Source of the DNA: a virus
IMG/VR virus record: IMGVR_UViG_3300009177_000055
Coordinates: 1-46,915 of that record
DNA: 46,915 nucleotides
Reading direction: 5' to 3' (one strand)
Part shown: one piece after another, positions 1-46,915 of the stretch
Layout: each line of letters begins with the position of its first letter
Numbering within the stretch: position 1 is the first letter of the stretch
The notes under the pieces: model-generated
What the model was told of the DNA's origin: nothing
Seen by the model: the letters and a program-made list of their open reading frames with translations, nothing else
Databases searched by the model: none
Made by a program: the position numbers and the translations under genes

Positions 1-2
1 CC

Positions 3-134
3 GAACCGCTTGACAACCTGCTCGCCCAAGACGATCACGCACCCGAGAGGGATTCGCGGGCGGCAGAGCGGAAACGTCGCAAACTCGAACTGCTGAATGA
101 GTTGGCGGCACTCGAAGACGAGGACGATGCGTGA
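3..134 (+). CDS. C-terminal fragment of an unidentified protein (cut by window edge)
   Basis: An open frame enters from the left edge and stops with TGA, leaving 43 residues. The fragment is highly charged, with a basic stretch (AERKRRK) followed by an acidic end (LEDEDDA), as is common in disordered protein tails. No catalytic motif or zinc ribbon is left in the visible part. It ends about 150 bp before a CRISPR array and reads toward it, so it could be the end of an effector gene, but nothing in the visible residues shows this. It could equally be any phage protein. Confidence 0.55.
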   Translation, partial: EPLDNLLAQDDHAPERDSRAAERKRRKLELLNELAALEDEDDA

Positions 135-283
135 TTCCGCCACAAGTTAAACGTGGCTAGTCCTTTATGGCCTTTGCCAAGGCCAGGGTTGAGCAAAAAC
201 CATCCTTTGGGGTGGGCTCCTTATGGAGATGCTTGACAAGAGCCGCTTCTATTCCTCTGGTCGCCAGGTGTTGCGTCTAGGCC
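135..283 (+). promoter_or_regulatory. candidate CRISPR leader
   Basis: This gene-free stretch separates the preceding stop codon from the first CRISPR repeat. It holds a perfect -35 hexamer TTGACA at 233-238, about 46 bp before the first repeat. The expected -10 position 17 bp downstream (TCTGGT) is a poor match, so the promoter is only a suggestion. I found no convincing anti-repeat that would mark a tracrRNA. That this is the leader side is inferred from its position after a rightward gene. Confidence 0.25.
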
Positions 284-687
284 CTGCTGCGAGTTGGAAC
301 ATGCTGTGGCTCATGGCAGCTCCGGTGAACACGCTGCCCGCGAGTGCTTCAACGACTGCTGCGAGTTGGAACATGCTGTGGCTCATGGCAGATGGCGTTC
401 CAGCCCAGGGCTTCTCCCTGGGGCATCCTCTGCTGCGAGTTGGAACATGCTGTGGCTCATGGCAGGTCAGCGGTTCCGCGGCAATCTGCTCATCGCTGAT
501 GACTGCTGCGAGTTGGAACATGCTGTGGCTCATGGCAGAAGCGGCTGAAGCAGTTGCCGGCACCAATTCGTATGGGCTCTGCTGCGAGTTGGAACATGCT
601 GTGGCTCATGGCAGACGCACTCTTCGCAGAGCGTGCCATCGGCACAGCAGTCTGCTGCGAGTTGGAACATGCTGTGGCTCATGGCAG
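284..687. CRISPR. CRISPR array, six identical 36-bp repeats and five spacers
   Basis: Six perfect copies of a 36-bp repeat (starting CTGCTGCGAG, ending GCTCATGGCAG) lie at 284-319, 356-391, 430-465, 503-538, 579-614 and 652-687. The five spacers are all different and measure 36, 38, 37, 40 and 37 bp, the regular size range of a true array. The repeat ends are partly palindromic: CTGC pairs with GCAG and GAG with CTC around a 3x3 internal loop. No repeat is degenerate, so the array direction cannot be read from the repeats. No cas gene is recognisable in the window. The repeat does not match any subtype consensus that I can name with confidence. Open reading frames that run through the repeats on both strands are artefacts of the unit lengths. 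Confidence 0.93.
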
Positions 688-796
688 ACTGCATCGACGG
701 AAGCCACCAGTCTGCCAGCATCGACGATCCGCCGGTCAAGCTCCGGAAGGACGGCCTGGCGGGTCCGGGACTGGACTTTTTCAAGGAGGAACCCAA

Positions 797-1129
797 GTGC
801 AGGAAGCAATCAAACCCTCGCTCGTGTCGCGAACGACGGCGAGAGCAGTGGACCAGAAAAACACGCTCGAACGCATGAATACTGACTTGAGCGAACACTC
901 CAAGTCGCAAGCCGAGCAAATCGACGCTTTGGCCGGTACGGTGGTGCGGTCGTTGCAGGAGCAGGTCCGGCTGACGCAGTCCCTGCGGGCGGAGTCGGCA
1001 CGGGCGGATCGGTTGCTGCGGGAGTTGCAGGCCCTGCAACGGTGGCAGGCGGGGTTGCCGCTGGATCTGTGCGAGCGGGATGCCCAGCCGCTGGGGGTGT
1101 TTGAGGAACCGGAGCAGTGTGCAGGATAA
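797..1129 (+). CDS. small coiled-coil protein, unknown function
   Basis: This 110-residue protein starts at GTG 797, with AAGGAGG about 8 bp upstream; the longer upstream frame only runs through CRISPR repeats and is rejected. Residues about 18-85 are rich in Q, E, L and R with heptad-like spacing and should form a coiled coil. The tail is acidic (GVFEEPEQCAG). It is the first gene of a rightward set leading to the recombination genes, with a 13-bp gap and a new ribosome-binding site before the next gene. I do not recognise a family. The 109 bp between the last CRISPR repeat and this gene hold only its ribosome-binding site. Confidence 0.7.
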   Translation: MQEAIKPSLVSRTTARAVDQKNTLERMNTDLSEHSKSQAEQIDALAGTVVRSLQEQVRLTQSLRAESARADRLLRELQALQRWQAGLPLDLCERDAQPLGVFEEPEQCAG

Positions 1130-1142
1130 AGGAGGGTGAGGC

Positions 1143-1529
1143 GTGGAACCCTGGCAAGAGGCATGGCGACGGATCGCCCCGAAGCTGCCGCGAGCGGGAC
1201 TGCGACGGTTGCTGAAGGCGTTGCGGGAGGATGATCCCCGGTTGATTCAGGGGGAGGTGGCAGAGGTGAGGGACGGCTGCCAGCACGGGTGTGCAATCAG
1301 CTGGGGAGCGATGCCCGATAGGGAGATGACGCCAGAAGAGTGGGCGAAGGAAGCCGACGACCAATTTCACCGGCTGGAGTCCGGGATACTTGCGGACTGG
1401 GTGGCCCTTGGTTGCGTCGGCCCCACTGTAGATACCTTCACCCGATTCTTCGACTCTGGCGACCGGCAGGCCGTCTTCGCCGCCCTCGCTGCGGAGATCG
1501 AGTTGGGGCTTGCGGGGGAGGAAGAATGA
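1143..1529 (+). CDS. conserved phage-type protein of unknown function
   Basis: The gene encodes 128 residues from a GTG start with AAGGAGGG 6-7 bp upstream. The N-terminal half is basic and helical (KLPRAGLRRLLKALREDDPRL) and the C-terminal half is acidic with several Trp and Phe residues. The stop overlaps the next start in an ATGA junction, so it is translationally coupled to the exonuclease. The layout resembles small proteins common in phages of GC-rich bacteria, but I cannot name a function. Confidence 0.7.
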   Translation: MEPWQEAWRRIAPKLPRAGLRRLLKALREDDPRLIQGEVAEVRDGCQHGCAISWGAMPDREMTPEEWAKEADDQFHRLESGILADWVALGCVGPTVDTFTRFFDSGDRQAVFAALAAEIELGLAGEEE

Positions 1530-2416
1530 CCCCCGAGACGAAGGCTGTGCGTCGGCAGCGGGTGCAGGCATCGGACATGTACCGCATTCTCTCGCTGTGC
1601 CCTCACGGATGGGGCGGGCCGATTGATGCGTACATGGACAAGCTCGGGCTCCTGCCCGACAGCGATAGCGAGTCGCAGTGGCTGGGCAGGGTGTTCGAGG
1701 GGGCGGTGGCGAAGGCGTACTCACTGAGGGAGGGGGTGAAGGTTCGGAAGGTGAGGGCACCGCATGGGATTATCGTGCATCCGACGATACCGTGGATTGG
1801 CTGCTCACCGGACAGGGAGGTAGTTGGCCTTCCCGTCTGGCTGGAGTGCAAACGCACGGGACAGCGGGACGGGTGGGGCGACGAGGGCACAGATCAGATA
1901 CCAGGGTACTACCTCGTGCAGGTGCAATGGCAACTCCTGTGTGCCGAGCATCTGGGCATCGAGCGGGTTGATGTCGCGGTGGACTACTGCGGGCAGGAAC
2001 TGCGGATCTACCGAATCTTCCCAAGCGAGGAGATTCAGGATCTGATGCTCATGGCAGCGGCCGAGTTCTGGGATCGCGTCCAGCGTCGCGACCCGCCTCC
2101 CATCGGAGAGGAGTGCCCGCACAAGGCCGATCTGCTGAACCTGCTCTATCCGCCCGAAGCGGGCACGATGGGCTACCTGGAAGGCGATCTGCTGGCGATG
2201 GCCAAGACTTACCGTGAGATGGGGCAGGAGGCCGGGGCGATCGAGAAGGAGCGTTCCAGCCTGCGAGATCGGTTGCTCGCGGCGATGGGAACGCTGGAGT
2301 CGGCCCGGCTGGACGATGGGACGGAGTTGGTGCGGCGGAGGATCGTTTCCCCGCCGAAGATGAGCAAGGGAAAGGACCACTGGGAACTGCGATTTAGGAG
2401 GACGAAAGATGAGTGA
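1526..2416 (+). CDS. YqaJ-type viral recombinase / lambda-exonuclease-like nuclease
   Basis: This 296-residue protein has the PD-(D/E)XK nuclease signature of the YqaJ and lambda exonuclease family. Asp96 lies in GCSPDR, Glu107-x-Lys109 in WLECK, and the downstream QVQW near residue 132 is the conserved helix Gln motif. An earlier acidic residue in RVFEGAVAK (about residue 58) fits the first active-site helix. Such enzymes chew one strand of dsDNA ends to give 3' single strands for annealing. The start is the ATG that overlaps the preceding stop (ATGA). The stop overlaps the start of the next gene, the probable annealing protein, which is the usual two-gene recombination module. The C-terminal 100 residues are helical and charged. 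Confidence 0.88.
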   Translation: MTPETKAVRRQRVQASDMYRILSLCPHGWGGPIDAYMDKLGLLPDSDSESQWLGRVFEGAVAKAYSLREGVKVRKVRAPHGIIVHPTIPWIGCSPDREVVGLPVWLECKRTGQRDGWGDEGTDQIPGYYLVQVQWQLLCAEHLGIERVDVAVDYCGQELRIYRIFPSEEIQDLMLMAAAEFWDRVQRRDPPPIGEECPHKADLLNLLYPPEAGTMGYLEGDLLAMAKTYREMGQEAGAIEKERSSLRDRLLAAMGTLESARLDDGTELVRRRIVSPPKMSKGKDHWELRFRRTKDE

Positions 2417-3431
2417 CGAATACGACAACGACACGGGGCTGATGCCCATTTCTGCGGCGATCCACAGTACCGCGATGGGTGAGATTACGCGAGCGGAGAT
2501 CGACTCGCAGATCAGCACCGCGAAACGCTATCCGCGGTCCCTGGCACGGAGCGTGAAGCAAGCCCGGGATCTGGCAACCATGAGCGAAAACATCGCGGCA
2601 GCGTGCATCTACAGCCTGCCACGAGGAGGGAAGAAACTCACCGGCCCCTCGGTGCGGATGGCGGAAATCGTCGCCAGTGCCTGGGGGAACATGCGGTTCG
2701 GGGCCCGGGTCATCGGCGACGATGGCAAGTTCCTGACCGTGCAGGGCTACGCCCACGACCTGGAGAGTAACACCGCCTTCGCGTTCGAACTGAAGCTGAA
2801 GGTGACCGACAAGAACGGCCGGCGATACAGCGACGACATGATCGCGATGACCAGCAACGCCGGTTCCAGCAAGGCCCTGCGAAACGCGGTGTTCCGCGTG
2901 GTGCCGCGAGCGATCGTCGATGAGATCATCACCCACGTTCGGGAGGTGATTCGCGGGGATGTCAAGACGCTCGGGGCGAGGCGGGTGGCAGCGATCGAGC
3001 ATATCGAGGGGCGAGGCGTGGAACTGCCCCGCATCCTCAACGCCATCGGTCGGGCAGGCATCGAGGAGATCACTGGAGAGGATCTGGTGTCCCTCCGCGG
3101 CATGATGACCGCCATCAACGAGGGAGAACTGACGCTGTCCGAGGCGTTCCCCGAGCCCGGTGTGAAGCCAGGGGCGATTGGCGATGCCATCACCCGGACC
3201 GAGGAAGTGCTTCGCCAGACTCAGGAGACGGTGAAGCCAGCATCGCCGGGCAAGGTGTCGCGAGCCCAGACGAAACGCATCACGCAACTCCTCGAAGAGG
3301 CGAAGGTCGGCGAGGAAGAGTACGTTACCATCTGCACGGAACTGAACATGCCGGCGGATAGCTCACAGGCGAACTCGGAGCAGGCGGCGAAGCTGATTGC
3401 CCATCTGGAAGGGCGACTGGCGACCGCGTGA
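2409..3431 (+). CDS. probable single-strand annealing protein (RecT/Erf-like role)
   Basis: The 340-residue product starts inside the end of the exonuclease gene (8-bp overlap). Its core (residues about 40-180, with LPRGGKKLTGPSVRMAE and NAGSSKALRNAVFRVVP) matches a conserved phage family I have seen next to recombination nucleases. A short C-terminal domain (about 285-336, QTKRITQLLEEAKVGEEEY) resembles small helical DNA-binding tails found at the ends of such proteins. Its coupling to a lambda-exonuclease-like enzyme points to annealing of ssDNA during recombination or replication. The role is inferred from context and family memory, not from a catalytic motif. A terminator follows about 190 bp later. 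Confidence 0.7.
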   Translation: MSDEYDNDTGLMPISAAIHSTAMGEITRAEIDSQISTAKRYPRSLARSVKQARDLATMSENIAAACIYSLPRGGKKLTGPSVRMAEIVASAWGNMRFGARVIGDDGKFLTVQGYAHDLESNTAFAFELKLKVTDKNGRRYSDDMIAMTSNAGSSKALRNAVFRVVPRAIVDEIITHVREVIRGDVKTLGARRVAAIEHIEGRGVELPRILNAIGRAGIEEITGEDLVSLRGMMTAINEGELTLSEAFPEPGVKPGAIGDAITRTEEVLRQTQETVKPASPGKVSRAQTKRITQLLEEAKVGEEEYVTICTELNMPADSSQANSEQAAKLIAHLEGRLATA

Positions 3432-3620
3432 ACACCGTAGCGGGGTGTACTCTGTCGTGGCGAACCTCGACTCAGGGCTAATCGTACAGCCCGGACGTGT
3501 TATTCCTTTTGCGTCATGGGTCGGGAGGGAGGTCGATCGCGGGTGCGACGCCCGTGAGCGGCAGAGGGATTTCCAAGTCAGAGTGAAAGCCTTCGCCAGG
3601 ATGGTGAGGGCAGTGCGACC

Positions 3621-3656
3621 GGGTGCCAGCCTCCGGGGTGGGGGCTGGCACCCTTT
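3621..3656 (+). terminator. rho-independent-type terminator after the recombination genes
   Basis: A perfect 11-bp stem (GGGTGCCAGCC at 3621-3631 with GGCTGGCACCC at 3643-3653) encloses an 11-base loop and is followed by TTT. The T run is short, so termination may be partial. The rest of 3432-3799 shows no credible gene: the one open frame there runs straight through this hairpin. Confidence 0.7.
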
Positions 3657-3730
3657 GTGGAAACTCTGCCGAAAGTCGTTATTGCACAGACGTTTGCAGC
3701 GAAAAGACGCATCAAGAATCAACCTCCACT

Positions 3731-3759
3731 TTGACGATCTTCCGAGGGAATGGTAAAGT
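3731..3759 (+). promoter_or_regulatory. sigma70-like promoter for the helicase-replication operon
   Basis: TTGACG at 3731-3736 and TAAAGT at 3754-3759 are separated by exactly 17 bp. They lie between the terminator at 3621-3656 and the helicase start at 3800, where a new transcription unit must begin. The expected start of transcription is near 3766. Planctomycete promoter consensus is poorly known, so the assignment rests on the bacterial consensus. Confidence 0.45.
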
Positions 3760-3799
3760 TGTGGATCGCCAAAGGTTGCTAATATGAGGAGTTGACGGC

Positions 3800-5281
3800 A
3801 TGGCTATGATGCGAGTTCATCAGATTCAGATGGATGCGTTCAGCCGAGAGATCATCTCTGGGGTCTTTCCACGAAACAGCATTACGCTGGATTGTACGCC
3901 GGGGGGCGGCAAGACCGGGGCGGCAACCCTCTTGGCGAACCGCCTGCTGGACGCAGGAGTAATTGACTGCGTCCTTTGGGTTGTCCCACGACTCTCTCTC
4001 GCCGAACAGGTGGTCGATGCTTTCGGCAATGGCTTCGGTGCAACCAAAGGGCGTACCCTGGAGGTTGTCGATGGGCAAGACAATCTGTTCCCGGCCTCGC
4101 TTCCCAACATGCCAAAGCTCGTGGGTTGCGTCACAACCTATCAGACTATCGCCCACAAGAGAAACTGGGAACGGTTCCGGGACGCCTTGACTGGTCGCCG
4201 ATGCCTCGTGATCTTCGACGAGGTCCAGTTCCTTGACGATGATCTTGGCCGGGGCTGGCACGCCAAGGCCAAAGCCGTTCGGGATGTTGCGACATTCACC
4301 CTCGTCATGAGTGGCACGCTATGGCGTACCGACAACAAGGAAATCCCCTTCGTTGAGTACGCCCTCAAGCCAGAAAAGGCCGACAATCTTCTCTACCCGT
4401 TGGCGGACATCTCTTACTCGCTCCGCGATGCTGTGACGGATCGGGCCATCCTTCCCACCCAATGGCAGAATCGCGGTGGACTTGTCGAGTACGAGTTCAA
4501 TGGCGTTCCTCACACTCACGATCTGATTGAGGACGGAGACGACGAGGAATCGCGAAAAGTGCGATGCTTCCTCAGTGGCGAAAAGTCGGTTGGCAAACTA
4601 CTTGACGACATGGTCACCGATTGGAGTGTCTGGCGTAAGCACTATCAAAGTCGAATGCTTGTCATCGCGGACAACATCTCGCAAGCTCAACGCTGGAAGC
4701 ATCACCTTGAATTGAGACACAACCTTCACTGCGTCCTCGCCACGTCCAAGGAGGAGGCGAGCGGAAGGAAACTCCGCCACTTCCGCGAGAAGAAACATGG
4801 GCAGTGCCTTGTCACCGTGGCGATGGCCTACATAGGGTTTGATTGCCCCGACCTGACGCACTTGGCGTATCTTAGTTCAATTCGGGCCCCTTCATGGATG
4901 CTGCAATCTTTCGCTCGGGTCAGCCGCTTCGATCCCTGCGCTCCCCTGGATTACGATCATCAACTCGCTCACGCTTACGCCCCAGATGATACGCGAATGC
5001 GAACCTTCATGGATTGGCTTCGCAACGAGCAAGAAATGGGTATAGCCCGACGCCGTGAAAGTGCGGGCGGATCTGGCAAACCAAAACTGATCCTGCCTGA
5101 CAAGTTTGACCCGATTGACGCCGTCCCTGGCGATCGAGCCATTGAATCACTCTACCGCCGATTGGAACCCAGCCAGGTCGCTGCTCTGGACGAGTTCACC
5201 AACCACTGTGCCGCCGCTCGCACCATTCCGCCGTCGCAACTCTACGAGATTCTCGCCAAAGCACAATTCAAGGGGCTGTAA
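3800..5281 (+). CDS. superfamily 2 DEAD/DEAH-type helicase
   Basis: The 493-residue protein has the two RecA-like domains of an SF2 helicase. Walker A is TPGGGKTG (residues 33-40), motif II is DEVQ (140-143), motif III is SGT (171-173) and motif VI is QSFARVSRF (369-377), where the usual GR is replaced by AR. A QTIA stretch near 115 precedes motif II. It would unwind or translocate on nucleic acid, probably during phage replication or recombination, as it opens the transcription unit that leads to DnaB. The ATG has GAGGA 9 bp upstream. The next gene starts three bases after the stop. Confidence 0.85.
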   Translation: MAMMRVHQIQMDAFSREIISGVFPRNSITLDCTPGGGKTGAATLLANRLLDAGVIDCVLWVVPRLSLAEQVVDAFGNGFGATKGRTLEVVDGQDNLFPASLPNMPKLVGCVTTYQTIAHKRNWERFRDALTGRRCLVIFDEVQFLDDDLGRGWHAKAKAVRDVATFTLVMSGTLWRTDNKEIPFVEYALKPEKADNLLYPLADISYSLRDAVTDRAILPTQWQNRGGLVEYEFNGVPHTHDLIEDGDDEESRKVRCFLSGEKSVGKLLDDMVTDWSVWRKHYQSRMLVIADNISQAQRWKHHLELRHNLHCVLATSKEEASGRKLRHFREKKHGQCLVTVAMAYIGFDCPDLTHLAYLSSIRAPSWMLQSFARVSRFDPCAPLDYDHQLAHAYAPDDTRMRTFMDWLRNEQEMGIARRRESAGGSGKPKLILPDKFDPIDAVPGDRAIESLYRRLEPSQVAALDEFTNHCAAARTIPPSQLYEILAKAQFKGL

Positions 5282-5283
5282 CC

Positions 5284-6021
5284 ATGTCCGTCGATCCCGG
5301 CTATGGGGATGCCCGTGCCCCTATTGGCACCGTCGAGTGGGCCAAGCGATGGCGTCTTGAATGGCAGACTACCGTGAAAATGCTGCCAAGTGCAAGCGGA
5401 TCGAACTGGCGTTTCTATGAACTTGGCCAGAAACATCGAGCGTGGACGCTCCTGACTGACAAGAACGGCGTGGCGTTCCCAGACTTCGATGCTTTCTGTG
5501 CCTGCCCACCCCCCTACGGTCTTGGCACCGATCCCACCAAGTTTCGTGCCCACATGGAAGCCGAACTGGGCAAGAAGACTGCGGACCTGGCGACGGTGGC
5601 ACCAGGGAGCCAGGGGGAGAGGACGGACCTGAACGAGACTTCCCCTCACGACGAGGGGAAGTCTATCGCACACGCCAAGCAAGAACGCCTCCGTGCCATC
5701 CTCCGTGCCCCGGAGATCGTGCAGCACCTCTACCGAGAGGGGTTGGTGTCGCAGACGGTGGCAGCATCGATGGGGCCAGCTAAGCCCAGCGAGGAGAAGG
5801 CGGGAGCCGTGGTGAGGGCGAGGAAAGCCATCGAGGCTATTCCGCCACCACTCACCCCGAAGCACAAGCCTGCCTACCGTAAGCAGGTCGATGCCACCAT
5901 TCGAGAGACGTTGAGCCGTCCGAAGCCTGGGCCGCTCGACGAACTCCGCAAGGCGTGGGCCAAGGCGAGCTCGGCCGATCGTGCAACCTTCCTCGCCGAA
6001 ATCGGAAAGGAGCAATCGTGA
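5284..6021 (+). CDS. hypothetical protein, helicase-operon member
   Basis: The product has 245 residues and starts two bases after the helicase stop, with AAGGGG upstream. The first 100 residues are a mixed alpha/beta region with many aromatic residues (RFYELGQKHRAW, CACPPPYGLG). The C-terminal half is charged and helical; IVQHLYREGLVSQTVAASMG resembles the helix pairs of ParB-like or other DNA-binding proteins, but I cannot assign a family. It is coupled to the next gene by a GTGA overlap, so it probably works in DNA replication or its control. Confidence 0.7.
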   Translation: MSVDPGYGDARAPIGTVEWAKRWRLEWQTTVKMLPSASGSNWRFYELGQKHRAWTLLTDKNGVAFPDFDAFCACPPPYGLGTDPTKFRAHMEAELGKKTADLATVAPGSQGERTDLNETSPHDEGKSIAHAKQERLRAILRAPEIVQHLYREGLVSQTVAASMGPAKPSEEKAGAVVRARKAIEAIPPPLTPKHKPAYRKQVDATIRETLSRPKPGPLDELRKAWAKASSADRATFLAEIGKEQS

Positions 6022-6302
6022 CCCACGAAACCTTCGTCAGTGTCTTCGCTGATGAACTTGGCCAGATTCGTTTCCACTGCCCCAATCCTCGTTGCGATTG
6101 CGTGCTGGAAATGTCCATCGCTGCCGCCATTCGCTGTCCAATCTTCACCTGTAACAAGCATTGCCCTGCCTGCGATGCCGGTCTTTACCTCCCTGATCTC
6201 CTCGTTGACTTTTGCAAGGCACTGGAGCGATTGCACACTCATCGCGGCTCCGGCCGTGTGGAATTCCGCCTCAAGGAAGCCTGCGGCATCAAACAAGACT
6301 AA
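6018..6302 (+). CDS. small cysteine-rich protein, probably zinc-binding
   Basis: This 94-residue protein begins at GTG 6018, overlapping the preceding stop as GTGA, with GGAAAGGAG upstream. It holds two cysteine clusters: CPNPRCDC (about residue 15) and CPIFTCNKHCPACDAG (about 35-52), which suggest one or two zinc sites. The last third is helical. The gene closes this small operon part, and a 164-bp leader region with unusual pairing follows. No function can be given. Confidence 0.6.
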   Translation: MTHETFVSVFADELGQIRFHCPNPRCDCVLEMSIAAAIRCPIFTCNKHCPACDAGLYLPDLLVDFCKALERLHTHRGSGRVEFRLKEACGIKQD

Positions 6303-6352
6303 CTCTCTCCGTTATACGCATCCTGCCAATTCTGCATCCCTGAACCTCTTAA

Positions 6353-6459
6353 CTCCTTACGCTCTCCAAGAGATACGGCTTGTCTTCCAACCAGCAATAT
6401 CGTAGACTTCGGACAGGAATAGGCGACAGGAAGACGGCTGTTTCTCAAAGCGTAAGGAG
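6353..6459 (+). promoter_or_regulatory. possible RNA switch that hides the next ribosome-binding site
   Basis: CTCCTTACGCT (6353-6363) is an exact inverted copy of AGCGTAAGGAG (6449-6459). The right arm contains the AAGGAG ribosome-binding site of the gene at 6467, so pairing would block translation. Nested inside, GTCTTCC (6382-6388) pairs exactly with GGAAGAC (6429-6435). The whole sits in the only sizeable non-coding gap between the helicase group and the replication genes. Formation of the long-range stem is inferred from complementarity alone. Confidence 0.4.
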
Positions 6460-6466
6460 AGAGGCG

Positions 6467-6826
6467 ATGCGAACCACGACGATCAATTATCATGCGGGGC
6501 TTTTGCCGCGGCACGAGATTGAGCAAGTGATGAAGCACACGGGCCGATGTCGGCGGGACGTGCTGGGCATCCTTCTCGATACCTGGCTGTGGATCAAGGA
6601 TCAGGGACAGGACGGGGTTGTCGAAGGCGTCGGCCTGTGGGTTCTTCCGCAGGTCGTCCGCGACAGCGATGAGAGGTTCTTCGCGATCCTGGAGCACCTC
6701 GGCTGGCTTCAGGAGGTTGACGGCAACCTCGTGGTTCCCGGCTGGCATCCCGACTTGCTGACCTTCTGGCGAAGACGGCAGCAGCTTTGTGCGGTGATGC
6801 GATCGGTCAACGAAATCTGTGCCTGA
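6467..6826 (+). CDS. small helical protein upstream of replication genes
   Basis: The 119-residue product starts at ATG 6467, with AAGGAG 7 bp upstream inside a possible RNA hairpin. The sequence alternates helices and a short beta wing (WLQEVDGNLVVPGW), which looks like a winged-helix fold used in DNA binding. The next gene starts 16 bp downstream. A role in replication initiation or its control is plausible from position but not shown by motifs. Confidence 0.65.
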   Translation: MRTTTINYHAGLLPRHEIEQVMKHTGRCRRDVLGILLDTWLWIKDQGQDGVVEGVGLWVLPQVVRDSDERFFAILEHLGWLQEVDGNLVVPGWHPDLLTFWRRRQQLCAVMRSVNEICA

Positions 6827-6842
6827 CCGGGAGGGTGTGCCA

Positions 6843-7937
6843 ATGCCACGACCAACCCTCTTTGGTCACCGGAAGTTTCGTCGACTCGCGAACATTCTCC
6901 AGGAGCCGAAGCCGCACGTCCTCGGCTACCTGGAGTTCATCTGGGCCTCGTGCTACGAATCCGGCAACCCCTACCTGGGGGACGTGGAAGACGTGGAACT
7001 GGCGGCGATGTATCCCGGCAAGCCAGGCACCCTGGCGGCAGCCCTCGCAGCGGTGCGGCTGATTGATGAGGTTCGACCGGGAGAGTATGCGGTACACGAC
7101 CTGTTCGACCATGCCCCCGATTACGTCCGCAAACGGATGGAGCGAGAGGCACAACGGAAGCATCGATACACGCCAAGAGGCAAGCAGACGGGAGCCGAAT
7201 GGCGGACGGAACAATCAGAGCAATCGGGAGATGTTAAGGCATCACAGTTTAACGCATCAAAACCGGAGCAACCCGCAAACGCAACCCACTCTAGCCAGGG
7301 AGAAAAGTCTACACATGACGAATCGGCAAATGCGGGACAGAGTGAAGCGCGGCGACTAATTCAGACTAATCCAGAATTAGGCTGCCCTCCCGCACCCGCT
7401 CCCGCACCCGCTCCCTTTAATACCCCCCTTTCCCCCCTTTCGGGGGAGAGAGAGAAGGAGTCAACTGCTTCGCATCCGCAGACGGCGTCCGAGCTGCCAC
7501 TCCAGACGGTCCGTAACAAGCCCTGCGATAACGTCGAACTCGCTGCTGTTGCCAAACGCATCGTCAGCCACTACCAGAAAACGATCACGCCAGCCCATCC
7601 ACCGGGTGGAGGCGTCGAGGCTGTTCTTCAGCTTCTTCTCGCGGGACATGATGAAAAGTTGATCCGTCATACAGTTGCCGGTTTTGCCACCTTTCTCCAG
7701 CGGCATCCTCGCGAGCGGCAGCACCGCCCTTCCGCGAAAAAGTTCTTCGCTCTGGATGGTGACTGGGCGGCGTTTTTGGACGCACAACCGGAAATTCTTT
7801 CGCCACCTGCACCAGTAAACAACATCCCTGTTCTTCCTCCGAAGTCGGCATCGCCACTTCCGAGGCTTTCGCGTGTCGGCGACGGCGTCGGTAGCAACGC
7901 ATCTGGCAACGTGCAGGACGCGACTTCTGGCACATAG
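6843..7937 (+). CDS. probable replication initiation or helicase-loading protein
   Basis: The 364-residue protein has three parts: an N-terminal winged-helix-like region (about 1-95), a polar linker (about 100-225) with alternating Ala-Pro, and a C-terminal helical domain (about 230-320, with RPSAKKFFALDGDWAAFLD). This layout is that of phage replisome organiser and DnaD-like loader proteins, which sit directly before the DnaB gene, as here. The ATG is preceded by GGGAGGG; a GTG 24 bases earlier is a weaker choice. The function is inferred from architecture and position. Confidence 0.65.
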   Translation: MPRPTLFGHRKFRRLANILQEPKPHVLGYLEFIWASCYESGNPYLGDVEDVELAAMYPGKPGTLAAALAAVRLIDEVRPGEYAVHDLFDHAPDYVRKRMEREAQRKHRYTPRGKQTGAEWRTEQSEQSGDVKASQFNASKPEQPANATHSSQGEKSTHDESANAGQSEARRLIQTNPELGCPPAPAPAPAPFNTPLSPLSGEREKESTASHPQTASELPLQTVRNKPCDNVELAAVAKRIVSHYQKTITPAHPPGGGVEAVLQLLLAGHDEKLIRHTVAGFATFLQRHPRERQHRPSAKKFFALDGDWAAFLDAQPEILSPPAPVNNIPVLPPKSASPLPRLSRVGDGVGSNASGNVQDATSGT

Positions 7938-7975
7938 ACGGGGAAAGTTCCGTCTTCTCAAATGGAGAGCCTCTA

Positions 7976-9310
7976 ATGGACGCTAATGCGTTTCTCGTTC
8001 TCGCGGAAAAAGACCGTGCCGAGTCCGCCCTTTTGGGGGGGATTCTCCGCTTTCCGACGATTATTGCCGATGTCGCGATCCTCGTCAGTGCGTCTGATTT
8101 TCGGGTGGATGCTCACCAGCGGATCTATCGGGCTATCCTCGATCTCTGGGACCACAGCAAGCAGATTGATCTCGTGACCGTGGCGAACGCCCTCCGCCTC
8201 ACGGGAGAGATTGAGAACATCGGTGGCTATGGTTATCTGGCAGAACTCTGGGATCTGATCGGGCACGGTGCCACAGCGGTTACGCACGCAAAACTGGTTC
8301 GCGGAAACGCGACTCTCCGTCGCCTTGCGGCCGCCGGGAAAGAGATTGCTCACGAGGCAGAGAATCCCGCATCTTCACCGGAGGATACTCTTGCCGCAGC
8401 AGAGAAGCGAATCTTTGCTCTTGGGCAAGCAGGATCGTTCGTTGACGCTCGCCCTCTTGCTGATGCCATCAACGTCACGTTCGACCAGATTGACCGTGCA
8501 GAGAGCGGACAGGCTTCCCTTGTGGGCATCTCCAGTGGATACTCATCCCTGGACACGATCACCGGCGGCTGGCTTCCCTCGGAACTAACCCTTCTCGCGG
8601 CACGCCCGAGTCAGGGCAAAACGGCATTCGCCTTGGCCCTTGCTCGCAATGCCTCTGGTAGTGGGGCCACAGTGTTTTTTGCCAGTTTGGAGCAAGCACT
8701 CTCTGAACTTGGGCAACGGGTTCTTTGTTCCGAAGCAGGAGTTGATTCGCGGTTGATCCGCCACGGGCGACTCTCCGGGGAGCATGTCCATCAACTCCTG
8801 GTTGCTGGCGATGTCTTGCGTCCGCTTTCTTTCTGGATTGATGACTCTCCCTCTCAGACCATCCTCCGCATCAGCAGCATGGCGAGGCGGATCAAATCCC
8901 ACGGGCCCCTTGACATCCTCTTCATTGATTACATCGGACTCATCACCTCGGACGAGCGGAGTCTGCCTCGGCACGAACAGGTCGCCAGTATTTCCAGGCG
9001 ACTCAAGGGGCTGGCAAGGGAACTCAAGATTCCCGTCGTCGCTCTTTGCCAGGTCAAGCGGGAGTCAGAGGATCGCACCGCTGGTAAACCCAAACTCAGC
9101 GACCTTCGCGAATCGTCGGCATTGGAACAGGATGCGGACAAGGTGATCTTCCTGCACAACCCTGATCCCCGATTGCCGCCTACTCAGCAAATGCGAGAAG
9201 TTCTTGTTCTGAAAAACCGCAATGGGCCTCTTGGAGAGGTGACCCTCTCCTTTGACGCATCAACGCAGCGGTTTCGCGAAACCTACATCCCGTTCACGGA
9301 GGCAGGATGA
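7976..9310 (+). CDS. dnaB: replicative DNA helicase DnaB
   Basis: At 444 residues this is a full-length DnaB. The N-terminal helical domain (1-150) contains the typical AESALLGGIL and FRVDAHQRIYRAI stretches. The RecA-like domain has Walker A in ARPSQGKTA (209-217), Walker B in DILFIDY (313-319), the ALCQ motif near 357 and the DLRESSALEQDAD box (376-388). It forms the hexameric ring that unwinds the replication fork. The ATG has TGGAGAG upstream; the stop overlaps the next start as ATGA. It follows its probable loader, as in many phages. Confidence 0.96.
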   Translation: MDANAFLVLAEKDRAESALLGGILRFPTIIADVAILVSASDFRVDAHQRIYRAILDLWDHSKQIDLVTVANALRLTGEIENIGGYGYLAELWDLIGHGATAVTHAKLVRGNATLRRLAAAGKEIAHEAENPASSPEDTLAAAEKRIFALGQAGSFVDARPLADAINVTFDQIDRAESGQASLVGISSGYSSLDTITGGWLPSELTLLAARPSQGKTAFALALARNASGSGATVFFASLEQALSELGQRVLCSEAGVDSRLIRHGRLSGEHVHQLLVAGDVLRPLSFWIDDSPSQTILRISSMARRIKSHGPLDILFIDYIGLITSDERSLPRHEQVASISRRLKGLARELKIPVVALCQVKRESEDRTAGKPKLSDLRESSALEQDADKVIFLHNPDPRLPPTQQMREVLVLKNRNGPLGEVTLSFDASTQRFRETYIPFTEAG

Positions 9311-9651
9311 CCCCTGAGCAGTTCACGGAGGCAATCATTCGCGAGCTTGGCCGACTGGGCTTGCTCGCCGATGGCTGGGGGCAGGAGCGGTTTATCGTTG
9401 CCCAGAGCGGCGATCACTCTGTTCCTGCCGTTCGCCTGACGCAGTCCTGGTTTCACGCGGACTACGATGCGGCAATGCTCCTGCCGATTCTCCGGAGGAT
9501 GGGGCCTGCCCCTCAAGGACCTGGTGAACGCCATGTTCACGGCACCGTCCTTGGTTTCTGGTCCGCCGTCGCCCCTGCTGAACTCTGGCCCGACAACGGG
9601 CAGGAACGCCTGCGAAAACTCACGGAGCAGTCCTCATGCAAATCGACGTGA
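9307..9651 (+). CDS. hypothetical protein coupled to dnaB
   Basis: The gene encodes 114 residues and overlaps the dnaB stop by four bases. The sequence mixes beta strands and helices, with Trp-rich segments (LLADGWGQERF, FWSAVAPAELW). No motif is recognised. Its end overlaps the start of the next, damaged-looking small gene. Confidence 0.6.
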   Translation: MTPEQFTEAIIRELGRLGLLADGWGQERFIVAQSGDHSVPAVRLTQSWFHADYDAAMLLPILRRMGPAPQGPGERHVHGTVLGFWSAVAPAELWPDNGQERLRKLTEQSSCKST

Positions 9652-9902
9652 CCCAGGACGACCTTGACCAGGGTATCCCCTGTTCCTCGAATCGCTGTGC
9701 TGTCGCTCGTGCCGTCGCCAGAGCGTGCAAAACCGCTGTGGTGGTCGGCACCGACTGGGTTTTCTTCTGAGAGGCCAGTCAGCGGGTCGCGATGCCGCCG
9801 CTGGCCATCGCGAAGATCAAGGACATTGACTGCCGTATGCCCGTCGCCCCCTTCTCTTTCGACCTGGAGATTCCTGATGCCGTCGTTCAAACTTCCGCCT
9901 GA
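9636..9902 (+). pseudogene. small phage gene broken by a frameshift and an in-frame TGA
   Basis: From ATG 9636 the frame reads MQIDVTQDDLDQGIPC and then about 20 residues typical of the start of a small conserved phage protein with two close cysteines. The matching middle (KTAVVVGTDWVFF) and end (CRMPVAPFSFDLEIP) continue in the +1 frame from about 9730, with a TGA at 9769-9771 in between. The last bases overlap the metallopeptidase start. Two lesions in under 300 bp suggest decay, sequencing error or, less likely, recoding. Other genes end normally at TGA, so a changed code is not supported. The family match is from memory of its general pattern. Confidence 0.5.
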
Positions 9903-10401
9903 TGATGTCGCCGATGTCCTGCAGGCCGTCCTGAAAAAGCACCACACCGACTTGCTGGAGGTGGACGTGCGGATTCAGGTTCTGGCGAGTCATGCCAAGC
10001 TGAACAAGGCGGGCTTCCCCACGGGCGAGGCCCTGCTGCATCGCGGATACCCCGCCCTCGCCGTGGTGAGTCTCTTCTCGCTCAAGGATCGCGTCGGTGG
10101 CAGTGCAGACGCCCGCATCGTCATCAACGGCGACGCGTGGGCAGAGCATTCGCCGGAGAAGAAAGAGAGTCTCCTTCACCATGAGTGTCTTCACCTCGAA
10201 CTCATCCGCGATGACGAGGGCAACGTGGAACTGGACGATGCGTGCCGTCCCAAGTTGAAGCTCAGACCGCACGACTTCGAGGCCGGCATCTTCTGGGAAG
10301 CGGTCAAGAACTACGGGGATGACTCCTGCGAGGCAGAGAGTTGGAAGCCAGCCAACCGAAAAATGACTCAGATGCTCCTGCCCTTTGACCAGCGAGGCTG
10401 A
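9877..10401 (+). CDS. putative phage metallopeptidase
   Basis: The 174-residue protein contains HECLH inside LLHHECLHLEL (about residues 102-112), an HExxH zinc-protease signature. The flanking pattern (ARIVINGDAW before it, LRPHDFEAGIFW after it) fits the putative phage metallopeptidase family. The true substrate of that family is unknown. The start ATG overlaps the end of the broken gene and has GGAG upstream. Alternative: a structural protein that kept a degenerate zinc site. Confidence 0.75.
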   Translation: MPSFKLPPDDVADVLQAVLKKHHTDLLEVDVRIQVLASHAKLNKAGFPTGEALLHRGYPALAVVSLFSLKDRVGGSADARIVINGDAWAEHSPEKKESLLHHECLHLELIRDDEGNVELDDACRPKLKLRPHDFEAGIFWEAVKNYGDDSCEAESWKPANRKMTQMLLPFDQRG

Positions 10402-10403
10402 CC

Positions 10404-10597
10404 ATGTCCCCCCTGAAAGAGTCCCTCTGTCTCGCCGCCGTCCTCATCGGCCTCGCCTCCTTGCCCCCTGCGACGAGGGCAACGGGAGGGATCGTTGGGG
10501 CTGGAAGACGAGGTTGCACTACCGCCGGGGCGAGGTAGAGCGAATCACGGCGATGGACGGCGATATGTTCGGGGTTTCCGTGTTGTTTCGGAGGTGA
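10404..10597 (+). CDS. short secreted or lipid-like peptide gene, possibly frameshifted
   Basis: From ATG 10404 the frame reads MSPLKESLCLAAVLIGLASL, which looks like a signal peptide, and stops at 10538 after 44 residues. A second frame over the same DNA ends at 10597 with the protein-like stretch WGWKTRLHYRRGEVERI but has no good start. The simplest reading is a single small gene with a frameshift near 10480. Two separate overlapping genes, or no gene, are also possible. Confidence 0.3.
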
Positions 10598-10602
10598 GTG
10601 TG

Positions 10603-12054
10603 ATGGCCAAGCCCCGCAAGCCAAGCGTGCAGGACCTCGCCGGGCGGGAAGTGACGTTGTCGGCGGCTATCGCGGGGGACGTGCAGGAGCGGGAAGAGGC
10701 GATGGCAGAGGCGGATCGTGAATCTGGCAGCGTGTTCTACAACGACACCGACCCCTACGCCAGTCGCTGGCTGCGGAACCTGATGCGGCATGGCTTGATC
10801 TCGGAGGGCATTGTCGATGAGCGAAGCATCACCGAAATCAGAGCAGAAGAGCTTGTGGGATACACCCGATGTCACTTCTTCGCCGGCATTGCAGGATGGG
10901 AGTACGCCCTTGCCCTCGCCGGCTGGCCGCAAGGTCAAGAAGTCTGGACGGGCTCATGCCCCTGCCAGCCCTTCAGTGCAGCCGGCAAGCGGCAAGGCGA
11001 AGCGGACGAAAGGCATCTCTGGCCCGCTTTTTACGCCCTCATCTCCGAGCGGCGACCTGCAACGATTTTTGGAGAGCAGGTTGCGTCAACTGATGGACGT
11101 GACTGGCTCGCTGGAGTTCGGTCTGACCTGGAAGGTATTGGATATGCCTTCGGAGCCGTCGATTTGCCAGCTGCGAGCGTCGGGGCACCGCACATCCGAC
11201 AGCGGTTCTTCTGGGTTGCCGCACGGCTGGGCTCGCCCAGCCGTGCGGGACGGGAAGGGAGCGAACACTCTCTCACGGGACGATCGGCACGGGAGGCCCG
11301 ACGATCAGTTGGCGAATCAGGTGGTGCATTTCGCGGGCTGGCCAACCGCGAAGACGACGGATGCCGACAAGGGGATTCGCTCGGAAGAGGGAGCGGCAGC
11401 GGAGTTCGAGCGGAAGGGGTTGGGAGCGGATCTGCCGACCGTGGCGATGCTGGCGGGCTGGCCGACGCCGATGGCCGGGAACACGGGGACGGAGGAATAC
11501 AACGCAGCGGGGAACAACGACAGCAGCCGCAAGACGGTGGAACTGGCGGGCTGGGCAACACCACGAGCGACGGACCAAACGAGCAACAAGGAGAGCGAGG
11601 AATCGCGATCAGCCCGGGGATCGTCCGCGAGCGTGAATCTGCCTCAGATGGTGACGCTGACCGGCTGGAGCAGTCCGCGAGTGCCGAACGGCGGGAGGAC
11701 GACGGGGACGCTGCGGGGCGACAACGGGAAACCCCGGTCCAATTTGGAGACGGAAATCCTTGGAGCGATTTCTACCTCATCCCCTGCCGGGACGGCAAAC
11801 TCCGTCGCGTTGGATGCGGCGTTCAGCCGCTGGCTCATGGGATTCCCGCAAAGCGGTCTGATCCACGGTTGGGATACGTCCTCGCCCGGCTGGAGAGCCT
11901 GGGTCATAGTGCAAAGGATTCTCGACGAATTATCAAGACAGCCCGTGGAAACCGCGTCGGGAGACTCCGCGGTTACGGAAACGCAATCGTGAGTCATGTC
12001 GCAGCCCTCTTCATCCGTGCGTTCCTGGAGTCCCAATGTCCTCCCACACCCTGA
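10603..12054 (+). CDS. DNA cytosine-5 methyltransferase
   Basis: The 483-residue protein has the C5-methyltransferase motifs in order: motif I (HFFAGIAGWE, about 91-100), motif IV with the catalytic Pro-Cys (TGSCPCQPFSAAG, 116-128), motif VI Glu158 in GEQV, motif VIII (RQRFFWV, 199-205) and motif X (RGYGNAIV near the C-terminus). The stretch between about 210 and 410, where the target-recognition domain should be, is a low-complexity Gly/Arg/Asp/Glu region with LADAD-like repeats, and it is also open in another frame. The enzyme would methylate cytosine in phage DNA, probably against host restriction. The ATG has GGAGGTGA upstream. Confidence 0.92.
   Translation: MAKPRKPSVQDLAGREVTLSAAIAGDVQEREEAMAEADRESGSVFYNDTDPYASRWLRNLMRHGLISEGIVDERSITEIRAEELVGYTRCHFFAGIAGWEYALALAGWPQGQEVWTGSCPCQPFSAAGKRQGEADERHLWPAFYALISERRPATIFGEQVASTDGRDWLAGVRSDLEGIGYAFGAVDLPAASVGAPHIRQRFFWVAARLGSPSRAGREGSEHSLTGRSAREARRSVGESGGAFRGLANREDDGCRQGDSLGRGSGSGVRAEGVGSGSADRGDAGGLADADGREHGDGGIQRSGEQRQQPQDGGTGGLGNTTSDGPNEQQGERGIAISPGIVRERESASDGDADRLEQSASAERREDDGDAAGRQRETPVQFGDGNPWSDFYLIPCRDGKLRRVGCGVQPLAHGIPAKRSDPRLGYVLARLESLGHSAKDSRRIIKTARGNRVGRLRGYGNAIVSHVAALFIRAFLESQCPPTP
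10817..11992 (+). other. long open second frame inside the methyltransferase gene
   Basis: A 392-codon open frame from ATG 10817 lies in the +1 frame of the methyltransferase. It carries repeats of the type AGWPTP and ends with a FSRWLMGFP motif. Similar proteins with WPTP repeats and RWLMG ends are annotated in many phages, and they match the +1 reading of phage cytosine methyltransferases. It may therefore be a shadow kept open by GC-rich sequence, or a true dual-coding gene. No good ribosome-binding site precedes the ATG. I lean to a shadow. Confidence 0.25.
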
Positions 12055-12101
12055 CCACGCTCGCCCTCGTCTTCAGCCTGATAGGCTCCTGCAAAGGATA
12101 A
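12036..12101 (+). CDS. possible 21-residue membrane or lipopeptide
   Basis: ATG 12036, with GGAG 5-6 bp upstream, opens a 21-codon frame overlapping the methyltransferase end. The peptide has a hydrophobic core (LTTLALVFSLIGSC) with a Cys placed like a lipobox. It is too short to be sure that it is translated. Confidence 0.3.
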   Translation: MSSHTLTTLALVFSLIGSCKG

Positions 12102-12113
12102 AGGATACCACAC

Positions 12114-12497
12114 ATGCGTAAAGTCTGCTACATCGCCGGACCCATCCTTCACGGTGACCTTCGCCGAAACATCCATCGCGGCTGCGAGGCTGGCGTCGCC
12201 CTCATGCGTGCCGGGCTGTCCGTAATTGTGCCTCACTTAAGCTGTTTCATGGGCCAACTCTACCACGGCGACGGCTGCATTCCGCAGTACACCGTGTCCG
12301 ACTTCACTGCCGACGACTGGTATGCGATGGATTTGGGGCTGGTCGCTGTCTCTCACGCCCTCCTGCGTCTGCCCGGCATCAGCACTGGTGCCGACCTCGA
12401 AGCCGCGAAGGCAAGGGAGTGCGATATCCCCGTCTTCGTCCGCGTCGAAGACGTGATCGAGTGGGCCCGCTGGAGTGCGAAGGAGGTGACCCCATGA
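12114..12497 (+). CDS. nucleoside 2-deoxyribosyltransferase-like protein (DUF4406 type)
   Basis: The 127-residue product starts with VCYIAGPI, the nucleotide-binding signature of this fold, followed by N-x(8)-AL..AGLSVIVPHL. Members of the family transfer or cleave deoxyribosyl groups on nucleosides or nucleotides, and phage copies may modify the nucleotide pool. Near residues 80-100 a helix ending in GADLEAAKA fits the second half of the fold. AAAGGATAAAGGA precedes the ATG. The exact substrate cannot be told. The stop overlaps the next start as ATGA. Confidence 0.75.
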   Translation: MRKVCYIAGPILHGDLRRNIHRGCEAGVALMRAGLSVIVPHLSCFMGQLYHGDGCIPQYTVSDFTADDWYAMDLGLVAVSHALLRLPGISTGADLEAAKARECDIPVFVRVEDVIEWARWSAKEVTP

Positions 12498-12640
12498 AAT
12501 GCACCGAATGCGGCTGCGAATTCGCCGAAGCCCACGACGAAGACGACGTGTGCGAGGACTGCCAGCGTGAGGAAGCATTCCCCGGCTGGGAGGACCACTG
12601 GGACGAACCGGAAGCGATGGGACCTGTCACGATTGGATGA
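12494..12640 (+). CDS. 48-residue zinc-ribbon protein
   Basis: The protein has CTECGC near its start and CEDC near residue 21, a two-knuckle zinc ribbon, followed by an acidic, Trp-containing tail. It starts by ATGA overlap with the preceding gene, with AGGAGG upstream. The function is unknown. Confidence 0.6.
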   Translation: MKCTECGCEFAEAHDEDDVCEDCQREEAFPGWEDHWDEPEAMGPVTIG

Positions 12641-12652
12641 GGAGGAAGGGCG

Positions 12653-12892
12653 ATGACGAGCAGGGACTTCTGTTATTGGCTCCAGGGCTATTTCGAGATT
12701 CAGGAAGCTGGCCATCCGCCAAACGCCAAGGTGGACATCGGCATCACCAGCGAGCGGGTTGCGGTCATCAAGAAACACCTCGCCCTGGTCTTCGCCCATG
12801 ATATTGACCCATCGGCGGGTCCGCCCGAGCATCAGGCGAAACTGGACCACATTCACCACAACGCCAGCGACGGCGGCCTCATCCGTTGCTGA
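12653..12892 (+). CDS. conserved small phage protein
   Basis: This 79-residue protein opens with TSRDFCYWLQGYFEI and continues with a helix (SERVAVIKKHLALVFAHDID). I recognise this pattern from many siphovirus genomes, where it is a protein of unknown function. AGGAGGAAGGG precedes the ATG. Confidence 0.7.
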   Translation: MTSRDFCYWLQGYFEIQEAGHPPNAKVDIGITSERVAVIKKHLALVFAHDIDPSAGPPEHQAKLDHIHHNASDGGLIRC

Positions 12893-12904
12893 AAGGAAAC
12901 TGCA

Positions 12905-13069
12905 ATGAGTTTCAGCCCCAGCACCATCGTCCAGCCCGTCTACCGGGCAATCAACGACGCCATACGCGACCTGACACGCGAGCAAGCCATCGTCGTGCTG
13001 GAAGAGGTTGTCGCCCACGCCAGCGGTCAGATTGAAGCGATTGAAGAAGAGATGGAGGACGACGAATGA
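12905..13069 (+). CDS. 54-residue acidic helical protein
   Basis: The peptide is almost all helix (YRAINDAIRDLTREQAIVVL) with an acidic end (EEEMEDDE). It has AAAGGAAA upstream and its stop overlaps the next start as ATGA, which supports translation. No family is known to me. Confidence 0.55.
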   Translation: MSFSPSTIVQPVYRAINDAIRDLTREQAIVVLEEVVAHASGQIEAIEEEMEDDE

Positions 13070-13467
13070 CCCGCGACGAACTCCGCACCTGGTGGCAATC
13101 CGCCACGCCCGCCGAGAAGGCCGACCGCATCGCCACGAGCGTGATGGGGTGGCACAAGAGCGACCTTCCCGGCAATCCCTGCTGGTGGGTCAGCGAAACC
13201 GAATCGACTGACCATCAGTGGTACGACACCGACGATTACTATCACCCGGTATCCGCCTGGAGCCCCAGCGAGAACATCGCCGACGCCTGGGACGTTCGCG
13301 ACCTGATGCGGACGAAGGATCATGCAATCCAGAGCGATTTCGTCGATGAGGTGATTCGGGCCATCCAGCGGCGGGACAGCAACCTTGACAGCCCTTTCGT
13401 CCTCCTGAACTTGACCCCAGACGACATCTGCCTCGCCGCCCTGATCGCGGTGACACCGGAGGGCTAA
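13066..13467 (+). CDS. phage ABA-sandwich domain protein
   Basis: The 133-residue sequence contains the order TSVMGW, then a WW/YY-rich strand region, then WSPSENIADAWDVRDLM, which is the pattern of the phage ABA-sandwich family. That family is widespread in phages of Gram-positive and other bacteria and has no established function. Coupled to the preceding gene by ATGA. Confidence 0.65.
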   Translation: MTRDELRTWWQSATPAEKADRIATSVMGWHKSDLPGNPCWWVSETESTDHQWYDTDDYYHPVSAWSPSENIADAWDVRDLMRTKDHAIQSDFVDEVIRAIQRRDSNLDSPFVLLNLTPDDICLAALIAVTPEG

Positions 13468-13469
13468 TT

Positions 13470-13829
13470 GTGCCCATTCACACTCTGGAAATCCCTGGTT
13501 GGCACCCTCAGCGGCTTAACGTCCTCATGACGTGCCACTGGCGAAAACGCGGACGCCTGCGAGTCGCCGACGACGCAATGGTCAAAGTTGCCGCCCTCAA
13601 CGCTGGCATTCCCAAAGCCACGGTCAAACGCCGGGTGAAGATCACGATTGTGCTTGGCAAAGGCCAGCGTGCCGGCGACAGGGACGCCTATTTCAAAAGC
13701 ACTCTTGATAGTCTCAAGAACGCCGGTATGATCGTCGATGATTCACGGCAGTGGATCGACCTTGAACCCATCGCCTTCGAGCGTGCCGCCGAAATGGCCA
13801 CGCGGATCGAACTGGAGGACCTGGAGTGA
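13470..13829 (+). CDS. rusA: RusA-like Holliday junction resolvase
   Basis: The 119-residue product contains DRDAYFKSTLDSLKNAG followed by MIVDD, the RusA family signature in which Asp residues bind the catalytic metal. RusA dimers cut four-way DNA junctions made during recombination or replication, which fits the exonuclease and annealing genes of this phage. The start is GTG with GGAGGG just upstream. The stop overlaps the next gene as GTGA. Confidence 0.82.
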   Translation: MPIHTLEIPGWHPQRLNVLMTCHWRKRGRLRVADDAMVKVAALNAGIPKATVKRRVKITIVLGKGQRAGDRDAYFKSTLDSLKNAGMIVDDSRQWIDLEPIAFERAAEMATRIELEDLE

Positions 13830-14071
13830 GTGACAAGGAAATTGTGGGTAGCTGGTTTTTCGGAAGCATCCTTGGGGCACTCATCTTGCTCCCCGCACTG
13901 TGCTATCTGGTGCAGGTGATTTCCGATAGATTCTGCAAGCATCAGTGGATCAAAGATGGCGAGCGAACCACCTTCCAGTGTCGCGAATCTGGGGCAATTC
14001 TGTCGCAAGAGATCCGCCAGCCCGTCCGTTGTGAAAAGTGTGGCAGGTTGACCTGGTTCAAAATCGGCTAA
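13826..14071 (+). CDS. membrane protein with C-terminal zinc-ribbon half
   Basis: The 81-residue protein has one transmembrane segment (about residues 10-32, SILGALILLPALCYLVQVI) and a polar domain with a CRES cysteine and a CEKCG motif near the end. The GTG start overlaps the resolvase stop. The function is unknown. Confidence 0.6.
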   Translation: MSDKEIVGSWFFGSILGALILLPALCYLVQVISDRFCKHQWIKDGERTTFQCRESGAILSQEIRQPVRCEKCGRLTWFKIG

Positions 14072-14080
14072 GGAGTAATC

Positions 14081-14767
14081 ATGCCTCTCCCCTGGCTCGA
14101 CGCCCTCACCGACCCCAGCAGCAGCAAAATCCCGCTGCCCACGCACCCCTGGCGTTTTGCCGACGGGTCGCTCTTCGCCACCAACGGCAAACTGTTCCTC
14201 CACCTGGTAGGTTTGCCTGGCGATTACCCCGAGATCGACGCCGCCAGCCGCATGATCGCCGACCGCGTACTTGCCACGTCTCGCACCCGAGACGGCTCGA
14301 TCGACCTCGCCCGCCTGCGAGCCTGGGCCAGCCCGCTGCCCGCGTGTGGCACCTGCTTTCAGTCGCGAGTTATTCCCTGCGAGGAATGCGACGGCGAAGG
14401 CTCCAGCGTGTGCCCCACCTGCGAGAGGGAGGAGGACTGCCGCGACTGCGATGGCACAGGCTGCTACTCCTGCCCCAGGTGCAGACCTGGAAAGCCCGTC
14501 CGCGACCTCTGGGTGACCGAAGCCGGCCTCGCCGCTGGCGTCCCCATCAACCGCAACCTGCTCGCCCAGCTGCCGCACGTCCTCACCGGCAGGGCCGTGG
14601 TGTGGAAGTCGGTATGCGTCAACCCCGATGGTTCGCCCTATTACGACGTGCTCCTGCTGACTGGAGCCTGCTCGATCGAGGGCCACGCCTGCACCTGGAC
14701 CTTCGGGCTGTGCGGATTGCAGCCCGGCACGGCGAAAATCACGACGACGCTGGAAGTGGACGCTTGA
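14081..14767 (+). CDS. cysteine-rich protein with DnaJ-like zinc repeats
   Basis: The 228-residue protein carries a run of CxxC pairs from about residue 88 to 137: CGTC, CEEC, CPTC, CRDC and CPRC. Two are followed by DGxG in the CxxCDGxG pattern of the DnaJ zinc region. The flanking parts are mixed alpha/beta. In DnaJ this module binds unfolded proteins, but here there is no J domain, so the role is open. AAGGAG precedes the ATG. Confidence 0.65.
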   Translation: MPLPWLDALTDPSSSKIPLPTHPWRFADGSLFATNGKLFLHLVGLPGDYPEIDAASRMIADRVLATSRTRDGSIDLARLRAWASPLPACGTCFQSRVIPCEECDGEGSSVCPTCEREEDCRDCDGTGCYSCPRCRPGKPVRDLWVTEAGLAAGVPINRNLLAQLPHVLTGRAVVWKSVCVNPDGSPYYDVLLLTGACSIEGHACTWTFGLCGLQPGTAKITTTLEVDA

Positions 14768-14787
14768 CCAGAAAACGGAGGTTGACG

Positions 14788-16419
14788 ATGCGCCGAGTTG
14801 CCGATAAAGTGAGCGAGCCGGAGCAGTGCGTCAACACCACTCCGGCCCTGACCAAACCAGTCCTTCTTGCGAAAGGATCTGTCATGGCTGATGAACAGCC
14901 TACGGGCGATTCCGCATCGCGTCAAGCCTCCATCCCCATCGACACCGGATCAATCGAGTCTTACCGCCTCTTCTTGAAGGCGAAAAGCCTCCCCTCGTAT
15001 CGCTTCCGCGGTCATACCGTGGAGATCCCGGACGAATACCTTTCGCTGCTGAAGACGGGAATTGCCCCCGTCCGCCGGACGGGGGCAGACTACGTTCCGA
15101 GTCCCTTTCTCTTCGACTATCAGAGAGACATTGCCCGCCTGGCAATCCGCAAGAAGAAGTTCGCCACGTTCATTCGCCCGGGCATGGGCAAAAGTCTCAT
15201 CGAAGCTGAGTTCGTGCGGTACGTTGCCGACTACCTGCCGAAAGACAAATGCGTCCTCATGTTCGCTCCGCTCATGGTCGTCAAGCAGATGATCCGGGAG
15301 ATGGCTCGCTTCTACGGCGACACCCTTCCGCTTGAGCAGATCCCTGCCGCACGCTTGCAGCAGTGGCTTGACGATGGCCCCGGACGCATCGGCATCACCA
15401 ACTACGAATCCCTCCGGGAAGGGCTGACGCCTGGCAGGTTGGGGGCGATTGCAGCAGACGAGAGCAGCATCCTCAAGTCGATGCAAGGTACGTACGGACA
15501 ACGACTTGTGGAATTAGGACGTGGCATTGACTGGAAACTCTGCCTCACAGGAACGCCGGCCCCAAATTCCCGCATTGAGTACGCCACTCACGCCGTCTTC
15601 CTGGACCAGTTCCCGACCGTCAATGCCTTCCTCGCCAAGTATTTCGTCAACCGGGGGCAGACAGACAATCGCTGGGAGATGAAGCCCCACGCCCTGCGAC
15701 CGTTCTACCGCTCGATTTCCCACTGGTGCATCTTCCTTCAGAATCCAGCAACCTACGGGTGGAAGGATCGCACCGACCCTCTCCCGCCCATCCACGTTCA
15801 CATTCACGACGTGGAAATGACCACCGAGCAGAAGGCAGCGGTTACCGGCATCAGCGGTGACATGTTCGGCTCCCCGGGCGGCATCACCAGCCGATCCAAA
15901 CTGGCTCAACTCGCCAAGGGTCGCGTCAATGGCGTTGCCATCCCGACCAACAAGCCCGCATTCGTCCGCGACCTGATTGAATCGTGGCAGGATTATGAAA
16001 GCACCCTCGTTTGGTGCAGATTCAACCACGAGCAAGACACCCTGGAAAAGATGATCCAGCGATCCGGCAGTCTTCAGGGCTCCACCAATGATGAGGACCG
16101 CGAGCAGATCGTCTATGATTTCCAGCGAGGCGTCCTTCGCACCCTCCTCAGCAAGTCTGACCTCATCGGACAGGGGCTGAATCTGCAAATCGCCACTCGC
16201 CAGATATTCAATGGTTTGTGGGACAGTGCCGAGGACTGGTTGCAGTGCCTTGCCCGGTCCAACCGCATCGGCAGCACGCTCCCCTTGAACGTGCATATTC
16301 CCATCACTCCCGTGGAGCGGGCGATGGTGGACAATACGTTTGACAAGGTGCAACGAATCGACCAGGACACCGCAGAGCAAGAGTCTCTGTTCAAGGAGGT
16401 GCAGTGCAATGAGTTCTGA
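14788..16419 (+). CDS. SNF2-like helicase/ATPase paired with a DNA methyltransferase
   Basis: The 543-residue protein has SF2/SNF2 motifs: PGMGKS (131-136), a DESS motif II (224-227), LTGTPAPN (253-260), and late in the second domain IGQGLNLQ and QCLARSNRIGS as motifs V and VI. Proteins of this kind move along dsDNA. The start chosen is ATG 14788 with GGAGG 7 bp upstream; ATG 14884 with AAGGA is an alternative and would remove 32 residues. The 3' end overlaps the methyltransferase start by 11 bp, so the two are made together. Confidence 0.85.
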   Translation: MRRVADKVSEPEQCVNTTPALTKPVLLAKGSVMADEQPTGDSASRQASIPIDTGSIESYRLFLKAKSLPSYRFRGHTVEIPDEYLSLLKTGIAPVRRTGADYVPSPFLFDYQRDIARLAIRKKKFATFIRPGMGKSLIEAEFVRYVADYLPKDKCVLMFAPLMVVKQMIREMARFYGDTLPLEQIPAARLQQWLDDGPGRIGITNYESLREGLTPGRLGAIAADESSILKSMQGTYGQRLVELGRGIDWKLCLTGTPAPNSRIEYATHAVFLDQFPTVNAFLAKYFVNRGQTDNRWEMKPHALRPFYRSISHWCIFLQNPATYGWKDRTDPLPPIHVHIHDVEMTTEQKAAVTGISGDMFGSPGGITSRSKLAQLAKGRVNGVAIPTNKPAFVRDLIESWQDYESTLVWCRFNHEQDTLEKMIQRSGSLQGSTNDEDREQIVYDFQRGVLRTLLSKSDLIGQGLNLQIATRQIFNGLWDSAEDWLQCLARSNRIGSTLPLNVHIPITPVERAMVDNTFDKVQRIDQDTAEQESLFKEVQCNEF

Positions 16420-17341
16420 CATTCTCGGAGGGGAAGAGTATCGCGTTGAACTGGCCGACTGCATTGAACACATGCACGCGATGCCGTCCGCGTCCGTCGA
16501 TATGTGCGTTCACAGCCCGCCTTTCCCCGCAGTATTCGCATACTCAGACTCGCACGCCGACCTGGGCAACTCAGAGGATCTGAATTACGAAGCCCCGCTT
16601 CACTTCAGCTTTTACCTGAAGGCCCTTCGGCGTGTGCTAAAACCGGGCCGTGTGCTGATCGTCCACTGCACTCAGATTGCTCTCCTGAAGCGATCCGGAC
16701 GTGAAGGGATGTTCGACTTCCGGGGGATGATTATCCGCCTGGCACAGCGAGCGGGCTTCATCTACAAGTACGACTGGCTGGTGAGACGGAACCCGCAAAC
16801 GCAGGCTCTCCGCACGCACGCCCATGAACTGCAGTTTGCCGGATTGGAACGCGACCGGGCGAACTCGCGGGGCTGCATGGGGGATTACCTCATCAAATTC
16901 CAGGCTCCCGGCGAGAATGACGTTCCCATCGATACTGCTGGCGAGGTGTCTCGCGACGAATGGATTCAGTGGGCAGAGGCATGCTGGAAGGACATTCGCG
17001 AGACGGATACGCTCAACGTCAAGGAGGGTCGCGAAGAGAGCGATGTCAAGCACATCTGCCCAATGGCGTTGGGCATCTACGAGCGGTGCATTCGCCTCTT
17101 CAGCAACCATGGCGAGATCATCCTTGACCCGTTTGCTGGTATCGGTTCGTGCGGGTTCGTGGCTCTTGGTGGCACATCGCCCGTGACGGGACGAACCCTT
17201 CAGAACACCCGGCGATTCTACGGGATCGAGATGAAGGGGTCGTACCACGCTACTGCGGTCAGGAATTGCGAGAAGGCCCTCCGCCAGCGGGTGGACCGCC
17301 AGAAAACCCTCTTCGACACCCTTGCGGAGACGCATCCATGA
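16409..17341 (+). CDS. DNA methyltransferase, probably N4-cytosine type
   Basis: The 310-residue protein has motif IV as SPPF (36-39) before motif I as DPFAGIG (240-246), the beta-class order of amino-methyltransferases. SPPF, rather than DPPY or NPPF, suggests N4-cytosine as target, though N6-adenine cannot be excluded. AAGGAGGT lies 6-7 bp before the ATG. It is coupled to the SNF2-like helicase. Such pairs occur in phages, where modification most likely protects viral DNA; restriction-like use with the helicase is possible but no nuclease gene is beside it. Confidence 0.88.
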   Translation: MSSDILGGEEYRVELADCIEHMHAMPSASVDMCVHSPPFPAVFAYSDSHADLGNSEDLNYEAPLHFSFYLKALRRVLKPGRVLIVHCTQIALLKRSGREGMFDFRGMIIRLAQRAGFIYKYDWLVRRNPQTQALRTHAHELQFAGLERDRANSRGCMGDYLIKFQAPGENDVPIDTAGEVSRDEWIQWAEACWKDIRETDTLNVKEGREESDVKHICPMALGIYERCIRLFSNHGEIILDPFAGIGSCGFVALGGTSPVTGRTLQNTRRFYGIEMKGSYHATAVRNCEKALRQRVDRQKTLFDTLAETHP

Positions 17342-17496
17342 CCCCAGACATCCTCGAACCCGGCACCCTCTACCCGCTCAAGTGGTATACGCCCACGCCT
17401 GCCTCTGACCCCATTCCCTGCGTCTGGGGCGGCTGGTTCGCGTTCAGTGCCTCAACTGGTCTGCAATGGTACGAAGTCACGGCATACGGCTGCTAA
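17338..17496 (+). CDS. 52-residue hypothetical protein
   Basis: The gene is coupled to the methyltransferase by ATGA. The peptide is rich in Pro, Trp and Tyr (GTLYPLKWYTPTPASD, GGWFAFSASTG) and likely forms a small beta structure. I do not recognise it. Confidence 0.5.
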   Translation: MTPDILEPGTLYPLKWYTPTPASDPIPCVWGGWFAFSASTGLQWYEVTAYGC

Positions 17497-17517
17497 CCCA
17501 CACACAGGAGTTTGACG

Positions 17518-17889
17518 ATGGAAACCAAAGCAACCCCCGGTCCCCATTCGTGCTATGCTGCTGCCGAGCCCGATGAGCCCCTCTTCATCCTCCTGGGCCG
17601 CGACAAGCACGCCCCCACGCTTGTCTGGCTCTGGGCGGTCCTGCGAGAACTCGACGGCGAGAAACCCGAGACGGTCAAGGATGCCCGGGACTGCGTTACC
17701 GCGATGATTGAATGGGCGGCAGCCCACGGCCGAAAGACGGTCGGATTGGGCCAGTCTGCACTTGCCGCAGTCCTGGAATTGATTCGCATGGCGAATCATG
17801 CGGTGCAGGAGGCAAGAAACGAGCAAACAGGGGTGAATGCCATACGCATGTTTCTCGCTCAGACAACGTTTGAGGAACCAAAGGATTGA
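17518..17889 (+). CDS. hypothetical helical protein
   Basis: The product has 123 residues from ATG 17518 with AGGAG 7 bp upstream; a TTG six bases earlier is less likely. After a polar N-terminus, residues 35-110 form several helices (LVWLWAVLRELDGEK, ALAAVLELIRMANHAVQEA). No motif assigns a function. Confidence 0.6.
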   Translation: METKATPGPHSCYAAAEPDEPLFILLGRDKHAPTLVWLWAVLRELDGEKPETVKDARDCVTAMIEWAAAHGRKTVGLGQSALAAVLELIRMANHAVQEARNEQTGVNAIRMFLAQTTFEEPKD

Positions 17890-17892
17890 CCC

Positions 17893-18141
17893 ATGTGCTA
17901 CCGCATCACCGCCGTCTGCACGGACCACTACGACCGCCCTGTCGTGATTCAGTTTCGCGACCTTCTCCGCGTTCGGCTGTGGGTCGCGGAGTTCACCGCT
18001 GTGCCGCATCGGAAGTGCACCGTGCATGCCCGTGATCGCGTTCGCTGCCACCGTTGGCATACCCCGCTGAAGTGGAGGCTCGTTTGGACCGTCCGCAGCA
18101 GCGAACCGGTCCCTGGACTTGGAGGGAGGATAACCGCGTGA
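17893..18141 (+). CDS. small basic hypothetical protein
   Basis: The 82-residue product is basic, with strands such as VVIQFRDLLRVRLWVAEF and several Cys and His residues (MCYRITAVC, VRCHRWH). It starts three bases after the preceding stop and ends in a GTGA overlap. Function unknown. Confidence 0.5.
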   Translation: MCYRITAVCTDHYDRPVVIQFRDLLRVRLWVAEFTAVPHRKCTVHARDRVRCHRWHTPLKWRLVWTVRSSEPVPGLGGRITA

Positions 18142-18566
18142 CTCAACAACCCGACATCCGGCAAATCGTCCTGGAGCGGATGAAGCTCTACCTTCGTCGC
18201 GAGGTGGATCTGGAGAGCATCGCTGGCGTTCGCGACAGCGCCAAGTTCTACGCCCACCTGGACGAGTACACCCGCCGTCTGGTCCTGGAGATGCGAGCCT
18301 ATGTCCTCGCAGGTGAGAAGGTCACCGAGGAAACCTCCACCACCCTGACGTGGCCGGCGGATTGGTGGCAAGCCTTCCGGGCCCGCTGGTTTCCTCGCTG
18401 GTGGCTGCGTCGCTGGCCCGTGAGGCACGAGGTACGGGTTGTGACCACGAAGACGACGATTGTGCGAACCTGCCCGCATCTGAGCATCCCAGCGAGGCCG
18501 CACAGCGGTGCCCAGGTTCATCTGACGTGGCTGGTCCCCGGGCAAATGGAGGGGAAGCCTTCATGA
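18138..18566 (+). CDS. hypothetical protein with Trp-Arg-rich segment
   Basis: This 142-residue protein begins at GTG 18138 overlapping the previous stop, with GGAGGGAGGA upstream. The N-terminal 80 residues are helical and charged. A striking middle stretch (WWQAFRARWFPRWWLRRWP, about 76-95) is very rich in Trp and Arg and could bind membrane or nucleic acid. The end is beta-like. Family unknown. Confidence 0.55.
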   Translation: MTQQPDIRQIVLERMKLYLRREVDLESIAGVRDSAKFYAHLDEYTRRLVLEMRAYVLAGEKVTEETSTTLTWPADWWQAFRARWFPRWWLRRWPVRHEVRVVTTKTTIVRTCPHLSIPARPHSGAQVHLTWLVPGQMEGKPS

Positions 18567-18754
18567 ACATCCACCCCCGCCACGAACTCATTGTCACGGC
18601 CGAACTCGAACTGCGAACCTTCGTCAGCGAGTGGGCCAAGAAGCACGGCTTGACTCTGGCCGAAGAGTTACACCTGATCGCCGAGTTGCTCCACCGGCAG
18701 CTTGGCGACGCCGTCCGCAGCGAGCGAAGGAGCGATGAGGAGAAAGCAACGTGA
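18563..18754 (+). CDS. 63-residue helical protein
   Basis: The product is mainly two helices (ELELRTFVSEWAKKHGLTLA and a second ending in LLHRQLGDAV). It is joined to both neighbours by four-base overlaps (ATGA, GTGA). The helix-turn-helix appearance is suggestive of a small regulator, not proven. Confidence 0.55.
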   Translation: MNIHPRHELIVTAELELRTFVSEWAKKHGLTLAEELHLIAELLHRQLGDAVRSERRSDEEKAT

Positions 18755-19362
18755 CCAGCCATCCCACCACCATTGCCGAACTCGTTCCCGGCATGCCGTT
18801 TCGGACCAGTGACGGCCGGCTTTTTTGCCGTGGCAACTACGGCCCCGATGGTCAGGGCGACGACATCCGTTGTCGGGTTCTTGGCAGCGATGGCGAGGAG
18901 TTGCTTTCTCTGCACCAGCAAGTCACCCCCATCGACCTCTCCGCCCTCCTGCGGGACCATGACGCCGTCCTGCGGATGATCCACGACCTGCGGGAAGAAC
19001 ACGCCCCCTGGCTGGAGGAAGGAGCCGCCCGCGAGCGGCAGGAGATCATTGATCTTGTTGGATGGATGCCGCTGACTAATAACGCCCGGATTATCGAACT
19101 CATCCGGACAATTGAAGCCCGCGGCCCCCTCCTCCCGCCCCTGCATCCCGACGTGATGCGAGCCAACCTCGCCGCGAAGGATGCGGAGATTGCCCGGATG
19201 CAGACGGTCCTGCTCAAGATCGGCGATTTCGCCGCGGCCCGCCTTGTTGGGGATCACCATCGTCGCACTCGCGATGATGACCTGCAAGCCATCCTCCGAT
19301 TGGTCAGCGAGGCGATCACCCTCCCCAACGACGACGACACCGGCGAAGACTCTGATTACTAA
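18751..19362 (+). CDS. hypothetical protein
   Basis: The 203-residue product starts at GTG 18751. It begins with a beta-rich part (residues 1-60) and continues with long helices (LLRDHDAVLRMIHDLREEHA, AAKDAEIARMQTVLLKIGD). The end is acidic (NDDDTGEDSDY). No family is recognised; a coiled-coil adaptor is possible. Confidence 0.6.
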   Translation: MTSHPTTIAELVPGMPFRTSDGRLFCRGNYGPDGQGDDIRCRVLGSDGEELLSLHQQVTPIDLSALLRDHDAVLRMIHDLREEHAPWLEEGAARERQEIIDLVGWMPLTNNARIIELIRTIEARGPLLPPLHPDVMRANLAAKDAEIARMQTVLLKIGDFAAARLVGDHHRRTRDDDLQAILRLVSEAITLPNDDDTGEDSDY

Positions 19363-19396
19363 TCGCCCTCCCCCGGAATTGAGAGGAGTTTTGTCG

Positions 19397-19897
19397 ATGA
19401 AGAATTTCGTTATCATTACTGCCGCCGCTTTTAGCCTCTTTTGTTTCGGCATGGGGACTTGGAAGGCATTTCAGCCCACCGTCGCCCCCGAGCCCGAACG
19501 CCTCCCCACCCCCAGCGAATGCCCCCTGGAAGCCGGCGTTGGCACCCCCGTCATCTCGGGCAACTGGAAGGTCAAACTCACCCGTGCCGTCCTCACCCCG
19601 GACCGCATCGTCGCCCTCATGTTCCAGATCCGCAACATCACCACCAACCGCATCCTCGACAACGCAAACCTGCACTTCATCCGCATCGAAGACCAGTTCG
19701 GCAACCAGCACAACCACGCGGATTTTCACCTTCGCTACTCGCTCCACCCGGGCGAAATGCGGACCGAGATCATCCACTTTGGCCCAACGCTTCGCCGCGA
19801 TGACCTGAGCTTCACCGTCACCATCGGCCGCGAGTATTTCGGGCAGGAGATCGTCTTCACCGTCGCCGCGGACAAGATCACGCGAGGGGAGAAGTGA
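19397..19897 (+). CDS. membrane-anchored or exported hypothetical protein
   Basis: The 166-residue protein starts with a Lys and a hydrophobic stretch (VIITAAAFSLFCFGMGTW, residues 4-21), a signal anchor or signal peptide. The rest (about 50-160) is beta-rich, with alternating strands such as DLSFTVTIGREYFGQEIVF, resembling an immunoglobulin-like or DUF4352-like fold of exported proteins. GAGAGGAG precedes the ATG. It would act at the cell envelope, for example in superinfection exclusion, but that is speculation. Confidence 0.6.
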   Translation: MKNFVIITAAAFSLFCFGMGTWKAFQPTVAPEPERLPTPSECPLEAGVGTPVISGNWKVKLTRAVLTPDRIVALMFQIRNITTNRILDNANLHFIRIEDQFGNQHNHADFHLRYSLHPGEMRTEIIHFGPTLRRDDLSFTVTIGREYFGQEIVFTVAADKITRGEK

Positions 19898-20664
19898 TGA
19901 CAGAGTCTGAGTGGCTGGCAAGCGAAGATCCTCACAGAATGCTGGACTATCTCTGTGCGGTCACCGGATCGACCTACGGTGGGCCAACGGAGTACGATCG
20001 CAAGCCAAGTGACCGGAAGTTGCGACTCTTTGCCGTCGCCTGCTGCCGGCAAGTTTGGTCTCTGTTGGCGGACGATGTGCTATGCCCCAATTGCGATGGA
20101 CGCGGATTGCTGCCATCGACGGACGGTGATTTCCACTACTGCCTGGACTGTCACAGCACCGGCCGTATCAACTGCAGTCGCAAAGCTGTCGAAGTGGCAG
20201 AGCGGTTTGCTGATGGGAAAGTCACAAAGGACTCTTTGTGCGATGCCAGGTGGAAGGCGGCATCTGTGTGGGAAAATGTCGATGGCCAGGCAGAACTTGA
20301 CGCTGAAACGGCAATGATGATGGCAGATGAATGCTGCCATGCGGACGCAGAAGAAGCGGCAGACTTCATGGTCCGCGAGAAGGTGCTTCCGTCCAGGGAA
20401 ATCGTTGCCGACCTCCTCCGCGAAATCGTCGGCAACCCCTTCGCCCCACAAGACGCCCTGGCGTTCCAGTGGCAGCAGTACCAGACAGCCCGAGCGATGG
20501 CAGAGGAAGCCTACGCCAACCGCGATTGGGGCTTGCTCCCCATCCTCGCCGACAACCTCGCCGATGCAGGCTGCGAGAACGCTGCCCTGCTCGCCCACCT
20601 GCGAAGCGACGCCAACCACGTCCGCGGCTGCTTCGCACTCGACTGCGTTCTAGGAAAGGAGTGA
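19897..20664 (+). CDS. Gemmata-type MTExEWL domain protein with zinc insertion
   Basis: The 255-residue protein starts MTESEWLASEDPHRMLDYL and has SDRKLRLFAVACCRQVW, then AVEVAERFADG, and ends with ADNLADAGCENAALLAHLR and RGCFALDC. This chain of motifs is the signature of a family that is hugely expanded in Gemmata-like planctomycetes and has no known function. Here a zinc module (CPNCDGRG and CLDCHSTGR, about residues 65-90) is inserted between the SDRKLRLF and AVEVAERF parts. The start is ATG 19897, which overlaps the previous stop; the upstream GTG is rejected because the family starts with MTE. A second copy lies at 30590-31315. Confidence 0.8.
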   Translation: MTESEWLASEDPHRMLDYLCAVTGSTYGGPTEYDRKPSDRKLRLFAVACCRQVWSLLADDVLCPNCDGRGLLPSTDGDFHYCLDCHSTGRINCSRKAVEVAERFADGKVTKDSLCDARWKAASVWENVDGQAELDAETAMMMADECCHADAEEAADFMVREKVLPSREIVADLLREIVGNPFAPQDALAFQWQQYQTARAMAEEAYANRDWGLLPILADNLADAGCENAALLAHLRSDANHVRGCFALDCVLGKE

Positions 20665-20666
20665 CA

Positions 20667-21044
20667 ATGGGCTGTAACATCAATCATGTGACGGTGCTGT
20701 GCGGGCCGCTAACCATCAAGGTCAAGCGTGCCCGGAAGTTCCTTTGCAAGCACAAGGGTCGCTTGCCGGGGTGCAACGTCTTCGATCTTTCCCGCATCAC
20801 GGATGCCCTTGCCGTTGGGGACGACGATGACCCGATCGATCTTGCCTATCAGTTCTGGTGGTCCGGCGAATTCTCTGGCACCGCTTACAACGACATCCTC
20901 GGCGACCTCCTTCGACGCACGAAGGGCAGTGCCGACCTCGTGTTCCACTGGGAAGGCGGCGACCTGACCGGACTTCGCGTCACCGACGGCAAGGTCACGA
21001 CGCACACGGTTATCGTCTCGCTGGGGGAGGAGTGCCAGCCATGA
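20667..21044 (+). CDS. hypothetical protein
   Basis: The 125-residue product has a beta-alpha pattern with a positively charged N-terminal segment (LTIKVKRARKFLCKHKG) and an acidic middle (VGDDDDPIDLAYQFWWSGEF). AAAGGAG precedes the ATG. It overlaps the next gene by ATGA. The function is unknown. Confidence 0.55.
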   Translation: MGCNINHVTVLCGPLTIKVKRARKFLCKHKGRLPGCNVFDLSRITDALAVGDDDDPIDLAYQFWWSGEFSGTAYNDILGDLLRRTKGSADLVFHWEGGDLTGLRVTDGKVTTHTVIVSLGEECQP

Positions 21045-21439
21045 AGCCAACCGCCGAAGACCTGTCCCGCGACCCCGTTGCCGATCTTGCCACCTGCGAG
21101 GCTGCACAGCCCCCGCCGTGGCGGTGCGAGGAGTCCATTGTCCCTGGGGCCACGCATCGCTTTTACACCGTCACGCACGGCCCTGACGATGACAAACGTG
21201 AGCAATTCGATGTGTTCGAGTCGGGACGGCACGAGGACTGCATTTTCATCGCAATGGCCCGCGTTGCCCTGCCAGTATGGATTCGCAGGGCGGCCGCTGC
21301 GGAGGCCGAAGTCGCCCGCCTCTGCACCGCCCTGCAACATATCGCCGAACTATCCGCCGTTGCCGACGATGGCCACTACGCCTCCGACGCTGCCGTGACG
21401 AATCTGGGCAACATCGCCCGCGAAGCCCTGAAGGAGTAG
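21041..21439 (+). CDS. hypothetical protein, phage Ead/Ea22-like style
   Basis: The 132-residue protein has an N-terminal beta part (PPWRCEESIVPGATHRFYTV) and a C-terminal helical part (AAAEAEVARLCTALQHIAEL) like many phage proteins that end in a helix after a small sensing-like domain. Similar C-termini occur in several small proteins of this window. No function can be given. Confidence 0.55.
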   Translation: MKPTAEDLSRDPVADLATCEAAQPPPWRCEESIVPGATHRFYTVTHGPDDDKREQFDVFESGRHEDCIFIAMARVALPVWIRRAAAAEAEVARLCTALQHIAELSAVADDGHYASDAAVTNLGNIAREALKE

Positions 21440-21444
21440 TAACC

Positions 21445-21900
21445 ATGTGCTTCGATCAAGACGCCGACTGGATCGCCCGCGTCTACGAAGAGACGATCAC
21501 CACAGCCGAAAAGCCCACTCGTTGCGACGAGTGCGGGCAGAAGATTCCCACGGGCGGCTGGCTCCTGCACGTCTGGATGCAGCAGTACGAAGACTGCCTG
21601 CACACCTTTGATGATGATTCCGCACCCCTTGTCGAAGGCGTGGAAGAGTGCCCGCCCGACTGCAAGCACAACTTCGGCGAAACCTATGACTACGACCGCT
21701 GCGAGTCCTGCGACAAGATCCTGCGGGCAATCGAGGACCTGGAGTTGAAGCGGGGCTGCCATCGCAACGAAGCTCGCCCCCTGCTCACGCAGATGCGAGA
21801 CGCCGTCTTCGAGGAACCAGAGTACGCAGACCACGCCATCGCCCTGTTCCCCGAGGTCGCAGACTATGTGCGGAAGTTTCTACCGGAGAAGGAGGAATAG
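21445..21900 (+). CDS. cysteine-rich protein, probable zinc ribbons
   Basis: The 151-residue product has CDECGQ near residue 28, CPPDCKH near 71 and CESCDK near 84, then a helical tail. This pattern suggests two zinc sites. AAGGAG lies upstream of the ATG. It is one of at least a dozen CxxC proteins in this phage; the role is unknown. Confidence 0.6.
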   Translation: MCFDQDADWIARVYEETITTAEKPTRCDECGQKIPTGGWLLHVWMQQYEDCLHTFDDDSAPLVEGVEECPPDCKHNFGETYDYDRCESCDKILRAIEDLELKRGCHRNEARPLLTQMRDAVFEEPEYADHAIALFPEVADYVRKFLPEKEE

Positions 21901-21902
21901 CT

Positions 21903-22100
21903 GTGCCCGCAACCAGCAAGACCATCGTTCGTGCGTACACCGCGAATCACTACCACAAGGACATTCTGGTAATCGACGAAGACCAGGTGCAAATGAGTGA
22001 CGTGCGGGTTCGGGACACCCTCGACGGGATAGCCATCTTCCCCGAGGACTTCCCGGAAATGACCCGGTTTGTTGTGCTTGTTCAACCCTACCGGAGGTAG
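21903..22100 (+). CDS. 65-residue hypothetical protein
   Basis: The gene starts at GTG 21903 with GGAGAAGGAGG upstream and encodes a small, likely beta-rich protein (ILVIDEDQVQMSDVRV). The next gene follows after three bases. No family is recognised. Confidence 0.5.
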   Translation: MPATSKTIVRAYTANHYHKDILVIDEDQVQMSDVRVRDTLDGIAIFPEDFPEMTRFVVLVQPYRR

Positions 22101-22103
22101 CAA

Positions 22104-22328
22104 ATGACCATCCTCGAAGCCCTGACCGCCTGCAAGGCCGGTACCAAGGTGCGGCCGGTGTGCTGGGCCAACCTCAACCCGTACCACTGGGTTGAAGCCC
22201 GCCCCCGCACTGGCTGCCCCGGACAATACACCATCTTCGTGGAAGTCGGAACGATGGAGGAAATGCCCCACGCCCTTCGCTTGCAGCACGAATCGGAGTT
22301 CCTTGGCGAATGGGAGGTGATGCCGTGA
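22104..22328 (+). CDS. 74-residue phage protein of DUF2829-like style
   Basis: The protein starts TILEALTACKAGTKVRPVCW, a pattern like the phage proteins in which an ALxxGxKVxRxxW opening is followed by strands. GGAGG precedes the ATG. The resemblance is only to the N-terminal pattern. Confidence 0.5.
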   Translation: MTILEALTACKAGTKVRPVCWANLNPYHWVEARPRTGCPGQYTIFVEVGTMEEMPHALRLQHESEFLGEWEVMP

Positions 22329-22855
22329 TCGGCTTCGATGCTACCACCTTCATGGCACTCCATGAACTCCTTGACGCTGCTGACATCCGCATGGGGCCAG
22401 TTCTGGAGGATCGCGTCAAGGCTCTCATCGCCGAACGCGACCGGGCTGTCGCCCAGCTTGCCGAGCGATCCAAGCAAACGGACTACGCCCGCATCCTCGC
22501 CCTTCTTGACGAGGATAGAAACGACATCCCCCACATGCTTGCCGACGCTGCCGCCGACTCCCCCGACGAGACGATCCGCAAGAAAGCCCCGGGCTGGATG
22601 TGGCTGGCGAGCGGCCGTAAGTGGCCCACAGAGCGAGCAAAGGGCTGGTACTGGTACGAGGGAGACGATGGCACTCCCCGGCATCAAAGAGAAGACAGCG
22701 ATCGGTTACCGGCACGATTGCGAGACATTCTTTCCGCTGAATCCGAATCGACCCTGTACCCCACAACGCCGATGTACGCTTCGTCCCGTGCCGCCCTTGA
22801 AGCCGTTGTTGACGTGATCGCTGAGGGTAAATGGAAACCGAACGCAAAGGAGTGA
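22325..22855 (+). CDS. hypothetical protein
   Basis: The 176-residue product is read from GTG 22325, which overlaps the previous stop and has GGGAGGTGA 7 bp upstream; an ATG 15 bases earlier lies on the ribosome-binding site. Residues 1-75 are helical, with a coiled-coil look, and a Trp-rich segment follows (APGWMWLASGRKWP). No family is known to me. Confidence 0.55.
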   Translation: MIGFDATTFMALHELLDAADIRMGPVLEDRVKALIAERDRAVAQLAERSKQTDYARILALLDEDRNDIPHMLADAAADSPDETIRKKAPGWMWLASGRKWPTERAKGWYWYEGDDGTPRHQREDSDRLPARLRDILSAESESTLYPTTPMYASSRAALEAVVDVIAEGKWKPNAKE

Positions 22856-22857
22856 CC

Positions 22858-23163
22858 ATGCCAAAGCCCGACCACACCGACACGCAAGACTGCATCGTAT
22901 GTCCTTACTGTTTTCACGTCCACACGGATATCTGGGACTGGTCCGACGACTTCCACCAGTGCCACCGCGGGTACTGCGAGAAGACCTTCGCCCTGGAATC
23001 CTACGCCGTTCGCTTCTGTACCACCTTCAAGGCCACGACCTGCCCGACGTGTGCCCAGACGGTGAAGATCGACGAGAAAGGCCGGCAGGAACTGCACTCC
23101 CGCCTTGAGGCAAAGAACTACGTCCGCTGCGAAGGAAGCCGCCAGCCAGCGAAGGAGGTTTGA
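22858..23163 (+). CDS. zinc-finger protein with three Cys clusters
   Basis: The 101-residue product has CIVCPYCFH near residue 12, CHRGYCEK near 35 and CPTCAQ near 60, and looks like a multi-zinc ribbon that could bind nucleic acid. CAAAGGAG precedes the ATG. Function unknown. Confidence 0.6.
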   Translation: MPKPDHTDTQDCIVCPYCFHVHTDIWDWSDDFHQCHRGYCEKTFALESYAVRFCTTFKATTCPTCAQTVKIDEKGRQELHSRLEAKNYVRCEGSRQPAKEV

Positions 23164-23164
23164 C

Positions 23165-23449
23165 ATGACCTTGATTTCTCAAATCCGCGATGGCCTGACG
23201 ATCATTTCGGCATACGGGGACAGCGGACTCGCCTGCGAGCATGACATCATCTATGCGGGCGACGTACCGCCAGCGAAGATGGAAAAGAGCGACGTTGTGG
23301 AGTTGGGCGTCTGCAATGGCACTGGGATGGACGCCTGGACTCCTGGTATCACCACGTATAGGGGCAATTATGACCTGGACCATCAGCAAAATCGCCTACG
23401 TGCAATTCTGGATGCACCACTTCGCTCAGAACGGCCAGCCGGTGCCTGA
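23165..23449 (+). CDS. hypothetical protein with CEHDIIYAG motif
   Basis: The 94-residue product has the stretch GLACEHDIIYAGDVPPAKM (about 21-39), which resembles a small phage protein with an EHDxIYAG motif. The last 35 residues are overlapped by the next gene in another frame and look less ordered, so a frameshift joining the two is possible. Confidence 0.55.
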   Translation: MTLISQIRDGLTIISAYGDSGLACEHDIIYAGDVPPAKMEKSDVVELGVCNGTGMDAWTPGITTYRGNYDLDHQQNRLRAILDAPLRSERPAGA

Positions 23450-23513
23450 CCGGTTCCAGCGGATCGAGGACTACCTGTTTCGCCGCCTGGAGAGGGAGGA
23501 GAATCCATCATGA
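23370..23513 (+). CDS. 47-residue helical protein, overlapping its neighbour
   Basis: From ATG 23370, with AGGGG upstream, the frame encodes helices ending in RIEDYLFRRLEREENPS. This looks protein-like and is joined to the next gene by ATGA. It overlaps the preceding gene by 80 bp in another frame. It may instead be the C-terminal end of that gene after a frameshift. Confidence 0.45.
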   Translation: MTWTISKIAYVQFWMHHFAQNGQPVPDRFQRIEDYLFRRLEREENPS

Positions 23514-23641
23514 TCGACCGCGACGAACCCAACTATTGCCCCCGCTGCGGCCTTGAATTGTCCCCCTACGAATATCCCCTGTGCGACGAGTGTGCCAACG
23601 AGGTTGGCCTCCCCCGCGACCCAGACGAGGACGACCGGTGA
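23510..23641 (+). CDS. 43-residue zinc-ribbon protein
   Basis: The peptide has CPRCG at residue 10 and CDEC at 25, a complete small zinc ribbon, with an acidic end. GGGAGGAG lies before the ATG, which overlaps the preceding stop as ATGA. Confidence 0.6.
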   Translation: MIDRDEPNYCPRCGLELSPYEYPLCDECANEVGLPRDPDEDDR

Positions 23642-23759
23642 GTGAGCCAACCCAGCATGCGAATACCGTCCACGTTCCCATTCACGGGGAGAAGATGGGC
23701 ATTCTCGTTGTCTCTGGCGGTTGGGTTACACTGTCACCACCGCACAAAGGACTCCGCAA

Positions 23760-24221
23760 ATGGCTGACTCCCCCTGGCGTGTCCGCTCCCGTGAGATCAT
23801 CCGTAACGTGGTCGAATCCATGTCGCCCACGGTGGACACGAAGACGCTGCGGCGAGCCTTGCGGGAAGCCTACCCTTTCGGCACTCGCGAGTTCCATCCG
23901 TACAAAATCTGGCTGGATGAGATCCGCAAGGAACTCGCCATCCGCTATCCTCGCCTTTGCCGCAAGAAGGGGAACGGCAACCACAACGTTGCCCTCACCG
24001 TCCAGGGCGTTGTTTGCGGCTGGTGCAAGGGTGCCATGTGCCTATGCTGTGCCAACGCTCGCGACCGCTACGAAAAGCTCATCGCCCTCCCCGGCTGGGA
24101 GATGTGGCAAAGCGTCCGCGACAACCCCGCACCTGCATCCGTGGACTGCGTGGCCTTTGCCGATTGGCTGACAGAGCAGGGGTATGAGGATCTGGCCGGC
24201 GAACTGCGAGGAACATCATGA
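23760..24221 (+). CDS. conserved hypothetical protein with Cys cluster
   Basis: The 153-residue protein has an N-terminal helical part with the line LRRALREAYPFGTREFHPYK, a pattern I know from phage and bacterial proteins of unknown function. A cluster CGWCKGAMCLCC (about residues 87-98) probably binds zinc. AAAGGA precedes the ATG. A competing frame that begins at 23638 covers the same DNA but looks like a shadow beyond 23760; the 118 bp before this gene may hold a very short leader only. Confidence 0.65.
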   Translation: MADSPWRVRSREIIRNVVESMSPTVDTKTLRRALREAYPFGTREFHPYKIWLDEIRKELAIRYPRLCRKKGNGNHNVALTVQGVVCGWCKGAMCLCCANARDRYEKLIALPGWEMWQSVRDNPAPASVDCVAFADWLTEQGYEDLAGELRGTS

Positions 24222-25030
24222 CTCCCTCCCCCTCCCTCCTCGCCGCCTGCCGCCCGTTCCTCGAAGCGGCGACCTGGCCCCCGCTCGTGGACTTCCTCCT
24301 CGACTCCAGGGCCAACGCCGCTGACGTTGCCGTCCTTTTTGCCGGCACGCCACCCGCCCACACGGACGGCCTGCCCCGCGAGTGGCTGGTCACCTGGCTG
24401 CACTACTCCGGGCAGGAGTCGCAGGCGAAGGCCGTGCAAAAGGTGGAGATGGGGGGCTGGCGTTCCATCGAAGCCCAGCAAGGTCCGTACCGCCTGGGCT
24501 TCTGGATTACCGGAGCACCCATGATCGCCATCGTCCGGCCGCACGGCGGGGTTGCTGGGGCTGACCCCCCACGCCTTGCCTGGAGATGGCAAGATTCATC
24601 TGACCAGCATCATGGGGTTTGTGATTGGCTCACCCATGCCCAGCAAGCCGCCGAAGCCGCCCTCGACCTCCCCGGCAAGGCGATCCGAACCCTGAAGCGT
24701 GCCGTGCTGGCGTTGCCCTGGGCCAGCGAGGTGCGGGTGGAACACTCTGTCACGCTCACGCCGGAGCAATGGCGGGTGGCCACCTGCGGACCAGATAACA
24801 CCGCCCTCTACCGCAAGCTCGGCTTTCGCCCATCGCGGGAAAATGGCGTCTGGGTCTGGGCAAGCCACACGGAGGCCCAGCCGGGCGACCTGGACATTTT
24901 CAGGCCCAAGACAGAGCGGACCATTCGTCAGACGCTTGACGCCACCCTCCTGATCTGGCCGGAGAAGCCACGGGAGGAGAGCTACCCGCACCTGGACGCC
25001 GGGCCGGTCGGCGACTGGCGAGGGCGTTAG
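24218..25030 (+). CDS. hypothetical protein before the repressor
   Basis: The 270-residue product starts by ATGA overlap. It is a mixed protein with Trp-rich strands (GPYRLGFWITGAPMIAIV, ENGVWVWASHTEAQPGDL) and helical linkers (PGKAIRTLKRAVLALPWA). No motif is recognised. Its end overlaps by four bases the end of the leftward repressor gene, so the two transcription units converge here. Confidence 0.6.
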   Translation: MTPSPSLLAACRPFLEAATWPPLVDFLLDSRANAADVAVLFAGTPPAHTDGLPREWLVTWLHYSGQESQAKAVQKVEMGGWRSIEAQQGPYRLGFWITGAPMIAIVRPHGGVAGADPPRLAWRWQDSSDQHHGVCDWLTHAQQAAEAALDLPGKAIRTLKRAVLALPWASEVRVEHSVTLTPEQWRVATCGPDNTALYRKLGFRPSRENGVWVWASHTEAQPGDLDIFRPKTERTIRQTLDATLLIWPEKPREESYPHLDAGPVGDWRGR

Positions 25031-25284
25031 TCGCGGGGCTTGGGGGGTGCGGGTGGCTTCGGCACGAATGCCCCCACCTTGACCCCTAGCTTTTCGGCGA
25101 GGAGCAAGACGAGATCCCAGCCAGGCAGCTTTGCGTCTCGCTCCAAGTCTGAAATCGTCATCACCCGGACGTTGCACCTTTCCGCCAGTTCAACCTGAGT
25201 CAGCCCCTTCTTCTCGCGGATCGCCCGGAGCTGTCCGCCGAACCCGGTTTCCGGTGGAACGTATCCCTCGCGTCTTCGCACCAT
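25027..25284 (-). CDS. XRE-family repressor (Cro/CI type)
   Basis: The 85-residue protein is one of only three clear leftward genes. Residues about 17-70 form an XRE helix-turn-helix: LRAIREKKGLTQVELAERC followed by VRVMTISDLERDAKLPGWD and a dimer-like LLLLAEKLGV end. It is short, lacking a cleavage or dimerisation domain, so it resembles Cro or a small CI. It faces a control region with operator-like repeats and a strong rightward promoter, and probably controls the genes to its right and its own gene. Confidence 0.85.
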   Translation of the reverse strand: MVRRREGYVPPETGFGGQLRAIREKKGLTQVELAERCNVRVMTISDLERDAKLPGWDLVLLLAEKLGVKVGAFVPKPPAPPKPRD

Positions 25285-25455
25285 GCCCGCCCTCCACGTT
25301 TGAACGCTGTATCACCACCCCAAGTCTACACCACGGACGCCGAAAAAGGAAAGATCGGAAAATTCTGGAAAAATCCCGATTGCTCGCTTGACTCTTATCG
25401 TTTGAACGCTATATTGAAGTGTAGACAGGAAACGCAACCCAACCGGAGACGACAG
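25285..25455 (+). promoter_or_regulatory. divergent control region with repeated operators and a strong promoter
   Basis: The 12-mer CGTTTGAACGCT occurs twice, at 25297-25308 near the repressor start and at 25399-25410. Its core CGTT-TG-AACG is a perfect 4+4 palindrome, as expected for an XRE operator. GTCTACAC (25324-25331) and GTGTAGAC (25419-25426) add an inverted pair. A rightward promoter has TTGACT at 25388-25393 and TATATT at 25410-25415 with a 16-bp spacer; the second operator fills the spacer, so a bound repressor would block it. The middle is AT-richer than the surroundings. Confidence 0.65.
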
Positions 25456-25683
25456 ATGACCGCAACCAAGATCGCAATGGAACTGGAATCCTGCCGCAAC
25501 GCTCGCCCGCAGACGGCTGCCGAGATTGCCGCTCTGGTTGCCCGCATCGACGCCGCTGGCTTCGCTGCTGCCGCACTGAAGAACGTCAAGACGAGTCTGA
25601 AGCTGACTGGAGAGGCTACCGACCTGTCCATCCGCTACCGCGGTCTGGAGACGACCGGTGGCCTGATGCTGCGGATCAAGTAA
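25456..25683 (+). CDS. 75-residue protein under the repressed promoter
   Basis: First gene right of the control region, with GGAG about 7 bp before the ATG. The product is helical at first (AEIAALVARIDAAGFAAAAL) and beta-like at the end (LSIRYRGLETTGGLML). It could be the antagonist in a phage switch by position, but it has no helix-turn-helix I can see. Confidence 0.6.
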   Translation: MTATKIAMELESCRNARPQTAAEIAALVARIDAAGFAAAALKNVKTSLKLTGEATDLSIRYRGLETTGGLMLRIK

Positions 25684-25698
25684 CCCCAAACGCAAAAA

Positions 25699-25731
25699 GG
25701 CCGGCTGGCGTCTTGACCACGCCAACCGGCC
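25699..25731 (-). terminator. hairpin; terminator-like on the minus strand
   Basis: GGCCGGCTGGCG (25699-25710) pairs with CGCCAACCGGCC (25720-25731) with one mismatch. On the minus strand the stem is followed by TTTTT, a good leftward terminator. On the plus strand no T run follows, so rightward transcripts may only be slowed. It could protect the repressor region from leftward read-through. Confidence 0.5.
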
Positions 25732-25764
25732 CGATGGCCCAACCTTCTCACGAAAGGTAGACCG

Positions 25765-26094
25765 ATGGCTACTATCACCTGCCGCAAGCCCCGCGTCAAG
25801 CCCGAACGCACCATCCGCCTCCTCGCCCAGCTTCCCAGTGGAGCCGGCACCTTCCGCATCACGGAAGGCAAGGCCGTGGACACCTACTACTTCGCCCCCA
25901 TCCCCAGCGACTTCGGCCGAGCCTTCACGGTCGAAAAGCTCGGCGAGGAGATCGAGGACGCCCCCCTCGCCAGCTACGCCGTCTGCCTCAACGGCGAGCA
26001 TTCCCTCTGTCACTGCGACGGCTTCAACTACCGCAGCTACTGCCGGCACATCTCTGGACTGGCAACGCTGATCGCGGAAGGCAGGTTGTCATGA
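25765..26094 (+). CDS. SWIM-type zinc-finger protein
   Basis: The 109-residue product ends with a CxCx(n)CxH pattern, HSLCHCDGFNYRSYCRHISG (about residues 80-99), which is the SWIM zinc-finger signature. The rest is a small beta domain. SWIM fingers bind DNA or proteins. A GAAAGGTAG lies before the ATG. Confidence 0.65.
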   Translation: MATITCRKPRVKPERTIRLLAQLPSGAGTFRITEGKAVDTYYFAPIPSDFGRAFTVEKLGEEIEDAPLASYAVCLNGEHSLCHCDGFNYRSYCRHISGLATLIAEGRLS

Positions 26095-26174
26095 TGGCCA
26101 CCCTGGCAATCTTCGTCGCCCTCGCCATTCTCGAAAACATGCACCACAAAGGCGCGTTTCGCATCAACGTTTGA
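26091..26174 (+). CDS. possible 27-residue membrane peptide
   Basis: ATG 26091 overlaps the preceding stop and opens a 27-codon frame with a short hydrophobic helix (TLAIFVALAIL). The four-base overlap and the AAGGCAGG upstream suggest translation, but the size leaves doubt. Confidence 0.35.
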   Translation: MMATLAIFVALAILENMHHKGAFRINV

Positions 26175-26188
26175 CCTGGAGACGACCC

Positions 26189-26530
26189 ATGCAGACCAAG
26201 ACCATCCGCCGCGAGATCAGCGATAACCCGCTCACCGAAGTCATGTACCGGACGGTTATCGTCCTCGCCAAGACGCACGAGGACAACTACAAGGCTCTTG
26301 CCCTGGCGAGAGCCAACGGCTGGGAGCAAGGCTCCTGCACTGGCATCGGTCTGAGCAAGATCACCCTGCTCTGCACTGGTGGCGAGGCTGCTGACTACAG
26401 CCAAGCCTTGCGGCAAGCTGGCGTCGAGAACCACGTCATCGGCGACATGGACGCACCCCATCGGCCGCACACCTGGCAAGAGGCGTCCTTGCGGCCGAAC
26501 TGGTCGGAAACGCTCGTGACGCTGTCCTGA
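26189..26530 (+). CDS. hypothetical protein
   Basis: The 113-residue protein is alpha/beta, with strands and helices such as VMYRTVIVLAKTHEDNYKAL and ALARANGWEQG. GGAG precedes the ATG. I see no motif. It opens a series of very small genes, each with its own ribosome-binding site. Confidence 0.55.
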   Translation: MQTKTIRREISDNPLTEVMYRTVIVLAKTHEDNYKALALARANGWEQGSCTGIGLSKITLLCTGGEAADYSQALRQAGVENHVIGDMDAPHRPHTWQEASLRPNWSETLVTLS

Positions 26531-26562
26531 CCCACCCCATCGCCCCAAAGGAACCCCTGACC

Positions 26563-26733
26563 ATGAGCCAGAAAGACTTCGACGCCGGCCTCGCCCGCGA
26601 ACAAGAGGCATTCCGCCGCCGCTACGACGGCGACCCCTGGGACGCCTGGGAGCCCGATGACTGCGATTGGGACGCCCCCGGCCCGGACGCAGAGCCCGAG
26701 ACGCCCATTGACGAGTCAGAGTTGCCGTTTTGA
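26563..26733 (+). CDS. 56-residue acidic protein
   Basis: The peptide is very acidic after a helical start (FDAGLAREQEAFRRRYDGD), with Trp-Asp repeats (PWDAWEPDDCDWDAP) and an ELPF end. The AAAGGA box lies somewhat far from the ATG. Such acidic mimics can be DNA-mimic proteins, but this is only a thought. Confidence 0.5.
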   Translation: MSQKDFDAGLAREQEAFRRRYDGDPWDAWEPDDCDWDAPGPDAEPETPIDESELPF

Positions 26734-26763
26734 TCCTGACCCCTTCGCCCTGGAGACTTCCCC

Positions 26764-27036
26764 ATGTCTGAATCCTGGACCCTGATCGAAGGCGACCGCA
26801 AACGCCGCGAGATGAGCAAGATCGTCAAGGCCGACGACCACGAGTTCCTCATCGGCTACATCGTCACGGAAAACCTGAACGAAGCGGTCCGCAAGGAGGA
26901 TCTTGCTCGTGGTCGCTTCGCTGCGGCGGCTCCGGAACTGCTCGCAGCGTTAGTGCGGATGGTGAACGAAGCCGGTTGCACTGCCGAGGTTGCCCGGCAG
27001 GCTCGCGAAGCCATCGCCAAAGCAACCGGCAAGTAA
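26764..27036 (+). CDS. small phage protein ending in a helical AAPELL domain
   Basis: The 90-residue product has a beta N-terminal part and the helix AAAAPELLAALVRMVNEAG, a pattern common to many small phage proteins of unknown function. The same type of ending recurs at 29361-29822. GGAG lies upstream. Confidence 0.6.
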   Translation: MSESWTLIEGDRKRREMSKIVKADDHEFLIGYIVTENLNEAVRKEDLARGRFAAAAPELLAALVRMVNEAGCTAEVARQAREAIAKATGK

Positions 27037-27067
27037 CCCTGCCCCCTTCGCCCCGGAGTCGCTGACT

Positions 27068-27286
27068 ATGCCAGAAACCGCCATTCGCCCGAAGACTATC
27101 CTGCTCCCCTGCCCATGCTGCGGGGAGGCGGACGCCAACATCGCCATCAACCTCGGGACGCTCGAAGACGAGACGTTTACCTGTCAAGCGTGCAACGGAG
27201 TGTTTACGGATGCCAGCATTCGCGACCTGATCGCCCGCTGGCAGCCCATCCTCGCGTGGCTGGACACGGTGCCCAGCGGAAACTGA
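27068..27286 (+). CDS. zinc-ribbon protein (Lar-like pattern)
   Basis: The 72-residue product has LLPCPCCGE (13-21) and TCQACNG (about 43-49), a CxxC pair spaced as in phage Lar-type restriction-alleviation zinc ribbons. A helix follows. The Lar assignment is by pattern only. Confidence 0.55.
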   Translation: MPETAIRPKTILLPCPCCGEADANIAINLGTLEDETFTCQACNGVFTDASIRDLIARWQPILAWLDTVPSGN

Positions 27287-27329
27287 ACCCCCGGCAGGCC
27301 CTCGCCCTCCTGCCCCCTCTGGAGTCCCC

Positions 27330-27518
27330 ATGTACGACCCCGAAGCCTACCGCGACTTCTTGAGGCAGGAGCGTTACGACCCCACCGGCCCCCTCTGCTG
27401 GCACTGCGGCAGTGACTGTAGCGGCGACACCACCGAAACCGTCCTGATCGACGGCACCCCCTGCGAGGTGCCCGTCTGCGACCCCGACGAACATGACAAC
27501 CCCGGATGCGGAGACTGA
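27330..27518 (+). CDS. 62-residue cysteine-rich protein
   Basis: The sequence has CWHCGSDC near residue 23 and CEVPVC near 45, so it may bind one zinc ion. GGAG precedes the ATG by 5 bp. Function unknown. Confidence 0.55.
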   Translation: MYDPEAYRDFLRQERYDPTGPLCWHCGSDCSGDTTETVLIDGTPCEVPVCDPDEHDNPGCGD

Positions 27519-27520
27519 CC

Positions 27521-27724
27521 ATGCCCGCCATCACCGACGACCTGCCCCCGGACCACGACGAGTTCGGCGACCCGCTGCCACCCCCGAAAGAGTTCGCCGT
27601 CATCGCGGAGCCCCACGGCATCGTCACGAGTTGGCATGCAACCTACGATGAGGCAGTGGCTACTGCCCGACGAATGACCTTGTATCACCGTCGCCGACAT
27701 ATCGCCGTCTATCGGAGGGATTGA
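27521..27724 (+). CDS. 67-residue hypothetical protein
   Basis: The start is ATG 27521, three bases after the previous stop, with GGAG upstream. The protein has a Pro/Asp-rich start and a helix-strand end (YDEAVATARRMTLYHRRRH). No family is recognised. Confidence 0.5.
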   Translation: MPAITDDLPPDHDEFGDPLPPPKEFAVIAEPHGIVTSWHATYDEAVATARRMTLYHRRRHIAVYRRD

Positions 27725-27727
27725 TCC

Positions 27728-27925
27728 GTGGTACTCTGCCCATTCTGTGCTGCTGTTATGCCCCAACTGTGCGACGCCCTCACCGCCGGGTGGTTTCCTA
27801 CCTACTGGATCGGCGAGACGGAGGTTTTTGACCCATTCTGCCCCGGCTGTGCTCCGCAACACCTGATCGTCGATGCGGACGGCGAATACTGCCTTCGCGA
27901 ACCCGGCAAGCCAGAGGAGTCTTGA
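27728..27925 (+). CDS. 65-residue zinc-ribbon protein
   Basis: Read from a GTG start with GGAGG upstream. It has CPFC at residue 4 and CPGC near 38, then an acidic end. It belongs to the series of tiny CxxC proteins in this phage. Confidence 0.5.
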   Translation: MVLCPFCAAVMPQLCDALTAGWFPTYWIGETEVFDPFCPGCAPQHLIVDADGEYCLREPGKPEES

Positions 27926-27926
27926 G

Positions 27927-28130
27927 ATGCGTTTCATCGTTGTCCGCCAGCCCATCGGCAAGCCAAGAGTCTACTTGGCTCTCAACCGTCGCCCTTCGCC
28001 CGCTCCGCTTTTCGTGGAGACGGTAAACGAACGCCGTGCGGCTCGCTTCGCCACGCACAAGGACGCCATCGAAGCCACCTACCTCATTCCCGGCGACCCC
28101 AACCGCTGGCATGTTGTTCGTGTATCCTGA
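27927..28130 (+). CDS. 67-residue basic hypothetical protein
   Basis: The product is basic and beta-rich (MRFIVVRQPIGKPRVYLAL) with a short helix. AGAGGAG lies before the ATG at 27927. No family is recognised. Confidence 0.5.
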   Translation: MRFIVVRQPIGKPRVYLALNRRPSPAPLFVETVNERRAARFATHKDAIEATYLIPGDPNRWHVVRVS

Positions 28131-28158
28131 CCAACACAACCCCAAAGGACTCGCACCA

Positions 28159-28422
28159 ATGGACCCACACACCCTGAGAATGACCGAATCCACCATCCGT
28201 ACCCTCGTCTCCACGGAGTATACTTTCGTCAGCCTTCACGGCGGGCTGAACGACCTCGCCGCCGAGCTGGTGAAAGCCGCCCACGACGTGCCCGCGTGTG
28301 CCGACGCCGCCCGCAAGGTGCGGAAACTCCGCTCTGCCCTCGCCGGCATCCTGAGCGGGCTCGACACGCACATCACAGCCGCCGTGGAGGCGTACGAGGA
28401 ACTGGAGCCGGCACCGTTTTAA
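28159..28422 (+). CDS. 87-residue helical protein
   Basis: The product is mainly helix (LNDLAAELVKAAHDVPACAD and a second from ARKVRKLRSALAGIL). AAAGGA lies upstream of the ATG. The next gene follows closely. Function unknown. Confidence 0.55.
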   Translation: MDPHTLRMTESTIRTLVSTEYTFVSLHGGLNDLAAELVKAAHDVPACADAARKVRKLRSALAGILSGLDTHITAAVEAYEELEPAPF

Positions 28423-28430
28423 GGAGTCCC

Positions 28431-28586
28431 ATGCGTCCCCTCTACCTCCCCCTCGCCCTCCTCGCCCTGTCCGCCGTCTACCTGGTCGCCTTCGCCCTTG
28501 CCATCGCCGGTAACCCCCTCGTCGCCCGCGAAATGTGGCAAGACACCGTCCGGGCGATGGGCAAGATCCTCTGGCCTGAACGATGA
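28431..28586 (+). CDS. 51-residue membrane protein
   Basis: The peptide has one strong membrane helix (YLPLALLALSAVYLVAFAL, residues 4-22) and an amphipathic end (MWQDTVRAMGKILW). AAGGAG precedes the ATG. It could be a holin-like or membrane-anchoring peptide, but no lysis gene is adjacent. Confidence 0.5.
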   Translation: MRPLYLPLALLALSAVYLVAFALAIAGNPLVAREMWQDTVRAMGKILWPER

Positions 28587-28600
28587 AAGGAGATTGTGTG

Positions 28601-28816
28601 ATGGGTAGTTCGTCCTGGGTTCACCTGGAAAGGTGTGCCATCCTGCGAGAAACCGAGTCTGCTTTCCTGATTCTTATCGATGAGGACGGGCAGGAAGAAT
28701 GGATTCCGAAATCGCAAATCCATCCCGAATCGGTGAACGAATTGGCTGTGGGTGACGAGGATGTCACTGTGACGATTTCGGAGTGGATAGCCGATAAGAA
28801 AGGACTGACCCCATGA
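28601..28816 (+). CDS. small conserved phage protein with WIPKSQI motif
   Basis: The start is ATG 28601 with AAAGGAG 8 bp upstream; ATG 28583 lies before the ribosome-binding site and is rejected. The 71-residue protein is beta-rich, with AFLILIDEDGQEEWIPKSQI and a DVTVTISEWIADKKGL end, a pattern common in phages and of unknown function. The stop overlaps the next start as ATGA. Confidence 0.65.
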   Translation: MGSSSWVHLERCAILRETESAFLILIDEDGQEEWIPKSQIHPESVNELAVGDEDVTVTISEWIADKKGLTP

Positions 28817-29109
28817 AAGAATCCCGCGACAAACGCCAGTTCATCGGAGCGATCGGCGAACTCTGCATCGGCACGACAGAGACGCGATCCTTCGAGAATG
28901 CCTACCTGAACCTGGAACTCCGCTGGAAGGCCAAGCATCGCTCTGGCGATCTCCTTCCGCGAGAAATTACGGAGTTCTTCGAGGGGTCGCCGTCTCGGCT
29001 CCTCACGATCTCAGATGGAATCAAGGAAGTCACTGCGACGGAGAAAGTTTGGCATCAGCGGCTCATGGATGATACCTACGGCAAGGGTGGATGGGGGACT
29101 GGCGAATGA
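28813..29109 (+). CDS. 98-residue hypothetical protein
   Basis: The protein is joined to both neighbours by ATGA overlaps. It mixes strands and helices (AYLNLELRWKAKHRSGDLLP) without a motif I know. Confidence 0.5.
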   Translation: MKESRDKRQFIGAIGELCIGTTETRSFENAYLNLELRWKAKHRSGDLLPREITEFFEGSPSRLLTISDGIKEVTATEKVWHQRLMDDTYGKGGWGTGE

Positions 29110-29357
29110 TGACATGCATCAAGTGCGGTGGCAGTGGAGGCGGAGAAGATCCCGCCCTCTCCTGCCGAATCTGCGGCGGAACCGGACACTTCACCGAAGT
29201 GCAGTATCGCTCCATGATCGAGGTGTACGTTGCCGCTCAGAAGCTCTGGGATCTTCGCGACGACGAAAGTAATCCCCGTCTGCTGTACAACGCCTGGCGT
29301 GATCTGGGTGCGTCCCTGGCACACGCAAAGGGCTATCTGTTTCTTGGCGAGGCGTGA
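29106..29357 (+). CDS. zinc protein with DnaJ-like CxxCGGxG pairs
   Basis: The 83-residue product has CIKCGGSGGG (4-13) and CRICGGTG (about 20-27), two DnaJ-type knuckles, followed by a helical domain. It has no J domain. It may be related in role to the larger protein at 14081-14767. Confidence 0.6.
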   Translation: MMTCIKCGGSGGGEDPALSCRICGGTGHFTEVQYRSMIEVYVAAQKLWDLRDDESNPRLLYNAWRDLGASLAHAKGYLFLGEA

Positions 29358-29360
29358 CCC

Positions 29361-29822
29361 ATGAGTGAACGCGATGAAGCGATAGCACTGGCGAACAAGC
29401 TGCTGGACGAGCCCTACGCCGATCCAGACGACGACCTGCGGTTGCTCTCGCGGCAGTTCCTGCGAGAGATCGAACGAACGAAGCGAAAGGAGATTGTGAC
29501 CATGCCCCCAACCCCTGAATGGTTCGTCGGCAAATCCCAGCAAGACGAAGGTGAACCCGATACCTTCGACGGCACAATCTGGGAGTTACCCACCCCGGAA
29601 GAGCGTGCCAACGATGGCGTCAATGGCTTTGTTGCGGAGCCCTGGCTTGTGGCCGAACACATCCGCGACGAAGGCTATGCCCACCTGATCGCCGCCGCCC
29701 CGAAGTTGCTTGCTGCCTGCGAGGCCGCTCGTGCATTTGGAAGTCAGGGCGACACGCACGAAGGCGTCAGCGTGAGCTACCTGCTCGAAACGGCCATTGC
29801 TGCGGCGAAAGGCGGTGCGTGA
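29361..29822 (+). CDS. two-part small phage protein, looks like an in-frame fusion
   Basis: The 153-residue frame has two parts. Residues 1-47 hold ALANKLLDEPYADPDDDLRL, a known opening of short phage proteins. Residues 48-153 start at an internal ATG (29502) that has its own AAAGGAG, and end with the helix LIAAAPKLLAACEAARAF. It may be one fused gene or two starts giving a long and a short product. Function unknown. Confidence 0.6.
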   Translation: MSERDEAIALANKLLDEPYADPDDDLRLLSRQFLREIERTKRKEIVTMPPTPEWFVGKSQQDEGEPDTFDGTIWELPTPEERANDGVNGFVAEPWLVAEHIRDEGYAHLIAAAPKLLAACEAARAFGSQGDTHEGVSVSYLLETAIAAAKGGA

Positions 29823-30004
29823 TGCCCACCCCTCCCGGAACCTGGAACCCCTCGCGGCAGTGGATATGCTGCGGGGACCAGTCCTGCGACCTCTGCCACG
29901 GCTCTGGCATCGCCGAAGGGCCCGCCGCGGAGAAAGCTCAGGAAGCCATCCTGTCCGCCCTCGATGCCCGCTGGCGGGCGGAGCGAAAGGAGAAAGCGTC
30001 ATGA
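29822..30004 (+). CDS. 60-residue zinc-knuckle protein
   Basis: The peptide has CCGDQSCDLCHGSG near residue 17, a zinc-binding cluster, and a helical end (AQEAILSALDARWRAERKE). The start chosen is ATG 29822, which overlaps the previous stop. Confidence 0.5.
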   Translation: MPTPPGTWNPSRQWICCGDQSCDLCHGSGIAEGPAAEKAQEAILSALDARWRAERKEKAS

Positions 30005-30324
30005 ACACCCCCTGGACCCAATCCCATTTCCTCATCCTCGCCGCGGACGGCCAGCCTATCGCCCACACCGGCGGCACGGGGCGAAGCCGGGAGGATCAGC
30101 TTGCCGCTGCTGCCCTCATCTGCCGGGCTGTAACCGGCTACAATGACCTGCTTGCTGCCTGCGAGAGAGCCTATCCCATCGTGGAGCAATGGTTTTTCGC
30201 GGGGTTCGCGGATTGCGACGGCGAGATGGACCTGGAAGCCATCCGCAAGGCCGAAGATGCCGCGAAGACTTACCCTCTGCTCGTGCGGATGCGGGAAGCC
30301 CTCGCCAAAGCCAAAGGAGAATGA
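30001..30324 (+). CDS. 107-residue hypothetical protein
   Basis: The gene overlaps its predecessor by ATGA and has AAAGGAG upstream. The protein starts with a beta part (HFLILAADGQPIAHTGG) and ends with helices (GYNDLLAACERAYPIVEQWF). A similar helical ending occurs in other small genes here, so a shared modular family is likely. Confidence 0.55.
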   Translation: MNTPWTQSHFLILAADGQPIAHTGGTGRSREDQLAAAALICRAVTGYNDLLAACERAYPIVEQWFFAGFADCDGEMDLEAIRKAEDAAKTYPLLVRMREALAKAKGE

Positions 30325-30593
30325 CCGTGATGCAGTTTTCGCGTACAGAGCGTGGATTCGGTGTGCTGGAGCATGAGGGATACCCACCCGGCAAGGGCCT
30401 GCTGCGTTTGGCCCAGCATTCCTCTGCCATCGGGCCTTACCCGGACTCGTTCGATCGTCCAGGGACTTCGTACCTCTGGATTGGCCGCGACCACCATCTT
30501 GACCGCGAGGAGGTTGCCGAATTGATTCGCCACCTCTCGGCATGGGTAGAGACGGGGACGCTGGAGTTGCCGACAAAGGAGAAAACGCCGTGA
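30321..30593 (+). CDS. conserved phage protein with SSAIGPY motif
   Basis: The 90-residue protein contains SSAIGPYPDSFDRPGTSYLW and then DREEVAELIRHLSAW, a pattern I recall from several actinophage and other phage genomes. Function is not established. AAAGGAG lies at the ATG, which overlaps the previous stop. Confidence 0.65.
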   Translation: MTVMQFSRTERGFGVLEHEGYPPGKGLLRLAQHSSAIGPYPDSFDRPGTSYLWIGRDHHLDREEVAELIRHLSAWVETGTLELPTKEKTP

Positions 30594-31315
30594 CCGAATC
30601 CGAGTGGCTGGCTTCGGGCGATCCTGCCGCCATGCTGCACCTCATGGCCAGCGGCATCGGTTCTGCCGGCAAGCGGATTGGGAGTGATCGCAAACTGCGT
30701 CTCTTCGCCTGTGCCGTCGCCCGTCGCTCCTGGGATCTCTTCACCACCGCTATCAGCAAGCGAGCCATCGAAATCGCCGAGCGGTTCGCGGACGGAGAGG
30801 CCAGCGAGGATGCCCTGCGGGATGCCGACCATGACGCCTACGCCGCGTTCCGCCGTGCTACCCGGCACGAGGGAGGCCGCGAGATCCGCCCACAGTGGCC
30901 GGCGAGCTGCGGCTGTGAACCGTCCGGGGACATGGCCGCGAGGGAAGCCCTGTCGCCGCTGGATACGGCAGAGGAGAAGGCAGCACAAGCGGCGTTGCTC
31001 CGCGAGATCATCGGCAACCCCTGGCGTCCTGTCTCCCCCTACGTCCTGCGGGACATCCGCGACGGGTTGGGGCGACTCATCCACACAACGCACGACTCCG
31101 CCCCCTGGCTTACCCCGCAAGTCGTCACACTGGCACAGGCAGCGTACCAGGATCGCCAGCAAGACGGCACCCTGGACCCCGTCACGCTTCTGGCCACTGC
31201 CGACGCCCTGGAGGAAGCGGGCTGCACGAACGCCGACATCCTGACGCATCTCCGCAGCCCCGGTCCTCACTTCCGCGGGTGCCACGTTCTGGACTGTCTC
31301 TTGGGCAAGGAGTGA
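30590..31315 (+). CDS. Gemmata-type MTExEWL domain protein, second copy
   Basis: The 241-residue protein repeats the family motifs MTESEWLASGDPAAML, SDRKLRLFACAVARRSWDLF, EIAERFADGEA, LLREIIGNPWRPV and ADALEEAGCTNADILTHL, in order. Unlike the copy at 19897 it lacks the zinc insertion between the second and third motif. The family is expanded in Gemmata-like planctomycetes, with unknown role. The GTG start overlaps the preceding stop and fits the family start. Confidence 0.82.
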   Translation: MTESEWLASGDPAAMLHLMASGIGSAGKRIGSDRKLRLFACAVARRSWDLFTTAISKRAIEIAERFADGEASEDALRDADHDAYAAFRRATRHEGGREIRPQWPASCGCEPSGDMAAREALSPLDTAEEKAAQAALLREIIGNPWRPVSPYVLRDIRDGLGRLIHTTHDSAPWLTPQVVTLAQAAYQDRQQDGTLDPVTLLATADALEEAGCTNADILTHLRSPGPHFRGCHVLDCLLGKE

Positions 31316-31317
31316 CC

Positions 31318-31974
31318 ATGCCTGATCGAACCCTCGAAGTCGTCTATCAAGCCATCCTGTCCGACCCCTGGGACGACGTGCCACGACTGGCATACGCCGA
31401 CCTTCTGGAAGAGCGGGGAGCGGCAGGCGACGACCTGGTCACCGAGTTCATCCGGCTGTCGCTGGAGAAGGAAGCCAGTGGGCATGTTTGCCGATTCTTT
31501 TCCCTGGAGGACCCGAATCCAACTTGCGACGTGTGGCCCTGTCCACACCTGAAGAGGCTGCGAGAGACACTGCCCCTGTACGATCACTTCTGGAAGTCCA
31601 GCCGATGGTTTTGGAAGAGCCACTTGATTGGAAACTGCAGCACATCCTACTTCGACAGCCGCGGCTTCATCGGCAAGGTAACCTGTCGGCTGTCTGACTG
31701 GAAACGTTATGGCAAGCGATTGGTTCGGCAGTTTCCGCTGACCGATGTGGAGATTACGGACAAGGAACCGGGAGCCTCTGACGATGGGTCATCTCTCAGC
31801 TTTCCTCCCGTCTACTGGCGTCATTGCTGCAATGTCTCGGCTCTTCGCAGTCACTGGCTACCGACCTGGCTGTGGAAGCATCGCGGTGGAAGCGGGGTGC
31901 GAGACTACTTTGAAGACCTGAAGTCTGCCCGCGAGTATCTGAGTACGCTCTGCCTGGAGTGGGCAAGGGGATAA
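31318..31974 (+). CDS. TIGR02996-type domain protein (planctomycete-specific family)
   Basis: The 218-residue protein starts with AILSDPWDDVPRLAYADLLEERG (about residues 13-35 of the family core), the hallmark of the TIGR02996 repeat-companion domain, known mostly from Gemmata. In the host it often precedes leucine-rich repeats. Here the rest is a Trp- and Cys-rich region (CRFFSLEDPNPTCD) without clear repeats. AAGGAG precedes the ATG. Function unknown. Confidence 0.8.
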   Translation: MPDRTLEVVYQAILSDPWDDVPRLAYADLLEERGAAGDDLVTEFIRLSLEKEASGHVCRFFSLEDPNPTCDVWPCPHLKRLRETLPLYDHFWKSSRWFWKSHLIGNCSTSYFDSRGFIGKVTCRLSDWKRYGKRLVRQFPLTDVEITDKEPGASDDGSSLSFPPVYWRHCCNVSALRSHWLPTWLWKHRGGSGVRDYFEDLKSAREYLSTLCLEWARG

Positions 31975-32038
31975 CTTCCCCCACCCATCCCCCTCCCCCA
32001 CATTCCGCCTCATTTACCGTCCGGCATCTCCCTTGACC

Positions 32039-32079
32039 TTGCCTTCCCCTCTCCCCGGTGGCACAATCGCTGTATCACC
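32039..32079 (+). promoter_or_regulatory. weak promoter with an element shared with the repressor region
   Basis: TTGCCT (32039-32044) and CACAAT (32062-32067) are 17 bp apart in the 117-bp gap before the next gene. Directly after the -10 lies CGCTGTATCACC (32068-32079), a 12-mer also found at 25305-25316, where it overlaps the first operator-like repeat. This suggests common control by the repressor. Confidence 0.35.
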
Positions 32080-32091
32080 GTGGGAGAGGCC

Positions 32092-32289
32092 ATGTCTGAG
32101 TACCGTGTTCCCTGCGACATCTGCGGCGTGGAGCTTGTCTTCGCCTTCGAGCCCCTGCGTGCCAAACGCTGCGACTCCTGCTCGCCATTGCAGGAGCGAC
32201 GGGTCCACTACCGCCTGACCTCTCTCCCGGACCACACCCACACCAGGGACTTCGACACCATCTTCAGAGCCTGGGAGGAAGACCACTGA
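32092..32289 (+). CDS. 65-residue zinc-ribbon protein
   Basis: The protein has CDICG near residue 8 and CDSC near 27, a complete zinc ribbon, and then a basic, His-rich tail (PDHTHTRDFDTIFRAWEED). TGGGAGAGG precedes the ATG. It opens a short unit that ends in a strong terminator. Confidence 0.6.
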   Translation: MSEYRVPCDICGVELVFAFEPLRAKRCDSCSPLQERRVHYRLTSLPDHTHTRDFDTIFRAWEEDH

Positions 32290-32546
32290 TGAGAGTACGC
32301 CACGTTGCCCTGCGAGCCGTCAACGTCGTCGGCTGCTGCTCGGAAGAGCGAGCCTGCGAGCTGGCCGGGGAAGCTATCCGCCAGTGCCTCGAAGAGATCG
32401 AGGAGACGATCGGCGAGTTCCGCCTGGAAGACCACGACAAGATGCACATGCCGGCGATGGGCGGCTTCACGCTGGTGGTGAGTGCCATCGGTTCGGCACC
32501 CGCACCGGAGAAGAAGGGGAAGCAGTGTAGTCCGACGACGAATTAG
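32289..32546 (+). CDS. 85-residue hypothetical protein
   Basis: The ATG overlaps the preceding stop by one base (TGATG). The product has a strand-helix-strand order with ACELAGEAIRQCLEEIEETI and MGGFTLVVSAIG. No family is recognised. Confidence 0.5.
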   Translation: MRVRHVALRAVNVVGCCSEERACELAGEAIRQCLEEIEETIGEFRLEDHDKMHMPAMGGFTLVVSAIGSAPAPEKKGKQCSPTTN

Positions 32547-32596
32547 AGAAAAGACCGGCAAAATCAGCCCCACCCAACCAGTCGAGCGAAACACAA

Positions 32597-32636
32597 ACGC
32601 CAGCCCTCCCGCAAGTGGGGTCTGGCGTGCTTTTTT
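32597..32636 (+). terminator. strong rho-independent terminator
   Basis: The outer stem ACGCCAG (32597-32603) pairs with CTGGCGT (32622-32628), the inner CCCT with GGGG, and after GC a run of six T follows at 32631-32636. It ends the long series of small genes and separates it from the packaging genes. Confidence 0.85.
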
Positions 32637-32655
32637 GGAGTGGCAATCTGGCAGA

Positions 32656-32740
32656 ATGAAGGAGGTAAAAACGCCGATGCCCGGGTTCTGACCCCGGGCA
32701 AAGGCAGAGACTCACCGCGACGTGAGAGGACACCTCCATT
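32656..32740 (+). promoter_or_regulatory. leader with a short peptide and hairpin before the next gene
   Basis: A near-perfect ribosome-binding site AAGGAGGT (32659-32666) is followed at 32677 by ATG-CCC-GGG-TTC-TGA, a four-codon frame; an ATG at 32656 would extend it to 11 codons. The frame runs into a 7-bp hairpin (GCCCGGG 32679-32685 with CCCGGGC 32693-32699). The gene at 32741 itself has only a poor ribosome-binding site. Control of that gene through the leader is a possibility, not shown. Confidence 0.35.
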
Positions 32741-33637
32741 ATGCACCAGAACGACGTTTCGGGCAAGCCAATTCTGCCCGCAAGCACTCCGGAAAGTCTG
32801 CCGTCACAGGTTACCCAGAATAACCACCCTGGCGAGGAGAAACATGTTACATTGAATCTCTTGAATTCCTTGAATTCCTCCGAACCTCTCCGAGGTGGGG
32901 TGGAGGGGGTGAAAAATCACCAGGAGCAAAAACCGCCTCCCGGCTACATCATCATGCCCCTGCACCTGCCCCTGGGGGAGTATCTTGTCTGGGTCTATCA
33001 CGAGAATCGCCGCCGTGCCGAGTTCCGGCGGACGTGGGAAAGCGAACTGTGGACCTTCCTCCGGCTCGTGAAGGCCCACCCCGATCTCTGTCATCGTCCC
33101 GGGTCCGAAGCGTTCCGCAAGGTGGAGGCAATCATGAATGGCTGGCTGAAGAGGCTGGGACTCAAAGGCGATCCCTGGGCGACGTACCTGGGTGTCACCC
33201 ACGGGACGGCTGAAACGGAATTCGACGATGCCTGGGACAAGATCCGCTTCACGCCGGGTCTTGACGCTTTCGGAAACGCACTCGACCAGGCGAATGTCTG
33301 CCCACTGGAACTTCCCTGGGAGCATCGGCAAGGCCGCTCCGAGGTCTACAGCCGCTTCATCAGCGTGGCTGGTTGGATGCAGGTCATCGTCGGAGCGAAG
33401 CCCATCCTGCTGCCCGTGAGGCGATTGGGCGAACTGCTGGATGTCACCAACATGACCATCTCTCGCCTGCGAACCTGGGCCAAGAAGGACGGTTACATTC
33501 GCGAGGTGAAGAAATCGGAGTTCAGCAAGGCCACCCGCAAGGGCAGAGCGACCGAGTTCGTCTTTCGCGTTGCCTGCTGCGAGTCCCTCCGGAAAAAGGC
33601 ACAGGAAGGCACAGAAGAGTTGTTCGACGGTCGGTGA
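32741..33637 (+). CDS. probable DNA-binding protein (activator or initiator-like)
   Basis: The 298-residue product has a disordered N-terminus (1-70), a helical core (about 75-200, with LPLGEYLVWVYHENRRRAEF and WESELWTFLRLVKAHPDL) and a C-terminal helix-turn-helix (LGELLDVTNMTISRLRTW, about 230-247) with a basic wing. This layout fits a phage regulator or plasmid-type initiator; I recall related proteins in planctomycete genomes without known function. It stands first in the packaging region, so it may activate the late genes. Confidence 0.65.
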   Translation: MHQNDVSGKPILPASTPESLPSQVTQNNHPGEEKHVTLNLLNSLNSSEPLRGGVEGVKNHQEQKPPPGYIIMPLHLPLGEYLVWVYHENRRRAEFRRTWESELWTFLRLVKAHPDLCHRPGSEAFRKVEAIMNGWLKRLGLKGDPWATYLGVTHGTAETEFDDAWDKIRFTPGLDAFGNALDQANVCPLELPWEHRQGRSEVYSRFISVAGWMQVIVGAKPILLPVRRLGELLDVTNMTISRLRTWAKKDGYIREVKKSEFSKATRKGRATEFVFRVACCESLRKKAQEGTEELFDGR

Positions 33638-33780
33638 TGGACGCCACGGGGCAGGTTCGCCCAACCTGCTATCTCCAAACGTGCAAATCCCCTCCAATCC
33701 TCCCACTTTTCCACTCTCCACATCACCACCTATGCCGATCGCTCTTGCCTTCTCCTGGCACTCCGATCAAAAATCAGGAT

Positions 33781-34464
33781 ATGGCAGAATCCCCCCACCC
33801 CTGGGACCGGCAGGAGGGCGAGCCGGTCCTGTGGTACGACCGGTTTGACCGATTTCGGGCAATGGGGCCGACGCGAAGTCTGCGGGGCCTGTACGCCGAC
33901 GAATCAGGGAAGGGCAAGGAGGGGCAGGATGGGACACGGGAAACCGTCCCGATCAACGCCCCAACCTCCTGGCGTGAAGCTGCCGTGGAGTGGCGATGGC
34001 GGGAACGGGCGGAAGCCTTCGACCTCGCCGAGATCGAGAAGCGTCGGGCCGGTCAGGAAAAGGCGATGGAGCAACTTCATCGCGAAGGTCTTGGCGTGGC
34101 GAATTCCGCACTGCTCCTGGGTGGTCTGCGGATTCGCAACCTCCAGAAGACGCCCGATGTTCTGTCGCCTCGCGATGCGATCGCGATGGTGGATCTGAGC
34201 ATGAAGCTCCGCATGTTCGCCAGGCAGGACCCCTTGCGGGAACTCCTGGCAATGCTTCGCGATCTGGGCACAACCGAAGACGACCCAACCCCTTGCGAGA
34301 TCGCCGATGTGGGCACAGACGGTGAAACCCCTGACGCCAGGCTCCCTCAAGAGCTTCCGGGATGCACGGGAACGAATCCTGAACCGCCCGCAGCAGAGCC
34401 CATTCCTCCGCAAGCTGAAGCAGGACCCCTCGGCCATCCTCTCCTTGGGGGGCTGGACCCCTGA
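33781..34464 (+). CDS. terminase small subunit-like protein
   Basis: The 227-residue protein starts AESPHPWDRQEGEPVLWYDR and has MGPTRSLRGLYADES and WREAAVEWRWRERAEAFD in the first 90 residues, the pattern of small terminase-like proteins in planctomycete and other phages. A helical middle follows (to about 160), and the last 55 residues are Pro/Ala-rich. It lies directly before the terminase ATPase and overlaps its start by 158 bp. It would recognise viral DNA for packaging. No good ribosome-binding site is visible. Confidence 0.7.
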   Translation: MAESPHPWDRQEGEPVLWYDRFDRFRAMGPTRSLRGLYADESGKGKEGQDGTRETVPINAPTSWREAAVEWRWRERAEAFDLAEIEKRRAGQEKAMEQLHREGLGVANSALLLGGLRIRNLQKTPDVLSPRDAIAMVDLSMKLRMFARQDPLRELLAMLRDLGTTEDDPTPCEIADVGTDGETPDARLPQELPGCTGTNPEPPAAEPIPPQAEAGPLGHPLLGGLDP

Positions 34465-35146
34465 TCCCTGGCAGGCAGACGTACTGAGCAGCGAATCCCC
34501 CCAGATCATGCTTCTCGGTTCGCGGCAGTGCGGCAAGTCGTTCATCGCCAGTGCCCTCGCCCTGCGAACCGCACTGGCCCAGCCGGATTCGCTGGTACTG
34601 ATCCTCAGTCCCACGCTGCGGCAATCGGGGCTGTTCTTTCGCAAGAGTTTCCTCCGCTTCTGGAAAGACCTGGGCTATCCCCTCAAGGGCGAGCGTCCCA
34701 ACCGTCTGGAGGTGGAATTCTCCAACGGTTCGCACGTCGTTGCCCTGCCCGATTCCGAGGAAGGCATTCGCGGTTTCTCCGGCGTCAAACTGCTGGTGAT
34801 CGACGAAGCAAGCCGGGTGAGCGATGAACTCTACGACGCCGTCACGCCCATGCTTGCCACCAGCGGGGGCAAACTCGTTGCCCTGTCAACGCCCTGGGCC
34901 AAGCAGGGATGGTTCTTCAAGGCGTGGACCAACGAGAAAAGAGACTGGAAACAGGTAGAAATTACCGCAGCGATGTGTCCGCGGATCTCGAAGAAGTTCC
35001 TGGAGAAGGAACGCCGCAAGAAGGGCGATCGCGTCTACCGGATGGAATACGAGTGCAAGTTCGGCGAACTCTCTGCGGGCTACTTCAACCCCGAAGACAT
35101 CGCCGCCGCCCTGGAACCTGACGGGGAGATCATTCGTCTTGGCTGA
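34307..35146 (+). CDS. terL: terminase large subunit, ATPase part
   Basis: The 279-residue protein has the packaging ATPase motifs: Walker A GSRQCGKS (71-78), Walker B LLVIDEA (162-168) and the coupling motif STP (194-196). It ends shortly after the ATPase domain, and the nuclease domain is in a separate, overlapping gene. The ATG chosen is the first in the frame and lacks a good ribosome-binding site; the conserved part begins near DPWQADVL (53-60). It drives DNA into the prohead. The full terminase would need the next gene product. Confidence 0.88.
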   Translation: MWAQTVKPLTPGSLKSFRDARERILNRPQQSPFLRKLKQDPSAILSLGGWTPDPWQADVLSSESPQIMLLGSRQCGKSFIASALALRTALAQPDSLVLILSPTLRQSGLFFRKSFLRFWKDLGYPLKGERPNRLEVEFSNGSHVVALPDSEEGIRGFSGVKLLVIDEASRVSDELYDAVTPMLATSGGKLVALSTPWAKQGWFFKAWTNEKRDWKQVEITAAMCPRISKKFLEKERRKKGDRVYRMEYECKFGELSAGYFNPEDIAAALEPDGEIIRLG

Positions 35147-36899
35147 TTACGCCACCCACGTCTGGAACCCTCCTGCCGACACTGCTGCCTGTCCTGTCTG
35201 CTGGGCCGACCTTCCACCCGCCCGTGACGACAAGCGAACGTGCAGCCTCTGCGGCAAGGTCGTGAGTGTGACCCCGAAGCCACCCGCACCGATCCCGCCG
35301 GAATTCATCGCCGGGCTTGACCTCGGCAAGGTCAGCGACTTCACCGCTCTGGTTATTCCCAAGCGGGTGACCGACCCCACCACGGGTAACGTGACCTACA
35401 AAGTCCCGGTCATCCAGCGTTTCCAGCTCGGCACGCCCTACGTTGCGATGGTGGACAAGGTCAACGACTGGCTGACGAAGCCTCCCCTGGATCAGGCCAT
35501 TCTTGTCATCGACGCCACAGGAGTCGGGCAAGCCGTCGTCGAGATGTTCCGGGCCAAGCCCAAACTCGCCAATCGCATCGTTCCCGTGACGATCACTGCC
35601 GGCCGAGCGGTAACCTGGCATCATGGAAGCTGGCACGTCGCAAAGGTGCAACTCGCCAGTACCGTGCAGGCCCTCCTGAGCGGCCGGCAGATCAGCATTC
35701 CCATCCCATCCGAGGAGGCGATCCGCCGCAATCCCAGCCTGCTGCAAGAGCAGGAGATTGCCCAGGCTCTCACGGAGGAACTGGAGAACTTCACCGTGAA
35801 GGTCACCACGGCCGGCAATGAGCAGCTTGAGGCATGGCGGGAGACTGACCACGACGACCTTTGTCTCTCCGCTGACTCTCTTGTCTTGACGAGTCGAGGG
35901 TGGATTCCCATTCCCAGCGTGACAACAACGGACAAAGTGCTAACTCGGCAAGGTTGGAAAAGGGTTCTCTGGTCCGGGATGACTTCCTCACTTTCCGACT
36001 CAATTATTGTTGATTGCGGAGACGATTACTCTTTAAGATGCACTCCTCGCCACCCCATTTTGACCGCAACTCGCGGTTGGGTGAACGCCGAGGATTTAGC
36101 CATCGGAGAAGGAGTAGTTGTATGTCCGTCGTGGAAACGTGCGAATGGGACGGCAGGACGTGGAGACGATATCCGGATTCCCCCCACCGAAGCTATCGCG
36201 TCTACTTTCAGCGGCACGAAAGGTGGAAGGAGCCGCCCATCTGGCTTCACCAGGAGATATGGAAGTCGGTCAACGGGGACATTCCTGAAGGGTTTCACGT
36301 CCACCACATTGACGAGAACCCTCTCAACAATGCAATCGAAAACCTGGAGTGCATTCCAGCCGCAGAGCATTACGCTCGCCATCGAGAGGCCAAGCGACTT
36401 TATGGCCAATCAGAGGAGCAGCTTGCCCATCTCGCTCGGATACGACCCGGCGGCCTTGTCGCCCTTGCTGCCTGGAAGATATCCCCAGAGGGAAAGGCTG
36501 CAATGTCAGAGTTTGCAAAGCGAAGCTGGAATGATCGGCCAATGCTCGTCTTTGTCTGTAAATTCTGCAAGACAGAATTTCAGTCGAAGGATACCCGATC
36601 TATCTACTGTTCGCACCGATGCATGCAGCGAGATCATCCAGCCCAGACTATTTACCCGTGCGTCTGCGGAACGTGCGGAACCGAGTTCATGGCAAAGAAG
36701 CGCAAGCAGCGGTTTTGCAACCACCGCTGTGCGGCGTTTGCTCGCGAATCAGCAAAGCGAGCCCGTCTACAATCTGCTGGTTGAGGGTTGCCCGGAATTC
36801 TTCGCGAACGGCATTCTCGTTCACAACTGCCTCGCCCTCGCCCTCGCCCTCTGGTGGGCGGAAGGCCGCAGCACCGCCCGGGTCGAAATGCTGAACTAG
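35139..36899 (+). CDS. terminase nuclease gene interrupted by an intein
   Basis: The frame opens at TTG 35139, overlapping the ATPase stop by 8 bp, and encodes 586 residues. Residues 1-50 hold a zinc ribbon (CPVC 18-21, CSLC 35-38). The RNase H-like nuclease follows with Asp61 in GLDLG, Asp125 in VIDATG and the DHDDL motif at 237-241. There the sequence breaks into an intein (residues 242-563) and resumes as CLALALALWW, the normal continuation of the terminase end. The spliced protein would be 264 residues. It would cut concatemeric DNA during packaging. A split ATPase and nuclease is unusual. Confidence 0.85.
   Translation: MADYATHVWNPPADTAACPVCWADLPPARDDKRTCSLCGKVVSVTPKPPAPIPPEFIAGLDLGKVSDFTALVIPKRVTDPTTGNVTYKVPVIQRFQLGTPYVAMVDKVNDWLTKPPLDQAILVIDATGVGQAVVEMFRAKPKLANRIVPVTITAGRAVTWHHGSWHVAKVQLASTVQALLSGRQISIPIPSEEAIRRNPSLLQEQEIAQALTEELENFTVKVTTAGNEQLEAWRETDHDDLCLSADSLVLTSRGWIPIPSVTTTDKVLTRQGWKRVLWSGMTSSLSDSIIVDCGDDYSLRCTPRHPILTATRGWVNAEDLAIGEGVVVCPSWKRANGTAGRGDDIRIPPTEAIASTFSGTKGGRSRPSGFTRRYGSRSTGTFLKGFTSTTLTRTLSTMQSKTWSAFQPQSITLAIERPSDFMANQRSSLPISLGYDPAALSPLLPGRYPQRERLQCQSLQSEAGMIGQCSSLSVNSARQNFSRRIPDLSTVRTDACSEIIQPRLFTRASAERAEPSSWQRSASSGFATTAVRRLLANQQSEPVYNLLVEGCPEFFANGILVHNCLALALALWWAEGRSTARVEMLN
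35862..36827 (+). other. intein (322 codons) with no in-frame endonuclease
   Basis: The N-terminal splice region starts with Cys242 (CLSADSLVLTSRGWIPI), and has block B as TPRHPILT with the TxxH histidine. The C-terminal region reads VYNLLVEGCPEFFANGILVHN, ending in His-Asn before a Cys as first extein residue. Between them about 210 residues in this frame are Ser/Arg-rich and unlike any folded domain; on the DNA this part encodes an HNH endonuclease in another frame. Splicing at exactly HDDL/CLALALAL restores the conserved terminase motif. The splicing residues Cys1, TxxH, HN and Cys+1 all seem intact. Confidence 0.9.
36122..36784 (+). CDS. HNH homing-type endonuclease nested out of frame in the intein
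   Basis: The 220-residue protein starts at ATG 36122 with AAGGAG 7 bp upstream. It has an HNH_3-type core: the first His in WLHQEIW (41-47) and HHIDENPLNNAIENLE (61-76). Two zinc fingers follow: C146xxC149 with C163xxxC167, and C182xxC185 with C199xxxC203. It likely cuts the intein-free terminase gene to spread the element. Its last seven codons overlap block F of the intein. Both frames are open for the full 663 bp, but only this one looks like a folded protein in the middle. Confidence 0.88.
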   Translation: MSVVETCEWDGRTWRRYPDSPHRSYRVYFQRHERWKEPPIWLHQEIWKSVNGDIPEGFHVHHIDENPLNNAIENLECIPAAEHYARHREAKRLYGQSEEQLAHLARIRPGGLVALAAWKISPEGKAAMSEFAKRSWNDRPMLVFVCKFCKTEFQSKDTRSIYCSHRCMQRDHPAQTIYPCVCGTCGTEFMAKKRKQRFCNHRCAAFARESAKRARLQSAG

Positions 36900-36976
36900 C
36901 AACCCGCACAAATTACCCCTAACTCCCATCCCTCACCTGTCATCCCATTGAGCGACACAGCAGAGTCTCTCGCTCC

Positions 36977-37005
36977 TTGAACCTTGCCCGCACTTCCGCG
37001 ATGAT
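36977..37005 (+). promoter_or_regulatory. weak candidate promoter before the portal gene
   Basis: TTGAAC (36977-36982) and GATGAT (37000-37005) are 17 bp apart in the 126-bp gap between the terminase and portal genes. The match is moderate and the gap shows nothing else. Confidence 0.25.
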
Positions 37006-37025
37006 GCCTGTAAGACTGTCGGCCC

Positions 37026-38570
37026 TTGCTGGGCAAGCCCTTGGCTGTTCGCGACAAGAAATGGTCCGGCCTCTTCAACGAGGCAATGAAAACCCCGCGA
37101 CGGGACGGTCCGCCCGACCCCGACGTGCAGGGTCGCGACCGCTATCTGGCTGCGTTGCGTTCGAGTGCCCCGCAGCAGTGGGCCTCGGACCACCTCCGCG
37201 AGAGTCAGCGGCTCATCGGCCCGGTCTACGTCGCCATCAAGGTGCTCGGCGACCAGGCAGCCTCTGCCGAGTGGAAAGCCTACAAGTGGCACAGCGATGC
37301 TCGCATGGGCGGTGACCAGGACGCCAAGGAACCGCTGCCCCGCACGCATCCGCTCTCTCGCCTGCTCCTGCACCCCAACCGCCACGACAGCGGGGGTAAC
37401 CTGAATCGCCGCTGCGTGCAGCAACTGTGCCTGACGGGCACCTCGCTGCAATGGCGGGTCAACAACGGTCTGAAGACGCCCGTGGAACGCTGGAGCGTCC
37501 CCACCGGAACCTACCAGCCCGTGCCCCCCAGTGCCCGCTACCCCGATGGGGCCTATCGTATCGCCCCATTCTGGCCGGGCCCGCTGGCGATGATCCCGGG
37601 GGCGTGGAATCAGGGCGGCATCGTCGTCCCCAGTTCGCGGATTATCGCGATCCGCCATCCGCACCCGCTGATCGAGCACGAGGGGCTTTCCCCCCTCAGT
37701 GCCTGCTCGCTTGCCCTCGACACCGTGCAGGGCATCGACGAGGCGAGATTCTCGCGGATGCGGCAGAACACCTCGCCGAGTGCCACGGCGGAAACCGATC
37801 CACAGGTGCTCTGGCCGCAGGGCGACGAACTGGCCCGCCTGCGTCTGGAGCTCCAGCAGTTCGCCGGCCCTGCGAATGCCGGCAAGATCGCTCTGCTCTC
37901 CCCCGGCGTGACGCTGAAGCCCTGGGGCGGTGGACCGATCGAGATTGGCTGGATCGAGTCATGGAATCAGCTGGTCGGCTTCGTTCTCTCAATCTTCGGC
38001 GTTACCAAGAGCCTGGCCTTCATGAGCGAGGATGCGTCCTACGCCACCCTGTATGCGAGCCTGAAGCAGTTCAACCTCTACACGCTGTGCCCGATCCTGG
38101 ACATGATCGCCCAGGGGCTGAACCATCAGCTGATCTGGCCCTACTGGGGCGAGGACTACTTCGTCGAACTCGTGCCACGCCCGATCGACGATCACCAGAT
38201 CAGCGAGGATCAGCTGAAGACGGACATCCAGATCGGGGCCCGGACCTATGAGGAGATCCGCAACATGCGAAATCTCCCGAAGATCGACGAACCGTGGGTC
38301 AAGGAACGGGCCATCATCGGGGCCAAGTTCACCCCGCCCCCGCCCGAAGGTGGACAGCCCGGCGAGGCTCCTCCCGGTGCTCCCGAAGCTGGCGAAAACA
38401 TGGACATGCTCCTCGGCGGTGGACCGAATGCAGAGCGGCCCGAGAACGACCAGGGGCAAGGTTCGCTGGGTGGCGAGGGGGCACGGGATCTGGCCACACC
38501 GCACCAGCAAAAGGCGTTCCGCCGATTCGCCATGCCACTGCTCAACGGCAACGGCAACGGGAGGCATTGA
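37026..38570 (+). CDS. phage portal protein
   Basis: The 514-residue protein has the HK97-type portal order: VYVAIKVLGDQAASAEWKAY early, a clamp-like region, LIEHEGLSPLSACSLALDTV (about 222-241), ARFSRMRQNTSPSATAE, and the stem-helix part with PGVTLKPWGGG. The last 80 residues are Pro/Gly-rich. Twelve copies form the ring through which DNA enters. The start is uncertain: TTG 37026 gives a typical N-terminus but has no clear ribosome-binding site; an ATG lies at 37086. Confidence 0.88.
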   Translation: MLGKPLAVRDKKWSGLFNEAMKTPRRDGPPDPDVQGRDRYLAALRSSAPQQWASDHLRESQRLIGPVYVAIKVLGDQAASAEWKAYKWHSDARMGGDQDAKEPLPRTHPLSRLLLHPNRHDSGGNLNRRCVQQLCLTGTSLQWRVNNGLKTPVERWSVPTGTYQPVPPSARYPDGAYRIAPFWPGPLAMIPGAWNQGGIVVPSSRIIAIRHPHPLIEHEGLSPLSACSLALDTVQGIDEARFSRMRQNTSPSATAETDPQVLWPQGDELARLRLELQQFAGPANAGKIALLSPGVTLKPWGGGPIEIGWIESWNQLVGFVLSIFGVTKSLAFMSEDASYATLYASLKQFNLYTLCPILDMIAQGLNHQLIWPYWGEDYFVELVPRPIDDHQISEDQLKTDIQIGARTYEEIRNMRNLPKIDEPWVKERAIIGAKFTPPPPEGGQPGEAPPGAPEAGENMDMLLGGGPNAERPENDQGQGSLGGEGARDLATPHQQKAFRRFAMPLLNGNGNGRH

Positions 38571-38572
38571 CG

Positions 38573-38806
38573 ATGTGCCCTTACTGCTCTGGCGATCACG
38601 ACACGCTCCGGTGTCCTCGCATTCGCTCCATTCGCTTCGCACCCAGTGGCATGGTGAGCGAGATCGAGTTTCACGACGAGCCTGCCCGCAACCCGGCAGA
38701 GGATCAGAAAGCACTGGAGGCGGAGTTTCTCCGCGAGTGCCAGGAAGGTGAGACGATTGCAGACACCATCCGCAAGCAATGCGGCTGGCACCAGACGAAG
38801 GCTTGA
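38573..38806 (+). CDS. 77-residue zinc-knuckle protein
   Basis: The protein starts with CPYCSGDHDTLRC, a CxxCxxxHxxxxC zinc knuckle like those of nucleic-acid-binding proteins. A helical, acidic domain follows. GGGAGG lies upstream of the ATG. It sits between portal and a structural gene; the role is unknown. Confidence 0.65.
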   Translation: MCPYCSGDHDTLRCPRIRSIRFAPSGMVSEIEFHDEPARNPAEDQKALEAEFLRECQEGETIADTIRKQCGWHQTKA

Positions 38807-38824
38807 TATTCGGGAGTCCAATCA

Positions 38825-39985
38825 ATGGCTCAGTCTCTTGCAGCCGGCCAGCTTGCCGCGACCGACACCGCCATCTACACCAACACCGCTCCGGCAACGG
38901 TGAGCATTGTTGATGTTGTCTTCTACAACACCAGCGGGGCGAGCACCGAAACCGTTATCGTCAAGCAACTCCTGAGCGGTGGCACGGCTCGCACCATCGC
39001 CAGGTTTTCCTTGCCACCCAATTACCAGGCCCGCGTGACTGGCATTGGTATGGGGGGCAGCGATGTGCTGTCCGCCTCGGCCAGCGATGCCACCACGGTC
39101 GATTACACGATCTGGAGCGGGTCGGGCGACTTCACCATCGGCATCTCCGACAACACCGGGGCGACCTTCAACACCAGCAGCAACGCCCTCACCGGCAACC
39201 AGGCCATCGCGGGCACGGTGACGATTACCTCGACTTCGGCTGTGGCGTTGACCGCTGGCCGGCAAGGGGCAACGAACCCAGTCCTCAAGATCGACGCCAG
39301 TACCAGCAGCGTGGCAACGGGGATTCAGATCAAGGGGGCCGCCGCAGCGGGTGGTGTGGCGGTACTGGTCATCACCAGCGGGACGAATGAAAGCCTGACC
39401 ATCGATGCGGCCGGCTCCGGAACCATCTCGCTCAACGCAGTGAGTGGAACCGGCAACGTCATTCTCGGCGATGCGATCAACGTACAGTCCGGGACCACGA
39501 CGGGAAGCAAAATCGGGACAACTACCCTGCAAAAACTGGCATTCTGGAATGCCACCCCGATTGTGCAGCCCGCCAACACCGTGGACTATGTTACGATGCT
39601 GGTCAACCTGGGCTTGCGAGCCTCGGGTGGCACGGCCGGGGCAACCTTCCCCGGAGCCCTGTCCTGTGCAGCCCTGACCGCGACCTCGGTAGTTGGCACG
39701 GGCACGGTGGCCCTTACCGGCAACATGACGATCAGCGATGCCACGAACATCATCGTGAACGCGGGCACGGGCACGAAGATTGCCACGGCGACCACGCAAA
39801 AGCTCGGGTTCTACAACGCGACTCCCGTGGTTCAGCCTGCGGCCAACACTGACACGACGACGGGAGCAGCGGGGGGAACCTCGACGGTTTACCTCAACAC
39901 GACCTACACCGGCGGCGGCACAGCGGCCTACACCGTTGGCGGGGTGGTCGCAGCCCTCAAGGCCCTCGGTCTGCTGGCCCCGTGA
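38825..39985 (+). CDS. structural protein, tail- or head-fibre type
   Basis: The 386-residue protein is rich in Thr, Ala, Gly and Ser and beta-like throughout. It carries two copies of a motif near GTKIATATTQKLGFYNATPV and SKIGTTTLQKLAFWNATPIV (about residues 230 and 320), which is common in virion fibre or decoration proteins. The first 110 residues form a separate beta domain. GGGAG precedes the ATG. It probably sits on the virion surface. Confidence 0.7.
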   Translation: MAQSLAAGQLAATDTAIYTNTAPATVSIVDVVFYNTSGASTETVIVKQLLSGGTARTIARFSLPPNYQARVTGIGMGGSDVLSASASDATTVDYTIWSGSGDFTIGISDNTGATFNTSSNALTGNQAIAGTVTITSTSAVALTAGRQGATNPVLKIDASTSSVATGIQIKGAAAAGGVAVLVITSGTNESLTIDAAGSGTISLNAVSGTGNVILGDAINVQSGTTTGSKIGTTTLQKLAFWNATPIVQPANTVDYVTMLVNLGLRASGGTAGATFPGALSCAALTATSVVGTGTVALTGNMTISDATNIIVNAGTGTKIATATTQKLGFYNATPVVQPAANTDTTTGAAGGTSTVYLNTTYTGGGTAAYTVGGVVAALKALGLLAP

Positions 39986-40021
39986 GTCTTTCCCATGCCC
40001 CTGTTTGATGAGGAGCGATTT

Positions 40022-40819
40022 GTGAGCACCCAACCCCATGTGTTCGTTGGCCTTCCCAGTCGCCCTGGCGACCAGATCGCGGCTGGGCTCCTGACGGCGA
40101 CGCACAACATGGGGGGAGGGCTTTCCTCCCAGCTTCAGGCTCGCCCCTGTTCGCTCTTGACCACGAATTTCAACCTTCTCTGGTGCGAGGCCCTGAACGC
40201 CCGCCCGAGAGTGACGCACTTCGTCATGTGTCACAGCGATGTGATTCCCGACGTTGGATGGGTCGAAACGCTGCTGAAGGAGTACCAGCACACGGGGGCG
40301 GATATCCTCTCGTGCTGCATTCCGCTCAAGGATGACCGGGGCTTGACCAGTACCGGAGTGATGAACTGGGAAACTCGCAAGATGCGGAAGTTCAGCGTGG
40401 CGGAAACGCTGAGGTTCCCTCGCTCCTTCACGGCAAGCGATGTTGGCTTCCCCGGACACGCCCTGCTGATGAACACCGGATTGTGGATCTGTGCCATCAA
40501 CAATCGCTGGGCTGAGAAGATGGTCTTCCGCCAGAAGGATGCCATCGTCCAGCAGGCAGACGGCAAGTTCCGTCCGGTGTCCGTATCGGAGGACTGGCTA
40601 TTCTCGATCGATGCCGCCCGGTTGGGGCTGCGATGCCTGGCGACCACGGCAGTCAAGATCGTGCATCAGGGCGGATTCGCCTACCCCAACTTCACCCCCT
40701 GGGGCACGGAAGAACGCGAGGATGACAGCGTTGCCGCGGTGGCCTGGGATATCAACCCCCCGGAAGCGTGGGGATGGGAGAAGGAAGCGGTTGGCTGCCC
40801 ACTGGAAACCGCAGCCTGA
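40022..40819 (+). CDS. glycosyltransferase (GT-A fold type)
   Basis: The 265-residue protein starts near STQPHVFVGLPSRPGDQIA. It has VTHFVMCHSDVIPDVGW with a DxD-like SDV, then GADILSCCIPLKDD, and a late VSEDWLFSIDAARLGL typical of GT-A enzymes. It would transfer a sugar from a nucleotide-sugar, perhaps onto virion proteins or phage DNA. The GTG 40022 has AGGAG 6 bp upstream; ATG 39995 is an alternative with a weaker site. Confidence 0.72.
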   Translation: MSTQPHVFVGLPSRPGDQIAAGLLTATHNMGGGLSSQLQARPCSLLTTNFNLLWCEALNARPRVTHFVMCHSDVIPDVGWVETLLKEYQHTGADILSCCIPLKDDRGLTSTGVMNWETRKMRKFSVAETLRFPRSFTASDVGFPGHALLMNTGLWICAINNRWAEKMVFRQKDAIVQQADGKFRPVSVSEDWLFSIDAARLGLRCLATTAVKIVHQGGFAYPNFTPWGTEEREDDSVAAVAWDINPPEAWGWEKEAVGCPLETAA

Positions 40820-40839
40820 CCACAGAGAGGACCGCAGCG

Positions 40840-41316
40840 ATGCTTTTCAACGAACTTGCCCTGCTGGTCCAGATCGCCCGCACGCAGCGAACGCAGGGGC
40901 ACCTGCTCGCCTACCTCGTCCAGTGGGTACACAGGCAGGAGAATGCGGACCGCGAAACCCTGATCGCCCTGACGCAGGATCTGCACGAGTCCCACGAGGC
41001 CCTGCAGGCGGCGATTGATGCGAACCAACCGGTATCGCCCGATCTCAAAAGAGGAGAGTCTGTCATGGCAAATCCAGTAGTCGGTAATCTCAAGGCCGAG
41101 GTGGAATCCACCATCGGCGTCATCGAATCCGCGATCAAGCTCATCAGCGGCATCGTTGACCGCATTGCCGCTGCTGTCACTGCTGCCATCGCCAACGGGG
41201 CGACGGAGGCAGAGTTGCAGCCGCTCAACGACACGCTGGCCAGCCTGAGGGCTGAAAAGGATGCTCTTGCCGCTGCCGTAGCGGCAAATCAGCCGCCCGT
41301 TGTGCCGACGCCCTGA
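40840..41316 (+). CDS. two-part structural-type protein with internal start
   Basis: The 158-residue frame has a helical N-terminal part (1-75) and a C-terminal part (76-158) that starts at ATG 41065 with AGAGGAGAG upstream. The latter (MANPVVGNLKAEVESTIGVI and following) matches a small helical phage protein I have seen on its own near structural genes. So this may be a fusion or make two products. GAGAGG lies before the first ATG. Confidence 0.6.
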   Translation: MLFNELALLVQIARTQRTQGHLLAYLVQWVHRQENADRETLIALTQDLHESHEALQAAIDANQPVSPDLKRGESVMANPVVGNLKAEVESTIGVIESAIKLISGIVDRIAAAVTAAIANGATEAELQPLNDTLASLRAEKDALAAAVAANQPPVVPTP

Positions 41317-41329
41317 ACCATCGCCTCTT

Positions 41330-41363
41330 CCCCCTCTGACCCCACAAGGGCAGAGGGGGGCCT
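41330..41363 (+). terminator. rho-independent-type terminator
   Basis: CCCCCTCTG (41330-41338) pairs perfectly with CAGAGGGGG (41351-41359), followed by GCC and TTT. The T run is short, but the stem is strong and lies in the gap between two genes. Confidence 0.6.
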
Positions 41364-41391
41364 TTGATCGCCCGAACAAGAGAGATACGCA

Positions 41392-41574
41392 ATGGACGAG
41401 AAATGGCTCGACGAACAGATCCAGGCTCTGGAGTCCCAGAAGGCCGACGCTCTCCGCACCGTCGAGCGGTGTGAGGGGGCACTCCAGCTGGGCCGCTTCG
41501 CCCTCGCACAGATCGAGCGGCGGGAGCGGGAGGCTGCTGCCGCCGTCGTGGAGACGAAGCAGGGGGGCGAGTGA
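41392..41574 (+). CDS. 60-residue coiled-coil protein
   Basis: The product is one long charged helix (WLDEQIQALESQKADALRTV and further), a probable coiled coil. AAGAGAG precedes the ATG. The stop overlaps the next start. Small coiled-coil genes near head genes can be scaffold-like, but this is not shown. Confidence 0.55.
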   Translation: MDEKWLDEQIQALESQKADALRTVERCEGALQLGRFALAQIERREREAAAAVVETKQGGE

Positions 41575-41795
41575 TGAACCCCAAAGCCGCCATCACTCCC
41601 GACGCCGTTCGCCAGGACCTGCCGCACCTGCTCGGCTTCCTGAAAGCCCTCGAAGCCGGCCTGCCCGACAGCGTGCCGGCCGATCTGCTGGGCTTGCTGG
41701 AGTCCGCCGTGAGCAACCCCCTGTCCCTGACGCTGCTGGCCTCCGCCGTGGCGAGGGGGCATGAGACGCTGAATCAGCCGCCGGTACGGAGGTAG
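41574..41795 (+). CDS. 73-residue helical protein
   Basis: The ATG at 41574 overlaps the preceding stop. The protein is helical (LPHLLGFLKALEAGLPDSVP) and has no known motif. A new ribosome-binding site for the next gene lies in its end. Confidence 0.5.
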   Translation: MNPKAAITPDAVRQDLPHLLGFLKALEAGLPDSVPADLLGLLESAVSNPLSLTLLASAVARGHETLNQPPVRR

Positions 41796-41797
41796 TC

Positions 41798-42211
41798 GTG
41801 AACCGGTTTCCCCAGAAATGCCACTCGTGCCGGCAGCAAGCCGTGCAGATGAAGCAGGTGGATTACTCCACGGTCATTCATCACGGTGGATACGCTTGGC
41901 CCATCAGCATTCCATCCATGTGGGTGCCGAAGTGTACCAAGTGCGGGGAGATCAGTCCGACCGACGAATTCAACGAGCAGGTGACCACTGCTTTGAGAAA
42001 AGCCGCTGGGCTGTTGGATGGCAGGGAGATTTACAGCCGACGGAAAGCGTGCGGGTGGAGCCAGGAACAGCTTGCCAATGCAATGGGCGTATCTCTGGAG
42101 AAGGTATCCCGCTGGGAATCTGGCGGGCAGGTCCAGACAGCAACGGAAGATTTGAGACTGAGGAATCGTTTTGCAGAGGTGGTGTCATGTCCCTTGTCCG
42201 CCGCACACTGA
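41798..42211 (+). CDS. MqsA/HigA2-like zinc and HTH regulator
   Basis: The 137-residue protein has a zinc part with CHSC (8-11) and CTKCGE (about 45-50), followed by an XRE helix-turn-helix (KACGWSQEQLANAMGVSLEK, VSRWESGG). This is the order of the MqsA antitoxin family. No toxin-like gene is beside it, so it is an orphan antitoxin or a phage regulator. GTG start with GGAGG upstream. Confidence 0.75.
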   Translation: MNRFPQKCHSCRQQAVQMKQVDYSTVIHHGGYAWPISIPSMWVPKCTKCGEISPTDEFNEQVTTALRKAAGLLDGREIYSRRKACGWSQEQLANAMGVSLEKVSRWESGGQVQTATEDLRLRNRFAEVVSCPLSAAH

Positions 42212-42727
42212 TTTCCCGTGCCGCGAGCAGCGATCCGCTGGCGATCCTGTCCGCCCGTGGAAAGTCTGCCCCGGCGGGCAAACGAAAAAAGGGGACTCCC
42301 GAAGGAGTCCCCTACCATGTTAAGTCTAGCCACGCCCTGCCTGGACGCGCCATGCCCCGCCATGCCAAGCCGGGTCGAGCTGCGTTCCCTCAAAAAGAGG
42401 GGTTGGACGATCTCCTGAAAATGCACCAGCCAGAGTACACGATTCCGACTGGTACGCCATGTCTTGCCCTGCCCCGCCAAGCCTCGCCTAGCCCCGCCCT
42501 GCCTCGCCAAGTCGTGCCCCGTTGCCTTCCGAAAGGAAAGCGTGGACGCTGCATCAGAATTGCACCGATTGGGGTACTCGATCCCAAGGGGTGCTCCGTG
42601 TCATGTCTTGGCATGCCAGGCCGTGCCAGGCCGAGCCGAGCCCTGCCTAGCCCAGACAGGTCGTGTCCGGCTCCGCTATGTTGCCTTCATCATTCCCAAG
42701 TTAGCTCTCGCCAGTTGGGAGGGATGA
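42187..42727 (+). other. repeat-module coding unit with pentanucleotide arrays and a frameshift
   Basis: An open frame from ATG 42187 contains GTPEGVPYHV and then KEGLDDLLKMHQPEYTIP, followed by TGTPC. After a 5-bp-based array (GCCnn, 42462-42524) a second copy reads KESVDAASELHRLGYSIP with RGAPC, but in the next frame, which stops at 42727. The two 23-residue units share 10 identical positions. Three GCCnn-rich arrays (about 42338-42376, 42462-42524, 42604-42660) follow the three G-x-P units. This looks like a repeated domain with simple-repeat linkers that has slipped frame. It overlaps a minus-strand terminator and the end of the leftward HNH gene, so it may be non-functional. Confidence 0.4.
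42284..42313 (-). terminator. minus-strand rho-independent terminator
   Basis: AGGGGACTCC (42290-42299) and GGAGTCCCCT (42304-42313) form a perfect 10-bp stem with a CGAA loop. Read leftward it is followed by TTTTTT. It probably ends the leftward operon that starts near 43600. Confidence 0.8.
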
Positions 42728-42977
42728 CGCCATCTCGGACGGCGTTGGCTACCATGCCCGCATGCCGAAGATCGGCACGCAAACAATGGCATCTCGGGCA
42801 GAGAACTCGCAGGTTGTTGAACTTGTTGGTTCCACGTTTGCCGCTGACGATGTGGTCAAGGTGGAACCCGCCGAATGCGACCTTGACTTTGCATCGTACG
42901 CATCGTCGCTTGTCCCGGTTCCAGACGATGAATCGCAACTGGTCCCAGACTTCACGCGGCGGACGCGATTTCGGCAT
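42690..42977 (-). CDS. HNH endonuclease
   Basis: The 95-residue protein has C26xxC29, the DHI motif at 41-43, NKFNNLRVLC (51-60) and C60xxC63-His64, a complete small HNH with its zinc site. It starts at ATG 42977, overlapping the end of the leftward gene before it by 26 bp; longer upstream starts are rejected because the HNH family starts near here. It may be a free-standing homing endonuclease or serve in packaging, as HNH proteins do in other phages. Confidence 0.85.
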   Translation of the reverse strand: MPKSRPPREVWDQLRFIVWNRDKRRCVRCKVKVAFGGFHLDHIVSGKRGTNKFNNLRVLCPRCHCLRADLRHAGMVANAVRDGVIPPNWRELTWE

Positions 42978-43566
42978 CGGGAAGCTCCTCGTAGTTGGTG
43001 ACCACGAATCGGCCCTTGCCAATCTTTCGTCCGTTGCCAAGACCCTGGAGCGTCCCCGCATCGCGAAGGACAAGCTGCATCTGCTCGCGGGAAACGATGG
43101 TCTTGTCCCACTGGATCATGAACGTGCATTCCCAGCCAGGAGAGGCTGCGAGACGGTAGCGGACGTTGCGGCCGGCGGTCGCTGGGTTGCGAACGCCATC
43201 CACGTCGATGTACACGGGGGCAGAGTACGCCTTCTTCGGCGGATCGCCATCCTTCGGCAGCGAGCGGTTGAGGTGGACAACCTGGTCCATCACGAGCAGG
43301 GTGGATACGAGAGCCGCCTGGATCGAACTGCGACCCTTCTTGATGTTCTTCGCCCCGTCACGAAGGCAGGTGAACAGGTTGGTGTCCTTGACGTAGAGCC
43401 TGCCGTTTTCATCCACCATGCAGGTGCGTTTCCACTCCGTGGGATCGTTGCCGGCAACGCCGTGCCGTTCAACGGCCTCAAGCGGAATCGCGTCTTCGCC
43501 GAATTCGTGTTGCAGCAAAGGCCGCGTACCCCGAATAGTCACCCGTGCCGTTACCAGATTTCCCAT
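42952..43566 (-). CDS. conserved protein of unknown function with GxGRxxGxGRF end
   Basis: The 204-residue protein starts at ATG 43566 with AGGAGAG upstream. Its pattern (VTIRGTRPLLQHEFG, then AGNDPTEWKRT, then NPATAGRNVRYRLAASPGWE, and finally GLGNGRKIGKGRF) is that of a family I have seen in phages and bacteria without known role. The glycine-rich end resembles the loop of RAMP-fold RNA-binding proteins, which is only a resemblance. It is the first gene of a leftward operon with the HNH gene inside a rightward virion region. Confidence 0.7.
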   Translation of the reverse strand: MGNLVTARVTIRGTRPLLQHEFGEDAIPLEAVERHGVAGNDPTEWKRTCMVDENGRLYVKDTNLFTCLRDGAKNIKKGRSSIQAALVSTLLVMDQVVHLNRSLPKDGDPPKKAYSAPVYIDVDGVRNPATAGRNVRYRLAASPGWECTFMIQWDKTIVSREQMQLVLRDAGTLQGLGNGRKIGKGRFVVTNYEELPDAEIASAA

Positions 43567-43612
43567 GTCTTGAACTCTCCTATGCCTTGTGTGTTGGTTG
43601 GCTGACGAGTGA

Positions 43613-43641
43613 AATATACCATTGCCCATAGAGTATAGCAA
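43613..43641 (-). promoter_or_regulatory. promoter of the leftward operon
   Basis: On the minus strand TTGCTA (43641-43636) and TATATT (43618-43613) are exactly 17 bp apart, about 47 bp before the ATG at 43566. The surroundings are AT-rich relative to the rest of the window. The remaining intergenic DNA up to 43767 shows nothing else clear. Confidence 0.5.
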
Positions 43642-43767
43642 ATGATCGAGACGGGGATTTGCTGAGCGAATTGGCTTGCGAGATTGAGTTGTGGCGATTG
43701 GGTGTCGTCGGGAAAGTTGCTGAGTTTTGCGAGTGATTTCCGTTCGGTGATTTGGCAGAGGTGTACA

Positions 43768-46683
43768 GTGTCTGACTATTATCCTAGCCTGATTCGGCCA
43801 TATCGGGAGATTCGCTCTCGGAATGCGTTTCACGCTGGACGCCTCGGCCATCGTGTCCCGGACGTTCTTGAGTTGCGACGGTCAAAGGGATGGGAAGCTC
43901 CTGGCCTCTCCTATCAATACGCTCCGGGAAGCTATGGGCTTGACGTTTCGCCGAACGCTCCGATTCCGGCTCCTGATTTTGATGACAAGACGATGAGCAT
44001 TCGATTTGCCTTTGCGGCAAGTCAGGGGAGGGATCGTGTCGGTGATTTCCTCGAAGTTTCCGGGATCGATTGCACGAATCATCGCTATTCGCCGGTCGGA
44101 TTTTTGGATCATGGGAGATGGTTGAAGTGGGCAATCGGTAAAACCGAGTCTCCAGATGGTAAATACACCGTGGAGATTCAGCCAGAGAAGGGCCTGGCCG
44201 TTTGTCAGTTGTACCTTAGCCAGTCATTGCCGGAAGCGAAGCAGGCATACCTCTTGTACAAGGAGGGGATTTATCGGGCGGGCTCGATCGGCTACAGACC
44301 TTTGAAGGTAAGGCCTCTAAAAGCAGATCCGCGTAACGGCATCTTCAAGCCGGGAGTATTCCTCGAAAAAGTGGATCTTTTGGAAGTGACATTGTGCGGA
44401 ATGCCGATTAACCCTGACGCCGTCCGCAAGGCCATCGCAGGCACCTGGGAGGGGAAATCTCTCATGGACTGCTTCCGGGCATCCCTGGAACCCTTCCGCC
44501 CCGGCAAGAGTGCCTGCGTGCGAGGGGGCTGGGAGCCTCACCGGGAACTGGTGTGGAAGCAGAAGGACGCCGCCGGCCCTGCCATGTCCGCCTCGAATCA
44601 GGCCACGGGCGGGGCGTTTGTGCCTCCCCCGGCGTTCGGTCCGGGGATCAAGCTGAAGCGACCCCGGCGAGCCCTGATGCGAAAGCGGATGGGGATGAAG
44701 TCGGTCGAATTCGACGAGGCCAAGCATCCCCGCGACCACGGCAAGTTTGCCTCCTCGCCCGGTGCCGAGGGGGAAGAGGAAACGGAACCTGCCGCCAAGA
44801 AGGAGTCCTCTACCGAGGCGAAGACGGAGCATGAGGCAGCCCTGGCCGAACATGCAAAGGATCATGCAGAGTGGCAAGAGCGTTTGAAGGACCTCGATCG
44901 CCGCGACGGTGAACTTGACCTTGCCGACGCCTGGCGATGGGACCACGCTGGCCCTGCTCTGGAGTCAGCAGGGGAGGTTATCGGCAAGATCCACGAGGCC
45001 GCGAGCAAGGGCGACACCTCCCCGGAGCAAGCGGCCGAGGCCATGCACGCCGAGATCAGCAAGCTGGGAGAGGCGTTTGCCGCCCCGGAAAAGCACCTGC
45101 TGGCCGCCGGCGTGGAGGAAGAGGAACTGGCCCCGTATCGGGCCGCCGTGGAGCGGTTGGGCAAGAAACTCGCGGCTGCTGTGGACACCTACACCAGGGC
45201 CAGCACGAAGGCCAACGAGGCGGCGCAGGCACTGAAGGAAGCGGAGGCCAGCCCGCCTGAAGCACCGGAGTTGCCCCCAGAGCCAGCCGAGCCACCCGGG
45301 CCGGATTACAGCGGTGTGGAAAAGCCCCCACCCTATCCGTTCGCTGGCATGAAGCCGGAAGAGATCCCCGACGCGGAGTACGACGCCTGGTCGAAGCTGG
45401 ATGAGGCCCACGATGCGGCCGTGGAAAAGATCGACGCCGAGCATGAAAAGAAGGTTCTCAGGCCGTGGCAGAAGGAGCATGACCGCTGGGAGGAGAAGGT
45501 TGACCGCCTGGAAACCCAGCACGCTGCAGCCGTGGAAAAGCACGCCGCCAGGGTGGAGAAACTGACTGCTGCCGCCGAATCCGCCCGCGAGAGTCGGGAT
45601 GATGCAGCCGATACCCTGGACGGTGCGATCGGCGAAGTTGGAGGCCCCCACTCCGGTGACCGGGTTTGGTCGGTGCTGGACAAGATTGTCGGCAAACACA
45701 ATGGGATCGTGGCCAGGGAGCGGGAGAGCGAACAAGAAGACGAGCCGAAAGAACCAGAACCGGAGGTTGAAGATTCCGAAGAGGAGCCCGACACAGGCCC
45801 GCATGCCGAAATCCGCTGGAAGGAGGGCAAGTCCTTTAACGAGGGCGACCACCCCCGGGCCAACGACGGCAAGTTCGGTTCCGGAGGTGGCACGGCGACC
45901 GCCACAAAGAAACGCCCCCGCACCGGCGACGCCACGGCCAAAGTTGCCCGCGAAGCGTTCGGCCACGTCTCTGCTGCTGGCCGCAAGGCGGCAATGCGGA
46001 TTGCCCACGCAGGAGCGAGCCTGGCCAAACGCGGATACGGCGTCGCCGCGGATCATCTTGCCGCTCTCACGGCACACGTCCCCGAAGGCGTGCGGGCACC
46101 GCTTGGCAACACCTACCACGCCGTTCACGCCGTCCTCATGGCGGGCAACAAGGCCGTGCAGGCACTCGCGAAGCAGACCGCCCACGAGAAGGGGCTGAGT
46201 CCCGAACACGTTGAATCCCTCTCCCGCACGCTGGGAGCGATCGACCTGGCGTTTCAGGGTGGGGCGATGGCCGGGGCCATTGCTGCCGCGGGCCCTGCCC
46301 CGGGGCTTGCCCTTGCCTGCAAGGCGGCATCCTATGTGCCCGTGGCAAGCATTGCCTGGCTTGTCGGCTCCGCGATCAAGGACCGTACCGCCGTCCCCCA
46401 GATCAAGGCTGCCTGCAAGCTGCTCAAGGACCGCTTCCCCGATCAGATCCGGGGAGCCAGCGAGTTTGCCTGGGGTGCCATCCGACATCCGCTCACCGTG
46501 CAGGCCCACGGCCACGAGGCGGGGCACAAGGCAATGGGAGACTCGCACCTTGAGGAGTGGTCCAACCTCATCGCCGAGGGCATGGCACGGGCCAGCGATG
46601 CCGACGCCTGGCTTGCCCTGTTCTCCGTTGCCTTCGACGAAACGCACGATGTGGCCGAAGCGGTACGCATGGCCGATGAGTGA
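43768..46683 (+). CDS. prohead protease with a very long C-terminal extension
   Basis: The frame from GTG 43768 (GAGG upstream) encodes 971 residues; ATG 43993 is an alternative start. The protease domain (about 75-240) has RFAFAASQGRDRVGDFLEV, the His in FLDHGR (His115) and the Ser in AGSIGYRPL (Ser173), as in HK97-type proteases. The next part holds the motif FDEAKHPRDHGKFAS (about 315-330), then long charged coiled-coil segments, a second motif FNEGDHPRANDGKF (about 690-704), and a hydrophobic Ala-rich end. Proteases of this type are usually near 200-250 residues, so the tail may be a scaffold or an internal head protein. Confidence 0.75.
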   Translation: MSDYYPSLIRPYREIRSRNAFHAGRLGHRVPDVLELRRSKGWEAPGLSYQYAPGSYGLDVSPNAPIPAPDFDDKTMSIRFAFAASQGRDRVGDFLEVSGIDCTNHRYSPVGFLDHGRWLKWAIGKTESPDGKYTVEIQPEKGLAVCQLYLSQSLPEAKQAYLLYKEGIYRAGSIGYRPLKVRPLKADPRNGIFKPGVFLEKVDLLEVTLCGMPINPDAVRKAIAGTWEGKSLMDCFRASLEPFRPGKSACVRGGWEPHRELVWKQKDAAGPAMSASNQATGGAFVPPPAFGPGIKLKRPRRALMRKRMGMKSVEFDEAKHPRDHGKFASSPGAEGEEETEPAAKKESSTEAKTEHEAALAEHAKDHAEWQERLKDLDRRDGELDLADAWRWDHAGPALESAGEVIGKIHEAASKGDTSPEQAAEAMHAEISKLGEAFAAPEKHLLAAGVEEEELAPYRAAVERLGKKLAAAVDTYTRASTKANEAAQALKEAEASPPEAPELPPEPAEPPGPDYSGVEKPPPYPFAGMKPEEIPDAEYDAWSKLDEAHDAAVEKIDAEHEKKVLRPWQKEHDRWEEKVDRLETQHAAAVEKHAARVEKLTAAAESARESRDDAADTLDGAIGEVGGPHSGDRVWSVLDKIVGKHNGIVARERESEQEDEPKEPEPEVEDSEEEPDTGPHAEIRWKEGKSFNEGDHPRANDGKFGSGGGTATATKKRPRTGDATAKVAREAFGHVSAAGRKAAMRIAHAGASLAKRGYGVAADHLAALTAHVPEGVRAPLGNTYHAVHAVLMAGNKAVQALAKQTAHEKGLSPEHVESLSRTLGAIDLAFQGGAMAGAIAAAGPAPGLALACKAASYVPVASIAWLVGSAIKDRTAVPQIKAACKLLKDRFPDQIRGASEFAWGAIRHPLTVQAHGHEAGHKAMGDSHLEEWSNLIAEGMARASDADAWLALFSVAFDETHDVAEAVRMADE

Positions 46684-46695
46684 AGCGAGTCGGGG

Positions 46696-46915
46696 ATGGG
46701 GATGGGGCAGAAAGCCTTCGACGAGTCGAAGGTTAAGCGAAATCACGGCCAGTTTGCCTCCACAGCCGGGGCAAGTGGCGAGGAGAAGAAACCCGCTGGC
46801 GAGGCCAAACCCGCCGAGAGCAAGCCGGCTGCTTCTGCCCCGACGGCTGCCGAACCCCCGAAGGACTCGCAGGCCACGGAGCCGACGCAGAAGCCCCCCG
46901 AGAAGGGCTTTGCCG
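46696..46915 (+). CDS. start of a protein with the same KF motif (cut by window edge)
   Basis: From ATG 46696 the frame runs to the end of the window and gives 73 residues. It begins with KAFDESKVKRNHGQFAS, a third copy of the motif seen twice in the protease gene, and continues as a Pro/Ala/Glu/Lys-rich linker. Only a weak ribosome-binding site is visible. It may be another head-assembly protein. Confidence 0.6.
   Translation, partial: MGMGQKAFDESKVKRNHGQFASTAGASGEEKKPAGEAKPAESKPAASAPTAAEPPKDSQATEPTQKPPEKGFA

Follow-up and report, generated by a model that had tools for sequence, protein, structure and literature searches.

The window, that is, the whole stretch of DNA analysed here, is an entire virus record of 46,915 bases and a single metagenomic record. 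On its plus strand, the nuclease half of the terminase large subunit is encoded by an open reading frame that contains an intein, and a complete HNH gene lies in another reading frame within that intein. The features of the locus are the following:

34307..35146, + strand: terminase large subunit, ATPase half, a separate upstream gene (Terminase_6N, E 2.4e-16; PHROG terminase, E 7e-54)
35139..36899, + strand: terminase nuclease gene with intein, a 586 aa ORF and translation, stop codon at 36897-36899
35139-35861, + strand: N-extein, part of the terminase nuclease ORF
35862..36827, + strand: intein of 322 aa, Cys1 to His-Asn, followed by Cys+1
35862..36146, + strand: N-terminal splicing domain, intein residues 1-95 (AlphaFold2 pLDDT about 95-98 over most of it)
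36042..36053, + strand: block B, TPRH, read directly; its His64 is invariant in 58 aligned inteins
36109..36114, + strand: AAGGAG, Shine-Dalgarno sequence of the HNH gene, 7 nt before the ATG
36122..36784, + strand: nested HNH homing endonuclease gene (220 aa, frame 2; HNH_3, E 1.6e-15), in the -1 frame relative to the intein
36147..36707, + strand: intein-frame middle, residues 96-282, low-complexity and predicted to be disordered; this stretch is overprinted by the HNH gene
36242..36370, + strand: HNH_3 catalytic domain, HNH residues 41-83, with every family-invariant residue kept
36557..36622, + strand: first Cys4 (zinc-finger-like) motif of the HNH protein (C146/C149/C163/C167); zinc binding is inferred
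36708..36827, + strand: C-terminal splicing domain, blocks F/G, residues 283-322 (pLDDT about 79-98; TIGR01443 above cut-off)
36828-36896, + strand: C-extein, part of the terminase nuclease ORF

The splicing residues of the window intein are C1, H64, H321-N322, and C+1, and C1, H64, and N322 were invariant in the 58 aligned relatives; all family-invariant residues (C1, G31, H64, and N322) are kept. Blocks F/G read VYNLLVEGCPEFFANGILVHN and end at 36827. The Pfam model Intein_splicing matched the 586 aa ORF with an E value of 3.4e-7 and the intein alone with 7.6e-8, slightly under the Pfam bit cut-off, and the match of the window ORF to the intein C-terminal model TIGR01443 exceeded its cut-off. 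At the same site, the uninterrupted homologues L003 and L004 have TDHDDLVLSMAL and TDHDDLVMSLAI, from which the empty site was read as HDDLVLSMAL and HDDLVMSLAI, respectively. With its splicing residues, its predicted Hint fold, and intein-free homologues at the site, the element meets the criteria for an intein, protein splicing itself being inferred. The nuclease gene also matched phrog_27743, a family of unknown function (E 1e-33, residues 55-245). The terminase large subunit is divided between two overlapping genes, ATPase (34307-35146) and nuclease (35139-36899), a split common to L003 and L004, and the start of the nuclease gene (35139-35280) encodes CxxC...CxxC pairs with a weak match to a double zinc ribbon (E 0.015).

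The HNH_3 match of the nested gene passed the cut-off, and PHROG HNH families matched it with E values down to 1e-26. The protein keeps H61, H62, N69, N70, and H83 together with the Cys motif, in which C146, C149, and C163 were invariant and C167 nearly so across 58 aligned HNH proteins. With an HNH motif and a DNA-binding region, it meets the sequence criteria for an HNH_3 homing endonuclease; cleavage of an intein-free allele is inferred. The HNH frame is already open from position 36014, 108 nt before the ATG, and its stop codon (36782-36784) falls within block F, which starts at 36765, so that the end of the HNH gene overlaps the first part of the C-terminal splicing domain. Identity to any relative found was about 41% at most, and for this reason no substitution test was possible at the window locus.

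AlphaFold2 models of both window products, built on 58-row alignments, predicted an intein with a Hint fold and a disordered middle, and a well-folded HNH protein. In the intein frame, the pLDDT was mostly about 95-98 for residues 1-95, about 79-98 for residues 283-322, and about 45 for residues 96-282. The intein model matched solved mini-inteins (1mi8, TMt 0.81), and Foldseek returned DnaB, RecA, and gp41-1 inteins. The HNH model had a mean pLDDT of 92, and its best structural match was the homing endonuclease I-HmuI, although this match was weak (E 0.13).

A sequence-only reading of this DNA had placed an intein with a TPRH block B and Cys+1 at 35862-36827 in the terminase nuclease gene, and both direct reading and profiles uphold this. 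It had also described a complete HNH protein of 220 residues (36122-36784) in the -1 frame with its own AAGGAG and ATG, the last codons of which overlap block F, and both statements held. Its proposal to search the two frames separately against profiles was followed: the intein frame matched intein models, and frame 2 matched HNH_3.

Relatives were collected by HNH-seeded searches of IMG/VR, the GTDB genome collection, and phage records, and were classed frame by frame without assuming an intein. After removal of duplicates, there were 145 distinct loci in which an HNH gene lies inside a longer ORF containing a contiguous intein of the terminase large subunit (TerL). In all 145, the longer ORF is +1 relative to the HNH gene, that is, the HNH gene is -1 relative to the intein; frame-by-frame classing of the HNH-seeded matches gave no nested locus with any other relative frame (0/145), and the HNH-seeded scans gave no in-frame HNH-intein fusion among them (0/145). 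Intein motifs were recognized by pattern at both the N and C ends in 139 loci and at one of them in the remaining six. Profiles matched as well, with Intein_splicing in 57/58 inteins and HNH_3 in 58/58 HNH proteins. The host ORF in the relatives is TerL, and insertions occupy several closely spaced positions in the nuclease motif around H-x-x-D-A-L-R-Y. The anatomy of the locus and its conservation are shown by these comparisons. Since the loci were gathered by HNH similarity, they carry no information on the share of all TerL inteins that are built in this way.

The loci come from viruses, named phages (TJE1, Highwayman, and LS06-2018-MD07), and bacterial and archaeal genome contigs. Among the genome contigs are those of Thermoplasmatales and Methanomethylophilaceae archaea, Nitrospiraceae, Chlamydiota, and Patescibacteria, the host of contigs from metagenome-assembled genomes being taken as labelled in the records. 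The arrangement is not specific to planctomycete phages, among which the sequence-only reading had proposed to look for relatives, and that point is amended. In the public records of Highwayman, TJE1, and LS06-2018-MD07 (L006, L007, and L011), only the terminase is annotated and the HNH gene is missed. A second intein style, with a block F of the form VYCL.VP... and often ending GG(L/V)(I/M/V)VHN, was seen in L097, L105, L113, L114, and L116; it also bears a nested HNH gene in the same frame.

Both frames are open over the 663 bp of the HNH gene, as had been claimed, but on the window alone this is not compelling. Synonymous-codon shuffling of this 663-nt stretch gave a probability of 0.05 for the absence of stops, and of the 663-nt stretches inside the window's presumed genes, 5.2% have that relative frame open. 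A chance double-open ORF could therefore not be rejected on the window alone (about 5%). It was rejected on the family, because the double-open frame is conserved across 145 loci, which places it far beyond chance. Across 79 nested HNH genes, no stop was observed in the intein frame compared to 155.6 expected from synonymous shuffling within each gene, and the third frame was near expectation (1165 stops vs 1246 expected). The controls, namely the free-standing homologues BP10, EauM-23, and L053 and the split Vibrio case, had 12, 11, 14, and 3 intein-frame stops vs 12.9, 7.7, 12.4, and 2.7 expected. The 79 loci are related, so these counts do not amount to 79 independent trials.

Substitutions in 20 pairs of relatives showed selection specific to each frame, which the sequence-only reading had suggested looking for as synonymous change in each frame across homologues. 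Mismatch rates at the first, second, and third intein codon positions were.20/.15/.45 in the N domain,.15/.36/.20 in the overlap, and.24/.14/.50 in the C domain; the most variable position is thus the third intein position in the splicing domains and the second intein position, which is the third HNH position, in the overlap. The dN/dS of the HNH frame was 0.06-0.48 where calculable, and that of the overlapped intein frame was at least 0.84 in 19/20 pairs. From the codon-position shift and the dN/dS values, it follows that, in relatives, protein-level constraint acts on the HNH product and on both splicing halves. The overlapped middle of the intein appears to be constrained mainly to stay open, with the reservation that the dN/dS estimates are approximate and ignore the coupling between overlapping frames. 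The description of the in-frame middle as a splicing linker was adjusted accordingly: rather than a designed linker, it is probably disordered sequence that has been overprinted and is merely kept free of stops.

A Shine-Dalgarno sequence of at least 5 nt precedes the HNH start in 38/75 relatives, compared to 6.8% of shuffles, and in a wider count one is present in 65 of the 145 loci. In 47 of these 65 SD-bearing loci, the HNH start has an in-frame stop at most 30 nt upstream, so that the HNH frame opens too late to leave much room for entry by frameshifting. Enrichment of Shine-Dalgarno sequences and nearby upstream stops together favour internal initiation, though about half of the relatives lack a Shine-Dalgarno sequence of at least 5 nt at the HNH start.

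Evidence on mobility came from Highwayman, whose terminase intein has 327 aa (981 nt). The TerL protein of Acba_21 is 98% identical to that of Highwayman and has no insert. Their exteins are identical in length (1302 nt) and differ by 15 mismatches, seven of which lie at +1 to +12; the insertion is precise to the base, and Leu+1 of Acba_21 is replaced in Highwayman by Cys+1, as splicing requires. The element is absent from dozens of phages with nearly the terminase of Highwayman (TerL about 98% identical). Presence and absence at one precise site, with a changed flank, are shown. The flank pattern is what a co-conversion tract would leave, an inference from the pattern in one case. BP10 was considered as the intein-free partner of Highwayman and rejected for the distance of its terminase (27%); Acba_21 and Arbor, both nearly identical, took its place.

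Other states of the site were also found. Five relatives (L152, L112, L119, L211, and L009, which is Vibrio phage 1.238.A) have split inteins around the HNH gene, with terminase-IntN and IntC ORFs of the same intein lineage, and IntC is always in the relative frame of the nested form. The HNH ORF overlaps both intein halves in L152, L119, and Vibrio 1.238, and IntN ends just before the HNH ORF in L112 and L211. In L021 and L053-L055, the terminase is uninterrupted (as read) and the HNH gene lies directly downstream. Free-standing HNH homologues adjoin terminase genes in L021, L053-L055, L012, L140, and L008, and such a gene is possibly the source, or a target-linked form, of the nested gene. 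The TerL of Microcystis phage Mic1 (L215, 1-2859) carries two inteins, one at the ATPase site and one at the nuclease site. The HNH tree, with its long branches, was too poorly resolved to speak for or against a single origin of the nested form; it had nine label changes, at least two of them forced. One conceivable path leads from an HNH gene near or in the terminase, by out-of-frame entry into a mini-intein, to either a frame kept open or the fracture of the intein into split halves; the order and number of events are unresolved.

Taken together, we consider it likely (probability roughly 0.87) that the window's terminase nuclease carries a mobile intein, and that an overprinted HNH gene inside it is translated on its own to give the homing endonuclease. 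This supports the earlier interpretation of a continuous intein with an independently encoded, out-of-frame endonuclease. There are no splicing, translation, or cleavage data, and splicing, separate translation, cleavage, and homing are all inferred. In the proposed mechanism, the HNH gene is not an in-frame domain; it overprints, in the -1 frame, the stretch from block B to block F. Translation of the long frame would yield a terminase precursor, from which the Hint domain (residues 1-95 and 283-322) would splice itself to restore the terminase nuclease, the overprinted middle being passed over as a disordered loop. Ribosomes starting at the internal Shine-Dalgarno sequence and ATG would make the HNH protein from the same mRNA. 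This protein would cut terminase genes that lack the intein, either at the insertion site or close to it, and repair would copy the whole element in. In this model, selection acts on the HNH protein in its own frame, and on the overlapped intein frame mainly against stop codons.

Of the alternatives, that of a degenerate relic, in which the intein and the endonuclease are both inactive in this virus, survives best but remains unlikely. In its favour, the intein falls narrowly short of the Pfam cut-off in profile score, and the HNH protein is divergent. Against it, all family-invariant residues are kept in both products and both frames are intact; moreover, the terminase nuclease would be broken without splicing.

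A second possibility is a role of the HNH protein in DNA packaging instead of homing, its position here then reflecting joint action with the terminase. Packaging is known to involve HNH proteins as partners (Kala et al., 2014, cited in PMC12613952), and free-standing homologues adjoin terminase genes, as noted above. However, the element is missing from dozens of phages with nearly Highwayman's terminase, the HNH gene is nested in an intein at the usual slot of intein endonucleases, and the flank is changed at the Highwayman insertion. We regard this explanation as very unlikely.

Equally improbable is -1 ribosomal frameshifting, instead of internal initiation, as the source of the HNH protein, which would then be made as an intein-N/HNH fusion. 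In favour of this, no HNH gene departs from the -1 frame, and in the window 108 nt of that frame are already open ahead of the ATG. In contrast, an in-frame stop lies within 30 nt before the start of HNH homology in 58/145 loci, and within 12 nt of the HNH start in 28 of the 65 SD-bearing loci. Shine-Dalgarno sequences are enriched at that start, and the constant frame can also be explained as the frame that is poor in stops for HNH genes.

Two compensating sequencing or assembly errors could make an ordinary in-frame HNH intein look like a nested gene, and the sequence-only reading had named base errors near 36100-36130 and 36780 as what would refute it. Intein homing endonucleases are normally in frame, and the window is a single metagenomic record. 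Nevertheless, the same offset was found in 145 distinct loci, including the named phages Highwayman, TJE1, and LS06-2018-MD07, and identical sequences came from independent metagenomes (L023/L024/L026, L045/L051, and L083/L089). The HNH gene also has its own start and Shine-Dalgarno sequence, and the intein frame is selectively free of stops. This recurrence refutes the error explanation for the class, and for the window that explanation is very unlikely. Finally, a group I or II intron was rejected, as no Rfam match was found in the window region (L005) or in six relatives.

The finding extends well beyond the window, with function inferred throughout. The class escaped notice because only the long terminase ORF is given in annotations. 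With a dual-coding gene pair of this length, the constraints on both frames can be measured, and the empty, mini, nested, split, and endonuclease-next-door states of the site make the entry of the endonuclease and the origin of split inteins directly testable. The class also offers many compact inteins that would tolerate long disordered insertions, provided that they splice as inferred. A bolder reading is that overprinting is a widespread and old alternative to in-frame fusion for mobile inteins: a terminase-targeting HNH gene invaded mini-inteins out of frame, in many lineages of phages of bacteria, and probably also of archaea, dual coding has held it in place, and natural split inteins arose where the overprinted frame was lost, which would make the class the missing link from contiguous inteins to fractured genes. 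Taken as one joint claim, we would put this no higher than an even chance, and no lower.

In published descriptions, endonuclease-bearing inteins are either fusions or split inteins whose halves flank a gene. Mycobacteriophage TerL inteins share the terminase large subunit as host gene, but their seven sites are in the ATPase domain (Kelley et al., 2016, PMC5050341), and the present inteins lie in the nuclease domain. The nuclease-site mini-intein of Mic1 has a similar insertion site (DHL|C...CDALRY) and the same style of blocks F/G; unlike the window intein, it has no endonuclease that could be seen in any frame. Canonical inteins, such as the large one at the Mic1 ATPase site, which we take to be of the in-frame LAGLIDADG type (by reading, without a profile test), share the Hint splicing domain and the position of the endonuclease between blocks B and F. 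Their endonuclease is in the same polypeptide, an arrangement present in 0/145 nested loci; the window element is not a canonical endonuclease-bearing intein, its HNH gene being in the -1 frame, like those of all 145 loci.

The PolB of MIJ3 has a split intein with a free-standing HNH gene (PMC6892783), and in fractured genes with split inteins, the two halves are reportedly separated by a free-standing homing endonuclease gene (Dassa et al., 2009). These resemble the present class in having the endonuclease as a gene of its own at the intein's endonuclease slot. Their intein is divided between two genes, whereas here one continuous ORF overlaps the whole endonuclease gene; the single ORF at 35139-36899 does not meet the identity of a fractured-gene split intein.

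Of published cases, the ShiLan domain comes closest: it is an HNH insertion, out of frame, in phage methylases, and it has neither a splicing element nor a ribosome binding site (PMC11855218). In both, a phage gene with an open frame of its own conceals an HNH gene in a second frame, and the distribution is disjunct in a way that suggests homing. In ShiLan, however, the insertion is filled by the HNH gene (its GTG lies 18 bp in and its TAA within the last four bases) and the host gene is a methylase, whereas here a canonical Hint intein surrounds the HNH gene and Shine-Dalgarno sequences are common. A ShiLan-type insertion was rejected for the window, since a splicing domain is present. The claim that no such case had been described held in part: an out-of-frame HNH gene in a phage gene has this precedent without an intein, and the literature searched gave no account of a contiguous intein in which an endonuclease is nested out of frame. 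Coverage was incomplete, excluding Gorbalenya 1998, Dassa 2009, and a study by the ShiLan authors on actinobacteriophage inteins and a 'non-canonical architecture' (Gosselin et al., 2025, bioRxiv 10.1101/2025.01.02.630785), and priority is left open. With that reservation, the parts are familiar, and what is new is the overprinted arrangement as a conserved class, a third design besides the fusion and the split intein with a gene between its halves.
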